From: Flavobacteriaceae bacterium
GTDB taxonomy: Bacteria > Bacteroidota > Bacteroidia > Flavobacteriales > Flavobacteriaceae
Direction: 5' to 3'
NCBI GenBank assembly: GCA_947453885.1
Contig: CANGIF010000006.1
Coordinates: forward strand, 1-64,000
DNA length: 64,000 nucleotides
Part shown: piece by piece, positions 1-64,000 of the stretch
How positions within the stretch are numbered: the first letter of the stretch is position 1
Layout of the letters: each line of letters opens with the position of its first letter
Notes under the pieces: generated by a model
What the model was told of the DNA's origin: nothing
Database searches by the model: none
The model's input: the letters and a program-made list of their open reading frames with translations, nothing else
Program-made: the position numbers and the translations under genes

Positions 1-148
1 ATAAGGACGAAAACGCTACAATAAGCATGTCAATTGTTAAAATAATCCACCTAGGTAAATAACTTAAATTTTTTATGTGCCTCAAATTATTGAGACGCTC
101 AAAAAAAATTGAAAAGGGTGTTTTAAAATCCGATGTTCCTTTATCCAC
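1..148 (-). CDS. N-terminus of a membrane polysaccharide biosynthesis protein (CapD/FlaA1/WbpM-like NDP-sugar dehydratase), truncated by the window edge
   Basis: Not in the ORF track. Minus-strand reading from a GTG at 148 gives (V)DKGTSDFKTPFSIFFERLNNLRHIKNLSYLPRWIILTIDMLIVAFSSL, with the PRWxxLxIDxxIVxFS pattern of the CapD-like TM region; in-frame stop just upstream. Confidence 0.6.
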   Translation of the reverse strand, partial: MDKGTSDFKTPFSIFFERLNNLRHIKNLSYLPRWIILTIDMLIVAFSSL

Positions 149-198
149 TTTAATTATTTATTTGCTAATGTAAAGTTATTTATTTAAAAATTAAAAAA

Positions 199-1338
199 TT
201 ATTTAAAAAAAGTCAAAAATGCTTCTTTTAATCTATTTGTATCTGTGCCGGTTAAATTAGATCCTGATGGCAAACACAGTCCGTTTTCAAATAAAGTTTC
301 TGAAACATTTGAACCGTAATATGGATAATGTTCAAAAATAGGTTGCAAATGCATTGGCTTCCATAATGGTCTGCTTTCAATATTTAAATCTTCTAAATAA
401 AGCCTTAAATCTTCTCTTGTTTTACCTTTTGTTTTAATCGGATCTATTAAAATAGAACTCAACCAATAATTTGAAAAATAATCATTATTTGGGACAGAAA
501 ACACAGTTAATCCTTCAATTCCTTTAGAAAGTTCAACATAAAAATCATGCATCTCTCTTCTTTTAGCCACATGTAAATCTAAAACTTCCATTTGGCCTCT
601 ACCAATTCCAGCACAAATATTACTCATCCTGTAATTATAACCAACTTCACTGTGTTGATAATGCGGTGCATTATCTCTTGATTGTGTTGCAAAAAATACT
701 GCTCTGTTTTTTATTTCAACTGATGAAGTTACAATTGCTCCTCCACCAGAAGTTGTAATAATTTTATTACCATTAAATGATAAAACACCTATATCGCCAA
801 AAGTCCCACATTTCCTACCTTTGTAACTACTTCCTAACGCTTCAGCACTGTCTTCCAAAACAGGAATTTCATATTTTTTTGCTACTGCATGAACTTCATC
901 AATTTTATAGGGAACTCCATATAAATGAACTGCAATAATCGCTTTAGGCTTTTTCCCTTTTGCAATTCTATCTTGGATAGCAGACTCTAAAGCAATTGGA
1001 CAAATATTCCATGTTTCAATTTCACTATCAATAAAGACAGGTGTTGCACCTTGATACATAATTGGATTTGCTGATGCTGAAAAAGTCATACTTTGGCAAA
1101 TAACCTCATCTCCAGCTTTTACTCCAAGTAAAATTAATCCTAAATGAATTGCTGCAGTTCCACAGCTTAAAGCTCCAACATGAACTGATTGATTTAAATA
1201 GTTTTCTAAATCACTTTCTAAACCATTTACATTTGGTCCTAATGGAGCAACCCAATTTGAATCAAATGCTTCTTGTACATATTTTTGTTCTGTTCCACCC
1301 ATATGTGGTGATGAAAGCCAAATTTTAGAATTGTTCAT
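199..1338 (-). CDS. DegT/DnrJ/EryC1/StrS family PLP-dependent sugar aminotransferase
   Basis: ORF 379 aa; GTAAIHLGL..., EDSAEALGSSYKGRKCGTFGDIGVLSFNGNKIITTSGGG PLP-lysine region. Confidence 0.93.
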   Translation of the reverse strand: MNNSKIWLSSPHMGGTEQKYVQEAFDSNWVAPLGPNVNGLESDLENYLNQSVHVGALSCGTAAIHLGLILLGVKAGDEVICQSMTFSASANPIMYQGATPVFIDSEIETWNICPIALESAIQDRIAKGKKPKAIIAVHLYGVPYKIDEVHAVAKKYEIPVLEDSAEALGSSYKGRKCGTFGDIGVLSFNGNKIITTSGGGAIVTSSVEIKNRAVFFATQSRDNAPHYQHSEVGYNYRMSNICAGIGRGQMEVLDLHVAKRREMHDFYVELSKGIEGLTVFSVPNNDYFSNYWLSSILIDPIKTKGKTREDLRLYLEDLNIESRPLWKPMHLQPIFEHYPYYGSNVSETLFENGLCLPSGSNLTGTDTNRLKEAFLTFFK

Positions 1339-1463
1339 ATCTGTATATAGTTAATCATTGTGCAAATGTATAATTTCAAATTTAAGTATCATAACTCTAA
1401 AATAGGATTTTATACTTTTTTTATTTTGTTTTTTTAACAATCATTTAAAAAGCTAACTTTATA

Positions 1464-2003
1464 TTAAAAAATCGTTCTCCAAATAATTTTTAAATCTAAT
1501 AACAAACTCCTTTTTTGGAAATAGTCTAGGTTCATTTTAATTTTGTCAGGAAAAATTACCGTTTTGTTGTAAGTTTCAGGATCATTTTGCAAAGTTAAAA
1601 TCTCATCTTCGTTACTATATTTTATTGATGCCTGACACGTTAACCCTGGCTTTAATTGAAGCAATTGTTTTGAATTTTCATCTAAAGCATCATAAAATCC
1701 CTCAATATCTGGTCGTGGTCCAACAAAACTCATATCGCCAATTAAAATATTTATCAATTGTGGCAGTTCGTCAATTTTTTTTCGTCTAATAAAAGTTCCA
1801 AATGGTGTTGGTTTCTTATTTTTGAAGGTCTTGATTTTATAAATTGTAAATTTTGTTCCATATTGTCCTATTCTAGTTTGAAAAAATATACCAAAGCTTG
1901 ATGTGTCAATACTAGCAATTACAACAATTAAAAGTAAAATTGGCAACAAAAAAAGTAAACCAAAAAACGAAAAAAAAATATCGAAAATACGTTTTGATAC
2001 CAT
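1464..2003 (-). CDS. Sugar transferase (undecaprenyl-phosphate glycosyl-1-phosphate transferase family)
   Basis: KRIFDIFFSFFGLLFLLPILL TM start, KIDELPQLINILIGDMSFVGPRP motif. Start trimmed from 2027 to the ATG at 2003, which overlaps the upstream stop as TAATG. Confidence 0.9.
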   Translation of the reverse strand: MVSKRIFDIFFSFFGLLFLLPILLLIVVIASIDTSSFGIFFQTRIGQYGTKFTIYKIKTFKNKKPTPFGTFIRRKKIDELPQLINILIGDMSFVGPRPDIEGFYDALDENSKQLLQLKPGLTCQASIKYSNEDEILTLQNDPETYNKTVIFPDKIKMNLDYFQKRSLLLDLKIIWRTIF

Positions 2004-2782
2004 TACCTTACCCTTTCTCTTATCCAAATATAACTTATTCCCATATATTCGTGAATACTTTTTTCCATCATTTCAATTTTTGCGCTTGAAAACGAAAACC
2101 ATTTGGTAGTTTCTTCTTGGTCTTGCTTAACGTAATTAAAAGTAGGTGCTGGCAATGGGTTTAATCCATGTATTCTAAAAACCATTAATGCTCTTGGCAT
2201 GTGTACTGCACTTGTACAGATAACTAAATTGACGTCGCTTCCAAATCGATTTTTAAATTCAATAGCTTCTTCTTCTGTATTTGAAGGTTTTGTAAGTAGT
2301 ACGGTGTCTTTTGATTTAAATCCTATTTCCAGCGCGCTTAAGGCAAGCATTTTAGCTTGTGGTATCCTTTTCCCATTTGAAAATCCGGAACAAACTAATT
2401 TACTTTCAGGGAGCAAATGCTGCAGCCGAATGCCTTCAGTTAATCTGTAAATTGCAGAATTACCTAATCGGTTCAAATGACTTAAAGTAGTATCATTTGT
2501 ATGACCACTTCCCAAAACCATAACATAAGTTGGTTTTTCCGTTTTAAAATGGATTGAATTAAGGGTTTTATTTTGGTTTTCTAGACTTGAAATTAACCAA
2601 ATTGGAATAGGGCTTACAGTAATAATAAAAAGCCAAATCCAAATGAAAACAAAAAAATAAGTAGCACTTTTTTTTCTTTTAAATCGCAAAAAAACGGCTA
2701 CTATGAAAAGTACCCAAGTAAAAAAAATGGGGTTACAAAATTGAGTAACTAAATCGTTTGTTAGCTGATATAAAAAGTGCAT
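2003..2782 (-). CDS. YdcF/ElyC/SanA family (DUF218) membrane protein
   Basis: VMVLGSGHTND..., RLTEGIRL, NTEEEAIEF, AVHMPRALMVF signatures. Confidence 0.85.
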   Translation of the reverse strand: MHFLYQLTNDLVTQFCNPIFFTWVLFIVAVFLRFKRKKSATYFFVFIWIWLFIITVSPIPIWLISSLENQNKTLNSIHFKTEKPTYVMVLGSGHTNDTTLSHLNRLGNSAIYRLTEGIRLQHLLPESKLVCSGFSNGKRIPQAKMLALSALEIGFKSKDTVLLTKPSNTEEEAIEFKNRFGSDVNLVICTSAVHMPRALMVFRIHGLNPLPAPTFNYVKQDQEETTKWFSFSSAKIEMMEKSIHEYMGISYIWIRERVR

Positions 2783-3732
2783 TAATCTGTATTTTCAATT
2801 TGTTTGTATGCGTCTATCACTTTTTTAACCAAACGGTGACGTACAATGTCTTTATCGTCTAAATATATTATGCCAATTCCTTCAATGTCTTTCAAAACAA
2901 GCAAAGCTTCTTTTAAACCTGAAATTGTTCTTCTGGGTAAATCAACCTGACCTGGATCGCCTGTGATCATGAATTTTGCATTTTTTCCCATTCGGGTTAA
3001 AAACATTTTCATTTGCGAATGAGTAGTGTTTTGTGCTTCGTCTAAAATTACAAAAGCATTATCAAGCGTTCTGCCACGCATAAAAGCCAATGGAGCAATC
3101 TGAATAATTCCTTTTAAAACGTAATCGTCTAATTTTTCGTTAGGCAGCATGTCGCGCAAAGAATCGTACAACGGTTGCATGTAAGGATCTAATTTTTCTT
3201 TCATATCGCCTGGTAAAAAACCTAAATTTTCACCTGCTTCAACTGCTGGTCTGGTTAAAATTATCTTTTTTACTTGCTTTTCTTTTAATGCTTTTACTGC
3301 CATGGCAACTCCAGTGTAGGTTTTACCCGTACCTGCCGGACCAACTGCAAAAACCATATCGTTTTTATGCATTGTTTCAACTAAAAGTTGTTGGTTGGGT
3401 GTCATGGCTTTAATAATTTTACCACCTACACCGTGAACTAAAATTTTATCATTAACTGCTATTTTTTTCTCGTCGTTTGAATCGCTATGAATTACGCGAT
3501 CAATTACATTGTCATCAATGGTGTTGTATCTAGTAAAATGAAGCATCAACCTATTGAATCGTTTTTCAAATTCATCCAGCTCTTCTTTTTCGCCAAATAC
3601 TTTTAAGGTTGAACCTCTGGCTACAATTTTGAGTCTTGGATAGTATTTTTTTATAATGTCAAGATGGGCATCATGCGTTCCCCAAAATTCTTTTGGAGCA
3701 ATGTCGGTTAATTCAATAGTACGTTCGTTCAA
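2782..3732 (-). CDS. PhoH family ATPase
   Basis: VFAVGPAGTGKTYTGVAMAV Walker A; RPAVEAGENLGFLPGD; FVILDEAQNTTHSQMKMFLTRMG. Confidence 0.95.
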   Translation of the reverse strand: MNERTIELTDIAPKEFWGTHDAHLDIIKKYYPRLKIVARGSTLKVFGEKEELDEFEKRFNRLMLHFTRYNTIDDNVIDRVIHSDSNDEKKIAVNDKILVHGVGGKIIKAMTPNQQLLVETMHKNDMVFAVGPAGTGKTYTGVAMAVKALKEKQVKKIILTRPAVEAGENLGFLPGDMKEKLDPYMQPLYDSLRDMLPNEKLDDYVLKGIIQIAPLAFMRGRTLDNAFVILDEAQNTTHSQMKMFLTRMGKNAKFMITGDPGQVDLPRRTISGLKEALLVLKDIEGIGIIYLDDKDIVRHRLVKKVIDAYKQIENTD

Positions 3733-3837
3733 AAGGAAAAAATTAAATTAAAAACTATTTGGTATTAATTAGTAGCTTTGCACTTCAAAAGTAAGGAATT
3801 TAGGTTTGAATTACCTTAATTAGTTATAAACAATTTT

Positions 3838-4686
3838 ATGTCAATAATTACCCTAACCACCGATTACGGATTAAAAGACCACTTTGTGGGTGCCATGAAG
3901 GGTACAATTTTAAGTCAATTGCCCGATGTTAGTATAGTTGACATTTCCCATTCTATTGATCCTTTTAATACTTTTGAAGCAAGCTACATAATTAATGCTG
4001 CTTATTCCCGTTTTCCAAAAGGAACAGTTCATTTAATTGGTGTGGACGTGGAGCGCAATAAAGAAAACCAACACGTTGCACTTCAATGGAACGACCATTT
4101 TTTTATTGCTGCTGACAATGGTATTTTGAGCCTTTTGGTTCAAAAAAGTAGCCCTCAACAACTTGTTCAAGTCAACATTCACGACCGTTTTTTATCCGAC
4201 ACCTCGGATATGGAAGTACTCATTAATGTAGCGTGTTTACTGGCAAAAGGTGGTAAACTTAACGTTATTGGTAAAGAAATAAATTCGCTCAAAGTAGTGT
4301 CTGAACTGCGACCTATTGTTGCACCAGACCTAAAATCGATTAAAGGTTTTGTTATTTACATTGACCATTTTGGCAATATAGTAACCAATATTACCAAACA
4401 ATTGTTTATTGAAATTGGACGAGAACGACCTTACGAAATTGTTTTAAACGAAAAAGTAAAACAAAACAAAAAAGGCACTCTAAAAACCATTTGCAGCCGG
4501 TATTCAGCTATTGGTAACGAATCTGAATATGAATTAAAAAACTACGAAGGCGAAAAATTAGCCTTGTTTAACGAAGCTGGACTGCTGGAAATAGCTATTT
4601 TTAGAAGCAATCCCGACCGAGTTGGATCGGCAAAAACACTTTTAGGATTGGATTACCGCGATGCAATAACCATTCAATTTTTATAA
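3838..4686 (+). CDS. SAM hydroxide adenosyltransferase (DUF62 / SAM_HAT family)
   Basis: MSIITLTTDYGLKDHFVGAMKG N-terminus and YIDHFGNIVTNI motif. Confidence 0.9.
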   Translation: MSIITLTTDYGLKDHFVGAMKGTILSQLPDVSIVDISHSIDPFNTFEASYIINAAYSRFPKGTVHLIGVDVERNKENQHVALQWNDHFFIAADNGILSLLVQKSSPQQLVQVNIHDRFLSDTSDMEVLINVACLLAKGGKLNVIGKEINSLKVVSELRPIVAPDLKSIKGFVIYIDHFGNIVTNITKQLFIEIGRERPYEIVLNEKVKQNKKGTLKTICSRYSAIGNESEYELKNYEGEKLALFNEAGLLEIAIFRSNPDRVGSAKTLLGLDYRDAITIQFL

Positions 4687-4760
4687 TATAACATAACCAA
4701 AAAACGGATTAAAAATGTTTTTTCAGATTTAAAAAAATCACATACTTAAAAATATAAACG

Positions 4761-5057
4761 ATGCTTGTACGAATTGTAAAAATGAGTTTTCAAGAAGATA
4801 AAATTCCCGCTTTTTTAGAAAATTTTCATTTGAATAAAGAAAAAATACGCGCTGCTCCTGGAAACAAATTTCTGGAACTATACCAAGATCAAAATAATCC
4901 AAACCTTTTTTTTACCTATAGTTATTGGGAAACCGCTGCCGATTTAGAGAATTATAGAAATTCTGCCCTTTTTTCAGAAGTGTGGACTTTTACCAAAGCA
5001 CTTTTTGATGCCAAACCAGAGGCTTGGAGCGTGGACAAACTGGTGAGTTTAGCTTAA
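4761..5057 (+). CDS. Antibiotic biosynthesis monooxygenase (ABM)-domain protein
   Basis: 98 aa; MLVRIVKMSF..PGNKFLELYQD...YWETAADLENYRNS. Confidence 0.8.
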   Translation: MLVRIVKMSFQEDKIPAFLENFHLNKEKIRAAPGNKFLELYQDQNNPNLFFTYSYWETAADLENYRNSALFSEVWTFTKALFDAKPEAWSVDKLVSLA

Positions 5058-5101
5058 AACATCCATTAGAAAATTTTTTACGTTAGAAATTCAGTTGTAA
5101 G

Positions 5102-5328
5102 CATGAAATGAAACCATATGAGGCTGTCGCTTCCGACGACGGAGAGAAATGAAATCAAAAGAAGGTAGCAACTATTGTTGCTAACATGAAAAGAATTCAA
5201 ATGAGGCTGTCGCTTCCGACGACGGAGAGAAATGAAACCAAAAGAAGGTAGCTACACTTGTTACTAACATGATATGAAATCAAATGAGGCTTTCGCTTCC
5301 GACGACGGAGAGAAATGAAACCAAATGA
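5102..5328. repeat. 83-bp tandem repeat, about 2.7 copies (5102-5184, 5185-5267, 5268-5328) with a near-invariant ~37-bp core
   Basis: Core ATGAGGCT(G/T)TCGCTTCCGACGACGGAGAGAAATGAAA occurs three times at 83-bp spacing; visibly more GC-rich than its surroundings. Confidence 0.95.
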
Positions 5329-5455
5329 ACCTAAAAATTCAAATTACAATTACAATTTTTTATAAAAGCAGCTGTTTGATTTTTCATAAAAGTTTAAAAA
5401 AATTTACGTTATCCAAAAAAACTTTGCGTTATTTGCGCCACAATCCAAATTCAGC

Positions 5456-6181
5456 ATGAAAGCACTTTTAATTAGAGAAATAAAATCTTTTTTTGGTTCG
5501 CCAATTGGCTATTTGGTTATTGCCCTTTTTCTGACACTAAACGGCCTTTTTTTATGGATTTTTGACGGGCAATACAACATTTTGAAAAACGGTTTTGCCG
5601 ACTTAAATCCCTTTTTTACCGTTTCGCCTTGGATATTAATTTTCTTAATTCCTGCTGTTACCATGCGTAGTTTTTCTGACGAAAAAAAGCTAGGCACATT
5701 AGAACTGTTACTAACCAAGCCGTTAAGCTTGTGGCAAATTGTAAACGGCAAGTTTTTTGGCGCTTTTGTTTTGATTCTTATAGCACTTATTCCTACCTTA
5801 TTATATGTTTATATAGTATACACTTTAGGAATGCCCGAAGGGAATTTGGATTTAGGTAGCACGTTGGGTTCCTATTTTGGATTGCTATTTTTAGTGGGGA
5901 GTTACACCGCCATTGGTATTTTTACTTCTACACTATCCGACAATCAAATTGTGGCTTTCTTACTATCGGTTTTTTTATGTTTTGTGTTCTATTTTGGCTT
6001 TCAAGGAATTTCGCATTACTTCAAAAGTATAGAAAACTTCATTGCATCTCTTGGCATGGATTATCACTATAAAAGCATGAGTCGTGGGGTTTTGGACACT
6101 CGTGATATTTTGTATTTTTCAAGTGTAACCTACTTCTTTTTGTTGCTTACTGTATTCCAACTAAAATCTGCTAAATTGTAA
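5456..6181 (+). CDS. gldF: Gliding motility ABC transporter permease GldF
   Basis: MKALLIREIKSFFGSPIGYLVIALFLTLNGLFLW..., SFSDEKKLGTLELLLTKP; followed immediately by gldG. Confidence 0.92.
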   Translation: MKALLIREIKSFFGSPIGYLVIALFLTLNGLFLWIFDGQYNILKNGFADLNPFFTVSPWILIFLIPAVTMRSFSDEKKLGTLELLLTKPLSLWQIVNGKFFGAFVLILIALIPTLLYVYIVYTLGMPEGNLDLGSTLGSYFGLLFLVGSYTAIGIFTSTLSDNQIVAFLLSVFLCFVFYFGFQGISHYFKSIENFIASLGMDYHYKSMSRGVLDTRDILYFSSVTYFFLLLTVFQLKSAKL

Positions 6182-7866
6182 TGAAAAATACTTCAAAACT
6201 TAGCTTGCAACAACTTTTACTGACATTTGCCTTATTGTTTTTATTCAATTTAATTGGCAATAAGTATTTCCATCGATTTGATTTAACGCAAGACAAACGC
6301 TACACATTGTCGGCTACATCGCTAACAATAGTTAAAGAAATTGAAGAACCTTTGTATGTTGATGTGTATTTAGAAGGCGATTTTCCGGGCGAATTTAAAA
6401 AACTACAAACCGAAACCCAACAGCTGTTGGAAGAATTTAAGGCGCACAATTCAAACATTATTTTCCAATTTACCAATCCGTTGGAAAACGATGATAAAAG
6501 CATGGGTAAAGCAAAAGAACTTGTAGGCAAAGGACTAACCCCAATTAGCATAACCGTTGACGACAAAGGGAAACAATCGCAAGAAATGGTTTTCCCTTGG
6601 GCAATTGTTAGGTACAACAATAAAGAAGTAAAAATTCCATTGCTAAAAAACATGATGGGTGCTTCAACGGAACAAAAAGTAATTAGCTCGGTTCAACATT
6701 TAGAATATGCTTTTGCCAATGGGTTGAATACGGTTTCAAAAATCAAACAAAAAAAAGTAGCCATTTTAAAAGGAAATAAAGAATTGCCTGATATTTACAT
6801 GGCAGATTTTATCAAACAAGTGCGCGAAAATTATTTCATTGGACCTTTTACTTTAGATTCAGTAGCCAAAAAACCAAAAGAAACACTATTAGCACTCAAA
6901 AAATACGATTTAACAATTATAGCCAAACCACAAGAAAAATTTTCAGACGAAGAAAAACAAGTATTGGATCAATACTTACTAAATGGCGGAAAAGTAATTT
7001 GGCTAGTCGATCAGGTACATGCAGAAATGGACAGTTTAACCCATTCTGGTTCCACCCTAGCTTATCCTAACGATTTAAATTTAAACGATTTTTTCTTTAA
7101 ATATGGACTCCGAATTACTTCCGAATTGATAAAAGACGAATACGCTATTCCTATAAAACTAGCCAGTGGTGAACAAGGAAGCAACACCAGCTACCAACAA
7201 TATCTGTGGAAATTTTCACCTTTTGTATATCCAGAAAGTAGCCATCCTATTGTGAAAAATATGGAAGGAATAAAATTTGAATTTGCCAACCCAATTGAAG
7301 TTTTAAAAAATCCAACAAAAAAAACCATATTGTTACGTTCGTCACAAAATTCGAGAACAATTGGAGCTCCTGTGGAAATAAACCTCAACATGGTACAACA
7401 AAAAAGTAACATGAGTGAGTATGTAAACAAAGGTTCAATTCCAGTTGCTGTTTTGGTAGAAGGGAATTTTAAATCAGTGTACCAAAATAGAATTTTACCA
7501 TTTGTAGACCCCACATTCCTAAACGAATCGTCTAAAGCTTCAAAAATGATTTACATAGCTGATGGAGATGTGGTTAAAAACCAACTAGATAAAGACGGAA
7601 TGCCTTTAGAATTAGGTTTTGACAAATGGACCAATAATTTATACGGCAACAAAGAATTTATGATGAATTGTGTCAATTATCTTTTAGACGATAATGGGCT
7701 TATAAACATACGAAGTAAAGAAGTAAATTTACCTATATTAGATAAAGAAAAAGTGTATCAAAACTATTCGAAAACTCAAATAATTACTGTAGGAATGCCG
7801 TTAATGTTGCTATTAATATTTGGTTTAGTATTTACATACATTAGAAAAAAAACCTACAGTAAATAG
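6181..7866 (+). CDS. gldG: Gliding motility ABC transporter substrate-binding protein GldG
   Basis: YFHRFDLTQDKRYTLS, YLLNGGKVIWLVDQV, C-terminal TM; 1-nt TAATG overlap with gldF. Confidence 0.92.
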   Translation: MKNTSKLSLQQLLLTFALLFLFNLIGNKYFHRFDLTQDKRYTLSATSLTIVKEIEEPLYVDVYLEGDFPGEFKKLQTETQQLLEEFKAHNSNIIFQFTNPLENDDKSMGKAKELVGKGLTPISITVDDKGKQSQEMVFPWAIVRYNNKEVKIPLLKNMMGASTEQKVISSVQHLEYAFANGLNTVSKIKQKKVAILKGNKELPDIYMADFIKQVRENYFIGPFTLDSVAKKPKETLLALKKYDLTIIAKPQEKFSDEEKQVLDQYLLNGGKVIWLVDQVHAEMDSLTHSGSTLAYPNDLNLNDFFFKYGLRITSELIKDEYAIPIKLASGEQGSNTSYQQYLWKFSPFVYPESSHPIVKNMEGIKFEFANPIEVLKNPTKKTILLRSSQNSRTIGAPVEINLNMVQQKSNMSEYVNKGSIPVAVLVEGNFKSVYQNRILPFVDPTFLNESSKASKMIYIADGDVVKNQLDKDGMPLELGFDKWTNNLYGNKEFMMNCVNYLLDDNGLINIRSKEVNLPILDKEKVYQNYSKTQIITVGMPLMLLLIFGLVFTYIRKKTYSK

Positions 7867-7964
7867 TAACCATAAAAATATTTTCAATATTAAATAGTTT
7901 ACAATATATTTGTAAAAATAAAAGGCACTGCTTGTTAAAAGTGTTTAATTCTAAATAAAAAAAA

Positions 7965-9083
7965 ATGAAATTCATAGTATCGAGTTCGTACTTATTAAAA
8001 CAATTGCAAGTATTGGGAAGCGTTATTAACAGTAACAACACTTTACCCATTTTAGATAATTTTCTATTTGAATTAGATCAAACCAACCTAACTGTTTCTT
8101 CATCAGATTTAGAAACAACGATGTCAGCTACTTTAGAAATTGATTCTACAAGTAATGGAAGCGTAGCTGTTCCTGCTAAGTTACTTTTAGAAATTTTAAA
8201 AACGTTTCCAGAACAACCTTTGACTTTTACTGTTGAAGAAAACAATACAATTGAGATTAGTTCTAATTCAGGAAAATATGCTTTAGCGTATGCTCTTGGT
8301 GAAGAATTTCCAAAATCTGTTAATCTTGAAGATCCATCTACAACTTTAGTTCCAGCTGATGTAATGGCAACAGCAATAAGCAAAACTATTTTCGCAGCTG
8401 GAAATGATGATTTGCGTCCAGTAATGTCAGGTGTTTTCTTTCAATTTTCTCCAGAAGGTTTAACCTTTGTAGCTACCGATGCTCACAAATTAGTGAAATA
8501 TGCCCGAATAGATGTAAAAGCTTCACAAGTAGCCGATTTTATTATGCCTAAAAAACCTTTAAACATTTTAAAAAGTATTTTGGGAAGTTCTGAATCAGAT
8601 GTTAAAATTGAATACAACGATTCAAACGCCACTTTTTCATTCGACAATTATGTGTTGATGTGTCGTTTAATTGATGGAAAATACCCAAATTATGAAGCTG
8701 TAATACCAAAAGAAAATCCAAACAAACTTTTAATTGATCGTACTTTATTTTTAAATTCTGTTCGTCGTGTTGCAATTTTTTCAAATAAAACCACACATCA
8801 AATACGTTTAAAAATAGCTGGTGCAGAATTGAATATTTCTGCTGAAGATATTGATTATTCCAACAAAGCAGAAGAACGTTTAACTTGTGATTATCAAGGA
8901 GACGATATGCAAATTGGTTTTAATTCAAGATTTTTAACTGAAATGCTTACTAATTTACAATCTGATGGAATAATGTTAGAAATGTCAATGCCCAATCGTG
9001 CAGGAATTTTGACACCTATAGATGGTTTAGACGATGGTGAAACCGTTACTATGCTTGTAATGCCTGTAATGTTAAACAGTTAA
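7965..9083 (+). CDS. dnaN: DNA polymerase III subunit beta
   Basis: MKFIVSSSYLLKQL..NTLPILDNFLFEL; FVATDAHKL; C-terminal VTMLVMPVML. Confidence 0.97.
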   Translation: MKFIVSSSYLLKQLQVLGSVINSNNTLPILDNFLFELDQTNLTVSSSDLETTMSATLEIDSTSNGSVAVPAKLLLEILKTFPEQPLTFTVEENNTIEISSNSGKYALAYALGEEFPKSVNLEDPSTTLVPADVMATAISKTIFAAGNDDLRPVMSGVFFQFSPEGLTFVATDAHKLVKYARIDVKASQVADFIMPKKPLNILKSILGSSESDVKIEYNDSNATFSFDNYVLMCRLIDGKYPNYEAVIPKENPNKLLIDRTLFLNSVRRVAIFSNKTTHQIRLKIAGAELNISAEDIDYSNKAEERLTCDYQGDDMQIGFNSRFLTEMLTNLQSDGIMLEMSMPNRAGILTPIDGLDDGETVTMLVMPVMLNS

Positions 9084-9100
9084 ATTAATTTACGATTCAC

Positions 9101-9137
9101 AAAAAAAGGCGCAATTTTTAAAAATTGCGCCTTTTTT
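9101..9137. terminator. Rho-independent (bidirectional) terminator between dnaN and the convergent gene
   Basis: aaaaaaaggcgcaatttttaaaaattgcgccttttttat perfect stem with A/T tails. Confidence 0.9.
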
Positions 9138-9576
9138 ATTTTGAGTTGAATTGCCAATCAAATTCGTCTTTATTGTTGATTATAGCTCCCAACTCAACTT
9201 TAACAACATGATTGAATTCTGTTTGAAAAATCAACCAATTGGCTTCGTTAAAATGATTCTCTAACGAATCAAAATCTTCATGCTCCCATTCCGTAAAGCT
9301 TTTGTCTTTAAGATCTTGCTTAAGTTCGTTTATCTTTTTGCCTATAACTTTTTTCCCGTTAAGCTCAAGATCTGGATTGGAACAAATTAGATATCCTAAT
9401 TTTAATTCTTCTTCACTATAAAAGGTAATTCGTACCATTTTGGTGTTGTACAAATAAATGACATTTTGATCTTCATCATTAAATTGTTTGTCTGGTTTTC
9501 CATAAAGTGCTACAACATCCTTTTGCTTCATACCAAAAAGCAATTGATCGATACCTAATTTTGGATTTATTTTCAT
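9136..9576 (-). CDS. Hypothetical protein, 146 aa
   Basis: ORF with normal spacing after the dnaN terminator; no family recognised. Confidence 0.6.
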   Translation of the reverse strand: MKINPKLGIDQLLFGMKQKDVVALYGKPDKQFNDEDQNVIYLYNTKMVRITFYSEEELKLGYLICSNPDLELNGKKVIGKKINELKQDLKDKSFTEWEHEDFDSLENHFNEANWLIFQTEFNHVVKVELGAIINNKDEFDWQFNSK

Positions 9577-9600
9577 TTTTTTGTTTATTACAATAGGATT

Positions 9601-10779
9601 TTAATATTCAAATGTTCCGTATTCGCTTTCAATTGTAAGCTTTTTAGTGTCTGAAGCTGCAACCCTTCCTATAATTTTAGCCTCAACACCAAATGATTCT
9701 GAAATTGAAATTATCTTTTCCGCAATAGTTATTGGAACATAGAGCTCCATTCTGTGTCCACAGTTAAAAACTTGATACATTTCTTTCCAATCAGTTTTAG
9801 ACTGTTCTTGAATCATTTTAAATAACGGAGGAATCGGAAATAACCTGTCTTTTATTATATGTAAATTATCAATAAAATGTAGGATTTTAGTTTGTGCACC
9901 TCCACTACAATGAACCATTCCGTGAATTTCAGTAGACGAAAAAGTATCCAGAATTATTTTTATAATTGGTGCATACGTTCTAGTTGGTGAAAGTACTAAT
10001 TTTCCTGCATTTATAGGAATATCTACAATTGAATCTGTTAACTGTAGCGTACCCGCATAAATTAATTCATTGGGTATAGCCGCATCAAAACTTTCCGGGT
10101 ATTTAGTTGCCAATGATTTATCAAACACATCATGTCTTGCCGAAGTTAACCCGTTACTTCCCATTCCACCATTATAAGTACTCTCATAATTTGCCTGTCC
10201 AAAAGAGGCTAATCCAACAATAACATCTCCTGCTTTAATATTAGCATTGTCAATAACAGCGCTACGTTTCAATCTTGCTGTTACTGTTGAGTCTACAATA
10301 ATTGTTCTGACTAAATCGCCAACATCTGCTGTTTCACCTCCAGTTGATATTATTGTAACTCCATAGGTTTTCATTTCATCAATCAATTCTTGAGTTCCTG
10401 AAATTATTGCAGCAATTACTTCAGATGGAATTAAATTCTTGTTTCTTCCAATAGTAGATGATAATAAAATAGTATCTGTTGCGCCTACACAAATTAAATC
10501 ATCAATATTCATGATTAAAGCATCTTGAGCGATGCCTTTCCATACTGAAATATCGCCTGTTTCTTTCCAATAAATGTAAGCCAAAGCTGATTTTGTTCCA
10601 GCACCATCAGCATGCATCACTAAACAATATAGATCGTCATTTGTTAAATAATCAGGAATAATTTTACAAAATGCTTTGGGAAATAATCCTTTATCTATTT
10701 TTTTAATTGCATTATGAACATCTTCTTTAGCGGCAGAAACACCTCGAAGTGCATACTTATTAGTAGTTGCTGAATCCAT
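9601..10779 (-). CDS. AIR synthase / PurM-related protein
   Basis: DLYCLVMHADGAGTKSALAYIYWKETGD, ISTGGETADVGDLVRTIIVD, MVHCSGGAQTKILHF, FNCGHRMELYVP; PurM-like but 392 aa. Confidence 0.85.
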   Translation of the reverse strand: MDSATTNKYALRGVSAAKEDVHNAIKKIDKGLFPKAFCKIIPDYLTNDDLYCLVMHADGAGTKSALAYIYWKETGDISVWKGIAQDALIMNIDDLICVGATDTILLSSTIGRNKNLIPSEVIAAIISGTQELIDEMKTYGVTIISTGGETADVGDLVRTIIVDSTVTARLKRSAVIDNANIKAGDVIVGLASFGQANYESTYNGGMGSNGLTSARHDVFDKSLATKYPESFDAAIPNELIYAGTLQLTDSIVDIPINAGKLVLSPTRTYAPIIKIILDTFSSTEIHGMVHCSGGAQTKILHFIDNLHIIKDRLFPIPPLFKMIQEQSKTDWKEMYQVFNCGHRMELYVPITIAEKIISISESFGVEAKIIGRVAASDTKKLTIESEYGTFEY

Positions 10780-10942
10780 TGGAATTACATGTAGTTGTGT
10801 TAGGCAAATATAGTCTTATTGTTATAAGTAAACAAAATGCTTTTTATAAAAAAAATAGTATCTTTGATGCTTACAAAAAATGAAAGATAACTACTTTATT
10901 TTTACTTTTAATTATCTGTTTATATAAAATTAATCCATTGCA

Positions 10943-11386
10943 ATGAATAACAACGACATATTTAAAAAACTTAGAGTTGCTTTAATGTTAAGAGACGATC
11001 AAATTGTTTCAATTTTAGAATTAGTCGATTTTAGAATATCAAAAGGCGAATTAGGAAATATATTCAGAAGTCAAGACCATGCTGATTATATGGAATGTGG
11101 CGATCAAATTTTGCGTAATTTTTTGAATGGTTTAGTTATTCATCTTCGTGGTACAAAAGAAAATCCGAAAAATCCAAATGATGTTTTAGCCATTCATAAA
11201 GCAGAAGCTAAACCAAAACCTTTTGTTAAAACTAACTCTGAAAATACTGTAAAAGGAGATTTTAAAACTAAGAAACCATTTAATAAAAAACCTTTCAATA
11301 ATTCGGATTCCAAAAAATCGAAAACAGAAAAAATACAAGTAATTGAAAAGGTGAAATTTAAAAACGGGAAAAAAAGTAATAATTAA
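10943..11386 (+). CDS. DUF1456 family protein with basic low-complexity tail
   Basis: NNNDIFKKLRVALMLRDDQIVSILELVDFRISKGELGNIFRSQDHADYMECGDQILRNFLNGLVIHLRG, then a K/N/F-rich tail. Confidence 0.8.
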   Translation: MNNNDIFKKLRVALMLRDDQIVSILELVDFRISKGELGNIFRSQDHADYMECGDQILRNFLNGLVIHLRGTKENPKNPNDVLAIHKAEAKPKPFVKTNSENTVKGDFKTKKPFNKKPFNNSDSKKSKTEKIQVIEKVKFKNGKKSNN

Positions 11387-11390
11387 ATTA

Positions 11391-11687
11391 CTACCTTAAC
11401 ACAACATCTTTAACAACTTCTCGTCTTAGTTCTTCATTAATCATTTTTATAATTTTATCCTTGCCATAATTCAATTCTTCTCTCAAAACCGAAGATGTAA
11501 GTTCGACATATAGTATTGAATTTTTTAAAAGTACATTTTGTGTATAGCTGTTTACACCGTTTCCCATTAAGGATTTCCATGCTTCCTTTACCTCAATTTG
11601 ATCTATTCCAGGCTGAAGTTTGTTAGTTAGGATAATTTCTTTCAATATATCACTAATTGTACTGTCGTTTTGCATTCGTTTAGCCAT
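11391..11687 (-). CDS. DUF721 (DciA-like) domain protein
   Basis: 98 aa; VKEAWKSLMGNGVNSYTQNVLLKNSILYVELTSSVLREELNYGKDKIIKMIN. Confidence 0.8.
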   Translation of the reverse strand: MAKRMQNDSTISDILKEIILTNKLQPGIDQIEVKEAWKSLMGNGVNSYTQNVLLKNSILYVELTSSVLREELNYGKDKIIKMINEELRREVVKDVVLR

Positions 11688-12106
11688 TATTTTATTGAAA
11701 AAGGAGTAAATTTTTTGTATTGGTATTCTATATTTTGATCGTTAACTATTACTAATATATCTTTTGTTAACGATACCATTCTTTCTTTCCATTTAGCATA
11801 AGAAGTAACATAATTAATGAATGTTTCGCCATTCTTTTGAGTTATGGTTATAGCTTCTGATTGATTGTTTACTAGATAAGTGCCATTAAATTGTGGTGTT
11901 ACTTTTTTTCTGATACCATTTTTATTTTTCAATTCAAAAAAATCAATTGTTTCGTTTACTTTATATTCTTTTTTGGATCCGTCAGGTTTGGTTACTTTCT
12001 CAATTTCCCAATATCCATTAAGATTGACTAAATCTGTATCTGTTATTTTAGTTTGACATCCACCTAAAGTAAGTAGAAAAGTAAGACATACAATTATATT
12101 TTTCAT
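11687..12106 (-). CDS. Lipocalin-like lipoprotein, hypothetical
   Basis: MKNIIVCLTFLLTLGGCQTK lipobox; LNGYWEIEKVTKPDG. Confidence 0.65.
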   Translation of the reverse strand: MKNIIVCLTFLLTLGGCQTKITDTDLVNLNGYWEIEKVTKPDGSKKEYKVNETIDFFELKNKNGIRKKVTPQFNGTYLVNNQSEAITITQKNGETFINYVTSYAKWKERMVSLTKDILVIVNDQNIEYQYKKFTPFSIK

Positions 12107-12279
12107 TAGTTTTTTGTGATTTGTGATTTGTATTTTAAATTAATGTTTACATTTAGGGTAATCATAATTAAAATTTTAAATACAAAAATACTTTTTTTTA
12201 GTTGTTAGACTCTTTATTTTTGAAATAACACTTAAACTAATTTTAGTTTTTTTAGTCAAAATGAAAAAATGAAAAAAAA

Positions 12280-13365
12280 ATGAAACCGATAAATTTATTT
12301 CTAATAGTAGCTTTTTTTGCGACAAGTTGCTCCAAAAGCTCCGAAATAGTTCAAAATAATCCTGAAACTAGTGCTATGTATTTTCCGCCTAATGGCAGTA
12401 CTATATGGGAAACAACTTCAATTGAAGCTTTAGGTTGGCATTCAAATGCTGTACAACCATTATTAGATTATCTTCTTTTGAAGAACAGCAAGTCCTTTAT
12501 GATTTTAGTTAATGGAAGAATTGTAATGGAAAATTACTTTAATGGACATGATGCAAATACAAACTGGTACTGGGCAAGCGCTGGAAAAACTTTAACAGCT
12601 ACAGTAACCGGAATTGCGCAACAAGAAGGTTTATTAAACATAAACAATACCGTTTCGCAATATGTAGGAAATGGATGGACAAGCGAAACTATTAATAAAG
12701 AAAACCAAATTACGTGCAAGCATTTACTCACTATGACTTCAGGATTAGACGATGCATACAATGGAGATTTTGTAGCTCCAACCAATTTAATTTATAATGC
12801 CGATGCAGGCACTCGTTGGGCTTACGACAATGTATATGTAAAACTTCAAGACGTAGTAGCAAATCAGACAGGTCAAACTTGGAACGATTATTTTAATACC
12901 AAATTAAGAGATAAAATTGGAATGAGTAGCACTGGATTTTGGTACGATGATACCTCAACTGGTTTAAAAATTTATTTCAGTAATACGAGAAGTATGGCAA
13001 GATTTGGGTTATTAGCTTTAAATAAAGGAAACTGGAATGGAACAAAAATTATAAACGAAACGTACTGGGATGAAGCAACCTCTACCTCTCAAACAATTAA
13101 TAAAAGTTATGGTTACCTATGGTGGCTAAATGGTAAAGCCAGTTATCATCTACCAGAAAGTCAATTGGAATTTACGGGAGCTATTATACCTCATGGCCCA
13201 CAAGATATGTATATGGCTTTAGGAAAAAACGATCAAAAAATTTATGTAATTCCAAGCATGAAAATGGTTGTAATCAGAATGGGAAATGCTGCAGATACAG
13301 TAAATATGGCATTGTCTGATTTCGATGATGTTTTATGGCAAAAAATTACAGCTCTTTATCTGTAA
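12280..13365 (+). CDS. Serine hydrolase, beta-lactamase / DD-peptidase fold lipoprotein
   Basis: FFATSCSKSS lipobox; WYWASAGKTLTATVTG (SxxK); YDNVYV; YGYLWWLNG. Confidence 0.9.
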   Translation: MKPINLFLIVAFFATSCSKSSEIVQNNPETSAMYFPPNGSTIWETTSIEALGWHSNAVQPLLDYLLLKNSKSFMILVNGRIVMENYFNGHDANTNWYWASAGKTLTATVTGIAQQEGLLNINNTVSQYVGNGWTSETINKENQITCKHLLTMTSGLDDAYNGDFVAPTNLIYNADAGTRWAYDNVYVKLQDVVANQTGQTWNDYFNTKLRDKIGMSSTGFWYDDTSTGLKIYFSNTRSMARFGLLALNKGNWNGTKIINETYWDEATSTSQTINKSYGYLWWLNGKASYHLPESQLEFTGAIIPHGPQDMYMALGKNDQKIYVIPSMKMVVIRMGNAADTVNMALSDFDDVLWQKITALYL

Positions 13366-13392
13366 AAGAACCTCTTTAAATTTTTAAATAAA

Positions 13393-13440
13393 AACCGCTA
13401 ATATAACTTTCGAACAGAAAGCTACTTTAGCGGTTATTTC
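13393..13440. terminator. Putative terminator hairpin between convergent genes
   Basis: ACCGCTAA...TTAGCGGT inverted repeat with flanking A/T runs. Confidence 0.55.
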
Positions 13441-13459
13441 ATATTATTAAAAACTTTTT

Positions 13460-15409
13460 TTATAAATGTAAAATAATTCCAATTTTAAAATTTCTTCCTC
13501 TAGTACTATACCCAATGTTTTCCACAAAATCTACATTAAATATATTGTTTAGTGAAGCAAAATAACTTATTTTATTTGTAGGATTTTCAATTCTAAAAGT
13601 TGTATTAACTAACTGATAGGAAGCTAAACTAACTTTTTGGGTGGTGTAAGTAATTCCGTCAAAATAAAAATCTTTTCTACCATCCATATATTGATAAGTG
13701 GTATTAATACTTACTTTTTTGGTTAGTTGAGTAACTAATGAAGCGTTCATTTTATGTTTTGGAATTAATCGATCTAAAGCTTCTTCAACTAGAATAAAAG
13801 TATAATTTGTATTCAAATGAAAGGATTTAGAAATTGCAACTGAAAATTCGGTTTCAATCCCTTTTGCTGTATTCTTCCCATCAATATTTATGTAATTCCC
13901 TTGAAAAGTTACTGGGTTGGTATAAAAACCAATAAAATTGGTTTGCTCTCTGTAAAAACCAATACTGCTTAAACGTATTTTTTTGTCTAATAGTTGAGTT
14001 TCAAATCCCACTTCAAATGTTGTGTTTTTTTCGGGAGTTAAATTTGAATTGCCGTATTCTGAATACAATTGATACAAACTTGGTGTAATAAAAGCAGTGC
14101 TAACAGAAGTTAAAACTTTAAAAGGAAAAGATTTAAAATCAAATGAAGGATTAATATTGTAAACCAATTGATTACCATATTGGCTGTGTGTGTTATATCT
14201 TGATCCTAAATTAACATTCAATCCAAAAGGTAGTGAAATTACAGCTGTTGCATAAGGATCTGCCATTACAAACTTTGTAGATGCTTTAGTCAAATTTCCA
14301 TAAACCGAATTCAAATTCATATCATGAAATTGAAATTGAAATCCTGTAACAATGAAAAATAATTTAGAAAAATTATATTTATTAAAAGCATCAGCGTTTA
14401 TACTTCTAGAAGCATATTCTGTTTGTTCCAAAGTTCCTAAATACGATAATTCTTGATATGCTCTTATTAATTTGGTAAAACCAACATTCAAATTAAATTC
14501 GCCTTTTTTATAGTGGTATTTTGGTACAAATCCAAATCTCACTTGGTCTGACTTTGATTGATTAAAAGGTGTATCATTTGTACCTGTATTATCAAAAGCT
14601 GCATCATAGGCATTGTGAATTCGATCAAGGTTACCAAAAAATTCTATTGATAATTGTTTTGAAAAATTAAATCCCAATTTAGAAACTAAATTTATCCTCG
14701 AAAAACGATCATTTTCAGTATTTGTACCTGAATTTGGTGTTGCTATTTGTGACATTCCGTTTACTTCAGTGCTATTTAATGCAGCTAAATAATGTATTTT
14801 ACTTGCAGTTCCTGAAAAAGATACACCTTGATTCATTTCTTGTGCACTTATTTTATGCGTTTGAGAAGTATTATTTGTACCTAAATTGATATAGGCAGCT
14901 ACATCCATTTTTTTTATTCCTGCTTTCTTTAAAATTATGTTAATAACACCTGTTGCTGCTCCTGATCCATATAACGTACTAGCAGCGCCTTTCATAATTT
15001 CAATGCTTTCTATTTGTTCAATTGGCAGCAACCTTAAATCGTACTCTAAATTTATTCCTGAAGCATCAGTCACTGGAATACCATCTATTATTATTAACAC
15101 TTGGTTATTTTTTCCACCCCTAATGTAAGACCCTAAATTTTTACCTGTAACACTTTGATTGCCATTAATTTCAACGCCTGCAACAGTAGAAAGCACATTT
15201 GCTAAGGATTGCCCTACATTTCTGGCAAGTTCATCAGCTGAAATTATGGTAATAATTTTACCTGATTTTTCTTTTTCTAAAGCAAATTTTGAATCTGAAA
15301 TAACTACTTCAGAAAGTTCATTTGAAGTTGTTTTGAAGTTCTCTTGCGACCATACACAAGAGGATAATAGTACTAAAATAGCACTATTAAAAATGTTTTT
15401 TTTGTTCAT
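13460..15409 (-). CDS. TonB-dependent outer membrane receptor, BtuB-like
   Basis: Plug ISADELARNVGQSLANVLSTVAGVEINGNQSVTGKNLGSYIRGGKNNQVLIIIDGIPV; beta-barrel C-term. Start placed at MNKKNIFNSAILVLLSSCVWSQ (15409) because the longer ORF runs into the riboswitch. Confidence 0.93.
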   Translation of the reverse strand: MNKKNIFNSAILVLLSSCVWSQENFKTTSNELSEVVISDSKFALEKEKSGKIITIISADELARNVGQSLANVLSTVAGVEINGNQSVTGKNLGSYIRGGKNNQVLIIIDGIPVTDASGINLEYDLRLLPIEQIESIEIMKGAASTLYGSGAATGVINIILKKAGIKKMDVAAYINLGTNNTSQTHKISAQEMNQGVSFSGTASKIHYLAALNSTEVNGMSQIATPNSGTNTENDRFSRINLVSKLGFNFSKQLSIEFFGNLDRIHNAYDAAFDNTGTNDTPFNQSKSDQVRFGFVPKYHYKKGEFNLNVGFTKLIRAYQELSYLGTLEQTEYASRSINADAFNKYNFSKLFFIVTGFQFQFHDMNLNSVYGNLTKASTKFVMADPYATAVISLPFGLNVNLGSRYNTHSQYGNQLVYNINPSFDFKSFPFKVLTSVSTAFITPSLYQLYSEYGNSNLTPEKNTTFEVGFETQLLDKKIRLSSIGFYREQTNFIGFYTNPVTFQGNYINIDGKNTAKGIETEFSVAISKSFHLNTNYTFILVEEALDRLIPKHKMNASLVTQLTKKVSINTTYQYMDGRKDFYFDGITYTTQKVSLASYQLVNTTFRIENPTNKISYFASLNNIFNVDFVENIGYSTRGRNFKIGIILHL

Positions 15410-15499
15410 TTTTAATATTAAAAAATTTTTAAAAATGGGAGAAAAGTATGAAATTACCCATACCCAAACCTTTTTTCCCGAAAGTTTGTTACTAGTATA

Positions 15500-15692
15500 A
15501 TAGGCAGGTCTCCTGGCTTGCGTCTTGTTGTTTACCTTCCCAAGTTTTCTCAGTGGTTTTTGTAGTAACAACAAGCTTTATAGCATACAGTTGCGGGTAC
15601 AGCTCAAGATTTTTAACGAAATTCTTTAATTACAAATTAAAAAAGTATTTCTTTAAGTACTTGATTCCCTTTTAATGTAGTTTCTGAACAAT
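15500..15692 (-). promoter_or_regulatory. Cobalamin (B12) riboswitch upstream of the TonB-dependent receptor
   Basis: Minus strand reads ...aaaagggaatc...gagctgtacccgcaactgta...ccactgagaaaacttgggaagg...aagccaggagacctgcc: canonical cobalamin riboswitch order. Confidence 0.93.
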
Positions 15693-16136
15693 AGAAAATA
15701 CAACCTTATCACGATACAAATATAGCTGTTATGATAAGAATTCACAAGTTATTATTGGTTGTTTACTAATATTTGAAAACGTTTAAAATAAAAAACACAC
15801 CAATTTTAATTAAATTTAATATACTGAAAAAAAAAGCTATAAAAATTAATAATTATTTTTTTACATGAAAATGAATTATATCAGTTTTTAGATAAAACAA
15901 AAAAAAACAGATAATTCAAAATTGAACCACCTGTTTTAAAATATTTTATAATTCTTATCTATTCTATCATTTCTTCATAAAGTGAATTGTCATTGTTAAA
16001 ATTATCATTAAAAAATATCAACTTCACTTTCAAAGTCTGTCAATTATTTTATTTAGTAAACTGAATATTAAAAATTTACTACTTAAAATATAGTTCTTGA
16101 TCTATTTTTGAGTTAGAATTTATAAGTATATTGAAA

Positions 16137-17009
16137 TTAACCCATTAATTCCTTAACTTTTAAACCAATTTCAGCTGGAGAGTCAACAACATGAATTCCA
16201 TTTTCTCTCATTATACGTTTTTTAGCTTCAGCTGTATCATCTGCTCCTCCAACTATTGCTCCTGCGTGACCCATTGTGCGTCCTTTTGGAGCTGTTTCAC
16301 CCGCAATAAAACCGACAACTGGTTTTCTATTACCATCTTGTTTAATCCACTTTGCGGCATCGGCTTCAAGTTGTCCACCAATTTCCCCTATCATAATGAT
16401 GCATTTTGTTTCTGGATCATTCATTAAAAGTTCAACTGCTTCTTTTGTTGTTGTACCAATTATTGGATCTCCTCCTATTCCGATTGCAGTTGTTATACCT
16501 AATCCTTGTTTTACTACTTGGTCAGCTGCCTCGTAAGTAAGTGTCCCTGACTTTGATACAATACCAATAGTTCCTTTTTTGAAGACAAATCCAGGCATGA
16601 TACCAACCTTCGCTTCCCCTGGAGTTATAACTCCTGGACAATTTGGTCCAATTAATCTACAATTTCTTGATTTTATATATTCATAGGCTTTTATCATATC
16701 TGCAACTGGTATACCTTCTGTAATTGTTATAATCACTTTTATACCAGCATCAGCTGCTTCCATTATAGCATCAGCTGCGAATGCTGGTGGTACAAAAATT
16801 ATTGTGGTATCTGCTCTAGCTAATTCTACTGCGTCTTTTACAGTATTGAATACAGGACGTTCTAAATGTGTAGTTCCACCTTTTCCTGGAGTAACTCCTC
16901 CTACTACATTTGTTCCATATTCTATCATTTGTGATGCATGGAAAGTTCCTTCGCTTCCAGTAAAACCTTGTACAATAATTTTAGAATCTTTATTAACTAA
17001 AACGCTCAT
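16137..17009 (-). CDS. sucD: Succinyl-CoA ligase (ADP-forming) alpha subunit
   Basis: [54 protein letters not shown]. Confidence 0.96.
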
Positions 17010-17092
17010 GATTTATGATTTATGTTGTTTTTATATTTTTATACAAAAGTAAGGTTTTTACAAGAATTTATTTATTAAAAATTCAAAATAAA

Positions 17093-17455
17093 TTACAATA
17101 ATTGACTAATTTGATACCCTCGAAATAATTTTTCATCTTTTAATTCCCAAATAACAAAAAAATTTGCCAATAAAATTTCTTCTCTTGGATTTTCTATAGT
17201 TTTAACTGAATGAGAATATTTTACAGCAAAAGTATTTTTCTCTTTAATCAAATGTGTTATTCGTACTTTAGATCGAATATAAGCCTTTGCTATATTATCA
17301 GTAAAATCTAGAATTTCTTGATAGTCCATAACAATTGCTCCTTTTGAACTATTCCATTCTAAAATAATATCTGGGTGCAAAAAAGTCTGCATGACTTTGC
17401 TATTAATAAGTGCATCTGATTTGTAAAAATCAATAATTATTTTTTTTGAAAACAT
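17093..17455 (-). CDS. NTF2-like / SnoaL-like domain protein
   Basis: 120 aa; TFLHPDIILEWNSSKGAIVMDYQEILDFT...; TAATG coupled to the upstream LpxD-like gene. Confidence 0.6.
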   Translation of the reverse strand: MFSKKIIIDFYKSDALINSKVMQTFLHPDIILEWNSSKGAIVMDYQEILDFTDNIAKAYIRSKVRITHLIKEKNTFAVKYSHSVKTIENPREEILLANFFVIWELKDEKLFRGYQISQLL

Positions 17456-18384
17456 TACTTTAATTTACTTAAAATTTCTGGAATCTTTTTAATATTTGCC
17501 AATTGTTTCAGTTTTTCTCTAGATTCTTCAATCGGTGTGCCAAAATATGTTTTACCTCCTTCAACTGATTTTGTAACTCCTGTTTGACCTAAAATAACTG
17601 CTTTACTTCCTATTGTTATGCCACTTGTTGTACCTACTTGTCCCCAAAGAGTTACTTCGTCTTCTATAACTACACAGCCTGCAATACCAGTTTGAGATGC
17701 TATAAGACAATGTTTACCAATTTGAGTATCGTGTCCAACATGAACTTGGTTATCAATTTTAGTTCCTTCTCCAATTTTAGTATCTCCAGTCACTCCTTTA
17801 TCAATAGTGCATAAAGCTCCAATTCCAACATTACTTTCAATAACAACTCTACCACCTGAAAGCAGTTGATCAAAACCCTCTGGACGTTTTTTATAATAAA
17901 AAGCATCTGCGCCCAATATAGTTCCCGCGTGAATTATTACATTATCACCAATTACAGTATTATCATAAATAGATACATTAGAATGAATAATGCAATTATT
18001 ACCTATTTCTACATTGTTTCCTATAAAAGTATTTGGTTGAATAATAGTTCCTTCTCCAATTTTAGCAGTATCTGAAATTGGATTGTTAGAATTCTTAAAT
18101 GGACTAAAATACTTTGTAAGCAAATTGAAATCTCTAAAAGGGTCTTCTGAAATCAACAACGCTTTTCCTTCAGGGCATGCTACTTCTTTATTAATTAAAA
18201 CAATACTTGCTTTTGACTGTAAAGCTTTATCGTAATATTTGGGGTGATCTACAAAAACTATGTCTCCAGGTTCAACAACATGAATTTCGTTCATACCAAA
18301 AATTGGAAAAGTTTCACTTCCTACAAATTTACATTCTATAATTGATGCTATTTCTCTTAGTGTATGAGCTACTTTAAATTTCAT
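17455..18384 (-). CDS. LpxD-like left-handed beta-helix acyltransferase (second paralog)
   Basis: Hexapeptide repeats; IGADAFYYKKRPEGFDQLLSGGRVVIESNVGIGALCTIDKGVTGDTKIGEGTKIDNQVHVGHD. Confidence 0.88.
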   Translation of the reverse strand: MKFKVAHTLREIASIIECKFVGSETFPIFGMNEIHVVEPGDIVFVDHPKYYDKALQSKASIVLINKEVACPEGKALLISEDPFRDFNLLTKYFSPFKNSNNPISDTAKIGEGTIIQPNTFIGNNVEIGNNCIIHSNVSIYDNTVIGDNVIIHAGTILGADAFYYKKRPEGFDQLLSGGRVVIESNVGIGALCTIDKGVTGDTKIGEGTKIDNQVHVGHDTQIGKHCLIASQTGIAGCVVIEDEVTLWGQVGTTSGITIGSKAVILGQTGVTKSVEGGKTYFGTPIEESREKLKQLANIKKIPEILSKLK

Positions 18385-18408
18385 GAATTAATTTTAAAAT
18401 AATTTTCT

Positions 18409-18975
18409 TTATTCTTTAACACGTTCCATATAAGAACCTGTAGCAGTATCAATTTTAATCTTATCGCCTTCGTTAATAAATAAAGGAACGTTAACACTTG
18501 CTCCAGTTTCAACTTTAGCAGGCTTTGTTGCGTTTGTAGCTGTGTTGCCTTTTGCTCCTGGTTCAGAATAAGTTACTTCAAGAATAACAGAAGCAGGCAT
18601 ATCAACAGAAAGTGGCATATCCGTTTCTGAATTAATTTGAACCATTACATTAGTACCTTCTTTTAATAAATCTGGTGCATCCAGAATATTTTTATTCAAC
18701 GTAATTTGTTCATACGATTCAGTGTTCATAAAATGAAATTGATCTCCTTCTGGATATAAAAATTGAAAAGTATGTGTTTCAACTCTAACTTCTTCTATTT
18801 TATGTCCAGCAGAAAATGTATTATCTAAAACTTTTCCGTTGGTCAAACTTCTTAATTTTGTTCTAACAAAAGCAGGTCCTTTACCTGGTTTTACATGAAG
18901 AAATTCAATTATTTTATAAATATCATTATTGTATTTGATACAAAGTCCATTTCTAATATCTGATGTAGATGCCAT
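18409..18975 (-). CDS. efp: Elongation factor P
   Basis: MASTSDIRNGLCIKYNNDIYKIIEFLHVKPGKGPAFVRTKLRSLTNGKVLDNTFSAGHKIEE. Confidence 0.97.
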   Translation of the reverse strand: MASTSDIRNGLCIKYNNDIYKIIEFLHVKPGKGPAFVRTKLRSLTNGKVLDNTFSAGHKIEEVRVETHTFQFLYPEGDQFHFMNTESYEQITLNKNILDAPDLLKEGTNVMVQINSETDMPLSVDMPASVILEVTYSEPGAKGNTATNATKPAKVETGASVNVPLFINEGDKIKIDTATGSYMERVKE

Positions 18976-19007
18976 AATTTTATTGTTTAATTTTTATTAA
19001 TTTGTTT

Positions 19008-19793
19008 TTAAATACTTCCAGAGTATCCTTTCATAATACCCCTTGAAGAGTTTTTTATAAAATCTAGTATTTCATCTCGCTCTGGAGATGCTGCCATTTC
19101 AGCTTCTATTATACCAACTGCTTGAGAAGTATTGTAATTTTTTTGATATAAAATTCTGTAAATATCTTGAATTTCTCTTATCTTATCTGAAGTGAATCCC
19201 CTTCTCCTAAGTCCTACAGAATTTATACCTACATAGGAAAGTGGTTCTTTTGCTGCTTTTGTATATGGAGGAACATCCTTTCTAAGGAGTGAACCACCTG
19301 AAATCATAGCATGATCACCTACGCTTATGAATTGATGTACAGCTGAAAGACCTCCGATAATTGCAAAATTTCCAATAGTAACATGTCCACCTAAAAGAAC
19401 GCCATTTACAATTATGACATTATCACCAATATGACAGTCATGAGCTATGTGAGCAGATGCCATTAACAAACAATTATTTCCTATCTTAGTTTGTCCTGAA
19501 GCAATTGTACCTCTATTTACTGTTACACATTCTCTTATTGTACAATTATCTCCAATAATTGCTAAAGAATCTTCTCCACCAAATTTCAAATCTTGAGGTA
19601 CAGCTGCAATTACTGCTCCTGGAAAAATATTACAATTTTTACCTATTCTAGCACCTTCCATTATGGTTACATTTGAACCTATCCATGTTCCATCTCCAAT
19701 AACAACATTATTATGTATGGTTGTAAAAGGTTCTATTACGACGTTTTTTGCAATTTTTGCACCTGGGTGCACATATGCTAAAGGTTGATTCAT
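19008..19793 (-). CDS. lpxA: Acyl-ACP--UDP-N-acetylglucosamine O-acyltransferase
   Basis: AYVHPGAKIAKNVVIEPFTTIHNNVVIGDGTWIGSNVTIMEGARIGKNC; IAHDCHIGDNVIIVNGVLLGGHV. Confidence 0.96.
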   Translation of the reverse strand: MNQPLAYVHPGAKIAKNVVIEPFTTIHNNVVIGDGTWIGSNVTIMEGARIGKNCNIFPGAVIAAVPQDLKFGGEDSLAIIGDNCTIRECVTVNRGTIASGQTKIGNNCLLMASAHIAHDCHIGDNVIIVNGVLLGGHVTIGNFAIIGGLSAVHQFISVGDHAMISGGSLLRKDVPPYTKAAKEPLSYVGINSVGLRRRGFTSDKIREIQDIYRILYQKNYNTSQAVGIIEAEMAASPERDEILDFIKNSSRGIMKGYSGSI

Positions 19794-19796
19794 AAG

Positions 19797-21185
19797 TTAT
19801 TGTTTTTTAGCAATTTGCGCCATTAATTCTGCCTCAGCTACTAATTTACCGTTAGCATAAGCTTTTGCTTGCATGTGACATATTCCTCTTCTAATTGGTG
19901 TAATTAAATCACATTTAAAAATTAGTGTATCACCGGGAAGTACTTTCTGTTTAAATTTAACATTGTCTATTTTCATGAAAAATGTTAAATAGTTTTCAGG
20001 ATCTGGAACTGTACTTAATACCAAAATACCTCCTGTTTGTGCCATTGCTTCAACAATAATAACACCTGGCATAACAGGAGCTTCAGGAAAATGTCCAACA
20101 AAAAAACTTTCGTTCATTGTTACATTTTTCATTCCAACTACATGTATGTCAGACATTTCTATTATTCTATCAATAAACAAAAACGGTGGTCGATGTGGCA
20201 AAATACTCATAATTTTATGAATATCCATTAACGGTTCTAAATTTAAATCGTAGGTTGGAACATGATTTCGTTGTTCAATTTTGATAATTTTTGATAATTT
20301 TTTTGCAAATTGAGTATTGACAAAATGACCCGGTTTATTAGCAATTACCTTACCTTTAATTCTTACACCAACAAGCGCTAAATCACCAATTACATCAAGT
20401 AATTTATGACGTGCTGCTTCGTTTGGATAATGCAAAGTTAAATTATCTAAAATACCATTTTGCTTTACTGAAATTTCATCTTTCCCAAAGGCTTTTTTTA
20501 AATTATCCATTGTTTTATCTGATATTTCTTTATCAACATAAACAATTGCATTGTTCAAATCACCACCTTTTATTAATCCCTCGTCTAATAAATGTTCCAA
20601 TTCATGAAGAAAACTAAATGTTCTTGAATTAGCAATTTCTGTTTTAAAATCTGAAATATTTTTTAAAGTAGCATTTTGAGTTCCTAAAACTTTTGTTCCA
20701 AAATCTACCATTGCAGTAACTTGATAGTCGTCAGCTGGCATAACAAGAATTTCACTTCCAGTAGTTTCGTCTGTGAATGAAATAACTTCTTTAACTACAT
20801 AATAATTTCTTGGTGCTTCTTGGTCTTCAATACCTACTTTTTCAATAGCTTCAACAAAATATTTTGAAGAACCATCCATAATTGGTGGTTCAGATGCGTC
20901 TAATTCAATTATAGCATTATCAACATCACAGCCAATAAATGCTGCTAAAACATGTTCAGAGGTTTGGATTTTTACTCCTAATTTCTCTAAGTTTGTACCT
21001 CTTTGCGTATTTACCACATAGTTGGCATCAGCCTCAATAATAGGGCTGCCTTCTAAATCCACTCTAATAAATGTAAATCCATTGTTAATTGGAGCGGGTT
21101 TAAAAGTCATTTTCACTTCTTTACCTGTATGTAGTCCAACCCCTGTTAATGAAATTTCACTTTTAATGGTTTTCTGTTTAACCAT
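19797..21185 (-). CDS. lpxC/fabZ: Bifunctional LpxC deacetylase / FabZ 3-hydroxyacyl-ACP dehydratase
   Basis: N-term IKSEISLTGVGLHTGKEVKMTFKPA (LpxC); C-term IMSILPHRPPFLFIDRIIEM...GHFPEAPVMPGVIIVEAMAQTGG (FabZ). Confidence 0.96.
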   Translation of the reverse strand: MVKQKTIKSEISLTGVGLHTGKEVKMTFKPAPINNGFTFIRVDLEGSPIIEADANYVVNTQRGTNLEKLGVKIQTSEHVLAAFIGCDVDNAIIELDASEPPIMDGSSKYFVEAIEKVGIEDQEAPRNYYVVKEVISFTDETTGSEILVMPADDYQVTAMVDFGTKVLGTQNATLKNISDFKTEIANSRTFSFLHELEHLLDEGLIKGGDLNNAIVYVDKEISDKTMDNLKKAFGKDEISVKQNGILDNLTLHYPNEAARHKLLDVIGDLALVGVRIKGKVIANKPGHFVNTQFAKKLSKIIKIEQRNHVPTYDLNLEPLMDIHKIMSILPHRPPFLFIDRIIEMSDIHVVGMKNVTMNESFFVGHFPEAPVMPGVIIVEAMAQTGGILVLSTVPDPENYLTFFMKIDNVKFKQKVLPGDTLIFKCDLITPIRRGICHMQAKAYANGKLVAEAELMAQIAKKQ

Positions 21186-21188
21186 GAT

Positions 21189-22220
21189 TTATACCTTTTT
21201 ATTAATAGTTTTTTTTAATTTTTCAAATTCCGATACAATTTTAGGTAAGTTTTTAAAATGAACATACGATTTACTGTAATCTGAATACCCAAAAGAGGGG
21301 CTGCCTTGTAAAACTTCACCATCTTTTATGTTTTTACCTACTCCTGATTGTGCTTGAATTCTTATATTATTACCAATGACTAAATGTCCTGCAATTCCTA
21401 CTTGCCCACCAATCATACAATTTTTTCCAATTTTTGTAGAGCCAGCAACACCTGTTTGAGCTGCAATTACTGTATTTTCACCGATTTCTACATTATGCGC
21501 AATTTGAATTTGATTGTCTAATTTAACGCCGCTTCTTATAATTGTTGATCCCATTGTAGCTCTATCTATAGTAGTGCATGATCCAATTTCCACATTATCT
21601 TCAATTATTACATTTCCAATTTGTGGAATTTTAGTATAGGTACCATCCGCATTTGGTGCAAAACCAAATCCATCTGATCCAATTATTGATCCCGAATGAA
21701 TAACACAATTGTTTCCAATAATTGTTTCAGAATATATTTTAGTTCCAGCAAAAAGTGTAACATTGTTGCCAATAATTGTATTGTCGCCAATATAGCTATT
21801 GGGATAAATTTTTACATTTGTTCCGATAGAAACATTTGTTCCAACATAGCAAAAACTCCCCAAGTACAAATTTTCACCGTAAATAACATTTTCAGAAATA
21901 AAACATGGCTGTTCAATACCTGATTTATTTCGTTTCACTTCATCGTAAAAATTCAATACTTTAGTAAACGCTCCGTATGCATCTTCAACTTTAATTAACG
22001 TTGTTTTTATAGCATCTTCTGCTTCAAAAGTATCGTTTACAATTGTTATTGAAGCTTCAGTTGAATAAATAAAATTTTGGTATTTTGGATTTGACAAAAA
22101 AGTTAATGAACCTTTTGTGCCTTCTTCAATTTTTGATAATTTATAAACTTCGGTATTCGGGTCTCCAATTACTTCTCCATCTAAAATTTCCGCGATTTGT
22201 TTTGCTGTAAATTTCATCAT
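21189..22220 (-). CDS. lpxD: UDP-3-O-(3-hydroxymyristoyl)glucosamine N-acyltransferase
   Basis: [67 protein letters not shown]. Confidence 0.96.
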
Positions 22221-22321
22221 AATTTATTACTTCTCCCCTTTTCCTAAAATTGAATATCCTATTTGAAAATTAATGATTTCATTTAGAAAGCTACAAAAAT
22301 ATAAAAATTTGATTTTACTTG

Positions 22322-23557
22322 TTAATTAATTGTTACTTGTTTCGGAAAACAAATGTAAAATTTTGTAACTGCTTTAGAAAAAGCTTCCGAACTGAGTTGA
22401 TCTGAAACATGATTAACTGGCACTACACTTTTACTTTTAGTTAATATCAAAATAGGATCTAAAGTAGAATTATATGCTTGATTTACAATTGAACCATTAA
22501 AAACAAAATAGTTAGCTTCTTCTAAACTACAGTTATTTTCAATTGAAAAGGCTTTTAATTTGGAATTAATTTCATCGCTATTTGGCGTTTCATTCATCAA
22601 TTTAATTTTTAATAAATCTCTATTTATAATCATCTTACTAAGTGAACTTAATATGAAATCATCATGATGTTGCCATAGTTTTAAACAACTAATAATATCA
22701 AAATCGTCTAATTGAGCAAATAAATCAAGTACTTTAGGTGTAAATAAATTCAAATCAACTTTATTTTCCATAAAAAATTGCAAGGAAACACTACATGACA
22801 ATTTAGTTCCATTTTGAGTTAGTTCTTTAGCTCTTTTTAGAATTTTTGTTAAAATTAATTCTGCAACTAAACTTGTTTTGTGTAAATAGGCTTGCCAATA
22901 CATTAATCTTCTTGCCATTAAAAATTTTTCGACAGAATAAATTCCTTTTTCTTCCATAACCAACACCTCATCAACTACATGAAGCATTTGAATTAAACGG
23001 TCTGAATTTATATTTCCTTCTGCCACACCCGAATAAAAACTATCTCTTTTTAGATAATCCATTCTATCCATGTCTAATTGACTTGAAATTAGTTGTAACA
23101 TAAATTTTCTTGGATATTCTCCTTTAAAAATTTGAATGGCTAAAGTGAGTTTTCCGTCAAATTCATAATTTAATTGATGCATAAACAATAGCGAAATAGA
23201 CTCATGACTCACTTTTTCGACAATACTATGTTCCATTGCATGCGAAAAAGGACCATGACCCATGTCATGAAGTAGTATAGCTATTAGTAACGCATTTTCT
23301 TCGTCTGCTGAAATTTGAACCTCTTTGAATCGTAAAATCGCAATAGCTTTCTGCATAATGTGCATGGCACCAATAGCGTGATGAAATCTAGTATGATGGG
23401 CTCCTGGATAAACCAAATAGGACAAACCCATTTGAGAAATTCTTCGCAATCGCTGAAAATAAGGATGTTGAATTAAATCGTAAATAAATGGATTTGGGAT
23501 TGTTATGAATCCGTAAATTGGATCGTTTAGTATTTTCAATTTATTGAATGCGCTCAC
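22322..23557 (-). CDS. HD domain-containing phosphohydrolase
   Basis: HHTRFHHAIGAMHIM...LLHDMGHGPFSHAMEH...SQLDMDRMDYLKRD. Confidence 0.92.
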   Translation of the reverse strand: MSAFNKLKILNDPIYGFITIPNPFIYDLIQHPYFQRLRRISQMGLSYLVYPGAHHTRFHHAIGAMHIMQKAIAILRFKEVQISADEENALLIAILLHDMGHGPFSHAMEHSIVEKVSHESISLLFMHQLNYEFDGKLTLAIQIFKGEYPRKFMLQLISSQLDMDRMDYLKRDSFYSGVAEGNINSDRLIQMLHVVDEVLVMEEKGIYSVEKFLMARRLMYWQAYLHKTSLVAELILTKILKRAKELTQNGTKLSCSVSLQFFMENKVDLNLFTPKVLDLFAQLDDFDIISCLKLWQHHDDFILSSLSKMIINRDLLKIKLMNETPNSDEINSKLKAFSIENNCSLEEANYFVFNGSIVNQAYNSTLDPILILTKSKSVVPVNHVSDQLSSEAFSKAVTKFYICFPKQVTIN

Positions 23558-23673
23558 CTGAAATGAATTGATTTTTAGCTAACAAATATAGTAATTAAAC
23601 TAGTATTGATTATAGTTTTCCTTTAAAGTTAACACTTTCAATTTAATAGATTTTATTTATCAGAACAAAATAG

Positions 23674-24126
23674 CTATTCCATTAATTTTTCTCTTTTTAG
23701 TTTTTTCAACAAATAGCTAACAAACCTTTTAGCTTCATACTTGTGATCTAAAGGGATTTGAATTTCTAAACGAAATGGAGCTGCTTTTAATGTAAAACAT
23801 ACCTTATAAAATATTTTTTTTATAGAATAGCTAAATACAAAAAATGTAAATGATATTAAAAAAGCTATATTTTCAAATACATCATCTACATTAAAGTAAA
23901 TGGTTGTAATTAAAATTACAAAAGCCATAATAAAAAAAATATAATTCAGTATGAAGTGTCTGGATTTAATTAATTGTACTTTACTAATCTGATTAATGTT
24001 AATTTTATTCAACATTTTTTTTTCAATTAAAACTATTTCTTCATTTTTTAAATGTACAAAAGAATTCGAATACTCACTTTCAGTGTTGCAGGTGTTTCCT
24101 AAAAAAGAAAAATTAAAAGTTTCCAT
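23674..24126 (-). CDS. Hypothetical membrane protein, 150 aa
   Basis: Two predicted TM segments; possible PH-like C-terminal part. Confidence 0.55.
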   Translation of the reverse strand: METFNFSFLGNTCNTESEYSNSFVHLKNEEIVLIEKKMLNKININQISKVQLIKSRHFILNYIFFIMAFVILITTIYFNVDDVFENIAFLISFTFFVFSYSIKKIFYKVCFTLKAAPFRLEIQIPLDHKYEAKRFVSYLLKKLKREKLME

Positions 24127-24247
24127 ACTGTTAAATTTTAAAATTATTTAATATTTAAATTAATGCAATCTAAAATAGTTACGAAATTGTAAAGTAAACG
24201 GATTAAAAAAATGTTATAAATTAGTTTAGCGAAATTTAAAAGTCAAA

Positions 24248-24529
24248 TTAAATAATTTTATAAATTCTATGGATTGGGATTTCTATACCTTTTTTTAAAA
24301 TAATTGATTTGTCAGTGATGCCCCAAATTGTGGTTTCAACCATTTTTTTGGAAATAGTATCTTCAAAATAAATTTTAATTTTAGAATGTTCTAAATTTCC
24401 TAAAGCAAGAGCTCTTTGAAGGTTATGATTACGATCATTTATTTCATGAATTTCATTCAAAACTTCATTTGAAGGGAATTTAAGCGTACTAATTATTTCT
24501 TTTTCAATATTCTCGAATATATGTTCCAT
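24248..24529 (-). CDS. Hypothetical protein, 93 aa
   Basis: ORF, C-term VETTIWGITDKSIILKKGIEIPIHRIYKI. Confidence 0.6.
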   Translation of the reverse strand: MEHIFENIEKEIISTLKFPSNEVLNEIHEINDRNHNLQRALALGNLEHSKIKIYFEDTISKKMVETTIWGITDKSIILKKGIEIPIHRIYKII

Positions 24530-24723
24530 AATGCTATTAAAATTAAATATTTAACTAAAAAATAAAATTAAAAATGTTTTTATTGATAATTTGGTTAAAT
24601 TTATATATTTAAAACACATAATTACAAATTCTCCCTACTCTCTTAATCAAACATTAAGATTTGAATAATAAACTATTTTTTGAAACTAGATTTTTACAAC
24701 ATTTGACAAAATTGTATGTATAT

Positions 24724-24762
24724 AAAAAAACCTGACAATTTCTATCTTGTCAGGTTTTTTAA
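24724..24762. terminator. Rho-independent terminator of the esterase/M17/ATP-grasp operon
   Basis: aaaaaacctgacaatttctatcttgtcaggtttttt. Confidence 0.88.
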
Positions 24763-24782
24763 ATTTATGATTTTATATACAT

Positions 24783-26000
24783 TTAATGCAACTTATCAAC
24801 CTCTTTTTGAGCAACAACTGTTGCAAAATCAGCTACTAAACGTGTTGCATACGCATCGAGTAATGTGAGAACTCTTTCTGATTTTGTTGCTTTTACAATC
24901 ATTCCTGCATGATAAGCCAATGGCACTCTAAAACATATTTCAGGGTCATTAAAAACACTTAAATCAGGATATTCAAATTTTGACAATGTAAGCACTATTC
25001 CTGCATATCCTTTTTTAACTTTTGGTAATTTATATGCCAACTCTTTTGCCAAAGCATTTTCTATTGCTGCCCATTCTTTCCATAAATTAATAGAACTCGC
25101 AGCGTCAACCATTTCAGCTAAATGTGCTCCTCCTACTCTTGAAGAAGTTTCTAAAAAATAAACCTTGCCATCTTCATCACACTTAATGTATTCGGAATGT
25201 GCAGCGCCGTGCTTTAATCCAAATCCTTTAATTACTTCCTCGTTAATAGCTTTAATGGCTTTGTCGTCTTCTGAATCATAAGAAATGTTAGCACTTCTAA
25301 AAATACCTCCTCCTTGGGAGATCTCCATTGGAGTAGCTAAATATTTTGAAGTTATACTGAAAATAATTTTACCATTCAAAATCAAACTATCACAATGGTA
25401 AACTGAGCCTGGTTTAAACTGTTCCACTAAATATTTAAACCGATTGTTCCCCATACTATTTATATGGATCCATAATTCTTCTTTGTTATGAACTTTAATA
25501 ATTCCGCTTGCTGAAGCTTCAGAACGAGGTTTTAAAACCCATGGAGCTGCAACCGTATCAGCAAAAGTATTGATGTCGTGGTCGTTAAATAAGGAACAAA
25601 ATTTTGGATTTGAAATACCGCAACTTTTAGCACGCATTCTCATGGCTAATTTATCTCTAAAATACCTGCCTGTTGTTTGCCCCATTCCTGATATACGAAG
25701 GTTTTCTCTTAAAAAAGTTGCTTTTTCAACATCAAAATCATCTAATGCAACAATAGCATCAATACTATTATTTTTCATTAAATTACCAACCCCCAAAAGC
25801 AAATCTTCTAAATTCCAATCAACGTCTTGACCTGGCATGTAAAAAATTTCATCTATATGATCAAATGGCCAAGGCTTTTCTTTTAATTTTTCAGATGTGA
25901 TTAAAAAAACGGTGTTTCCTAATTCTTTTAAATGAATTAAAAAATCTGCACCCTTAAAATAATTTGAAATGCATACGAATGTTTTGTTCGTTTTGTTCAT
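24783..26000 (-). CDS. ATP-grasp domain-containing ligase
   Basis: DKLAMRMRAKSCGISNPKFCSL; APWVLKPRSEASASGIIKV; HSEYIKCDEDGKVYFLETSSRVGG. Confidence 0.9.
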   Translation of the reverse strand: MNKTNKTFVCISNYFKGADFLIHLKELGNTVFLITSEKLKEKPWPFDHIDEIFYMPGQDVDWNLEDLLLGVGNLMKNNSIDAIVALDDFDVEKATFLRENLRISGMGQTTGRYFRDKLAMRMRAKSCGISNPKFCSLFNDHDINTFADTVAAPWVLKPRSEASASGIIKVHNKEELWIHINSMGNNRFKYLVEQFKPGSVYHCDSLILNGKIIFSITSKYLATPMEISQGGGIFRSANISYDSEDDKAIKAINEEVIKGFGLKHGAAHSEYIKCDEDGKVYFLETSSRVGGAHLAEMVDAASSINLWKEWAAIENALAKELAYKLPKVKKGYAGIVLTLSKFEYPDLSVFNDPEICFRVPLAYHAGMIVKATKSERVLTLLDAYATRLVADFATVVAQKEVDKLH

Positions 26001-26007
26001 AATGCTG

Positions 26008-27438
26008 CTAATTTAAGTTTTCAATTAATTTTGTAAGTAAGTAAACACCAAAACCTGTGGCGTGTTTTGTTTTTGCAAATTCATCATCTCCAAAAGCAAC
26101 TCCAGCAATATCTAAATGTGCCCAAGCTGGATGTTTTTCGGTAAAATGTTCTAAAAATTTTGCTGCTGATATTGCTCCGGCCACTGGTTTTCCGCTGTAA
26201 TTTTTAACATCTGCAATTTCACTTTCAATATCAGAATGGTAACTGTCCCAAAGTGGCAAAGGCCAAGAACGTTCTCCAATTTCATCGCCTACTTTTTGGA
26301 TTAAAGCTGTAAGAATTGAATTTTTAGAAAACAATGCCGCACATTCATAACCAAATGTGCCCACACTGCTTCCGGTTAAAGTGGCAATATCAATTACGGT
26401 ATCAGGTTTGTAATTTTTAATTAAATACGATAAACCATCTGCTAAAATCAACCTTCCTTCTGCATCAGTATCAATAATTTCAATAGTTGAACCACTATAA
26501 CTATTAATTACATCGCTTGGTTTGAATGCTTTAGAATCAACAGCGTTTTCACAACAAGGAACAATAGCTGTTACTTTTATATCTACATTTAAAGCTGCTA
26601 TCAATTGCATTGCTCCAAAAACAGCTGCTCCACCTCCCATATCGCATTTCATGTGGACCATTCCTGCTGTTTTGATATTTAATCCACCTGTATCAAAAGT
26701 TATTCCTTTTCCAACTAAACCAACATGTTTTGTTGTAGCATTCATTTTTTTTGGGCTATATTCCATAATTACAAATTGTGGCTCCTCGATACTTCCCTGA
26801 CCCACTGCTAAAAAAGCAGCCAATCCTTTTGATTTACATGCTTGTAGATTTAAAACTGTGGTTGTAAATCCATTTGCTTCTCCCGACTCTATAGCCCAAT
26901 TTGCTAAATAAGTAGGGGTAACTTTATTTGGAGGTAAATCAACTAACTTGAATGTTTCCAACTGTGCACTAGCAATTTTTACAGCCCGATCAACTACTGC
27001 ATCGTACGCTTTATTTGTCAGTAAATGCAATTCAAAATTAGTGTCTAAAAAAGGATGTTTGTCTTGCTTTTTGTAATGTCCAAGTTCATACGTTCCTAAA
27101 TTTAAACCTACAATAATGGCTTCAACTTGTTCGTTAGTAAATGATTCTAAAACATGAAATGCTAATTTTGAAGTAAAAAGTGCCTTGTTTTTGGAGGCAA
27201 TTCTTCTAAAATTGTTTTGTAACTCTTTGTAGGATGGTGCTTTCCCAATTCCTATAAAAAGGTACGTTTTGTCGTTTTCGTATACACAGTAATGAGTATC
27301 TTTTTTGCCATAAAACACTTTTGATGCAATTGAAATGTCTTGAAAACTAATTCCTACTATACTTTTAGCGTCAGTTTCAAAACATGGGATTAAAAATACA
27401 GTTGCATCACTTCTATTTTGACTATTCTTTATTTTCAT
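26008..27438 (-). CDS. M17 leucyl aminopeptidase family protein
   Basis: VGLVGKGITFDTGGLNIKTAGMVHMKCDMGGGAAVFGAMQ; IDTDAEGRLILADGLSY. Confidence 0.95.
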   Translation of the reverse strand: MKIKNSQNRSDATVFLIPCFETDAKSIVGISFQDISIASKVFYGKKDTHYCVYENDKTYLFIGIGKAPSYKELQNNFRRIASKNKALFTSKLAFHVLESFTNEQVEAIIVGLNLGTYELGHYKKQDKHPFLDTNFELHLLTNKAYDAVVDRAVKIASAQLETFKLVDLPPNKVTPTYLANWAIESGEANGFTTTVLNLQACKSKGLAAFLAVGQGSIEEPQFVIMEYSPKKMNATTKHVGLVGKGITFDTGGLNIKTAGMVHMKCDMGGGAAVFGAMQLIAALNVDIKVTAIVPCCENAVDSKAFKPSDVINSYSGSTIEIIDTDAEGRLILADGLSYLIKNYKPDTVIDIATLTGSSVGTFGYECAALFSKNSILTALIQKVGDEIGERSWPLPLWDSYHSDIESEIADVKNYSGKPVAGAISAAKFLEHFTEKHPAWAHLDIAGVAFGDDEFAKTKHATGFGVYLLTKLIENLN

Positions 27439-27446
27439 TTTACCTA

Positions 27447-28580
27447 TTATTTAGAATTAAAAAACAACCATTCAATTGCTTTTGGAAACTCATCACTCCA
27501 ATAAGTTTCGTTGTGCTTTCCTTGCATATTGATACTGAGATTTATTTTCATTTTATCTGTTACAAATTCATTTTTAATCATTCGCTTTTTAAAATTCTTA
27601 ACATGCTGAATCATGGTTTCACTTTCATCACCACCTGCATACAGATATATTTTAGTATCACCTGGCTCTGAAAAATCAATTGTAGAAAAATCCATTTTAG
27701 GAATTACCCACAAAGAAGGGGAAAAAATCATGAGTTTTCCATACACTTCGGGATACATCAAACCACTAAAAATACTTACTAATCCACCCATTGAACTGCC
27801 TCCAATTCCCGTAAACTCTCGTTCAGGTTGCGTCCTAAATTCTTTATCTACAAATGGTTTTAATGTATCAGTTATAAATCGGATGTATTTTTTTCCTTGC
27901 CCAACTCCTAAAATTGTATTACCAACGTTATACTCTTTTATTCGATCTTGTTCGGCATGTTCAACCGCTATTATGATAATTTTTCCAATTTTGTACTCTG
28001 ACATTACCGCCAGTTTTTTGTCAATTTCCCAATTGCCGTATTGTGCTTTTTCGTTGAATAAATTTTGGGCATCATGCAAATACATTACAGGATAACGCTC
28101 TTCAGAAGTTTCATAATCATGTGGCAATAATGCCCAAACTCTTCGGGTTTTGTTTAATTGAGGTATTTCAAATTCTTCAGAAATTAAATGCACTTTTGGT
28201 AAAAAATTGGGTTTAAAAGGCAACCAGTTTTTCCGCCACTTGTCAACATGTTCTTTTTTAACTCCTTTTTGTTGAATACATTTTCTATTTTCTGTACGGT
28301 TCCCGTATTTGTCAATTTCAACTTCGCTCCAATCGCCTTTAGTAAATTTATACAACAATTCTTCCGGATAAATAAAATTATGAGGAAATTTAAAATGATA
28401 CAAACCATTTCCAATCTTCTCCATTTCAAAAAGCGAATCTTGCGTTCTCCATTTATTAAAAGTTCCAGAAATATAAACGGGTCGGTTGTCGTCTTCGTCG
28501 GTTGTTAACAAAATATTGAGTTGTGGCTCTTGTAATTCGGCTTCATTGAGTGTTTCAATCGCATGTTTTAAAGTATCCAT
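27447..28580 (-). CDS. Putative esterase (alpha/beta hydrolase) with N-terminal CBM48/isoamylase-N-like domain
   Basis: NRPVYISGTFNKWRTQDSLFEMEKIGNGLYHFKF then FTGIGGSSMGGLVSIFSGLMYPEVYGKLMIFSPSLW. Start trimmed to MDTLKHAIETL at 28580. Confidence 0.88.
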   Translation of the reverse strand: MDTLKHAIETLNEAELQEPQLNILLTTDEDDNRPVYISGTFNKWRTQDSLFEMEKIGNGLYHFKFPHNFIYPEELLYKFTKGDWSEVEIDKYGNRTENRKCIQQKGVKKEHVDKWRKNWLPFKPNFLPKVHLISEEFEIPQLNKTRRVWALLPHDYETSEERYPVMYLHDAQNLFNEKAQYGNWEIDKKLAVMSEYKIGKIIIIAVEHAEQDRIKEYNVGNTILGVGQGKKYIRFITDTLKPFVDKEFRTQPEREFTGIGGSSMGGLVSIFSGLMYPEVYGKLMIFSPSLWVIPKMDFSTIDFSEPGDTKIYLYAGGDESETMIQHVKNFKKRMIKNEFVTDKMKINLSINMQGKHNETYWSDEFPKAIEWLFFNSK

Positions 28581-28831
28581 AGTTTCAACTTGTAGGCTTG
28601 TGTCAATTTTAATTGGAGTAAAAATAGAAAAATCAAAATAGAAACAAAAGAAAGAGGCCAATTAAAATGCAACAATTATGAAAATAGCAAATTGAACTTC
28701 CGTTTATTAAACAAACAACAGTACAAAGCATTAAAATAAAGAAACTTCTCCAATATCAAGTTAGACAAAATAATTAAGCGACTTTTTTAATAACAACAGT
28801 TTGTTGTATGTAATTTTATGATTAATTAAAA

Positions 28832-28876
28832 TAAAAAAGCTCAAATTAGTATTCACCAATTCAAGCTTTTTTTGTA
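28832..28876. terminator. Terminator-like hairpin downstream of pckA
   Basis: aaaaaagctcaaattagtattcaccaattcaagcttttttt. Confidence 0.6.
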
Positions 28877-28892
28877 ATTACTTTTTTTATTT

Positions 28893-30500
28893 TTAACCTA
28901 ATTGTGGTCCTGCAGCAACCAATCTTTTGCCTTCTTCTGTTGAAGTATATTGTTCAAAATATTTAATGTATCTGGATGCTAAATCTTTTGCTTTCATTTC
29001 CCAATCTTCAGTATTTTTATATGATTTTCTTGGGTCTAGAATTTCTTCTCCAACATTTTCTAATGAAATTGGGATTGTTAAATTTAAAAATGGAATGGTT
29101 TGTGTTGCCACTTGATCAATTTCGCTATTCAAAATTGCATCAATGATTGCTCTAGTATTTTTTAAAGAAATTCTTTTTCCTGTTCCGTTCCAACCTGTGT
29201 TTACCAAGTAAGCTTTGGCATCATTTTCTTTCATTTTTCCAATTAACGTTTTTGAATACATTGTTGGATGTAAAGTTAAAAAAGCTTCTCCAAATGCAGG
29301 TGAAAAAGAAGGCTGTGGTTCTGTAATTCCTCTTTCTGTTCCGGCTAGTTTTGAAGTATAGCCACATAAAAAGTGGTATTGAGCTTGTTCATCATTTAAA
29401 ATTGAAACGGGAGGCAAAACACCAAAAGCATCAGCAGAAAGGTAAATTACTTTTTTTGCATGACCGGCTTTTGACGGTAAAACAATTTTATTTATATGGT
29501 AAATTGGATAAGAAACTCTGGAGTTTTCTGTAATTGAGTGATCGTAATAATCAATTTCTCCGTATTCATTTACAATTACATTCTCTAATAACGCATCCCT
29601 TTTTATTGCATTCCAGATGTCAGGTTCATTTTCCTGACTTAAATCAATCACTTTAGCATAGCAGCCACCTTCGTAATTAAATACACCATTTGAATCCCAA
29701 CCGTGTTCATCATCCCCTATCAAATATCGTTTTGGATCGGCAGATAAAGTTGTTTTTCCCGTTCCTGAAAGCCCAAAAAATACCGCGACGTCGCCTTTTT
29801 CGCCAACATTTGCAGAACAATGCATTGAAGCCATACCTTTTAATGGCAAATAATAGTTCATCATGGCAAACATTCCTTTTTTCATTTCGCCTCCGTACCA
29901 TGTTCCTCCAATAATTTGAATTTTCTCAGTTAAATTAAAAACAACAAAATTTTCTGAATTCAAACCTTGTTCTTTCCAATTTGGATTTGTGATTTTTGAA
30001 CCATTCATTACTACAAAATCTGGTTCGCCAAAATTATCCAATTCATACAAGGAAGGTCTTATAAACATATTGGTAACAAAATGAGCTTGCCAAGCCACTT
30101 CCATTACAAAGCGAACTTTTAATCTTGTATCTGGATTTGTACCACAAAATGCATCTACAACGTATAATTTTTTGGAAGTAGAAAGCTGTTTTAAAACCAA
30201 TCCTTTTAAATCTAAATATATTTCATTTGTTGTTGGAAAATTAACTTTTTCATCCCAATAAATAGTATCTTGTGTAATTGTGTCTTTTACAATATATCTG
30301 TCTTTAGGTGAACGACCTGTAAAAATTCCTGTTTTTACCGCAACTGCTCCTGTGTCAGTTAAAGCTCCTTTTTCAAATCCTTTGCGTTGATGTGAAACTT
30401 CAGCTTGGTACAACTCTTCATAAGAGGGATTGTAAGAAACTTCATGGTAACCTGTAATTCCTAATTGATGCAATTCTTGAATAATTTTAATATTTTTCAT
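28893..30500 (-). CDS. pckA: Phosphoenolpyruvate carboxykinase (ATP)
   Basis: [67 protein letters not shown]. Confidence 0.97.
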
Positions 30501-30704
30501 GGTATTAAATTTTAAAAATTTGTATTCTTTAACACTTCAAAAGTACACAATCAATCAAACTGAATTTACTGATATTTATCATAAAAAAAATAAATCTACG
30601 AAATCGATTTCTTATTTTACTGGTGTTTTGAAAGGTTACATGATAAAAATCAGTTGTCGGCATATTTTAAAATAGCTACATTTACACAAATAAATTTCAC
30701 TATT

Positions 30705-32396
30705 ATGTTTGATTGGCTTTATACTTTGTTAACCCCAAATGCAACACCTGATATTACGCAATCTTTAGTTGTTTTGTTAATTGCTATTAGTATTGGTTTT
30801 TTTGTGGGTAGAATTCGGATAGGCAGTGTTTCGCTTGGCGTTGCAGCTGTAATGTTTGTAGGTCTTTTTTTAGGTCATTATGGTTTCAGAATGGATGCTA
30901 CTATTTTAGTCTTTGTTCGTGATTTTGGTTTAATCCTTTTTGTATATGGAATAGGTATACAGGTTGGTCCTTCCTTTTTTTCATCGTTCAAAAAAGACGG
31001 AATTTTATTTAATGCATTAGCTGTTGGTGCCGTTATTTTAGGTGGAATTATTACCTATTGCATACACGTTTTTACAAAAATGGATATGGATAATGCTGTA
31101 GGATTAATGTCGGGAGCGGTAACCAATACACCTGGTTTGGGTGCTGCCAAATCTACTTTGCAAGAAATTCAAACAAAATTTACTACTCGACAATTTAACG
31201 ATCCTGCCATTGCTTATGCTATTACCTATCCTTTGGGCGTTTTTGGCATCATTATTTCAATTATATTTTCTAAATATATTTTAAAAATTGACTTGGTAAA
31301 AGAAGGATTGGTTTTTACTAATAAAGCAAATGATGATGCAACTACCATTATTCATGAAAAATGTAGAATTACAAATGAAGATTTGGTTGGAAAAAGTATT
31401 TACCAAATTTTTAAACAATTAGGAACTCAAAACATTATTATTTCTCGCCTAAAAAACAGTGGCTCTAAAGTAGTTTACGCTCCTTCATTAGATACTAAAA
31501 TTCATCATAAAGATGTGTTAATGGTTGTTGGTTCATCTCAAAATGTTCAAAATTTTATAACCCAAACAGGAAAAATTTCTACTGATTTGTTTGTAGAATC
31601 AGAAGACGATGTGCAATCAAAAAACTTTTTTGTTACCGAAGCTTCCGCTGTTCATAAAACCTTAGCCGAATTAGATTTGCATAACAAATACGATTTAAAA
31701 GTTACCCGCGTCATACGATCTGGAATGGAGCTTTTGGCACAACCAACTTTAGAACTACATTATGGCGACAAACTATTAATTGTTGGAAATAAAGAAGCCT
31801 TTTCTGAAATTCAACAACTCATTGGAAATTCAGAAAAACGACTATTAGAACCTGATTTTTTATCTCTTTTTGGTGGTTTAATTATTGGAATTATAGTAGG
31901 GTCTATTCCCATTTTTATTCCTTCTTTACCCGTACCTATCAAATTAGGATTTGCTGCTGGGCCTTTGTTAACTGCGTTGGTCATTAGTAGATACGGAGGT
32001 ATTGGTATCATTCATTCGTATATTAATACAGGTGCAGTACATTTTATGAAAGACATGGGAATTTGTTTGTTTTTTGCTGCAGTTGGTATCCATGCTGGTG
32101 AATCTTTCTATAGTAATTTTATCAAATTCAATGGATGGTTGTGGCTGTATTATGGTTGTTTTATTACTTTTATTCCGTTGCTAGTTATGGTTTTTGTTGG
32201 CAGGCTGTTTTTCAAACTTAATTTTTTCCAATTAGTGGGATTAATGAGTGGTACTTATACCGACCCTGCTGCATTGGCTTTTAGTACTAAATATTTAGAT
32301 TCTGAAATTCCAACTCAAGCTTATGCAACAGTCTATCCAATGGTGACTATATTTAGAATATTCATTGCTCAATTGCTCATTTTGCTTTTTGTATAA
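30705..32396 (+). CDS. Aspartate:alanine exchanger/YidE-YbjL-type transporter with TrkA-C domains
   Basis: Duplicated membrane halves (LFVYGIGIQVGPSFFSSFKKDG ... LFFAAVGIHAGESFYSNF), SGAVTNTPGLGAAK / SGTYTDPAALAF; central RCK_C-like repeats; start trimmed to 30705. Confidence 0.9.
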   Translation: MFDWLYTLLTPNATPDITQSLVVLLIAISIGFFVGRIRIGSVSLGVAAVMFVGLFLGHYGFRMDATILVFVRDFGLILFVYGIGIQVGPSFFSSFKKDGILFNALAVGAVILGGIITYCIHVFTKMDMDNAVGLMSGAVTNTPGLGAAKSTLQEIQTKFTTRQFNDPAIAYAITYPLGVFGIIISIIFSKYILKIDLVKEGLVFTNKANDDATTIIHEKCRITNEDLVGKSIYQIFKQLGTQNIIISRLKNSGSKVVYAPSLDTKIHHKDVLMVVGSSQNVQNFITQTGKISTDLFVESEDDVQSKNFFVTEASAVHKTLAELDLHNKYDLKVTRVIRSGMELLAQPTLELHYGDKLLIVGNKEAFSEIQQLIGNSEKRLLEPDFLSLFGGLIIGIIVGSIPIFIPSLPVPIKLGFAAGPLLTALVISRYGGIGIIHSYINTGAVHFMKDMGICLFFAAVGIHAGESFYSNFIKFNGWLWLYYGCFITFIPLLVMVFVGRLFFKLNFFQLVGLMSGTYTDPAALAFSTKYLDSEIPTQAYATVYPMVTIFRIFIAQLLILLFV

Positions 32397-32482
32397 AGCA
32401 ACCTAAGCACTTTCTTTAAATTCTGAAAACATTTCTTTTTAATTTATTTAGTGAAAGGTTTGTATGGATTTGATTTCACTTA

Positions 32483-32527
32483 GTAACCAAAAAGCACAAA
32501 AAATGCTTTTTGGTTACTTTTTTTTTA
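32483..32527. terminator. Rho-independent terminator downstream of the transporter
   Basis: gtaaccaaaaagcacaaaaaatgctttttggttactttttttt. Confidence 0.92.
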
Positions 32528-32649
32528 CAATGTTTTACCATTTCCTCAAATACAAAAAAAGAATTACTGATATAAAAGAACTCTGTTTATTTTGACTTAA
32601 CAGCAATTCAACTTTTTTTATACATTTACCGCAAAATAAAGTAGTAATT

Positions 32650-34782
32650 ATGAACAAAAAAATTCTTTTCCTTGTAGGATGCTTATTCGCATTTTCAGCA
32701 TTTAGTCAAACCAAAAAAATTACGCTCGATGAAGCAGTTTTACAACAAAACAAATTGTTTAGAGCCGATAAACTTAGCTATTTTATGTGGATTCCCGCTA
32801 CCAATCGGTACACGTATTTGATTGATGCTGGAAAAAAAATAATGACCGCAAGCACTACCGATGCTCAAGCAAAGGAACTAATTTCGTTAGCCGAATTGAA
32901 CAGAGCGCTAGGAACAGATTTGAAAAATTTCTTTACACTAACTTGGAACGACGCCTCTAGTTTCATTATTTCAAATAACCAAAAATACTACACTTATAAT
33001 TGTAGCTCAAAATTGGGTAAACAAGTTTTCGATTTGCCTGAAAAAGCCGAAAACGCAACCTTTACTTCTTCGTATTCAGCCGTTGCCTTTACTGAACAAA
33101 ACAATTTGTATGTACTAAACGACCAACAAGAAAAAACAGCGCTAACCAACGAAACCAATAGTAACATCGTATCGGGACAATTTATAGCTCGAAATGAATT
33201 TGGTATAAAAGGAGGAATTTTTTGGTCGCCAATGGCTAAATATATTGCTTTTTACCAAAAAGACCAATCTGAAGTTGCTGATTATCCTATTCTTGACATA
33301 ACTGAAACTCCCGGAAAATTAGAAAATATCAAATATCCAATGGCGGGTCAAAAATCAGAAAAACCGAAAGTTGGAATTTATAATTTGCAGTCCAAAAAAA
33401 CCGTTTTTATTAAACCTAAAGGCAATGAAGACGATTATTTGACCAATTTAAGCTGGTCCCCAGACGAAAAATTTGTTGTCATAGCCGAATTGAATCGCAA
33501 CCAAAACGACCTTTCGCTTTCTGTTTACAATGCTGAAACGGGTACTTTAGTAACTACTATTTTAAACGAAAAAAACAGCAATTGGGTAGAGCCTGAACAT
33601 CCCGCGTTTTTCTACAGCAAAAATTCAAACAACCTAATTTGGATCAGTGAAAAAGATGGATTTAACAATTTATACTTGTATTCTATTGAAGGAAAATTAA
33701 TCAAACAACTTACCCAAAACAAATTTCCTGTACGAGAAATCATTGGAAGTAACGCTAGCGGAACCGAAATTTATTTTATGGCTACTGGCGAAAACGGTAT
33801 GAATATGTTGGCGTACAAAGTAGATTTAAAAGGAAATCAAACCCTAATTTCAAAAGATCTTGGTGTACATAGCTGCGTTCCAAACAAAGAAGGAACTGCT
33901 TTTTTTGATGAATATTCCAATGCCGAAACACCTTCAAAATCGTTGCTTTATGATGCTAAACTAAAACCAACTGTTGTGCTATCAAGTGCTAACAAATACG
34001 ACGGTTACCAAATGGGTACTTCGGAAATCAAAACTATTAAAGCTGCCGATGGCACAACCGATTTGTTCAGTCGCTTAATTAAACCTAGTTTTTTTGATCC
34101 AACCAAAAAATATCCCGTTTTGGTGTACGTTTACGGTGGCCCTCACGCCCAATTGGTCACAAATTCTTTTCTAAACGGTGCCAGTTTATGGATGTATTGG
34201 ATGGCAGAACAAGGCTATTTGGTTTATTCCATAGACAACAGAGGATCAGACAACCGAGGCTTTGCCTTTGAAAGCGTAATTCACGGCAGATTGGGTGTAA
34301 ACGAAATGGAAGATCAAATGAAAGGAATTGAGTATCTAAAAACCCTGCCTTATGTTGACAGCTCTCGCTTGGCGGTTCACGGATGGAGCTTTGGTGGTTT
34401 CATGACAACCTCATTATTATTGCGCAAACCAGATGTTTTTAAAGTTGGCGTTGCCGGTGGTCCAGTAACCGATTGGAAATTCTACGAAATTATGTATGGC
34501 GAACGCTATATGGACACTCCTGCTGAAAATCAAAAAGGATTTGACGAAGCCAGTACCTTAAACTATGTAAAAGATTTGAAAGGAAAACTGTTACTCATTC
34601 ACGGCACTAGCGACGATGTTGTGGTAATGCAAAATAATTTTGCTTTGGTAAAAAAATTCATTGAAGCTGGCAAACAAATTGATTTTTTCCCTTACCCAAT
34701 GCACAAACACAATGTGCAGGGCAAAGACCGAGTACATCTAATGAAAAAAGTGTTGGATTACATCCTAGAAAACAACAAATAG
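32650..34782 (+). CDS. S9 family dipeptidyl peptidase IV
   Basis: Signal peptide; VHGWSFGGFMTTSLLL; MHKHNVQGKDRVHLMKKVLDY. Confidence 0.95.
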   Translation: MNKKILFLVGCLFAFSAFSQTKKITLDEAVLQQNKLFRADKLSYFMWIPATNRYTYLIDAGKKIMTASTTDAQAKELISLAELNRALGTDLKNFFTLTWNDASSFIISNNQKYYTYNCSSKLGKQVFDLPEKAENATFTSSYSAVAFTEQNNLYVLNDQQEKTALTNETNSNIVSGQFIARNEFGIKGGIFWSPMAKYIAFYQKDQSEVADYPILDITETPGKLENIKYPMAGQKSEKPKVGIYNLQSKKTVFIKPKGNEDDYLTNLSWSPDEKFVVIAELNRNQNDLSLSVYNAETGTLVTTILNEKNSNWVEPEHPAFFYSKNSNNLIWISEKDGFNNLYLYSIEGKLIKQLTQNKFPVREIIGSNASGTEIYFMATGENGMNMLAYKVDLKGNQTLISKDLGVHSCVPNKEGTAFFDEYSNAETPSKSLLYDAKLKPTVVLSSANKYDGYQMGTSEIKTIKAADGTTDLFSRLIKPSFFDPTKKYPVLVYVYGGPHAQLVTNSFLNGASLWMYWMAEQGYLVYSIDNRGSDNRGFAFESVIHGRLGVNEMEDQMKGIEYLKTLPYVDSSRLAVHGWSFGGFMTTSLLLRKPDVFKVGVAGGPVTDWKFYEIMYGERYMDTPAENQKGFDEASTLNYVKDLKGKLLLIHGTSDDVVVMQNNFALVKKFIEAGKQIDFFPYPMHKHNVQGKDRVHLMKKVLDYILENNK

Positions 34783-34789
34783 TTCTAAA

Positions 34790-34838
34790 AAAACAGCCCC
34801 AGTTTAAAGCAATTTTAAACAGGGGCTGTTTTTTTTTA
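34790..34838. terminator. Rho-independent terminator downstream of the DPP-IV gene
   Basis: aacagccccagtttaaagcaattttaaacaggggctgttttttttt. Confidence 0.92.
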
Positions 34839-34899
34839 AATTGAAAGGTTTGACTTTTTGGGGAGTTTGTATAATAGCTATTAATGTTAACGGTACTTT

Positions 34900-35385
34900 T
34901 TATTCAGATAGTTTTGTAAACCAAGGATCATATTTTACTCCGTCATTTCTGTCACATCGCGTTTTTCTTTCAATTATAAGCTTACCGTCTTTATTTATTT
35001 CATATAGCCTATTATTTAGAAAATATAATTTTCCGCTAAAAATATCTTGTTCACCAATTGAAATTGGCCAAACCCCTCCTTTAATACTATTAAATGAGAT
35101 TAATTGAGGTGTTTTCGATCGTGATAATCTCATAGAATCTTTTCTTCCAACTATTCTTATGGTATCATACGATGGAATTGCTTTATAAAATATTGTATCA
35201 TTTTTGACTTTCCATTTCCCTTTTGACCAAGATGCTGAAATATGAACAACGGCAGTATATTCGTAGGTAGAATCTGAATTAAAAATAAATTCAGTTCCAA
35301 AATTATCTCTATATCTTCCTACTATTTTATTTTGTTGAAATGATATTACTAAGATAAATAGTGGTATAAAAAATTGTGTTTTCAT
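34900..35385 (-). CDS. Hypothetical secreted protein, 161 aa
   Basis: MKTQFFIPLFILVISFQQ signal-like start; GRYRDNFGTEFIFNSDSTYEYT. Confidence 0.6.
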   Translation of the reverse strand: MKTQFFIPLFILVISFQQNKIVGRYRDNFGTEFIFNSDSTYEYTAVVHISASWSKGKWKVKNDTIFYKAIPSYDTIRIVGRKDSMRLSRSKTPQLISFNSIKGGVWPISIGEQDIFSGKLYFLNNRLYEINKDGKLIIERKTRCDRNDGVKYDPWFTKLSE

Positions 35386-35583
35386 TTTATAATTTTTTGT
35401 AAAGTGTCCATTTTAATATTTAAAGCTTATTTCCCACTCCTTCTTTACATACGCATTCTACTTTCGGGCATTACGTTCAAGAGTCTAGCTCGAACTCTCT
35501 CACTCTCAATTATTTTTTTCATTTTTCTCCCTAACTTGTTGGGCAGCTACTAGCAAGAGCATGGGGAGTTGGCACAGATTTGG

Positions 35584-35781
35584 CTACTGCTTCAAGTCTC
35601 GATAGTATACCACAAAAGTAACAATTGCACCTCCAAAGCACATACCTGTGCCAATGAGACGGACAATATCTACCCCTCGAATATTCGTCCAAGAGGGGCT
35701 GCTTAGCAAGGCTAAAAGGTTCATGACCCCAAAGAAAGTAAGCAAAAAGAAAATGCGAGAAAACCTGCGTTTATTGTTCAT
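35584..35781 (-). CDS. Small two-TM membrane protein, 65 aa
   Basis: Two hydrophobic segments separated by a polar loop (RIFFLLTFFGVMNLLALLSS / IGTGMCFGGAIVTFVVYY). Confidence 0.5.
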   Translation of the reverse strand: MNNKRRFSRIFFLLTFFGVMNLLALLSSPSWTNIRGVDIVRLIGTGMCFGGAIVTFVVYYRDLKQ

Positions 35782-35979
35782 GGATTGTTCTTTTTAATTG
35801 TTCATCTTATTCGATTTTATCATATAATATTGCTTTGCTTGCGACTAAAAGTCGATGCTAGAACTCGTGGCGACACTACATCCTTTTACAATGCTATCTA
35901 CAATTTTTACGATAACTCCATAGTGGTGACGGCATGCAATTCGGTGTAGACTGCCTTGCGCCTGTCGAAAGGTCCAACA

Positions 35980-36018
35980 AGAGTTGCATTGTTCGTGCTA
36001 CGCACGCAACGAAACTCT
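35980..36018. other. Imperfect hairpin just downstream of the HEPN-like gene
   Basis: AGAGTTgcattGTTcGTGCtacGCACgcAACgaAACTCT nested inverted arms. Confidence 0.5.
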
Positions 36019-36023
36019 AGCTG

Positions 36024-37013
36024 TTAACTGCTGGCATATCGTCGTAAATCAGTTTCAAATTCATTTTTTAAACTTTCTATTTTTTCTTTAGTTGTGGCTG
36101 TCAAACTGCTAGCATAAAGTAAAGGATACATTGATCCTCCTTCCACGATATTTGCATCTAATTCCGCTTTTGATTTTCTATACATTTCCCATTGCTGTAT
36201 AGTCTTGTCAAATAACTTAACATTTATATCAAAATCTGAATTTTCACTTTTCGCTTCTTTAATAGTTGAAATTAAAGCTTTCAAATCATTTTCAATTTTT
36301 TCGAATTCATCAGAAGCTTGAATATTCATATCAGTTTGCGTTTCTGGTGCATTGGGATAAATTAAGTCCCAAACAAAGTCATTTGTCTGATTAAGAAAGA
36401 GTTTTGAATTGTTAAAGCATCTTAAAATTTCATCTTTGTCTATATGTAAATTTGTCGCAAACTCGTGGCAAAAAATATGTCGTAGCTCAAATGTTCTTTT
36501 AATGTCTGCAATTATTTGGTCACCATTATCTATGAACTGTTTTGAGTTGTCGTTGACGTGTTCAAAAATACTTTCTCGTTTGAATTTTTTGATTTGGTCT
36601 GCAAAGTCAATACTGCATAAAAGAGAAAAATTTTTATTAATGTCTTCAAAGTTGTTGCAAGGAAGTATATGAGAAACGAACTCTCCAACAGTTACCGTTT
36701 TTGTCTGTATGGCGTTAACAATATCAAAGTCAAATTTAACATTCTGTGCTTGATTGAATTTCACCACGTTGTCGCTGAATGGTTTTCCAAAGTCAATTAA
36801 TTCTTTGTAAACTGAACGAAAAAACGCTTCAAAACAAGCAACTGTAGCAATAGGAATGTATTTTAGAAGTTCTTTGTTAAAGTCGCCATTGTAGTCTAAA
36901 TTTTCCTGAAACGCATATTCAATGTCGTTAAGCTTACTGCTATAATCGTGTCGGGAATTGAATTCCGTTCGTGATTTTATCGCAGTTATTTCATTTATTA
37001 AATTTCGTTTCAT
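36024..37013 (-). CDS. HEPN-like domain protein with LprI-like C-terminal segment
   Basis: FELRHIFCHEFATN contains R-x4-H; C-term IQQWEMYRKSKAELDANIVEGGSMYPLLYASSLTATTKEKIESLKNEF follows the LprI pattern WxxYR...GGSxxPLxYA..LTxxR. Confidence 0.65.
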   Translation of the reverse strand: MKRNLINEITAIKSRTEFNSRHDYSSKLNDIEYAFQENLDYNGDFNKELLKYIPIATVACFEAFFRSVYKELIDFGKPFSDNVVKFNQAQNVKFDFDIVNAIQTKTVTVGEFVSHILPCNNFEDINKNFSLLCSIDFADQIKKFKRESIFEHVNDNSKQFIDNGDQIIADIKRTFELRHIFCHEFATNLHIDKDEILRCFNNSKLFLNQTNDFVWDLIYPNAPETQTDMNIQASDEFEKIENDLKALISTIKEAKSENSDFDINVKLFDKTIQQWEMYRKSKAELDANIVEGGSMYPLLYASSLTATTKEKIESLKNEFETDLRRYASS

Positions 37014-37056
37014 TCAAGGTTCTCTTTTTCTGTTGTGTCGTCTTAATGCTTGCAGG

Positions 37057-37140
37057 TAACGGTTGCGTATATAAGAGGTACGCCACCGATATTGTGAATT
37101 GAAAAAATATGCTTCTGCGTATCTCTTATATACGTTGTTA
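37057..37140. other. Long imperfect inverted repeat, cassette-boundary/attC-like
   Basis: TAACGGTTGCGTATATAAGAGGTACGC (37057-37083) pairs with GCGTATCTCTTATATACGTTGTTA (37117-37140). Confidence 0.7.
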
Positions 37141-37175
37141 GCAAATCGTTGTGGAAACTTAAAAAAAACGTAATT

Positions 37176-37439
37176 ATGATAATATTAGCGCATACAGAAA
37201 CTTATGAAGATTGTCCAAATCAATGTAAAGGACTTTCTTATTTGCACGATAACCAAGAAGAAAAGACTTGTGTAATTTGTAGCACAAAATGGAATAGGAT
37301 AAATAACGAAAAAGTTCAATTTGCTATTCATTGCCAATGTGGTTGTAAAATTATGAATGATGAATTAATTAAAAAATTTGACAAATATTACTGTCCTAAA
37401 TGTGATAGACTAATAACGTCAATTGGAGGCGATAAGTAA
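37176..37439 (+). CDS. Small cysteine-rich (zinc-ribbon-like) protein
   Basis: CPNQC, CVIC, CQCGC, CPKC pairs; start trimmed to MIILAHTETYEDCP at 37176. Confidence 0.65.
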   Translation: MIILAHTETYEDCPNQCKGLSYLHDNQEEKTCVICSTKWNRINNEKVQFAIHCQCGCKIMNDELIKKFDKYYCPKCDRLITSIGGDK

Positions 37440-37464
37440 CAATGTTTGCTAACTAGCTTATAGA

Positions 37465-37522
37465 CGAAACAAACTTTCGCATATAAACCCTAAATCGGGT
37501 AGATTGGCGAAAGTTTGTTTCG
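37465..37522. other. Perfect 16-bp inverted repeat (strong hairpin) downstream of the cysteine-rich gene
   Basis: CGAAACAAACTTTCGC (37465-37480) and GCGAAAGTTTGTTTCG (37507-37522). Confidence 0.85.
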
Positions 37523-37554
37523 CTTTATTCCTCAAATATACAAAAATCCTCCAA

Positions 37555-37605
37555 TAAACTCATAATTCATAACTCATAATTCATAACTCATACTTCACAA
37601 CTCAC
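37555..37605. repeat. Short tandem repeat (14-bp unit CATAATTCATAACT)
   Basis: aaactcataattcataactcataattcataactcatacttcacaactca. Confidence 0.8.
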
Positions 37606-37973
37606 TCCTTCATCATCGCCTCAATTTCTGCCAGAGTTTTGCCTTTCAGCCATTCGGTTACAGTGGTAGGAACGGTTTCGTTACGCGTTTTTAGGGCGTT
37701 TAGGGCGTGGGTTTCGGGCAGGTCCATTTGGCGCCGTGCCATCAGGTCGTTGGGCGTGCAATTCAGGTGCAGGCAAAGCGTTGTGAGCTGTCGGAAACTC
37801 ACCTGAACGGCTTCGCCTTTCAGCATTTTGTTTGCCGTATTACTATTAATGCCTATTTTAAGCAAGTAAGCAGAAGGATGCAGGATGTTTCTAGACAGTA
37901 GTGTCGGCTTTAAATCGAGCACTATCGAACTTTTGTGGGGCTTGAGTGTCCCTCTTTTTTTACGTCTTATCAT
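37602..37973 (-). CDS. XRE-family helix-turn-helix regulator
   Basis: NTANKMLKGEAVQVSFRQLTTLCLHLNCTPNDLMARR HTH pattern. Confidence 0.82.
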   Translation of the reverse strand: MIRRKKRGTLKPHKSSIVLDLKPTLLSRNILHPSAYLLKIGINSNTANKMLKGEAVQVSFRQLTTLCLHLNCTPNDLMARRQMDLPETHALNALKTRNETVPTTVTEWLKGKTLAEIEAMMKE

Positions 37974-38040
37974 CTTATTTGGTATTGGTTCGCCTTTACA
38001 AAATTAAAAATAAATTCTATACTACTGCACTTTTATATAG

Positions 38041-38208
38041 TAATAACACAACTTTATGTACTAATAACTCGACTTTATGCACTAATAACACGCCTTTATG
38101 CACTAATAACACGTTGTTATATACTAATAACACGACATTATGCATTAATAACATACCTTTATGTAATACTAACACTACTTTATGCATTAAATACACAAAG
38201 TTATATAC
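38041..38208. repeat. 21-bp tandem repeat array, 8 clear units plus degenerate edges
   Basis: Units such as TAATAACTCGACTTTATGCAC, TAATAACACGCCTTTATGCAC, TAATAACACGTTGTTATATAC, TAATAACACGACATTATGCAT in exact 21-bp register. Confidence 0.95.
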
Positions 38209-38512
38209 TAATAGTAGTATTTACAAGTCACTGTACGTTATTTTTGCTTTAAGGATAGCTATTACTAGCCTACAGCTTCAAAAAAGTAGCGTACCGTTCA
38301 ATAATAGTAAGGTGTTGCTTTATAAAAGTGCATCAAGATGGTTCATTTTTGATGTACCAATTGGTATTGTTAACCACCGGTTGATTATTAATGCATTATA
38401 GTAGTATTTTTTTGATTTTTGACGCTAAAAAAAGACCTCAATGTGTTTTGTGAAAAGAATAATTTATTATTTTTACCAAAAATCAAGTATAAACCCTTTA
38501 ATTTAACACATT

Positions 38513-39448
38513 ATGACAAAAGAACAAGAATCTTTTTTCGCTATGGCATTGAAAGTAAAGAATTTTTATGCCAAAAATACCGTTGCCATTAGTGCTTTGG
38601 CAGCAGTAGTGCCGTTTTACACCCAACTCAGCACACTGATTTCGCAACTCATTACTGTCGATATGGGCAGTCGTGCCGACATTTCGGGCTATGCCCTGAT
38701 GAAAGCATCAAAACGCAAAGCACTGGAAGCTTTGGCTCAAAAAGTAAGTAATGGTTTAACGTCTTATGCGTTGATTCAAGGCGATATGGAACTTCAAAAA
38801 CGGGCTGATTTTACGGCTAGCAGTTGGTATTTATGCTCTGAGGAAGCATTGGTAACTCAGGCTAGTATTGTATCGAATTTGGCTACACCACTGGCTTCAA
38901 GCTTGGTGCCGTATATGGTTACAGCTACCGATGTGACTAATTTGACTGCTAGTATTGCTACTTTTATAAGTGTCATTTCGGACCCCACTTTAGCTATTGA
39001 CACTCGAAAAGAAGACAATGTGAATGTGGTGCTTAAAATTGATGACATCCGAACGTTGTTGACCGAAAAAATTGATGTTTTGATGCGTGGTTTTGAGTTG
39101 ACTAACCCTACCCTTTTTGGGTTGTACGGTTTGGCTCGGGCCATAGACGTAAACGGTTCGGTAACGGCACCAACTAAGGTTGTGGATGTTGCGCCAGAAA
39201 AAGTGGTGACCATTGACAAAGCGAGTAGTTATGACCCTAACCGTTTTTATACCATTGAAAACAAGGGAACCCTGTCGGTTTTTTTCAGTCTTTCTACTTC
39301 GGAAGACGTGGCAGGAACGGAAGAGGTTTTGTTAGAAGCCGGGCAAACTCGGGTTCGTTTAGCCGAAAATTTAGACCCAACGGGGGTGTATTTTATTGTG
39401 AACAACCCGAACAATGTACCTATAACGGTGCGCCTTTGGGTGGAATAA
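38513..39448 (+). CDS. Orphan 311-aa protein, alpha-helical N-terminus and beta-rich C-terminus
   Basis: Long ORF, GC-richer than its surroundings; no recognised catalytic motif; C-term YDPNRFYTIENKGTLSVFFSLS...AGQTRVRLAENLDPTGVYFIVNN. Confidence 0.8.
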   Translation: MTKEQESFFAMALKVKNFYAKNTVAISALAAVVPFYTQLSTLISQLITVDMGSRADISGYALMKASKRKALEALAQKVSNGLTSYALIQGDMELQKRADFTASSWYLCSEEALVTQASIVSNLATPLASSLVPYMVTATDVTNLTASIATFISVISDPTLAIDTRKEDNVNVVLKIDDIRTLLTEKIDVLMRGFELTNPTLFGLYGLARAIDVNGSVTAPTKVVDVAPEKVVTIDKASSYDPNRFYTIENKGTLSVFFSLSTSEDVAGTEEVLLEAGQTRVRLAENLDPTGVYFIVNNPNNVPITVRLWVE

Positions 39449-39454
39449 GTGGTT

Positions 39455-39562
39455 GGCAATTAGTAGTTAGCAATTAGCAGTTAGCGAATTGAACTTTGTG
39501 TTTGGTTCGCTACTTTTTTTTAGTAAGGGGTTGGTTAGCGGTTAGTTGTTAGCAGTCCGCAG
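39455..39562. repeat. Degenerate 7-bp tandem repeats (TTAGCAA/TTAGCAG type)
   Basis: gcaattagtagttagcaattagcagttagc and ggttagcggttagttgttagcagtccgcag. Confidence 0.7.
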
Positions 39563-39605
39563 ATTGTACTTACGTTCAGAACATTAGTATGCCCCTTTTA
39601 ATAAG

Positions 39606-40244
39606 CTACTCTTTTAGTCCTTTTCCTTCAATTAGTTCTTTTGCCATTTTCCATATTTCTGATTTTCCAAACTCTCCAAGGCAGGAAATATAGTTCCCTT
39701 TTTTGTCAAAAATTACAGCACTAGAGCAAGGATAGTGGAACTGAAAGAACAATTTTTCGATAAACTGATTTTTATCTTTTTCCCATTTTACTTTTTTGGG
39801 ATAATAATATTGTAAATTTTCATCGTCTTTATAAATCCAAAAATGAGAATAATTACTAATTTTAGTAAGTGTTTTCAAATAATCATAATCAAAAATATTC
39901 CATTTTGAATTCCATCCTATAGCATTGCATTTGTCTTTTCCTGGATAAAAAACTACTACGGTCAATTCATTAGTTAGCTCCTTATCCGGTGAAAGATTTT
40001 TTTGTAAACATTTAAAAATACTATCATTTAGATGTCCGTAGTTTATTTTTTTAACTAGTATTCCTGTAATAAGCGTGTCATTTTCAAAATATAAATCTAA
40101 ATTTTGAGCATGATTTATATGATTAAAAAAAATTGTCTCCGTTACTTCTTCATCATTTTCGTTATAAAAAACTGCCTTTTTTTCTTGGGAAAAGTGCACG
40201 TTAAAACAAGCGATAACGAATAGAATTGAAAAATAGTTCTTCAT
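39606..40244 (-). CDS. Hypothetical secreted protein, 212 aa
   Basis: MKNYFSILFVIACFNVHFSQEKKAVFYNENDEEVTE signal peptide. Confidence 0.65.
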   Translation of the reverse strand: MKNYFSILFVIACFNVHFSQEKKAVFYNENDEEVTETIFFNHINHAQNLDLYFENDTLITGILVKKINYGHLNDSIFKCLQKNLSPDKELTNELTVVVFYPGKDKCNAIGWNSKWNIFDYDYLKTLTKISNYSHFWIYKDDENLQYYYPKKVKWEKDKNQFIEKLFFQFHYPCSSAVIFDKKGNYISCLGEFGKSEIWKMAKELIEGKGLKE

Positions 40245-40343
40245 TTTAGTCTTTTTTTGGGAATAATTAATGACAACTTATTTGCAGTTTTGAAAACAAT
40301 TTGTCTTTTTATCCAAATTAGAATGTATGCTAGTAGTAATTCC

Positions 40344-40366
40344 GCTGTCAGCTAAAAGCTAACAGC
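40344..40366. other. Near-perfect palindrome
   Basis: GCTGTCAGCTAAAAGCTAACAGC, one mismatched pair. Confidence 0.7.
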
Positions 40367-40373
40367 TTTCCCC

Positions 40374-41543
40374 CTATTTTCCTTTTCTTCTGTTGCGTTC
40401 GGTTTTGATGAGGGTAAGTTCTCTACTGGTTTGACCCGCTACGGAGGTGTTTTCTTCTGCTCTTCTGATTAAGTAAGGCATAACGTCTTTTACGGGACCA
40501 AACGGCAAGTATTTTGCTACGTTGTACTTTTCATTGGCCAGATTGTAGCTAATGTTATCGCTCATGCCGTACAATTGTCCAAACCAAACTCGGTTGTCGT
40601 TTGTTGTCAACTGCTGTTCCGCCATGTAGTTCATTACCAAATAGGAGCTTTCTTCGTTGTGTGTTCCTGCAAAAACGGCCATTTTATCTAAATGTTCCAT
40701 CATGTACTGCACGGCATTGTTGTAGTTAAGGTCGGTGGCTTCCTTTGATGGACAAATGGGCGTTGGGTAGCCTTTTTCGAGGGCTCTGTTGTTTTCTTTT
40801 TCCATATAGGCTCCTCGAACTAATTTCATACCGATGTAAAATCCTTTTTCCTTAGCCGTTTGGTGGAGTTTTTTTAAATAATCCAATCGGTCCCAACGGT
40901 ACATTTGAAGGGTATTGAAAACAATAGGTTTGTGTTGGTTGTATTTTTGCATCATGAGTTCCACTAGGTCGTCGGCGGCAGTTTGCATCCAGCTTTCTTC
41001 AGCATCTATCAATAGGGCAATATCGTTGTCGTACGCTGCTTTACACACTTGTTCAAAACGGTTGGTTACGCGTTGCCATTCGTCAGTTTCGGCTGGAGAA
41101 AGTGTTGCTTTTTGTCCTACTTTTTCGTACAAATCGATTCTGCCAAAACCAGTGGGTTTGAAAACTGCAAAAGGAATTGCTTTCTTTTCTTTAGCAAAAG
41201 CAATGATTTTTAACGTCATTTGTAAAGCGTCTTCAAAATGGGCTTCGTCTTCTTTACCTTCAACAGAATAGTCCAAAACAGACGAAACGCCTTTGGTAAA
41301 CATTTTATCCATAACTGGCATGCAGTCGTTTTCATTGATTCCGCCACAAAAATGATCGAAAACGGTGGCTCTAATTAAACCTTCAACGGGCAAATTTGCT
41401 TTTAAGGCAAAGTTGGTAACTGCTGTTCCAATGCGAACAAGCGGTTGACTGTCTATTAATTTGAAAAGAAAATAAGCTCTATCTAATTCGGTATCGCTTT
41501 TTAAAGAAAAAGCAACTTGAGTATTGTTAAATAATTTTTCCAT
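40374..41543 (-). CDS. Proline dehydrogenase family protein
   Basis: ALLIDAEESWMQTAADDLVELMMQKYN; GFYIGMKLVRGAYMEKEN; FGQLYGMSDNISYNLA; LIRRAEENTS. Start trimmed to MEKLFNNTQVAFSLK at 41543. Confidence 0.93.
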   Translation of the reverse strand: MEKLFNNTQVAFSLKSDTELDRAYFLFKLIDSQPLVRIGTAVTNFALKANLPVEGLIRATVFDHFCGGINENDCMPVMDKMFTKGVSSVLDYSVEGKEDEAHFEDALQMTLKIIAFAKEKKAIPFAVFKPTGFGRIDLYEKVGQKATLSPAETDEWQRVTNRFEQVCKAAYDNDIALLIDAEESWMQTAADDLVELMMQKYNQHKPIVFNTLQMYRWDRLDYLKKLHQTAKEKGFYIGMKLVRGAYMEKENNRALEKGYPTPICPSKEATDLNYNNAVQYMMEHLDKMAVFAGTHNEESSYLVMNYMAEQQLTTNDNRVWFGQLYGMSDNISYNLANEKYNVAKYLPFGPVKDVMPYLIRRAEENTSVAGQTSRELTLIKTERNRRKGK

Positions 41544-41650
41544 AATGTAAAAAGTAAGATAATTCAGTACAATTAAAATGAATTTTATGTGTACAAAAGT
41601 AGGACAAATGTTTTGTTTTGGGATTGAAAAAGCACATAAATTAGTGCGCT

Positions 41651-43615
41651 CTAAACGGTTTCGGTTTTGTTTAATTTGCTGTTTTTTCTGCTGTAGCCAA
41701 AATAGATACAAAGTCCTAAAAGCAACCAAATTGTGAAATAAATCCAATTCCAAATGCTCAATTCCGCCATCATGTACAAACAACAAATTAGTCCAAGAAG
41801 CGGAATTAAAGAAAGATTTTGTTTCCATGACCACACTGCTAAACCAATGAGCGTGAAAAAGAAAATCCACATTGGAATTTTGTGTTTGAACAAGCTAAAA
41901 CCGCTTTCGTATTTCAATTCCGTATTTATAGGTAACGAGTCAACTACGGCTTTGTACTGTGTTTCGTCTTGCTCAAAACTGCTCAACACTTGTTCCAAAT
42001 CGCCCGAAACCAATGCCGGATTTGGATGGTTTTTTGCTACAAAATCAAACACGTTTTGAGTTTGTTTTTTATCCAATGAAGTAACTATTGTAGCTGGAGC
42101 ATTAATTTGTTTTTCGTTGGTTAAAAAATGAAGTGTTGCTTTTTGATTGAATGTAAACGCAAAAATTAGCCCCAAAACCATTACAACAGGCATAATGAAT
42201 TTTGAATTTACATAAGGCGTTTTGAATTTTCCTCTTGGAATGTTTGGTTTGTTTTGAAGCACTAAAACGCCGGCACACACTAAGACAAAAGCAAACAAAG
42301 TTCCAATACTGCACAAATCAGTAACCATGGTTAAATTGAGAAACAACGCAGGTATGGCAACAACAAAACCAGTAACTATTGTCGCAAAAGAAGGTGTTTT
42401 GTAGATGGGGTGTACTTTAGAAAACCGTTTAGGCAAAAGCCCGTCCCTACTCATACTCATCCAAATACGAGGTTGCCCCATTTGAAATACCAATAGCACA
42501 CTTGCCATTGCAATTACAGCACTAACCGCTATTATTCCAGACATCCATTTTAAATGGAGTTTGTCAAAAACAAAAGCCAAAGGATCACCCACATTTAGCT
42601 CGTTATAATTTACCATTCCAGTTAAAACTAGTGCTATTATGATGTACAAAATTGTACAAATAATAATGGCCCACATCATACCTCGAGGTAAATCGCGTTG
42701 TGGATTTTTACATTCCTCCGCTGTTGTTGAAATAGCATCAAAACCAATATAAGCAAAAAATACGGCAGAAACTCCTTTAAGTATTCCTGCTACTCCGTTT
42801 GGTGCAAACGGATGCCAATTATCTGTATCTATGTAAAAAATACCAACGGCTATGACTAATAAAATAATACATAATTTTACAATTACCATTACATTACTTG
42901 CGTTTCGAGATTCTTTCATGCCTCTATAAACTAGTGCGGTAATTAATACAATTATGAACAGAGCAGGTAAATCAGCTACTAAATGAAACGATCCAATTTT
43001 AGGAGCCGTTGTCCACGCCATGTAAGCCGCTTTTAAGCCATCGGATAGGTTTTCATAATTTTTACCCCCTTGCATTAAGGCAGTTGCTTCTTTAAAACCG
43101 TTGGAAGCAGATAAATAATCCATTTGTACCCAATCAGCTAGATGGCGCAAATGCCAATCGTATTTAGAGTTTAAGGTATTAACAATTCCATCGAGCAAGC
43201 CTGTAAAATAATCACTCCAAGAAATAGCAACCGTAATATTACCTATGGCATATTCCATTATCAATGCCCATCCAATTATCCAAGCAATTATTTCACCAAA
43301 GGCAACATACGAATAGGTATAGGCGCTACCAGAAACTGGAACCATTGAGGCAAATTCAGCATACGCGAAAGCTGCCATACTACAAGCTATAGCAGTAAAT
43401 AAAAATAAAAAAATTACAGCTGGACCTCCGTCAAAACTAGCTTTACCAATGGTACTAAAAATTCCAGCACCAACTATAGCCGCTATTCCAAATGCTGTTA
43501 AATCACGTGTGGTTAAATGTTTCCCTAAAGATCCATGTCCGTCGAGATTGTTTTTTTCAACTTGTTTTAAAATGTCTTGAACTGTTTTCTTACGAAATAA
43601 ATTGGAAAAATTCAT
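41651..43615 (-). CDS. APC-family amino acid permease
   Basis: LTAFGIAAIVGAGIFSTIG; FFAYIGFDAISTTAEECKNPQRDLPRGM; multiple TMs. Confidence 0.93.
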   Translation of the reverse strand: MNFSNLFRKKTVQDILKQVEKNNLDGHGSLGKHLTTRDLTAFGIAAIVGAGIFSTIGKASFDGGPAVIFLFLFTAIACSMAAFAYAEFASMVPVSGSAYTYSYVAFGEIIAWIIGWALIMEYAIGNITVAISWSDYFTGLLDGIVNTLNSKYDWHLRHLADWVQMDYLSASNGFKEATALMQGGKNYENLSDGLKAAYMAWTTAPKIGSFHLVADLPALFIIVLITALVYRGMKESRNASNVMVIVKLCIILLVIAVGIFYIDTDNWHPFAPNGVAGILKGVSAVFFAYIGFDAISTTAEECKNPQRDLPRGMMWAIIICTILYIIIALVLTGMVNYNELNVGDPLAFVFDKLHLKWMSGIIAVSAVIAMASVLLVFQMGQPRIWMSMSRDGLLPKRFSKVHPIYKTPSFATIVTGFVVAIPALFLNLTMVTDLCSIGTLFAFVLVCAGVLVLQNKPNIPRGKFKTPYVNSKFIMPVVMVLGLIFAFTFNQKATLHFLTNEKQINAPATIVTSLDKKQTQNVFDFVAKNHPNPALVSGDLEQVLSSFEQDETQYKAVVDSLPINTELKYESGFSLFKHKIPMWIFFFTLIGLAVWSWKQNLSLIPLLGLICCLYMMAELSIWNWIYFTIWLLLGLCIYFGYSRKNSKLNKTETV

Positions 43616-43854
43616 ATTGCTATTTAAAGTTGCACGTAAACAAATACACTACCTAATCAATCGTTGTAGCAAAAACAAATATAGTATATTATTATATGTT
43701 TCAGCTAAAAATAAAAAGTTTGCATTAAAGCTAAGCAATTAAATAAGCAAAAATTATAGTTATATAAAAACTTATAATCAAATGTAATATGCTTTTGGAT
43801 GATAATGTGTAAATTTGCTTAAGAAAAATTTATTAATTTAATTTCAATACAATT

Positions 43855-44490
43855 ATGTCTTTAGTAGGAAAAAAATTCCCAAACATTACAGTTGATGCCA
43901 TTTCATTTATGGGCGATAACTTAAGAATTAACGTTTTAGAAGAAGCAACAAAAAACAAAAAGAAAGTGTTGTTGTTTTGGTATCCAAAAGATTTTACTTT
44001 TGTTTGTCCAACAGAATTACACGCTTTTCAAGCTTCTTTACAAGAATTTGAAAAAAGAAACACAATGGTAATTGGTGCTTCTTGTGATACTAACGAAGTA
44101 CACTTTGCATGGTTGAATACTCCAAAAAACAACGGTGGAATTGAAGGTGTAACATATCCTATTTTAGCAGATACAACGCGTAATTTAGCTGCTGCTTTAG
44201 AAATTTTGGATGCAGAATGGGTATATGATGAAGAACTAAATGATGAAATTTTAGAAGGTTCAAATGTAACTTATAGAGCTACCTATTTACTTGATGAAGA
44301 TGGTAAAATTTTCCACGAAAGTGTAAACGATATGCCATTAGGAAGAAATGTTCAAGAATATTTACGATTGGTAGATGCTTATACTCATGTACAAACAAAA
44401 GGTGAAGTTTGTCCTGCAAATTGGGAAGAAGGAAAAGACGCAATGAGTGCTGATCGAAATAGTACTGCAAGCTATTTAGCTTCTCATTAA
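43855..44490 (+). CDS. 2-Cys peroxiredoxin (AhpC/TSA)
   Basis: FVCPTELHAFQ peroxidatic Cys; GEVCPANW resolving Cys. Confidence 0.95.
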   Translation: MSLVGKKFPNITVDAISFMGDNLRINVLEEATKNKKKVLLFWYPKDFTFVCPTELHAFQASLQEFEKRNTMVIGASCDTNEVHFAWLNTPKNNGGIEGVTYPILADTTRNLAAALEILDAEWVYDEELNDEILEGSNVTYRATYLLDEDGKIFHESVNDMPLGRNVQEYLRLVDAYTHVQTKGEVCPANWEEGKDAMSADRNSTASYLASH

Positions 44491-44561
44491 TCAACAATTA
44501 TAAGTGAGTTACTGCCTTTTTAGTAGCTCATTAATTTCTTTAACCTTTCAATACAAACAAT

Positions 44562-44870
44562 ATGTTTTCAGAAATAGAAAAAGATAATTTAGCGGCAATT
44601 ATTGCAGAAAATCCTGTAGTAGTAGTTCAATTTGCTGCTTCGTGGTGTGGGAATTGTAGAATTATGAAGCCAAAATTTAAAAAATTAGCTTCTGAACATG
44701 AAAATATTCCTTTTTTGATTGTTGATGCGGAACTGTTTCCAGAATCAAGAAAATTGGCTAAAGTGGATAACTTACCAACTTTTGCAACATTTAAAAACGG
44801 TTTGCTTGTAAATCAAACGCAAACTAATAAATCAGAGGTATTGACTGATTTGGTTGCCGAAGTAGTTTAA
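44562..44870 (+). CDS. Thioredoxin-family protein with WCGNC active site
   Basis: VVQFAASWCGNCRIMKPKFKKLA; NLPTFATFKNG. Confidence 0.9.
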   Translation: MFSEIEKDNLAAIIAENPVVVVQFAASWCGNCRIMKPKFKKLASEHENIPFLIVDAELFPESRKLAKVDNLPTFATFKNGLLVNQTQTNKSEVLTDLVAEVV

Positions 44871-44925
44871 TAACTTATTATTTAATGAGCTGTATTTCAA
44901 AAAACAGCACTAAATACAGTAAAAA

Positions 44926-45183
44926 ATGAAACTACCAATAATAAAACATTTGAATCAATTCATTGAAGCCAATGATCAAGACTACATTGTTGAAACATTA
45001 GAAGTATTAGAATCTTTAACAGAAATTCAATCCTTAAAAGACGAAGAATTAGAACTAATTGGAGAATTAATTTCTAATTTGTATGGTGCTTTAGAAGTTC
45101 ACAAAATGGTGAAAAATGGTATGAATGAGAAAGAAGCATTAAATACATTTATGAAAAGAGTGTTAGGTTCTATTGATAAATAA
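44926..45183 (+). CDS. Small hypothetical protein (85 aa) in the peroxiredoxin-thioredoxin operon
   Basis: ORF immediately downstream, same strand, followed by a terminator. Confidence 0.7.
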   Translation: MKLPIIKHLNQFIEANDQDYIVETLEVLESLTEIQSLKDEELELIGELISNLYGALEVHKMVKNGMNEKEALNTFMKRVLGSIDK

Positions 45184-45204
45184 AATTCTTTGAAAAATGC
45201 AAAT

Positions 45205-45236
45205 AAAAAATGGGGTTAGTTAACCCCATTTTTTTG
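45205..45236. terminator. Rho-independent terminator
   Basis: aaaaaatggggttagttaaccccattttttt. Confidence 0.9.
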
Positions 45237-45295
45237 ATTACTTTTCTTTACTTCTTAATAAAAAAACTTAAAAAGTACTTTTTGTAAATTAGAAA

Positions 45296-46840
45296 TTAGT
45301 TTTTAACTAATTTCAACACTTTAGAACCATTATCAGAAGTAACTGTAGCATAATAAACTCCGTTTGCTAATTCAGATCCATTAATAGTAACATTAGTACT
45401 ATTCGGATTTAAAACTTGAACTTGTTGCCCTAAAATATCAGTTAAAACAACAGAAGTTATTATGTTTTGATTTCCATCAATTTTCCAATCGTTATGTGCT
45501 GGATTAGGATAAACAACAAATTTAGCAATATCAAACTGTGAAGTACCTACTGTTCCTTTGTATAAATAAATATTATCTACATAAACAGTTCCTAAATTTG
45601 AAGTAATAATAAACTGAGTTAAATCTGTTCTTGTAGTATTGTTAGTCCAACTTGAAAAAGGAACATCAATTGACACCCATGTTCCTGGAACAATAGCTGG
45701 AGTTGTACCTGTATTAATATTTAATTCTAAAGCAGAAACTTCCGATGTTCCTCCACCCCATTGTGAAAATTTAGAATTGAAAACTTTTCCAATTAAATCG
45801 GTATTATCTGTCCAAAAATCCATGTGGAAGTTTGTAAATGAAGAAGCATCAAATCTATTAGTTATAAATTCTACTCCTAAAAAGTTTCCGAAATCAATTT
45901 TTTTAGTGTCGTTACCAAAAACCTGCATATCTGTATACGATGAATCATCCCATGTAGCTGACCAACTATCAATTGGAATATTAGTATAAGCATTACTAAA
46001 TAAAGAAATTACGTCTGATGCATTTCTTGAAGGTGGAGTTGGAGCAGCAAAAGTTGGTCCCATTACAACATAATTAACAGTGTACGTTTTAGTTACACTA
46101 CTATTTTGAGATGTAACAACTACTGTTGCTGTTCCAGGTACGCCTGTTGCTTGTGTAATTACTTTTGTAGCATTTGAATCGTTTGTTACTGCAGAAAGTT
46201 GTGGAACTCCAGTAAAACCTGCAGGAATACCAACCGTGTAAGCGTAAGTAGTTGCAGAGAAACCATTTACAGTTGTTCCATTAACTTGTAAATCACTTAA
46301 GAAAGCATCAGCACCAGCTACTGTAGCCGTTTTCCAAAAATACAAGTTGTCTAAAAAAATTGTACCACCAGTTCCATTATCAAATTTAAATTGAATAGTA
46401 TTTGACAAACTTCCTGTTATTCCTGTAACAGGAATATCCAATGACTGCCATGAACCAGGTACACTACTGATTGCATGAGGTACTTCTGGACCAGTACTAA
46501 TAACAAAAACTCTTGGAGCTTCAGAGTTAGTCCAAATATCTACGTGTAAATATTCCATTGTAGAAATATTTTGAGGTGTACTAGCCCAATCCGTTCCTTG
46601 ATAGTTGAAATTAGCATATTGTAAGGTATTATTCCCTGCAATTGCAACTTCAGTTGTAACAGTATTTTGACCCCAGTTTGGATTTGTATTTACACCAGAA
46701 ACATTAGTGTAAGCACTACCATAAATTGAAACAACATTAGCCGCACTTCGTGCAGGTGGTGTTGGAGCTGCTGTAGTTGGCGTTTGAGAAAAGCCAAAAT
46801 TTAAACAACTCAAAGAAAATAAAAGAATAATTTTTTTCAT
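45296..46840 (-). CDS. Secreted T9SS protein: two carbohydrate-binding-like modules, cadherin-like beta-sandwich, type A sorting domain
   Basis: Two repeats RSAANVVSIYGSAYTNV.../RNASDVISLFSNAYTNI... each ending IFLDNLYFWK/VYVDNIYLYK; C-term VYPNPAHNDWKI...LANGVYYATVTSDNGSKVLKLVKN. Confidence 0.85.
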   Translation of the reverse strand: MKKIILLFSLSCLNFGFSQTPTTAAPTPPARSAANVVSIYGSAYTNVSGVNTNPNWGQNTVTTEVAIAGNNTLQYANFNYQGTDWASTPQNISTMEYLHVDIWTNSEAPRVFVISTGPEVPHAISSVPGSWQSLDIPVTGITGSLSNTIQFKFDNGTGGTIFLDNLYFWKTATVAGADAFLSDLQVNGTTVNGFSATTYAYTVGIPAGFTGVPQLSAVTNDSNATKVITQATGVPGTATVVVTSQNSSVTKTYTVNYVVMGPTFAAPTPPSRNASDVISLFSNAYTNIPIDSWSATWDDSSYTDMQVFGNDTKKIDFGNFLGVEFITNRFDASSFTNFHMDFWTDNTDLIGKVFNSKFSQWGGGTSEVSALELNINTGTTPAIVPGTWVSIDVPFSSWTNNTTRTDLTQFIITSNLGTVYVDNIYLYKGTVGTSQFDIAKFVVYPNPAHNDWKIDGNQNIITSVVLTDILGQQVQVLNPNSTNVTINGSELANGVYYATVTSDNGSKVLKLVKN

Positions 46841-47257
46841 ACTATTTGATTTTTTAAGATTATAAACAAATTTATTCAATATTATAACACAATACGATAA
46901 TCAAGCTATATAAAAACTATACAAGTATTCAGAATTAACAAATTAATCAATGCAAAATGCTACTATTAATAAAATAAAACTAGATTTTTTACGAGAACAT
47001 GTGTCAAAAACACATTTGATGTACTAATGTTGAGGTGTTTCTTGTGATAAAACTATAAAAAACAATTGTCATAATTTAATTTTAGTTATTAAAAAATGTA
47101 AAGTATCAATTTATAGTTTAAATGATTTCTCCTTACGTAGTAAATAATTAAAGTGTTTTTAAGAATTAACATAAAAAAACTACACTATCAATTTTTATGG
47201 TTTTGCTTAATTTAATTCTTTTTTGTAATTTGCTCGAATTCTTATACTATAAATATT

Positions 47258-48451
47258 ATGGCTGTTACACCTTTTACAAAACACCAACTGCTTCCTCAAG
47301 AGGAAAAACTTGAAATTACGAAACATAAATGTGAATTGTTTATTGGAATTCCAAAAGAAACTAGCTATCAAGAACGCAGAATTTGTTTAACACCTGATGC
47401 CGTAAACTCATTAACATCAAACGGACACCGAATAATGTTAGAATCAGGAGCTGGAGAAAGTTCAAGTTATTCTGACAAAGATTATAGCGAGGCAGGTGCT
47501 GAAGTTACTCAAGATACAAAAAGAGTAATGAGTTGTCCTATAATTTTAAAGGTAGAACCACCTACTATGGAAGAAATTGAAATGATGAACCCTCAAACTA
47601 TCATTATTTCGGCAATTCAAATTAAAACAAGAAAAGCAGCCTATTTTGAAATGATGATGAAAAAGAAGATCACTGCTTTGGCATTCGAATATATTAAAGA
47701 TGAAGACGGTACCTACCCTGCTGTTAAATCCTTGAGCGAAATTGCTGGTGTTGCTTCTATTTTAATTGCCTCAGAATTAATGATAAACAACCAGTTTGGA
47801 AAAGGCTTACTTTTTGGAAACATAACAGGAGTTCCTCCTACTGAAGTAGTAATTATTGGAGCAGGAACTGTAGGAGAATTTGCAGCAAAAACAGCTATTG
47901 GTTTAGGAGCAAGTGTTAAATTGTTTGACAATTCTATTACTAAATTAAGGCGCTTACAAAATAATTTAAACCAAAGTATTTTTACATCTACAATTCAACC
48001 AAAAGCGCTTTTAAAAGCACTAAGAAGATGCGATGTTGCAATTGGCTGCATGAAAGGTAAAAACAGATCACCAGTGGTTGTAACTGAAACTATGGTAGAG
48101 CACATGAAAAAAGGTGCAGTTATTGTAGATGTTAGCATTGATACTGGTGGTTGTTTCGAAACATCGGAAATAACTACTCACGAAAAGCCAACTTTCATTA
48201 AAAATGAAGTAATTCATTATTGTGTACCCAATATCCCCTCTCGCTATTCAAAAACAGCATCTCTATCCATAAGCAACATTATAACCCCGTATTTACTTCA
48301 AATTGCTGAAGATGGTGGAATTGAACATGCCATTCGGTTTCATAAAGGCCTAAAAAACGGTGTCTATTTGTACCACGGAATATTAACAAAAAAAGCTATT
48401 GGTGATTGGTTTAACTTACCTGAAAGTGATATTAATTTAATTGTTTTTTAA
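47258..48451 (+). CDS. ald: Alanine dehydrogenase
   Basis: IGIPKETSYQERRICLTPDAV; VIIGAGTVGEFAAKTAIGLGA; VIVDVSIDTGGCFETS. Confidence 0.92.
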   Translation: MAVTPFTKHQLLPQEEKLEITKHKCELFIGIPKETSYQERRICLTPDAVNSLTSNGHRIMLESGAGESSSYSDKDYSEAGAEVTQDTKRVMSCPIILKVEPPTMEEIEMMNPQTIIISAIQIKTRKAAYFEMMMKKKITALAFEYIKDEDGTYPAVKSLSEIAGVASILIASELMINNQFGKGLLFGNITGVPPTEVVIIGAGTVGEFAAKTAIGLGASVKLFDNSITKLRRLQNNLNQSIFTSTIQPKALLKALRRCDVAIGCMKGKNRSPVVVTETMVEHMKKGAVIVDVSIDTGGCFETSEITTHEKPTFIKNEVIHYCVPNIPSRYSKTASLSISNIITPYLLQIAEDGGIEHAIRFHKGLKNGVYLYHGILTKKAIGDWFNLPESDINLIVF

Positions 48452-48519
48452 CAACTAGTTATAGTCGTTTCGAGTTTCAAAAGAACTATTTTTGCACACT
48501 AATTTATATATATAAATAC

Positions 48520-48900
48520 ATGAAATTTACATACCGATTAGCCTATTATGCTTTTGGACTTTTAGTGGGTTCCTTATTTTTGAAAATGGTTTTAGATTTT
48601 ACAGGAAAAAAAGGACTTGATTTTTGTTATTTACCAAATTGTAGAGTATTAAAAAACATAAGAAATAAACCTTTTGATTTTTCTCCAAATGCAGAACAAA
48701 AAATAAATGCTAAATTTATTGATACAGCAGAGATTAAAGCTATTTTAACTAACGGTGATGTTGATTTCAGCAAAAGTAATAAACCGTATAAAGGAGGAAA
48801 ACTATACATTATTAACGGTATTAATAATAACAAGACTTCCATTAAATTGGAAGTTCTAAATTACGAAGAGAAAGCTGTATTAATTGATATTAAAAAATAA
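48520..48900 (+). CDS. DUF4258-type protein with N-terminal TM
   Basis: 126 aa ORF, same strand between ald and the ABC transporter. Confidence 0.65.
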   Translation: MKFTYRLAYYAFGLLVGSLFLKMVLDFTGKKGLDFCYLPNCRVLKNIRNKPFDFSPNAEQKINAKFIDTAEIKAILTNGDVDFSKSNKPYKGGKLYIINGINNNKTSIKLEVLNYEEKAVLIDIKK

Positions 48901-48905
48901 AATTC

Positions 48906-50693
48906 ATGGCAAGATTTGAAGAAAATGATTTGCCTAAGGCAAAAATCACAGCTAATTCGCTCAATAAAGCCAAACAAATTTTTAAATATGCGGGTTCTCA
49001 TAAATGGAAATTTTATGTAGGATTAATTTTTCTTTTGCTAACTGGTGGAACAGCTTTGGCTTTTCCAAAATTAATGGGGATTCTAATTGATTGTGTTAAA
49101 AATAACAATGTTGTTCAAGCAGATAACATAGCAATTGGATTGGTTCTAATTCTATTGTTCCAGTCCATTTTTTCGTTTTTTAGATTATCCCTTTTTGTTG
49201 ATTTTACCGAAAACACTTTAGCTAATATTCGTTTAGAATTATATAGTAATTTGGTAAAATTACCAATGACTTTTTTTTCTCAAAAGCGTGTTGGCGAATT
49301 AAATAGCCGAATTAGTTCTGACATTACACAAATTCAGGATACTTTAACTTCAACAATTGCAGAATTTTTAAGACAATTTATTTTAATAATTGGTGGTGTC
49401 ATCCTTTTAGCAAGCGAAAGTTTAAAATTAACATTACTAATGCTTTCTGTTGTGCCACTTGTTGCTGTGGCAGCAGTAATTTTCGGACGTTTTATTCGAA
49501 AATATTCAAAAAAAGTACAAGATCATGTTGCCGAAAGTCAAATAATTGTTGAAGAAACAATGCAGGGAATTAGCATTGTTAAAGCATTTGCAAACGAATG
49601 GTATGAAGTAGCTCGATACAACGGAAAAATTAAGGAAGTAGTTCAATTGGCAATAAAGGGTGGGAAATACAGAGGTTATTTCGCGTCTTTTATCATTTTT
49701 TGTTTATTTGGATCGATAGTAGCAGTTGTTTGGTATGGTGTTCGGCTGAGTATTAGTGGAGAAATGAGTGTTGGACAATTAATTTCTTTTGTGTTGTATT
49801 CAACTTTTGTAGGAGCTTCTTTTGGAGGAATTGCAGAATTATATGCTCAAATTCAAAAAGCAATTGGAGCTACGGAACGGGTTTTCGAATTATTGGATGA
49901 AACACCCGAAAAAATAAGTACACATTCAAACAGTATTACAATTTCTAAAATACAAGGAAATGTTTCGTTTCAAAATGTTCAATTCAGTTATCCTTCTCGT
50001 CAAGAAATTCAAGTTTTAAAAGATGTAAGTTTTACTGCAAACTATGGACAAAAAATAGCCATTGTAGGACCAAGTGGCGCAGGAAAGTCAACTATATCCT
50101 CCCTTTTACTTCGATTTTATAATATTGAAGGAGGATCTATTTTAATTGATAATAAAAACATATACGATTTCGATTTAGAACAACTCAGAGGCAATATGAG
50201 TATTGTTCCGCAAGATGTAATTTTATTTGGTGGTACTATCAAAGAAAACATTGCTTATGGAAAACCAAATGCTACAGATGCTGAAATTATAATTGCTGCA
50301 AAACAAGCAAATGCTTACAATTTTATTGATAGCTTTCCAGAAAAATTTGAAACTTTAGTTGGTGAGCGAGGGATTAAACTTTCAGGAGGGCAAAGACAAC
50401 GAATTGCAATTGCTAGAGCATTATTAAAAAATCCAAGTATCTTAATTTTAGATGAAGCAACCTCTTCTTTAGACAGTGAAAGTGAAAAATTAGTACAAGA
50501 AGCATTGGAGGTTTTAATGGAAGGTAGAACTAGTATAATAATAGCTCACCGCTTATCTACTATACGTTCTGCAGATCAAATTTTAGTTTTAGATAACGGT
50601 ATTATTTCTGAAAAAGGCACTCACGATGAACTATTAAAACTAGAAAAAGGAGTATACAAAAACTTAAGTAATCTACAATTTACAAATTCTTAA
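48906..50693 (+). CDS. ABC exporter (fused permease/ATPase)
   Basis: IVGPSGAGKSTISSLLLRF; KLSGGQRQRIAIARALLKNPSILILDEATSSLDSESE. Confidence 0.96.
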   Translation: MARFEENDLPKAKITANSLNKAKQIFKYAGSHKWKFYVGLIFLLLTGGTALAFPKLMGILIDCVKNNNVVQADNIAIGLVLILLFQSIFSFFRLSLFVDFTENTLANIRLELYSNLVKLPMTFFSQKRVGELNSRISSDITQIQDTLTSTIAEFLRQFILIIGGVILLASESLKLTLLMLSVVPLVAVAAVIFGRFIRKYSKKVQDHVAESQIIVEETMQGISIVKAFANEWYEVARYNGKIKEVVQLAIKGGKYRGYFASFIIFCLFGSIVAVVWYGVRLSISGEMSVGQLISFVLYSTFVGASFGGIAELYAQIQKAIGATERVFELLDETPEKISTHSNSITISKIQGNVSFQNVQFSYPSRQEIQVLKDVSFTANYGQKIAIVGPSGAGKSTISSLLLRFYNIEGGSILIDNKNIYDFDLEQLRGNMSIVPQDVILFGGTIKENIAYGKPNATDAEIIIAAKQANAYNFIDSFPEKFETLVGERGIKLSGGQRQRIAIARALLKNPSILILDEATSSLDSESEKLVQEALEVLMEGRTSIIIAHRLSTIRSADQILVLDNGIISEKGTHDELLKLEKGVYKNLSNLQFTNS

Positions 50694-50744
50694 ACACATT
50701 TTACAAAGTAGTTTTTTATTTTGTAAAACATAAAATCAACATAC

Positions 50745-51581
50745 ATGTCAAACATCTATTTAGGCTACCATTTCAATATTGAACCCAAAGAATTAGGATC
50801 TGAAATTTTAGTTGCAGAATTAGGAGAACTTCCTTTTGAAAGTTTTATTGAAACCGAATTTGGTTTAACAGCTTACATTCAAAAACAATTTTGGACCGAA
50901 TCAATTTTAGAGGATATTTATATTTTAAATTCACCAGAATTTACTATCAGCTATACATTTGAAGAAATAGAACAAGTGAATTGGAACGAAGAATGGGAAA
51001 AGAACTTTAATCCTATAGATGTTGACGGTAAATGTCACGTTAGAGCACCATTTCATCCCAAAACTGACGCTGAATTTGACATTGTCATTGAACCTAAAAT
51101 GAGTTTTGGCACTGGGCATCATGAAACAACACATATGATGATTCAACATTTATTAACCATGGAAGTAGCTGGTCTAAAAACCTTAGACATGGGTTGTGGA
51201 ACTGCAATTTTAGCAATTTTAGCTGAAATGAAAGGTGCAAATCCAATTGACGCAATTGACATTGACAATTGGTGCTATTTAAATTCAATTGAAAATGCCC
51301 AAAGAAACAAGTGCACTAAAATTAGTGTTTATGAAGGAGATGCTACACTCTTAGTAAACAAACAATACGATTTAATTATTGCCAATATCAATCGAAACAT
51401 TCTCTTAAGTGACATGAAATCCTATGCTAAAAGTTTACTTCCAAAAGGAACTATTTTATTAAGTGGTTTTTATGAAGAAGATATTGCTACTATTAATACT
51501 TCTTGTACTGAAAACGGTTTAGTATTTCAAAATAAACTTTCAAGAAATAATTGGGTAGCTTTAAAATACCATAAAGTATAA
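50745..51581 (+). CDS. prmA: Ribosomal protein L11 methyltransferase
   Basis: EPKMSFGTGHHETTHMMIQHL; TLDMGCGTAILAILAEMKGA; IIANINRNILL. Confidence 0.95.
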   Translation: MSNIYLGYHFNIEPKELGSEILVAELGELPFESFIETEFGLTAYIQKQFWTESILEDIYILNSPEFTISYTFEEIEQVNWNEEWEKNFNPIDVDGKCHVRAPFHPKTDAEFDIVIEPKMSFGTGHHETTHMMIQHLLTMEVAGLKTLDMGCGTAILAILAEMKGANPIDAIDIDNWCYLNSIENAQRNKCTKISVYEGDATLLVNKQYDLIIANINRNILLSDMKSYAKSLLPKGTILLSGFYEEDIATINTSCTENGLVFQNKLSRNNWVALKYHKV

Positions 51582-51600
51582 CTATTAATAAACTTAATTC

Positions 51601-51876
51601 ATGAGTACAAAAGAACAAGTATTAGAAAAGGTATTAATTAAAGAAAAAATTAGTACTAACAATGAAATTGTTTTATATAACGATGATGTAAACACATTTG
51701 ATTATGTCATAGAAACTTTAATAGAAGTTTGTAATCATTCTGAAATTCAGGCGGAACAATGTGCAATTTTAGTACATTATAAAGGAAAATGTACCGTAAA
51801 AACTGGAAACTTAAAGGAACTTAAACCACAATGTAGTCAACTTTTAGAAGCTGGATTAAGTGCGGAAATAGTATAG
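51601..51876 (+). CDS. clpS: ATP-dependent Clp protease adaptor ClpS
   Basis: NEIVLYNDDVNTFDYVIETLIEVCNHSEIQAEQCAILVHYKGKCTVKTG. Confidence 0.95.
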   Translation: MSTKEQVLEKVLIKEKISTNNEIVLYNDDVNTFDYVIETLIEVCNHSEIQAEQCAILVHYKGKCTVKTGNLKELKPQCSQLLEAGLSAEIV

Positions 51877-51899
51877 CTTTAGCATGTTTACTATTCATA

Positions 51900-51942
51900 A
51901 AAAAAAGGGGGAAACTTAAATTATAAGTCAAACCCCTTTTTT
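51900..51942. terminator. Terminator between convergent clpS and clpB
   Basis: aaaaaaggggg...aagtcaaacccctttttttt. Confidence 0.8.
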
Positions 51943-51997
51943 TTGACACTATCCCAAAAAGTGTGTAAAGTTAAAAATTTTAAGACGATTTTTTTTC

Positions 51998-54616
51998 TTA
52001 TTTAATGTTTGTTTCAATTAATGTACTTTGATTTCTAAACACCAATTGTCCAGCAAAACTATCCAGCAAAATGATGCTTTCCGTGGCAATATTCCCTGCA
52101 AGAATTTCTTTTGAAAGTTGATTTAAAACTTCTCTTTGTATCACTCTTTTAACAGGTCGTGCCCCAAATTGTGAATCGAATCCTTTTTTTGCTAAATACG
52201 ATATTGCTTCTGGTGTTGCATCCATTGTAATGTGCTGTTGCGCTATCATTTTAATTACACTTTTCAATTGAATACCTACTATCTCTTTAATATCTTCCGC
52301 TGTTAAAGGAGAAAATAGTACTATTTCATCAATTCTATTAATAAATTCTGGTCTAACAGTTTGCTTAAGTAAACCCAGTACTTCTACTTTGGCTGCCTCG
52401 GTTACTGCTTCAATTGTTCCTCCTTTAAGGTTTTCAAATTTTTCTTGAATAATTGTACTTCCCATATTTGAAGTCATGATGATTATGGTATTTTTAAAAT
52501 CAGCTAATCTTCCTTTATTATCAGTTAATCTTCCTTCGTCTAAAACTTGAAGCAAAATATTAAAAGTATCAGGATGTGCTTTTTCAATTTCATCTAATAA
52601 AATAACAGAATAAGGTTTTCTTCTAACAGCTTCAGTTAATTGTCCGCCTTCATCGTATCCAACATATCCTGGAGGCGCACCAACTAATCTGCTTACACTA
52701 TGACGCTCCTGATATTCACTCATGTCTATTCGAGTCAAAGCATTTTCATCGTCAAACAAATACTCTGCTAAAGCTTTTGCTAATTCTGTTTTCCCAACAC
52801 CAGTTGTACCTAAAAATAAAAAAGTTCCTATTGGTTTTTTCATATCTTGTAAGCCAGCTCTACTTCTTCTCACAGCATCACTAACTGCTTCTATTGCTTC
52901 TTTTTGACCAACAACTCTTTGTTGTAATTCTGCTTCCAGATTCAATAATTTTTCTCGTTCACCTTGTAACATTTTGGTAATTGGAATTCCTGTCCATTTA
53001 GCAACAACTTCTGCTATGTCTTCTCTTGTAACTTCTTCTTTAATCAAAGAAGTACCAGCTTGGTTTTCTTGTAACTTTTTTTGTAATTGTTCCAATTTGG
53101 TTTGTGCTTCTTTTATTTTCCCATATCTTATTTCAGCTACTTTTCCATAATCGCCTTCTCTTTCTGCGCGTTCTGCTTCGTACTTATAATCTTCTATGTC
53201 TTTTTTTTCAGCCTGAATAGCATCTACTACATCTTTTTCAGATTTCCATTTGGTAAAAATTTCATTTCGATCTTCTTTTAAATTAGCTAAATCCATGCCT
53301 AAAATTTTAAGCTTGTTTTGATCGTTCTCTCTTTTTATAGCCTCAATTTCAATTTCTAATTGCATGATTTTTCTATCTAGAACATCTAATTCTTCGGGTT
53401 TAGAATTAATTTCCATTCTTAATTTAGATGCAGCTTCATCTATTAAATCAATTGCTTTATCTGGAAGAAAACGATTTGTAATATAACGTTGCGACAGTTC
53501 AACAGCAGCAATAATTGCTTCGTCTTTAATTTGTACTTTATGATGCGTTTCGTATTTTTCTTTTATCCCTCTAAGAATCGATATTGCACTCTCTGTATCA
53601 GGCTCGTCTATCAAAATTTTCTGAAAACGACGTTCTAATGCTTTGTCTTTCTCAAAATATTTTTGATATTCATCAAGAGTAGTGGCTCCAATTGCTCTTA
53701 ATTCACCTCGAGCCAATGCAGGTTTTAAAATATTGGCTGCGTCCATCGCACCTTCACCTCCACCTGCTCCCACTAAAGTATGAATTTCATCTATAAAAAG
53801 CACAATATCACCCTCAGATGCTGTTACTTCTTTAACCACTGCTTTTAAACGCTCTTCAAATTCTCCTTTGTATTTAGCACCAGCAATTAAAGCACCCATA
53901 TCTAGAGAAAAGATAATTTTACCTTTTAAATTTTCGGGCACGTCACCATCAACAATTCTGTGCGCAAGTCCTTCTGCAATCGCTGTTTTTCCTACTCCAG
54001 GCTCACCTATAAGTATTGGATTATTTTTTGTTCTTCGAGTTAATATTTGCAAAACCCTTCTAATCTCTTCGTCTCTACCAATGACTGGGTCTAGTTTTCC
54101 ATTTTTTGCTAAATTGTTCAAATTTTTAGCATATTTATTCAAGGCATTATAAGTCTCTTCTGCTGATGCTGAAGTAACTCTTTCGCCTTTCCTGATTTCA
54201 TCAATTGCAGCAATTAGTTCTTTTTCAGTAACTCCTTGATCTTTTAAAATTTGTGCTACTTTACTTTTTGATTTAAAAATAGCTAGTAACAAATGTTCAA
54301 TCGATACAAACTCATCATTTCTGTTTTTAGCAATAGCATTAGCTTCTGCTATAGTTTTATTTGCCTCTCTTGATAACAAAACATCACTTCCTGAAACTTT
54401 TGGAAAACTTTGTAAGGTACTTTCTAAAATTTTTTTGAAAAGTGCTACATTTACATTTAGTTTATTTAAAATAAATGGTGTAACATTTTCGTCTACTTCA
54501 AGAATACCTTTAAAAATATGCTCATTTTCAATCTGTTGTTGACCATAACTTTGTGTAATCAGATGTGCTTGTTGCAACGCCTCTTGCGACTTTATTGTAA
54601 AATTATTTAGTTTCAT
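51998..54616 (-). CDS. clpB: ATP-dependent chaperone ClpB
   Basis: Two AAA modules: [18 protein letters not shown] and [22 protein letters not shown]; coiled-coil middle domain. Confidence 0.97.
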
Positions 54617-54759
54617 TTGTTTTTAATTTAGCTTTAAGTATTGTTTTTTTGAATGTTCAATTTACATTCCAACTTTACACATACGTCATTTTGTCCTTTA
54701 AATACTGATTAAAAAACTGTAAATTGTCAAAATGTCGCAATTAATTGAGCGTAAAACAA

Positions 54760-54792
54760 AAAAAATCCCCATTTGTGAAAATGAGGATTAAA
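54760..54792. terminator. Putative terminator of menB
   Basis: aaaaaaatccccatttgtgaaaatgaggatt. Confidence 0.6.
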
Positions 54793-54809
54793 CAATAACT
54801 TTTATCTCT

Positions 54810-55649
54810 TTAAGGCAACCATTTCTTTTCAAAGTTAGGCTTCCTTTTTTCTAAAAAAGCATCTCTACCTTCCTTTGCTTCTTCTGTCATATAAGCAAGT
54901 CGAGTAGCTTCTCCTGCAAATACTTGTTGTCCAACCATGCCATCGTCTGTTAAATTCATAGCAAATTTCAACATTTTTATTGATGTGGGCGATTTAGCTA
55001 AAATTTCCTGAGCCCATTCAAAAGCAGTCTTTTCCAATTCATCATGAGGAACAACTGCATTTACCATTCCCATTTCAAAAGCTTCTTGAGCAGAATAATT
55101 TCTGCCTAAAAAAAAAATTTCTCTTGCTTTTTTTTGTCCAACCATTTTGGCTAAATAAGCCGAACCATAACCTCCATCAAAACTAGTTACATCGGCATCC
55201 GTTTGTTTAAAAATAGCATGTTCCTTGCTAGCCAAAGTCAAATCACAAACAACATGTAAACTATGACCTCCACCAACAGACCAACCTGGTACCACACAAA
55301 TTACAGCTTTTGGCATAAATCGTATAAGTCGTTGAACGTCTAAAATATTCAAACGATGATAGCCATCTTCACCTACATAACCTTGATTTCCTCTTGCTTT
55401 TTGATCGCCTCCGCTACAAAAAGACCAAACTCCATCTTTTGAACTTGGTCCTTCAGCAGAAAGTAAAACCACACCAATTGATGTGTCTTCTTGGGCATCA
55501 TGAAAGGCTTCTAACAATTCTGCAGTAGTCTTAGGACGAAATGCATTACGAACATCTGGCCTGTTAAAAGCAATTCTAGCAACACCATCACATTTTTTAT
55601 AGGTAATATCTTCAAAAGATTTTACTGTTTTCCAATTTATCATAATCAA
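54810..55649 (-). CDS. menB: 1,4-dihydroxy-2-naphthoyl-CoA synthase
   Basis: VARIAFNRPDVRNAFRPKTTAELLEAFHDAQED; FCSGGDQKARG; PGWSVGGGHSLHVVCDLTLAS; TDADVTSFDGGYGSAYLAKMVG. Confidence 0.97.
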   Translation of the reverse strand: MIMINWKTVKSFEDITYKKCDGVARIAFNRPDVRNAFRPKTTAELLEAFHDAQEDTSIGVVLLSAEGPSSKDGVWSFCSGGDQKARGNQGYVGEDGYHRLNILDVQRLIRFMPKAVICVVPGWSVGGGHSLHVVCDLTLASKEHAIFKQTDADVTSFDGGYGSAYLAKMVGQKKAREIFFLGRNYSAQEAFEMGMVNAVVPHDELEKTAFEWAQEILAKSPTSIKMLKFAMNLTDDGMVGQQVFAGEATRLAYMTEEAKEGRDAFLEKRKPNFEKKWLP

Positions 55650-55717
55650 ATTTGTATTATTTTAGCGTAAATTTACTACTTTTTAATTTTTAAGATACCA
55701 ATCACAAATATTAAACT

Positions 55718-56827
55718 ATGAAAAAAACATTATTTATTTTTTCTTTATTAGTTTTTACCAATTCTATATTTTCTCAAATCTATGAATTTCAAACTATTAA
55801 AGACATTGAAGGAACACCCGTTATTTCTCAAGATCAGACTGGTACTTGCTGGAGTTTTTCAACTACTTCTTTTTTAGAGTCAGAAATAATTCGATTAACC
55901 GGAAAAAAAATTAATTTATCTGAAATGTACACTGTTAGATCAATCTATCCAAAAAAAGCTTGGAATTATGTAATGAGACAAGGCAAAGCGCAATTTGGAG
56001 AAGGCGGATTGGCTCACGATGTAATCAACAGTGCTGTTGAAAATGGTGTCGTTCCTGAAAACATTTATACTGGATTAACTGAAAATCAAGCTACTTATAA
56101 TCATGCCGAAATGGTTGCTGTTATGGAAGCTATGTTGAAAGTTTACATTACAAATCCAGGTAAAAAACTTTCGCCGCAATGGAAAGAGGCAATTGCAAGT
56201 GTTTTAGACGTTTATTTAGGTGAAATTCCAACCGATTTTATCTTTGATGGTAAAAAATATACTCCTAAAAGTTTTTTTGAAAGTTTAAAAATAAATCCAA
56301 ATGCTTACATTACAATTTCATCCTTTTCCCATGAACCTATATACAAATCTTTTGTTTTGGATATTCCAGATAATTTTTCAAATGGAAAATTCTACAACTT
56401 GCCTTTAGAAGAATATGTTGAAAATATAGACAATGCATTAGAAAATGGTTATACACTTTCATTGGATTGTGATGTATCAGAGGCCACATTTTCTGGTAAA
56501 AATGGAATTGCTGTAATTCCAGCAAATGATGAAGATGCAAAGTTAATTTTAACTGAAATTAAACCTGAAAAAAACATATCCGTAGCATATCGTCAAGCTG
56601 AATTTGAAAATTTTGCAACACAAGACGATCATTTAATGCACATAATTGGAAAAGTGAAAGATCAGAAAGGAACGCAATATTATAAAGTAAAAAATTCATG
56701 GGGATTGAGTAGTAAAAACAAAGGTTTTGTTTACATGAGTGTTGCGTACTTAAAGCTTAAATCTATTTCTGTTTTATTGCATAAAGACGGCTTATTGAAA
56801 AAAACAAAAACAAATTTAGGACTTTAA
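55718..56827 (+). CDS. Secreted C1-family (bleomycin hydrolase-like) cysteine peptidase
   Basis: Signal peptide; QDQTGTCWSFSTTSFLESE; DDHLMHIIG; YKVKNSWG. Confidence 0.9.
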   Translation: MKKTLFIFSLLVFTNSIFSQIYEFQTIKDIEGTPVISQDQTGTCWSFSTTSFLESEIIRLTGKKINLSEMYTVRSIYPKKAWNYVMRQGKAQFGEGGLAHDVINSAVENGVVPENIYTGLTENQATYNHAEMVAVMEAMLKVYITNPGKKLSPQWKEAIASVLDVYLGEIPTDFIFDGKKYTPKSFFESLKINPNAYITISSFSHEPIYKSFVLDIPDNFSNGKFYNLPLEEYVENIDNALENGYTLSLDCDVSEATFSGKNGIAVIPANDEDAKLILTEIKPEKNISVAYRQAEFENFATQDDHLMHIIGKVKDQKGTQYYKVKNSWGLSSKNKGFVYMSVAYLKLKSISVLLHKDGLLKKTKTNLGL

Positions 56828-56838
56828 TCAAATTGTAA

Positions 56839-57273
56839 ATGTCAAAGTATCTTTCATCAAAAAACATTTTTTCAACCTTAATTTTATGGGGGGTAGTGCT
56901 TTTTATGTGTACTATGCTATTTTTAGGAATATTAAAAGAGCAATTGCCATTAGCTCCAATTCTAATTTTAAGTTTGGTTATTGCACTTCTTTTATGGACT
57001 CTTTTAGATACACGATACGTAGTAAATGAAGCTTTTTTACTTTATAGATCTGGTCCGTTTAGAGGGAAAATTGCAATTCAAAACATTAAAAAAATAACTT
57101 ATTTTTCAGGTTTCAACATTCCTGTAACTATGAAACCTGCATTGGATTACAAAGGTTTCATTGTACAATATAATAGTTTTGATGATGTTTTCATTTCACC
57201 TAAAAATGCGGATTTATTTATAGCCGAAATTTTAAAAATAAATCCAGAAATAGAAGTACTACCTAAAAAATAG
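56839..57273 (+). CDS. PH-domain-like membrane protein
   Basis: Two TMs then RYVVNEAFLLYRSGPFRGKIAIQNIKKITYF. Confidence 0.75.
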   Translation: MSKYLSSKNIFSTLILWGVVLFMCTMLFLGILKEQLPLAPILILSLVIALLLWTLLDTRYVVNEAFLLYRSGPFRGKIAIQNIKKITYFSGFNIPVTMKPALDYKGFIVQYNSFDDVFISPKNADLFIAEILKINPEIEVLPKK

Positions 57274-57314
57274 GTGTTTTCAAATCTTTATGAAAAATAC
57301 AATTAACAATTAAT

Positions 57315-57836
57315 TTATAGAGACAAATACCTCTCAATAAAAACTTTTTGGTGGTGCTTTTGATGGCCTATTATTATAAAACCTAGTGCTCTTACAGATA
57401 TTAAATTTTCAGAAGCAACACCATTTAATTTAAGTTGCTCTTGCGAAAAACTTTTAAATAAATACAAAGTTGCATATCGAACTGAAGAAAATTCTGTTAA
57501 CAAATCTTGAATACTCCTAAAATTTGCTTCTGCATTCTTAACGTAACTATTTTCATCAAAACTAGGTAATGGTGTTTTGTCATTTCTTGAAATTCGAAGT
57601 GCCCGATAACTAAAAATTCGTTCAGAATCAATTAAATGTTGAATAATATCTTTAATTGTCCACTTTCCTTCGGCATACTTAAAATCATATTTCCCCAAAG
57701 GAATGTTTCGGACAAAATGTATAAAATCATGTAAAGAAATTTCTAATTCTTCAATCAAAGACATGTTTTCAACAGCCTGAATATAAGCTGCATAAAATTT
57801 TGCGTATTCTGAAACTGGAAGTTGGTTTGAATCCAT
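57315..57836 (-). CDS. DinB family protein
   Basis: YAEGKWTIKDIIQHLIDSERIFSYRALRISRND...; GHQKHHQKVFIERYL. Confidence 0.88.
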   Translation of the reverse strand: MDSNQLPVSEYAKFYAAYIQAVENMSLIEELEISLHDFIHFVRNIPLGKYDFKYAEGKWTIKDIIQHLIDSERIFSYRALRISRNDKTPLPSFDENSYVKNAEANFRSIQDLLTEFSSVRYATLYLFKSFSQEQLKLNGVASENLISVRALGFIIIGHQKHHQKVFIERYLSL

Positions 57837-57847
57837 TCGTTTTAAAT

Positions 57848-60421
57848 TTAAGCTGAATTTCTACTAGCGTTAGTGTTTCCAAATAGGGATCGAGTTACTA
57901 ATTTTTCGTAAATAGCAATTAATTGAAGATTGGGTTTTTGCTCTTTCTTTAATTCTTTTATTCTAAGCATTGCAAATTGTTGAATTGTTAACAATGGTAA
58001 TACAATTTGTTCTCGCATTTGAATAGATGCCTTACCATCAGGATAATTTTCCATTAATTCTTTATGACCTGCTATTTTTAATAAAAATCTTTTTGATAAT
58101 TGAAATTCATCAAATATAATTTGCCAAAAAGCTCCAAATTCTTGATCATCTTTCATGTAATTGGTTAAAGGAAAAAATGATTTTGCAAGCGACATCATAC
58201 TATTTTCTAATAAAGTTTTAAAGAACAGCGAATTATTGTAAAGCTTCTGTACTTCTGACCAAGTTCCTTTATCTTCAAAATGCTTTAATGCTGTACCTAC
58301 TCCAAAAAAACCAGGAACATTTTGTTTTAATTGACTCCAAGAACTTACAAAAGGAATGGCTCTTAAATCATCAAAATCTAATTGTTCAGTTGTGTTTCGC
58401 TTTGAAGGACGACTTCCAATATTTGCTTTAGAAAAATAATTTAACGTGCTCATTTGTTCTAAATAAGGTATAAACTTTGGGTGGTTTTTAAAACTCAAAT
58501 ATTTTTCATAACTTATTGTTGCTAATTCATCTAGTACTTTTTGATCTATATTAGACAAATGATTTTCGGATTTATTAAAAACTCCGTTGGCAACTCCAGC
58601 ACTTAATAAATTTTCTAAATTGTATCGGCAAGAATCTAAAGTTCCAAAGTTTGAGCTAATAGTTTGTCCTTGAATTGTAATTTGAATTTGCTTGTGTTCA
58701 ATTTCAGGTCCCAATGATGCATAAAACTTATGTGTTTTGCCGCCACCTCGAGCTGGAGGTCCTCCTCTTCCATCAAAAAAAAGTACATCAATTCCAAATT
58801 CTCTTGAGATTTTAGTAATTGCTTGTTTAGCTTTATAAATACTCCAATTGGACATTAAATACCCGCCATCTTTTGTCCCGTCTGAAAAACCAAGCATCAC
58901 TATTTGTTTGTTGTTTCTGTTCTTTAAATGAATCGAATACTCAAAATCAGAATAAAGTTCTTTCATTATTTTTGATGCGTTTTTTAAATCATCAATCACT
59001 TCAAAAAGCGGTATTATATCCACCGTTGGATTTTGCCAACCACATAATTTAAACATTAAAAATGTTTCTAATACATTTTTAGCACTTTCGTTATTACTGA
59101 TTATGTAACGATTACATCCAAACTCGCCATTTTTATCTTGAATATTCTTAATTGCAAAAATGGATTCTAAAGTAACCCGAGTAATTTCATTGGTGAAATC
59201 TGTTGGATTTAATTTAATATCATTTAAAAATAAACCTTGATTCGAAACAAAAGGGTTTGTAAATTCCTCATTTTTAATATTGTTTTTATTTATAAAAGTA
59301 AGAATATCTTTTATAACAAAATCATGTACTTTACTATTCTGTCTAATATCTAGAGAGGCAAAATGAAAACCAAATAAGGTTACTTTGCCAATTAACTGGC
59401 TTAATTCATCTAAATATAAAGACTGATGGTCATTTATTAAAATTTGTTTGATTTCGTTTAATTTCAATTTAAACTCTTCAAGTGAAAGGTAAATTGAACC
59501 GTCTGAATAAAAAACTGTACGGTATAATTTTGATTCAATTTCAGTTAAAATAGTATCAATATTGTAAAATGTTAATTTCCTTTTAAGATTTCTTATATCA
59601 TTATAGTAACATTTTAAGATTGAAGTTCTCAATCTATTAGCAACATTCAAAGTGATTTCTGTAGTAACAAATGGATTTCCATCTCGATCTCCACCAGGCC
59701 AAAACCCCAAATTAATAATAGGATTTTCTATTCTTATACCTTCAAATATATGTTTCTGAAGATAATAGAACATTTCACCAGATGTTTGATAAAACACATT
59801 CTCTAAATACCATATCAAACTTACAGCTTCATCAAAAGGAGTTGGTTTTACTTTTTTTATAAATGGTGTTTTGCCCAATTGAGCCAAAAGCTCTTTAATT
59901 GAAACTAAATTATTATGCTTAATTGCTTCCGTTAAATCTGTAATTATCCCTAATACAGCACCTGGGTAGAATTGAGTTGGATGTGCTGTTAAAACTGTTC
60001 TTATATTGAAATTTTCAAGAAAATGTTTTAGCTCTTCTTTCATTCCTTTAATTTCAGATTTCTCTTTAAAATCTCTAACAGAGCCTCTCCCTTCAAGATT
60101 GTTTAAAATTGGAAACGCCGCGTCTTCAATTGCATCAAAAAGAACAATTTGTCGTTCAACATACTGTATAAAACGAAAAAGCATTTCTAAATTAGTAATT
60201 TCATCATCTGATTCGATGAATTTTTCTGTAAATTGTTTAACAATTTCACTTGGATTTAAGTTTTGTTTGAATCCATTTTCACACATATCGGCAAAAATTG
60301 GAAGTAAAACACCTGTATTACCTATAGAATCAAATGGTAAAGTAATAAAAATGCTGTTATAAATATGGTATTTAGAAAGCACATTTTGATTGAATCGTTC
60401 AATTTTAGTAGGAGTGTACAT
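57848..60421 (-). CDS. ppc: Phosphoenolpyruvate carboxylase
   Basis: VLTAHPTQFYPGAVL; GFWPGGDRDGNPFVT; FFDGRGGPPARGGGKTHKFY; RNTNASRNSA-type C-terminus. Confidence 0.95.
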   Translation of the reverse strand: MYTPTKIERFNQNVLSKYHIYNSIFITLPFDSIGNTGVLLPIFADMCENGFKQNLNPSEIVKQFTEKFIESDDEITNLEMLFRFIQYVERQIVLFDAIEDAAFPILNNLEGRGSVRDFKEKSEIKGMKEELKHFLENFNIRTVLTAHPTQFYPGAVLGIITDLTEAIKHNNLVSIKELLAQLGKTPFIKKVKPTPFDEAVSLIWYLENVFYQTSGEMFYYLQKHIFEGIRIENPIINLGFWPGGDRDGNPFVTTEITLNVANRLRTSILKCYYNDIRNLKRKLTFYNIDTILTEIESKLYRTVFYSDGSIYLSLEEFKLKLNEIKQILINDHQSLYLDELSQLIGKVTLFGFHFASLDIRQNSKVHDFVIKDILTFINKNNIKNEEFTNPFVSNQGLFLNDIKLNPTDFTNEITRVTLESIFAIKNIQDKNGEFGCNRYIISNNESAKNVLETFLMFKLCGWQNPTVDIIPLFEVIDDLKNASKIMKELYSDFEYSIHLKNRNNKQIVMLGFSDGTKDGGYLMSNWSIYKAKQAITKISREFGIDVLFFDGRGGPPARGGGKTHKFYASLGPEIEHKQIQITIQGQTISSNFGTLDSCRYNLENLLSAGVANGVFNKSENHLSNIDQKVLDELATISYEKYLSFKNHPKFIPYLEQMSTLNYFSKANIGSRPSKRNTTEQLDFDDLRAIPFVSSWSQLKQNVPGFFGVGTALKHFEDKGTWSEVQKLYNNSLFFKTLLENSMMSLAKSFFPLTNYMKDDQEFGAFWQIIFDEFQLSKRFLLKIAGHKELMENYPDGKASIQMREQIVLPLLTIQQFAMLRIKELKKEQKPNLQLIAIYEKLVTRSLFGNTNASRNSA

Positions 60422-60449
60422 AACTTTAAGAATTTGGGCATTAAGATAA

Positions 60450-60488
60450 TAAAAAAACCCTAAGCTTTCACTTAAGGTTTAATTTTTT
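60450..60488. terminator. Putative terminator downstream of the Lrp/AsnC gene
   Basis: aaaaaaccctaagctttcacttaaggtttaattttttt. Confidence 0.6.
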
Positions 60489-60504
60489 TAGTTTTTATAA
60501 TAAC

Positions 60505-60984
60505 TTACATATTTTTAAATATAGTATGCATTAATCGTTTTTTGTCATTCAAACTTTCTTCTAATGAAATCATTGTTTCGGTTCTATACACGCCTTCTAT
60601 ATCGTCAATCATAAAAATAACGTCTTTTGCATGTTTAGTGTCTTTAGCACGGATTTTACAAAATATATTGAATTTACCTGTAGTAACATGTGCAACTGTT
60701 ACAAATGGTATATCATTTATGCGTTCTAATACAAATTTAGTTTGTGAAGTATTATTAAGAAAAACCCCTACATAGGCAATAAATGAATATCCCAATTTTT
60801 CATAATCAAGCGTCAAAGAAGATCCCATAATAATTCCTGCATCTTCCATTTTCTTTACTCTAACATGAACAGTCCCAGCAGAAATTAGTAATTTTTTAGC
60901 AATATCCGTAAAAGGAATTCTAGTGTTATCAATTAACATATCCAAAATTTGGTGATCTACTTCATCTAATCTAAACTTACTCAT
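60505..60984 (-). CDS. Lrp/AsnC family transcriptional regulator
   Basis: LDEVDHQILDMLIDNTRIPFTDIAKKLLISAGTVHVRVKKMEDAGII. Confidence 0.95.
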   Translation of the reverse strand: MSKFRLDEVDHQILDMLIDNTRIPFTDIAKKLLISAGTVHVRVKKMEDAGIIMGSSLTLDYEKLGYSFIAYVGVFLNNTSQTKFVLERINDIPFVTVAHVTTGKFNIFCKIRAKDTKHAKDVIFMIDDIEGVYRTETMISLEESLNDKKRLMHTIFKNM

Positions 60985-61022
60985 AACTAATACTTTATAA
61001 TTTTTACTGTTTTGAAATGGTT

Positions 61023-62177
61023 TTACTTACTAATTTTACCATTTACAATTTTTATTTTTTCTCCTATCCTAAAATTAGCCTTTGAATTTAAAGTTGGTTC
61101 ATAACCTTCTTCAGAATTAAAATGTTCATTTTTAGCATCTATTGTTAGATGTCCGTAAAACCCATCTAAATCATCAATTTTAACAATATAAGAATTGAAT
61201 TCAATAGAATTATCTATCAGTTCTTCTTTATATTGAGCTGCAAAGGTGATATTTTTTTTAATACTATCATAATTTATTTTGATGTTTTTACAAACAAAAT
61301 CATAAAAAAGGGCTTTATTTTGAGGAATATTCAAATAATCCTCAATAACACTGCTAACTATATCGTTTTCGTAAATTACCTTTAAGCCTGAAATAAGCGC
61401 TATAAAAATATATTTTCTTGTAATTTCTCTTTCATAGTCATTTTGAAAATGTCCCGCTTCAAATAAAATAGTCGGAACGCCTTTTTCTTGAAAAAAATCC
61501 CCTGCACAATTAATATTAAAAGCATCATCAAATCTTCCAACCTGATTCGGAATTGTTTTTTGAAGCTCATTATTCATAGCGATAATTACTGAAACTGCTT
61601 TGGTTCTAGTTAAATTAAAACTGCATTTTTCATCAAAAGATGGAGCTAAAAAAGAAACTGTAGCAGGATTTCCAGTAGCCCCAACTCCAAAAATAGTCCT
61701 TTGATCGTGTAAATTATAACAATAATGTGGTTCAAACTCTTTAAACAATGTAAATAATGAAATACTTTCAGGTTGTGAAAAATTTTGAAAATCTCTATTT
61801 AAATCTATACCGTTAGCATTTTCTCTTGTATACACATCTGCTCCATCAGGATTTAAAATTGGAACAATACAAAAAGTAAATTTGGTTAATAAATAAAATC
61901 CTTCCTTAAGATCCGTATTTAGAAAATTAAGCAAATCAAAAATAGCTTTTGTAGTCGTGGATTCATTTCCATGCATTTGAGACCACATCAAAATCCTTAT
62001 AGAACCCGTACCAATTTGAACGGAATAAATTGGTTTTTCCAAAACAGAATACCCAATTATTTTCAACTGATTATTTGAATTCAATTGACTTAAAAGTGGT
62101 TGAATTTTCTCTAAATTAATATACCTCCCAAAGAGAGTTGTTTCTTTATGTTTTGTAAATAAACTTTCAAAATCCAT
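61023..62177 (-). CDS. M14 family zinc carboxypeptidase
   Basis: SQMHGNESTTTKAIFDLLNFL; PILNPDGADVYTRENANGIDLNRDF; NLHDQRTIF. Start moved to MDFESLF at 62177. Confidence 0.9.
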   Translation of the reverse strand: MDFESLFTKHKETTLFGRYINLEKIQPLLSQLNSNNQLKIIGYSVLEKPIYSVQIGTGSIRILMWSQMHGNESTTTKAIFDLLNFLNTDLKEGFYLLTKFTFCIVPILNPDGADVYTRENANGIDLNRDFQNFSQPESISLFTLFKEFEPHYCYNLHDQRTIFGVGATGNPATVSFLAPSFDEKCSFNLTRTKAVSVIIAMNNELQKTIPNQVGRFDDAFNINCAGDFFQEKGVPTILFEAGHFQNDYEREITRKYIFIALISGLKVIYENDIVSSVIEDYLNIPQNKALFYDFVCKNIKINYDSIKKNITFAAQYKEELIDNSIEFNSYIVKIDDLDGFYGHLTIDAKNEHFNSEEGYEPTLNSKANFRIGEKIKIVNGKISK

Positions 62178-62190
62178 AGCTTGTATTTGA

Positions 62191-62262
62191 TTTACAAAAG
62201 TAAACATCTTTAAATTAACATTTGTAAACAGGTAAAAACAATGCGTTAATTACATTTGTAAA
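62191..62262. promoter_or_regulatory. Three operator-like dyads TTTACNNNNGTAAA (62191-62204, 62215-62228, 62249-62262)
   Basis: TTTACAAAAGTAAA, TTAACATTTGTAAA, ATTACATTTGTAAA. Confidence 0.7.
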
Positions 62263-62434
62263 CATTATTAGGTAAAAACATAATTTAAATTATTTTCCCA
62301 AATTAAACTTCAATCTATTTAATTATTTTTAGTTGTTTAAACATTTATATTCAGTTATTTATTTAAATTTACTTAAACCTTATAATTAATATTTACAAGG
62401 TTTTTAAGTATATTCTCTTAGGAATATTTGTGTA

Positions 62435-62462
62435 TTTACATTTGTGTATTTACATTTGTAAA
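62435..62462. promoter_or_regulatory. Two adjacent operator-like dyads 24 bp upstream of the XRE gene start
   Basis: TTTACATTTGTGTA (62435-62448) followed by perfect TTTACATTTGTAAA (62449-62462). Confidence 0.75.
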
Positions 62463-62486
62463 AAAATAATTAACCGATATATTACA

Positions 62487-62945
62487 ATGGTAAACATTGA
62501 AGATTTTATTAAACGATTGGAATTTCTATTGGAATATTACGCTCTTTCTGCCTCTGGTTTTGCTGATAAAATTGGTGTTCAAAGATCTAGTTTATCCCAC
62601 CTGCTTTCGGGTAGAAATAAACCTAGTTTGGAATTTATATTAAAAATAAATGAAGTTTTCCCTGAGGTAGATTTGTATTGGATATTAATAGGAAAAGGGA
62701 ATTTTCCTGTAAGCAATTCTGAATTAAAAATTAGTTCTGAATCTCCATTACTTACTCCTACTCCTTCTCCAATACAGAATACAAAGGAAATAAAAAGCGA
62801 TCAAAATTTAAGTGAAAGTGAAGAATTAAACAAAATTCAACAAGATTCTTCAATAAACGAATTTAGTTCAACAGCAAACAAATGGATAGATAAAATAATA
62901 TTTTTTTATAAAGACGGAACCTTTTCGGTTCATACTCAAATTTAA
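62487..62945 (+). CDS. XRE-family (CI repressor-like HTH) regulator
   Basis: FADKIGVQRSSLSHLLSGRNKPSLEFILKINEVFPEVDLYWILIGKGNF; start trimmed to MVNIEDF at 62487. Confidence 0.92.
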   Translation: MVNIEDFIKRLEFLLEYYALSASGFADKIGVQRSSLSHLLSGRNKPSLEFILKINEVFPEVDLYWILIGKGNFPVSNSELKISSESPLLTPTPSPIQNTKEIKSDQNLSESEELNKIQQDSSINEFSSTANKWIDKIIFFYKDGTFSVHTQI

Positions 62946-62951
62946 TTTTTA

Positions 62952-63503
62952 TTAAACTTCGTAGCTTAATTCTGGAATTTTACCTTTTACTCCCTTGAAA
63001 AATTGTTCAAGTATTTTACTATCCAAATTCCAATTTCCAGTCGGATAAAATGGTTTCCCAATTCCTATCGTTTTTTTACCAAAATTAAAAGCAACAGGGA
63101 TAATTGGAACTTCAGCCATTACTGCAATGAAATAGAAACCAGATTTTAATTCCGTTACTTTTTTACGTGTTCCTTCCGGAAGAATTGCTAATCTAAAAGT
63201 TTCTTTCCGCTTAAAAATAGCTGCTATCGCCTCTACTCTATTCAAACCTCCTGTTCGATCTAATGGTTCCCCACCCATATACCTAAAATAAAAACCAAAA
63301 GGAAAACGGAAAAGTTCTTTTTTAGCAACATAATTCATCTCCATATTAAGAATTCCTCTTGTAAAAATACCTAAATAAAAATCATGCCAACTAGTATGTG
63401 GCATAACCATCATTACACATTTATTACAGTCTATTGGAATTGTACCGTCAATTTTCCAACCCATGAGTTTAAAAAAAACAAACTTGTAAAATCTTCTTTT
63501 CAT
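62952..63503 (-). CDS. 1-acyl-glycerol-3-phosphate acyltransferase-like (PlsC superfamily)
   Basis: VMMVMPHTSWHDFYLG; FRLAILPEGTRKKVTELKSGFYFIAVMAEVPIIPVAFNFG. Confidence 0.93.
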   Translation of the reverse strand: MKRRFYKFVFFKLMGWKIDGTIPIDCNKCVMMVMPHTSWHDFYLGIFTRGILNMEMNYVAKKELFRFPFGFYFRYMGGEPLDRTGGLNRVEAIAAIFKRKETFRLAILPEGTRKKVTELKSGFYFIAVMAEVPIIPVAFNFGKKTIGIGKPFYPTGNWNLDSKILEQFFKGVKGKIPELSYEV

Positions 63504-63563
63504 TTTGAATTATTTAATGCAAATTTAATATTTATCTCTTATTTTTGATGAAATAATATTTTC

Positions 63564-64000
63564 ATGCTAAGAAAAGTTTTAAGTTATATAATCCCTATAA
63601 CTATTTATAAAAAAAAATCTAATATTAGTAAATCACTAGAAGTTACTTGGGTAAATGGAGAACTGGTACTTGATAGTGAAAATACCAATTATTCATACGG
63701 AAGTCTCCAACGTATATTAAAAAAAGGATTAAAATATATAGGTTTTAAAAGAATTAGAACGTTCAATAACATTTTGGTACTTGGAGTTGCGGGTGGTAGT
63801 GTTATTAAAACACTTGTTAATGAAATTAAATTTGAAGGGCAAATTACTGGCATTGATATTGACCCTAATGTTATTGAAATTGCTGAAACGTTTTTTAAAC
63901 TAAATGAAATTTCAAATTTAGAACTTAAAGTAATGGATGCGTTTGAATTCATTTTATCTACTAAACTTAAATACGATTTAATTATTATTGATATTTTTCA
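63564..64000 (+). CDS. Spermidine synthase-like methyltransferase, truncated by the window edge
   Basis: Not in the ORF track. Reads MLRKVLSYIIPITIYKKKSNISKSLEVTWVNGELVLDSENTNYSYGSLQRILKKG...NNILVLGVAGGSVIKTLVNE...ITGIDIDPNVIEIAETFFKL. Confidence 0.85.
   Translation, partial: MLRKVLSYIIPITIYKKKSNISKSLEVTWVNGELVLDSENTNYSYGSLQRILKKGLKYIGFKRIRTFNNILVLGVAGGSVIKTLVNEIKFEGQITGIDIDPNVIEIAETFFKLNEISNLELKVMDAFEFILSTKLKYDLIIIDIF

Follow-up and report, generated by a model that had tools for sequence, protein, structure and literature searches.

Operators of XRE/Cro regulators usually form sets of two to four sites, which are often palindromic. REP/REPIN elements and their RAYT genes (PMC8049555, PMC3733652) combine a palindromic repeat linked to a Y1/HUH transposase gene, a separate repeat for each paralog and dispersed gene-less copies. 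TAACTGA heptamer direct repeats form arrays in the intergenic DNA ahead of genes, including those of some Bacteroidetes, and have been proposed to be binding sites (PMC4679880). BrickBuilt of Porphyromonas gingivalis is a MITE minisatellite, an intergenic direct-repeat array with promoter activity (PMC4596501). CRISPR and TIGR guide arrays are regular, combine conserved with variable stretches and lie next to a protein gene. Among open-licence papers we found no description of 21-bp arrays such as those reported here.

The window is the whole stretch of Flavobacteriaceae DNA that was analysed, 64,000 nt in length. It contains an HTH ORF and an orphan ORF that are divergent, with a 21-bp array between them, where the first-pass annotation, made by reading the letters, had placed them (Pfam, TRF, lag-21 z of 12.8). 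The parts are:

37557-37604, no strand: 7/14-bp tandem repeat adjoining the HTH gene (border repeat; TRF)
37602-37973, minus strand: XRE/Cro-type regulator (HTH_26), 123 aa (Pfam PF13443)
38005-38220, no strand: 21-bp direct-repeat array (TRF, register plot, lag-21 identity)
38513-39448, plus strand: orphan ORF, 311 aa (ORF)
38513-39148, plus strand: N-terminal all-helical domain of the orphan, residues 1-212, family-defining (A3/A5 alignments, AlphaFold2)
39173-39448, plus strand: predicted C-terminal double-stranded beta-helix (cupin/jelly-roll-like) domain of the orphan (AlphaFold2, Foldseek)
39444-39490, no strand: 7/14-bp tandem repeat directly after the orphan (border repeat; TRF)

The HTH ORF belongs to PF13443 with an E value of 3.1e-10 (40.6 bits, gathering cut-off 22). 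Upstream of the orphan, lag-21 identity is 12.8 sd over Markov shuffles; Tandem Repeats Finder (TRF) reports a core at 38032-38213 with 8.7 units, a score of 168, 74% match and 0% indel, and the consensus TTTATG.A.TAATAACAC.AC (unit TTTATGTACTAATAACACGAC). The 3' end of the array lies ~300 bp ahead of the orphan start codon. Some frames of this intergenic DNA are open (ORFs of 151 and 105 aa), yet the earlier description of it as non-coding-looking holds, because the arrays of the family show neither a consistent open frame nor a codon-phase bias. TRF also found the different short repeats that had been said to border the block, and we regard them as candidate module parts only. They are heptamer-type direct repeats that recall the TAACTGA-like heptamers known from some Bacteroidetes (PMC4679880), and a further such stretch lies at about 39530-39560.

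With XRE/Cro operators the locus shares its layout, the HTH gene and its target being divergent across the repeats in 6/6 members of the window clade; it differs in that the arrays here hold 4-22 non-palindromic direct repeats and the HTH gene is missing in most members of the orphan family. Like REP/REPIN repeats, the orphan arrays are gene-linked, specific to each paralog and also present as dispersed gene-less copies (solo arrays), but they are tandem 21-bp arrays of non-palindromic units in few copies, and a Pfam search of 37 orphan-family members found no Y1/HUH transposase. The TAACTGA repeats are one conserved heptamer near start codons, whereas here the period is 21 bp, the units are unique to each locus and the arrays are tied to a protein family; a 7-bp unit is not seen, excess identity at lags 7 and 14 being -0.01. 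BrickBuilt has a 23-nt repeat in one MITE-like element of one species and no associated protein family; a MITE of its type would enclose the array in a conserved leader and tail that carry terminal inverted repeats, whereas sharing of 100-150 bp of one flank is what some solo arrays here show. The orphan arrays also differ from CRISPR/TIGR arrays in having no distinct spacers, a far shorter unit and units that abut at 21 bp, and Pfam and PADLOC searches of the orphan family returned no effector nuclease, cas/tas or Nop domain.

The window clade comprises three genomes, and a related divergent HTH gene was found across the array in all six of its members (the window, its paralog on contig C23, two in G013 and two in G615). 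These HTH-bearing members are closest to the window protein or are alike in length and type of C-terminal region, and their unit profiles are weakly similar (0.22-0.48). The HTH gene is absent in every orphan-family member outside this clade. The first-pass annotation had proposed the HTH gene, the array and the orphan as a possible self-contained module and had set against this proposal orphan homologs with no HTH neighbour or repeat array in most genomes, or arrays at unrelated loci. The three parts do stay together in 6/6 window-clade members, but the HTH gene is no general partner, and most orphan homologs lack it while keeping the array. Arrays were also found at other loci, often beside other orphans or as solo arrays matched in sequence. 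Since the HTH gene is limited to six members, the module of three parts exists in one clade, and array plus orphan is the general form. If the array is an operator, its regulator in the window clade is most likely the divergent XRE protein.

The array, not the HTH gene, is the general companion of the orphan. The criterion for an array was at least 41 matches in 63 positions, at a lag of 21 or 42, in the 800 bp before the start codon. By this test 38 of the 51 testable orphan-family members have an upstream array of 21-bp period, or 43/51 when the five weak ones are counted, and eight have none at the threshold used. The same test was passed by 13 of 623 ordinary ORFs of the window genome (Fisher 9e-40 versus the orphan family), several of which are array-linked orphans themselves. 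The 21-bp signal is mostly missing downstream of the members and at 22 control loci. Inspection by eye and TRF agree that all four paralogs of the window genome have such an array just upstream, and the unit differs in each: besides the window unit, ATAGAGAAGGACTCGCGAGGT on C27, ATCTCTTGATAAATATATAGC on C63 and a degenerate TTAAAAGTGTATCTAATACTA on C23. Unit sequence varies between loci and the period is constant; the excess of identity averages 0.42, 0.43 and 0.40 at lags of 21, 42 and 63 and is about zero at lags 20, 22, 10, 11, 7 and 3. TRF alignments of 34 arrays contain about 936 mismatched versus 89 indel columns, so indels are present yet seldom shift the register.

At least one open frame was found in 22 of 25 arrays, and the other three are closed in all six frames; the open frames differ in strand and frame, and mismatches show no codon-phase bias. 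Palindromic operator units were likewise looked for and none rose above chance (mean best dyad 3.76 versus 3.70 in shuffles). An Rfam search of the arrays gave no match, and promoter consensus sequences between array and gene were in no excess over chance. Inside the units, conserved blocks alternate with variable ones (combined p 1.5e-7, single arrays being mostly not significant), and some arrays, such as those of G867 and C27, are almost uniform. An A-rich core is repeated in the three Stygiobacter paralogs, mostly in steps of 21 bp, and one of the three shows steps of 10, 20, 21 and 31 bp. Because 21 equals 2 x 10.5 and because of these steps, the Stygiobacter spacing, in this one genome, fits helical phasing better than a codon or RNA unit.

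Three other contigs of the window genome, C23, C63 and C27, each carry a paralog of the window orphan (51, 27 and 20% identity). In a first alignment-based search, CarboxypepD_reg domains brought in unrelated receptors in large numbers, and later searches used the N-domain by itself. About 50 relatives were found across Bacteroidota, with up to seven per genome, and the profile of the N-terminal 212 residues has relatives in 19/396 Bacteroidota genomes but in just 2/351 sampled Flavobacteriaceae, the window genome counted, which makes the family patchy. The early suspicion that the orphan is multi-copy and lineage-expanded was thus borne out, with four copies in the window genome and up to seven elsewhere. 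Stygiobacter, which we take to belong to Ignavibacteria, is among the hosts (three paralogs). A scan of the genome collection with the window protein gave no match, and a scan with the Stygiobacter relative matched the Stygiobacter genome alone. The window orphan has no family in Pfam, NCBIfam, PHROG or PADLOC, and a search for phage, plasmid and viral homologs of the family found none. Seven of 37 members have weak matches to PHROG 'major tail protein', which we suspect are due to the beta domains. An orphan-family member in G140 (L046, contig C154) is broken by internal stops and lies close to a contig end.

AlphaFold2 (37 aligned sequences) modelled the window orphan at a pLDDT of 91.8 over the whole protein, with helices throughout the N-domain (1-210) and a double-stranded beta-helix at the C terminus (220-311); the N-domain modelled alone reached 94.5. 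The structure prediction suggested in the first pass for 38513-39448 yielded a confident two-domain model. Comparison of the helical domain with the PDB, by sequence and by fold, gave nothing convincing. For the beta domain, Foldseek returned a designed DSBH, cupins and small uncharacterised phage proteins. In relatives the tail position holds CarboxypepD_reg, fn3 or nothing, as in domain swaps, and profile comparison shows the subfamily with fn3 tails to be homologous with the core (hhalign 97.9%, E 5e-13). Mean pI of the N-domain is 6.1. We infer that the orphan may be a cytosolic helical scaffold with interchangeable binding tails.

Arrays of the same period also accompany other orphans: three more orphan families of the window genome, not clearly similar to the first in sequence, have them, and so do some of their relatives. 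In unbiased stretches of the window genome, 21 is the commonest tandem-repeat period, and arrays lie upstream of the proteins at L107 (224 aa, helical plus fn3-like), L128 (218 aa), L136 (233 aa, possibly a relative of the fn3 subfamily at hhalign 86%), L179 (317 aa) and L193 (117 aa). Congener relatives of the L107, L128 and L136 proteins have upstream arrays of their own (L164, L167, L169), with the exception of L166, which has none, and of L163, which sits at a contig edge.

Besides these orphan-linked arrays there are solo arrays, some of which match one particular orphan-linked array. The listing for the window genome covered 2.37 Mb and holds 19 arrays, one of them the contig overlap of another; the other 0.67 Mb or so may hold partners of the C23, L107, L136 and L193 arrays. 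The window array matches the solo array G000:C19:6509-6708 with a profile correlation of 0.91 (0.90-0.92); 4000 permutations gave a null of 0.34 (sd 0.07) and never exceeded 0.63. The L128 array matches the array at C5:19857 (0.91) and the C15 array matches the C36 array (0.92), while three weaker consensus pairs (0.64, 0.59 and 0.59) are borderline after correction for 171 comparisons; the null across the six pairs is 0.29-0.34 (sd 0.06-0.07). Across the two arrays of each strong pair (three pairs), units show the same identity as inside a single array and no register is preferred, hence these are not simple recent copies. BLAST found partners of the C27 array on C37, C46 and C3, of the G073 array 36 kb off and of the G867 array 171 kb off, and none for the G736 array. 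The solo arrays lie between unrelated genes with no adjoining orphan and with no common theme among their neighbours. The C19 solo array (L117:6509-6708) is 386 bp upstream of a 511-aa gene resembling a type IX secreted protein, and at L104:17716-19998 (G000:C5) a Por_Secre_tail gene stands between two 21-bp arrays, each of which matches the array of a different orphan locus.

Some loci record duplication or loss. In G748 array and gene were copied as a unit, with about 18 versus 10 repeat units. In G519 the gene was copied and the array was not: L091:2003-3178 and L067:1288-2463 are 94% identical over a stretch that begins 6 bp ahead of the start codon and ends 17 bp past the stop codon, their flanks are unrelated, and one copy has no array. 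The C3 end/C37 locus is a relic cassette, since the gene is gone and what remains is the array with its orphan-proximal flank and 41 bp from past the 3' end of the orphan. An IS4-like transposase gene adjoins the array there (L235/L237, on C37 and the C3 end), with a common CAATGTCATTAAG at the array break, and the two pieces are probably one array split by an IS4-like insertion sequence. The partner of the G867 array was copied recently together with about 150 bp of flank, and some solo arrays share about 100-150 bp of one flank. Beside the remaining solo arrays no significant orphan remnant was found; relics account for part of the solo arrays, and the others are possible trans targets. In a search for an empty site among 250 congeners, the best match to the genes flanking the window module was 76%, too distant for that comparison, and none of the matches listed spanned both.

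The reading that we prefer, tentatively and with somewhat less than an even chance of being right, is a duplicating Bacteroidota cassette of a phased 21-bp operator array and a helical orphan, served by a cooperative regulator that in the window clade is the XRE protein. Non-coding direct repeats at two helical turns (21 bp) would form a cis-acting operator array upstream of the orphan promoter; sites on one DNA face would bind the regulator cooperatively, and site number would tune expression. The regulator would be the divergent XRE protein in the window clade and would be encoded elsewhere in other clades. Array and gene would duplicate together, the array sequence drifting along with its recogniser, and gene loss would leave solo arrays that retain a matching consensus. 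The orphan would be a helical bundle in the cytosol whose beta-sandwich tail can be exchanged. The conserved architecture with its exact period, the locus-specific units, the XRE linkage in one clade, the matching solo arrays and the one relic cassette are observed, while DNA binding, regulation and the scaffold role of the orphan are putative. Several observations count for the operator reading: the association (38/51 versus 13/623), the excess at lags 21/42/63, the conserved and variable sub-blocks, the Stygiobacter steps, the non-coding arrays, the XRE gene in 6/6 clade members, the G748 duplication and the C3 end/C37 relic. Against it count the promoter consensus at chance level, units that are non-palindromic unlike many dimeric operators, the lack of an adjoining regulator gene at most arrays with a recogniser that is putative throughout, the eight members with no array and the arrayless 94%-identical gene copy, and TRF indel columns that, at ~1/10 of mismatched ones, are not clearly under the neutral ratio.

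Solo arrays could instead be read as parts of a trans-acting network, in which the orphan or a partner recognises its own and the matched solo arrays, as a regulon or by DNA bridging. Six consensus-matched pairs within one genome, the equal between- and within-array identity of the strong pairs and the BLAST partners of C27, G073 and G867 speak for it; however, three weaker pairs do not clearly survive the 171-comparison correction, a relic cassette accounts for one solo array and recent copying with flank for the G867 partner, G736 has no partner, the solo-array neighbours have no common theme, and the modelled N-domain (mean pI 6.1) has no DNA-binding fold. We consider it unlikely, though a serious contender, and we judge in the same way its wider form, a phylum-wide array-addressed system (bridging, regulon or RNA-directed) in which a locus-specific address with universal two-turn spacing would be used by several unrelated protein families. 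It is rather unlikely that the arrays are selfish minisatellites, dispersed in a REPIN-like manner through cassette duplication, through transposition or through gene conversion, and that the orphan is their carrier or a passenger: gene-less intergenic copies, the common flank of about 100-150 bp in some copies and unequal repeat numbers in near-identical paralogs would suit this, but the orphan has no transposase or HUH domain, no terminal inverted repeats were noticed in an unsystematic look, and a phylum-wide 21-bp period with unrelated units is left unexplained. The constant unit length, the conserved and variable blocks, the locus-specific sequences and the adjoining protein family with no assigned function could also point to a transcribed array, with the orphan using its RNA as tandem guide-like units or as a protein-binding molecule; this we think improbable given no Rfam match, no palindromic or hairpin unit, no strand preference by eye, no nuclease domain and the near uniformity of the G867 and C27 arrays. 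That ordinary neutral minisatellites chance to lie in intergenic DNA is very improbable; slippage does generate tandem repeats and 21 is the commonest period in the window genome, but neutral slippage would not fix a single period, and the arrays are tied phylum-wide to one protein family (p 9e-40) and to three more orphan families. Finally, a heptad-repeat peptide (7 codons = 21 bp) was considered, with an open frame in 22/25 arrays in its favour, and rejected as barely credible: strand and frame are inconsistent, three arrays have no open frame, there is no codon-phase bias, and the G529 steps of 10, 20 and 31 bp in Stygiobacter break the frame.

The newness of these arrays rests on their missing description in sequence libraries and open-licence papers and not on a proven mechanism, and it would be smaller if the operator reading is right. 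If upheld, the findings would define an unrecorded class of Bacteroidota genetic element, in which several orphan families have fixed-period, locus-specific arrays with matching arrays afar. They would also offer a handle on multi-copy hypothetical proteins, the question being what reads the 21-bp spacing. Even as a mere unusual operator array, a fixed period with free sequence would be a directly testable regulatory design.

Other repeats were noticed on the way. At L119:13214-13963 (G000:C21) a 21-bp array separates a 163-aa orphan, on whose downstream side it sits, from a DNA methyltransferase-like gene. L074 (G589:C11) has an array of 66-bp period with the repeat GTCGCGCCCCGCGCGGGCGCGTGGATTGAAAC, CRISPR-like in appearance, near an orphan. 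In the window itself, outside the module, an 83-bp / 41-bp tandem repeat with units containing GTCGCTTCCGACGACGGAGA occupies positions 5094-5329.
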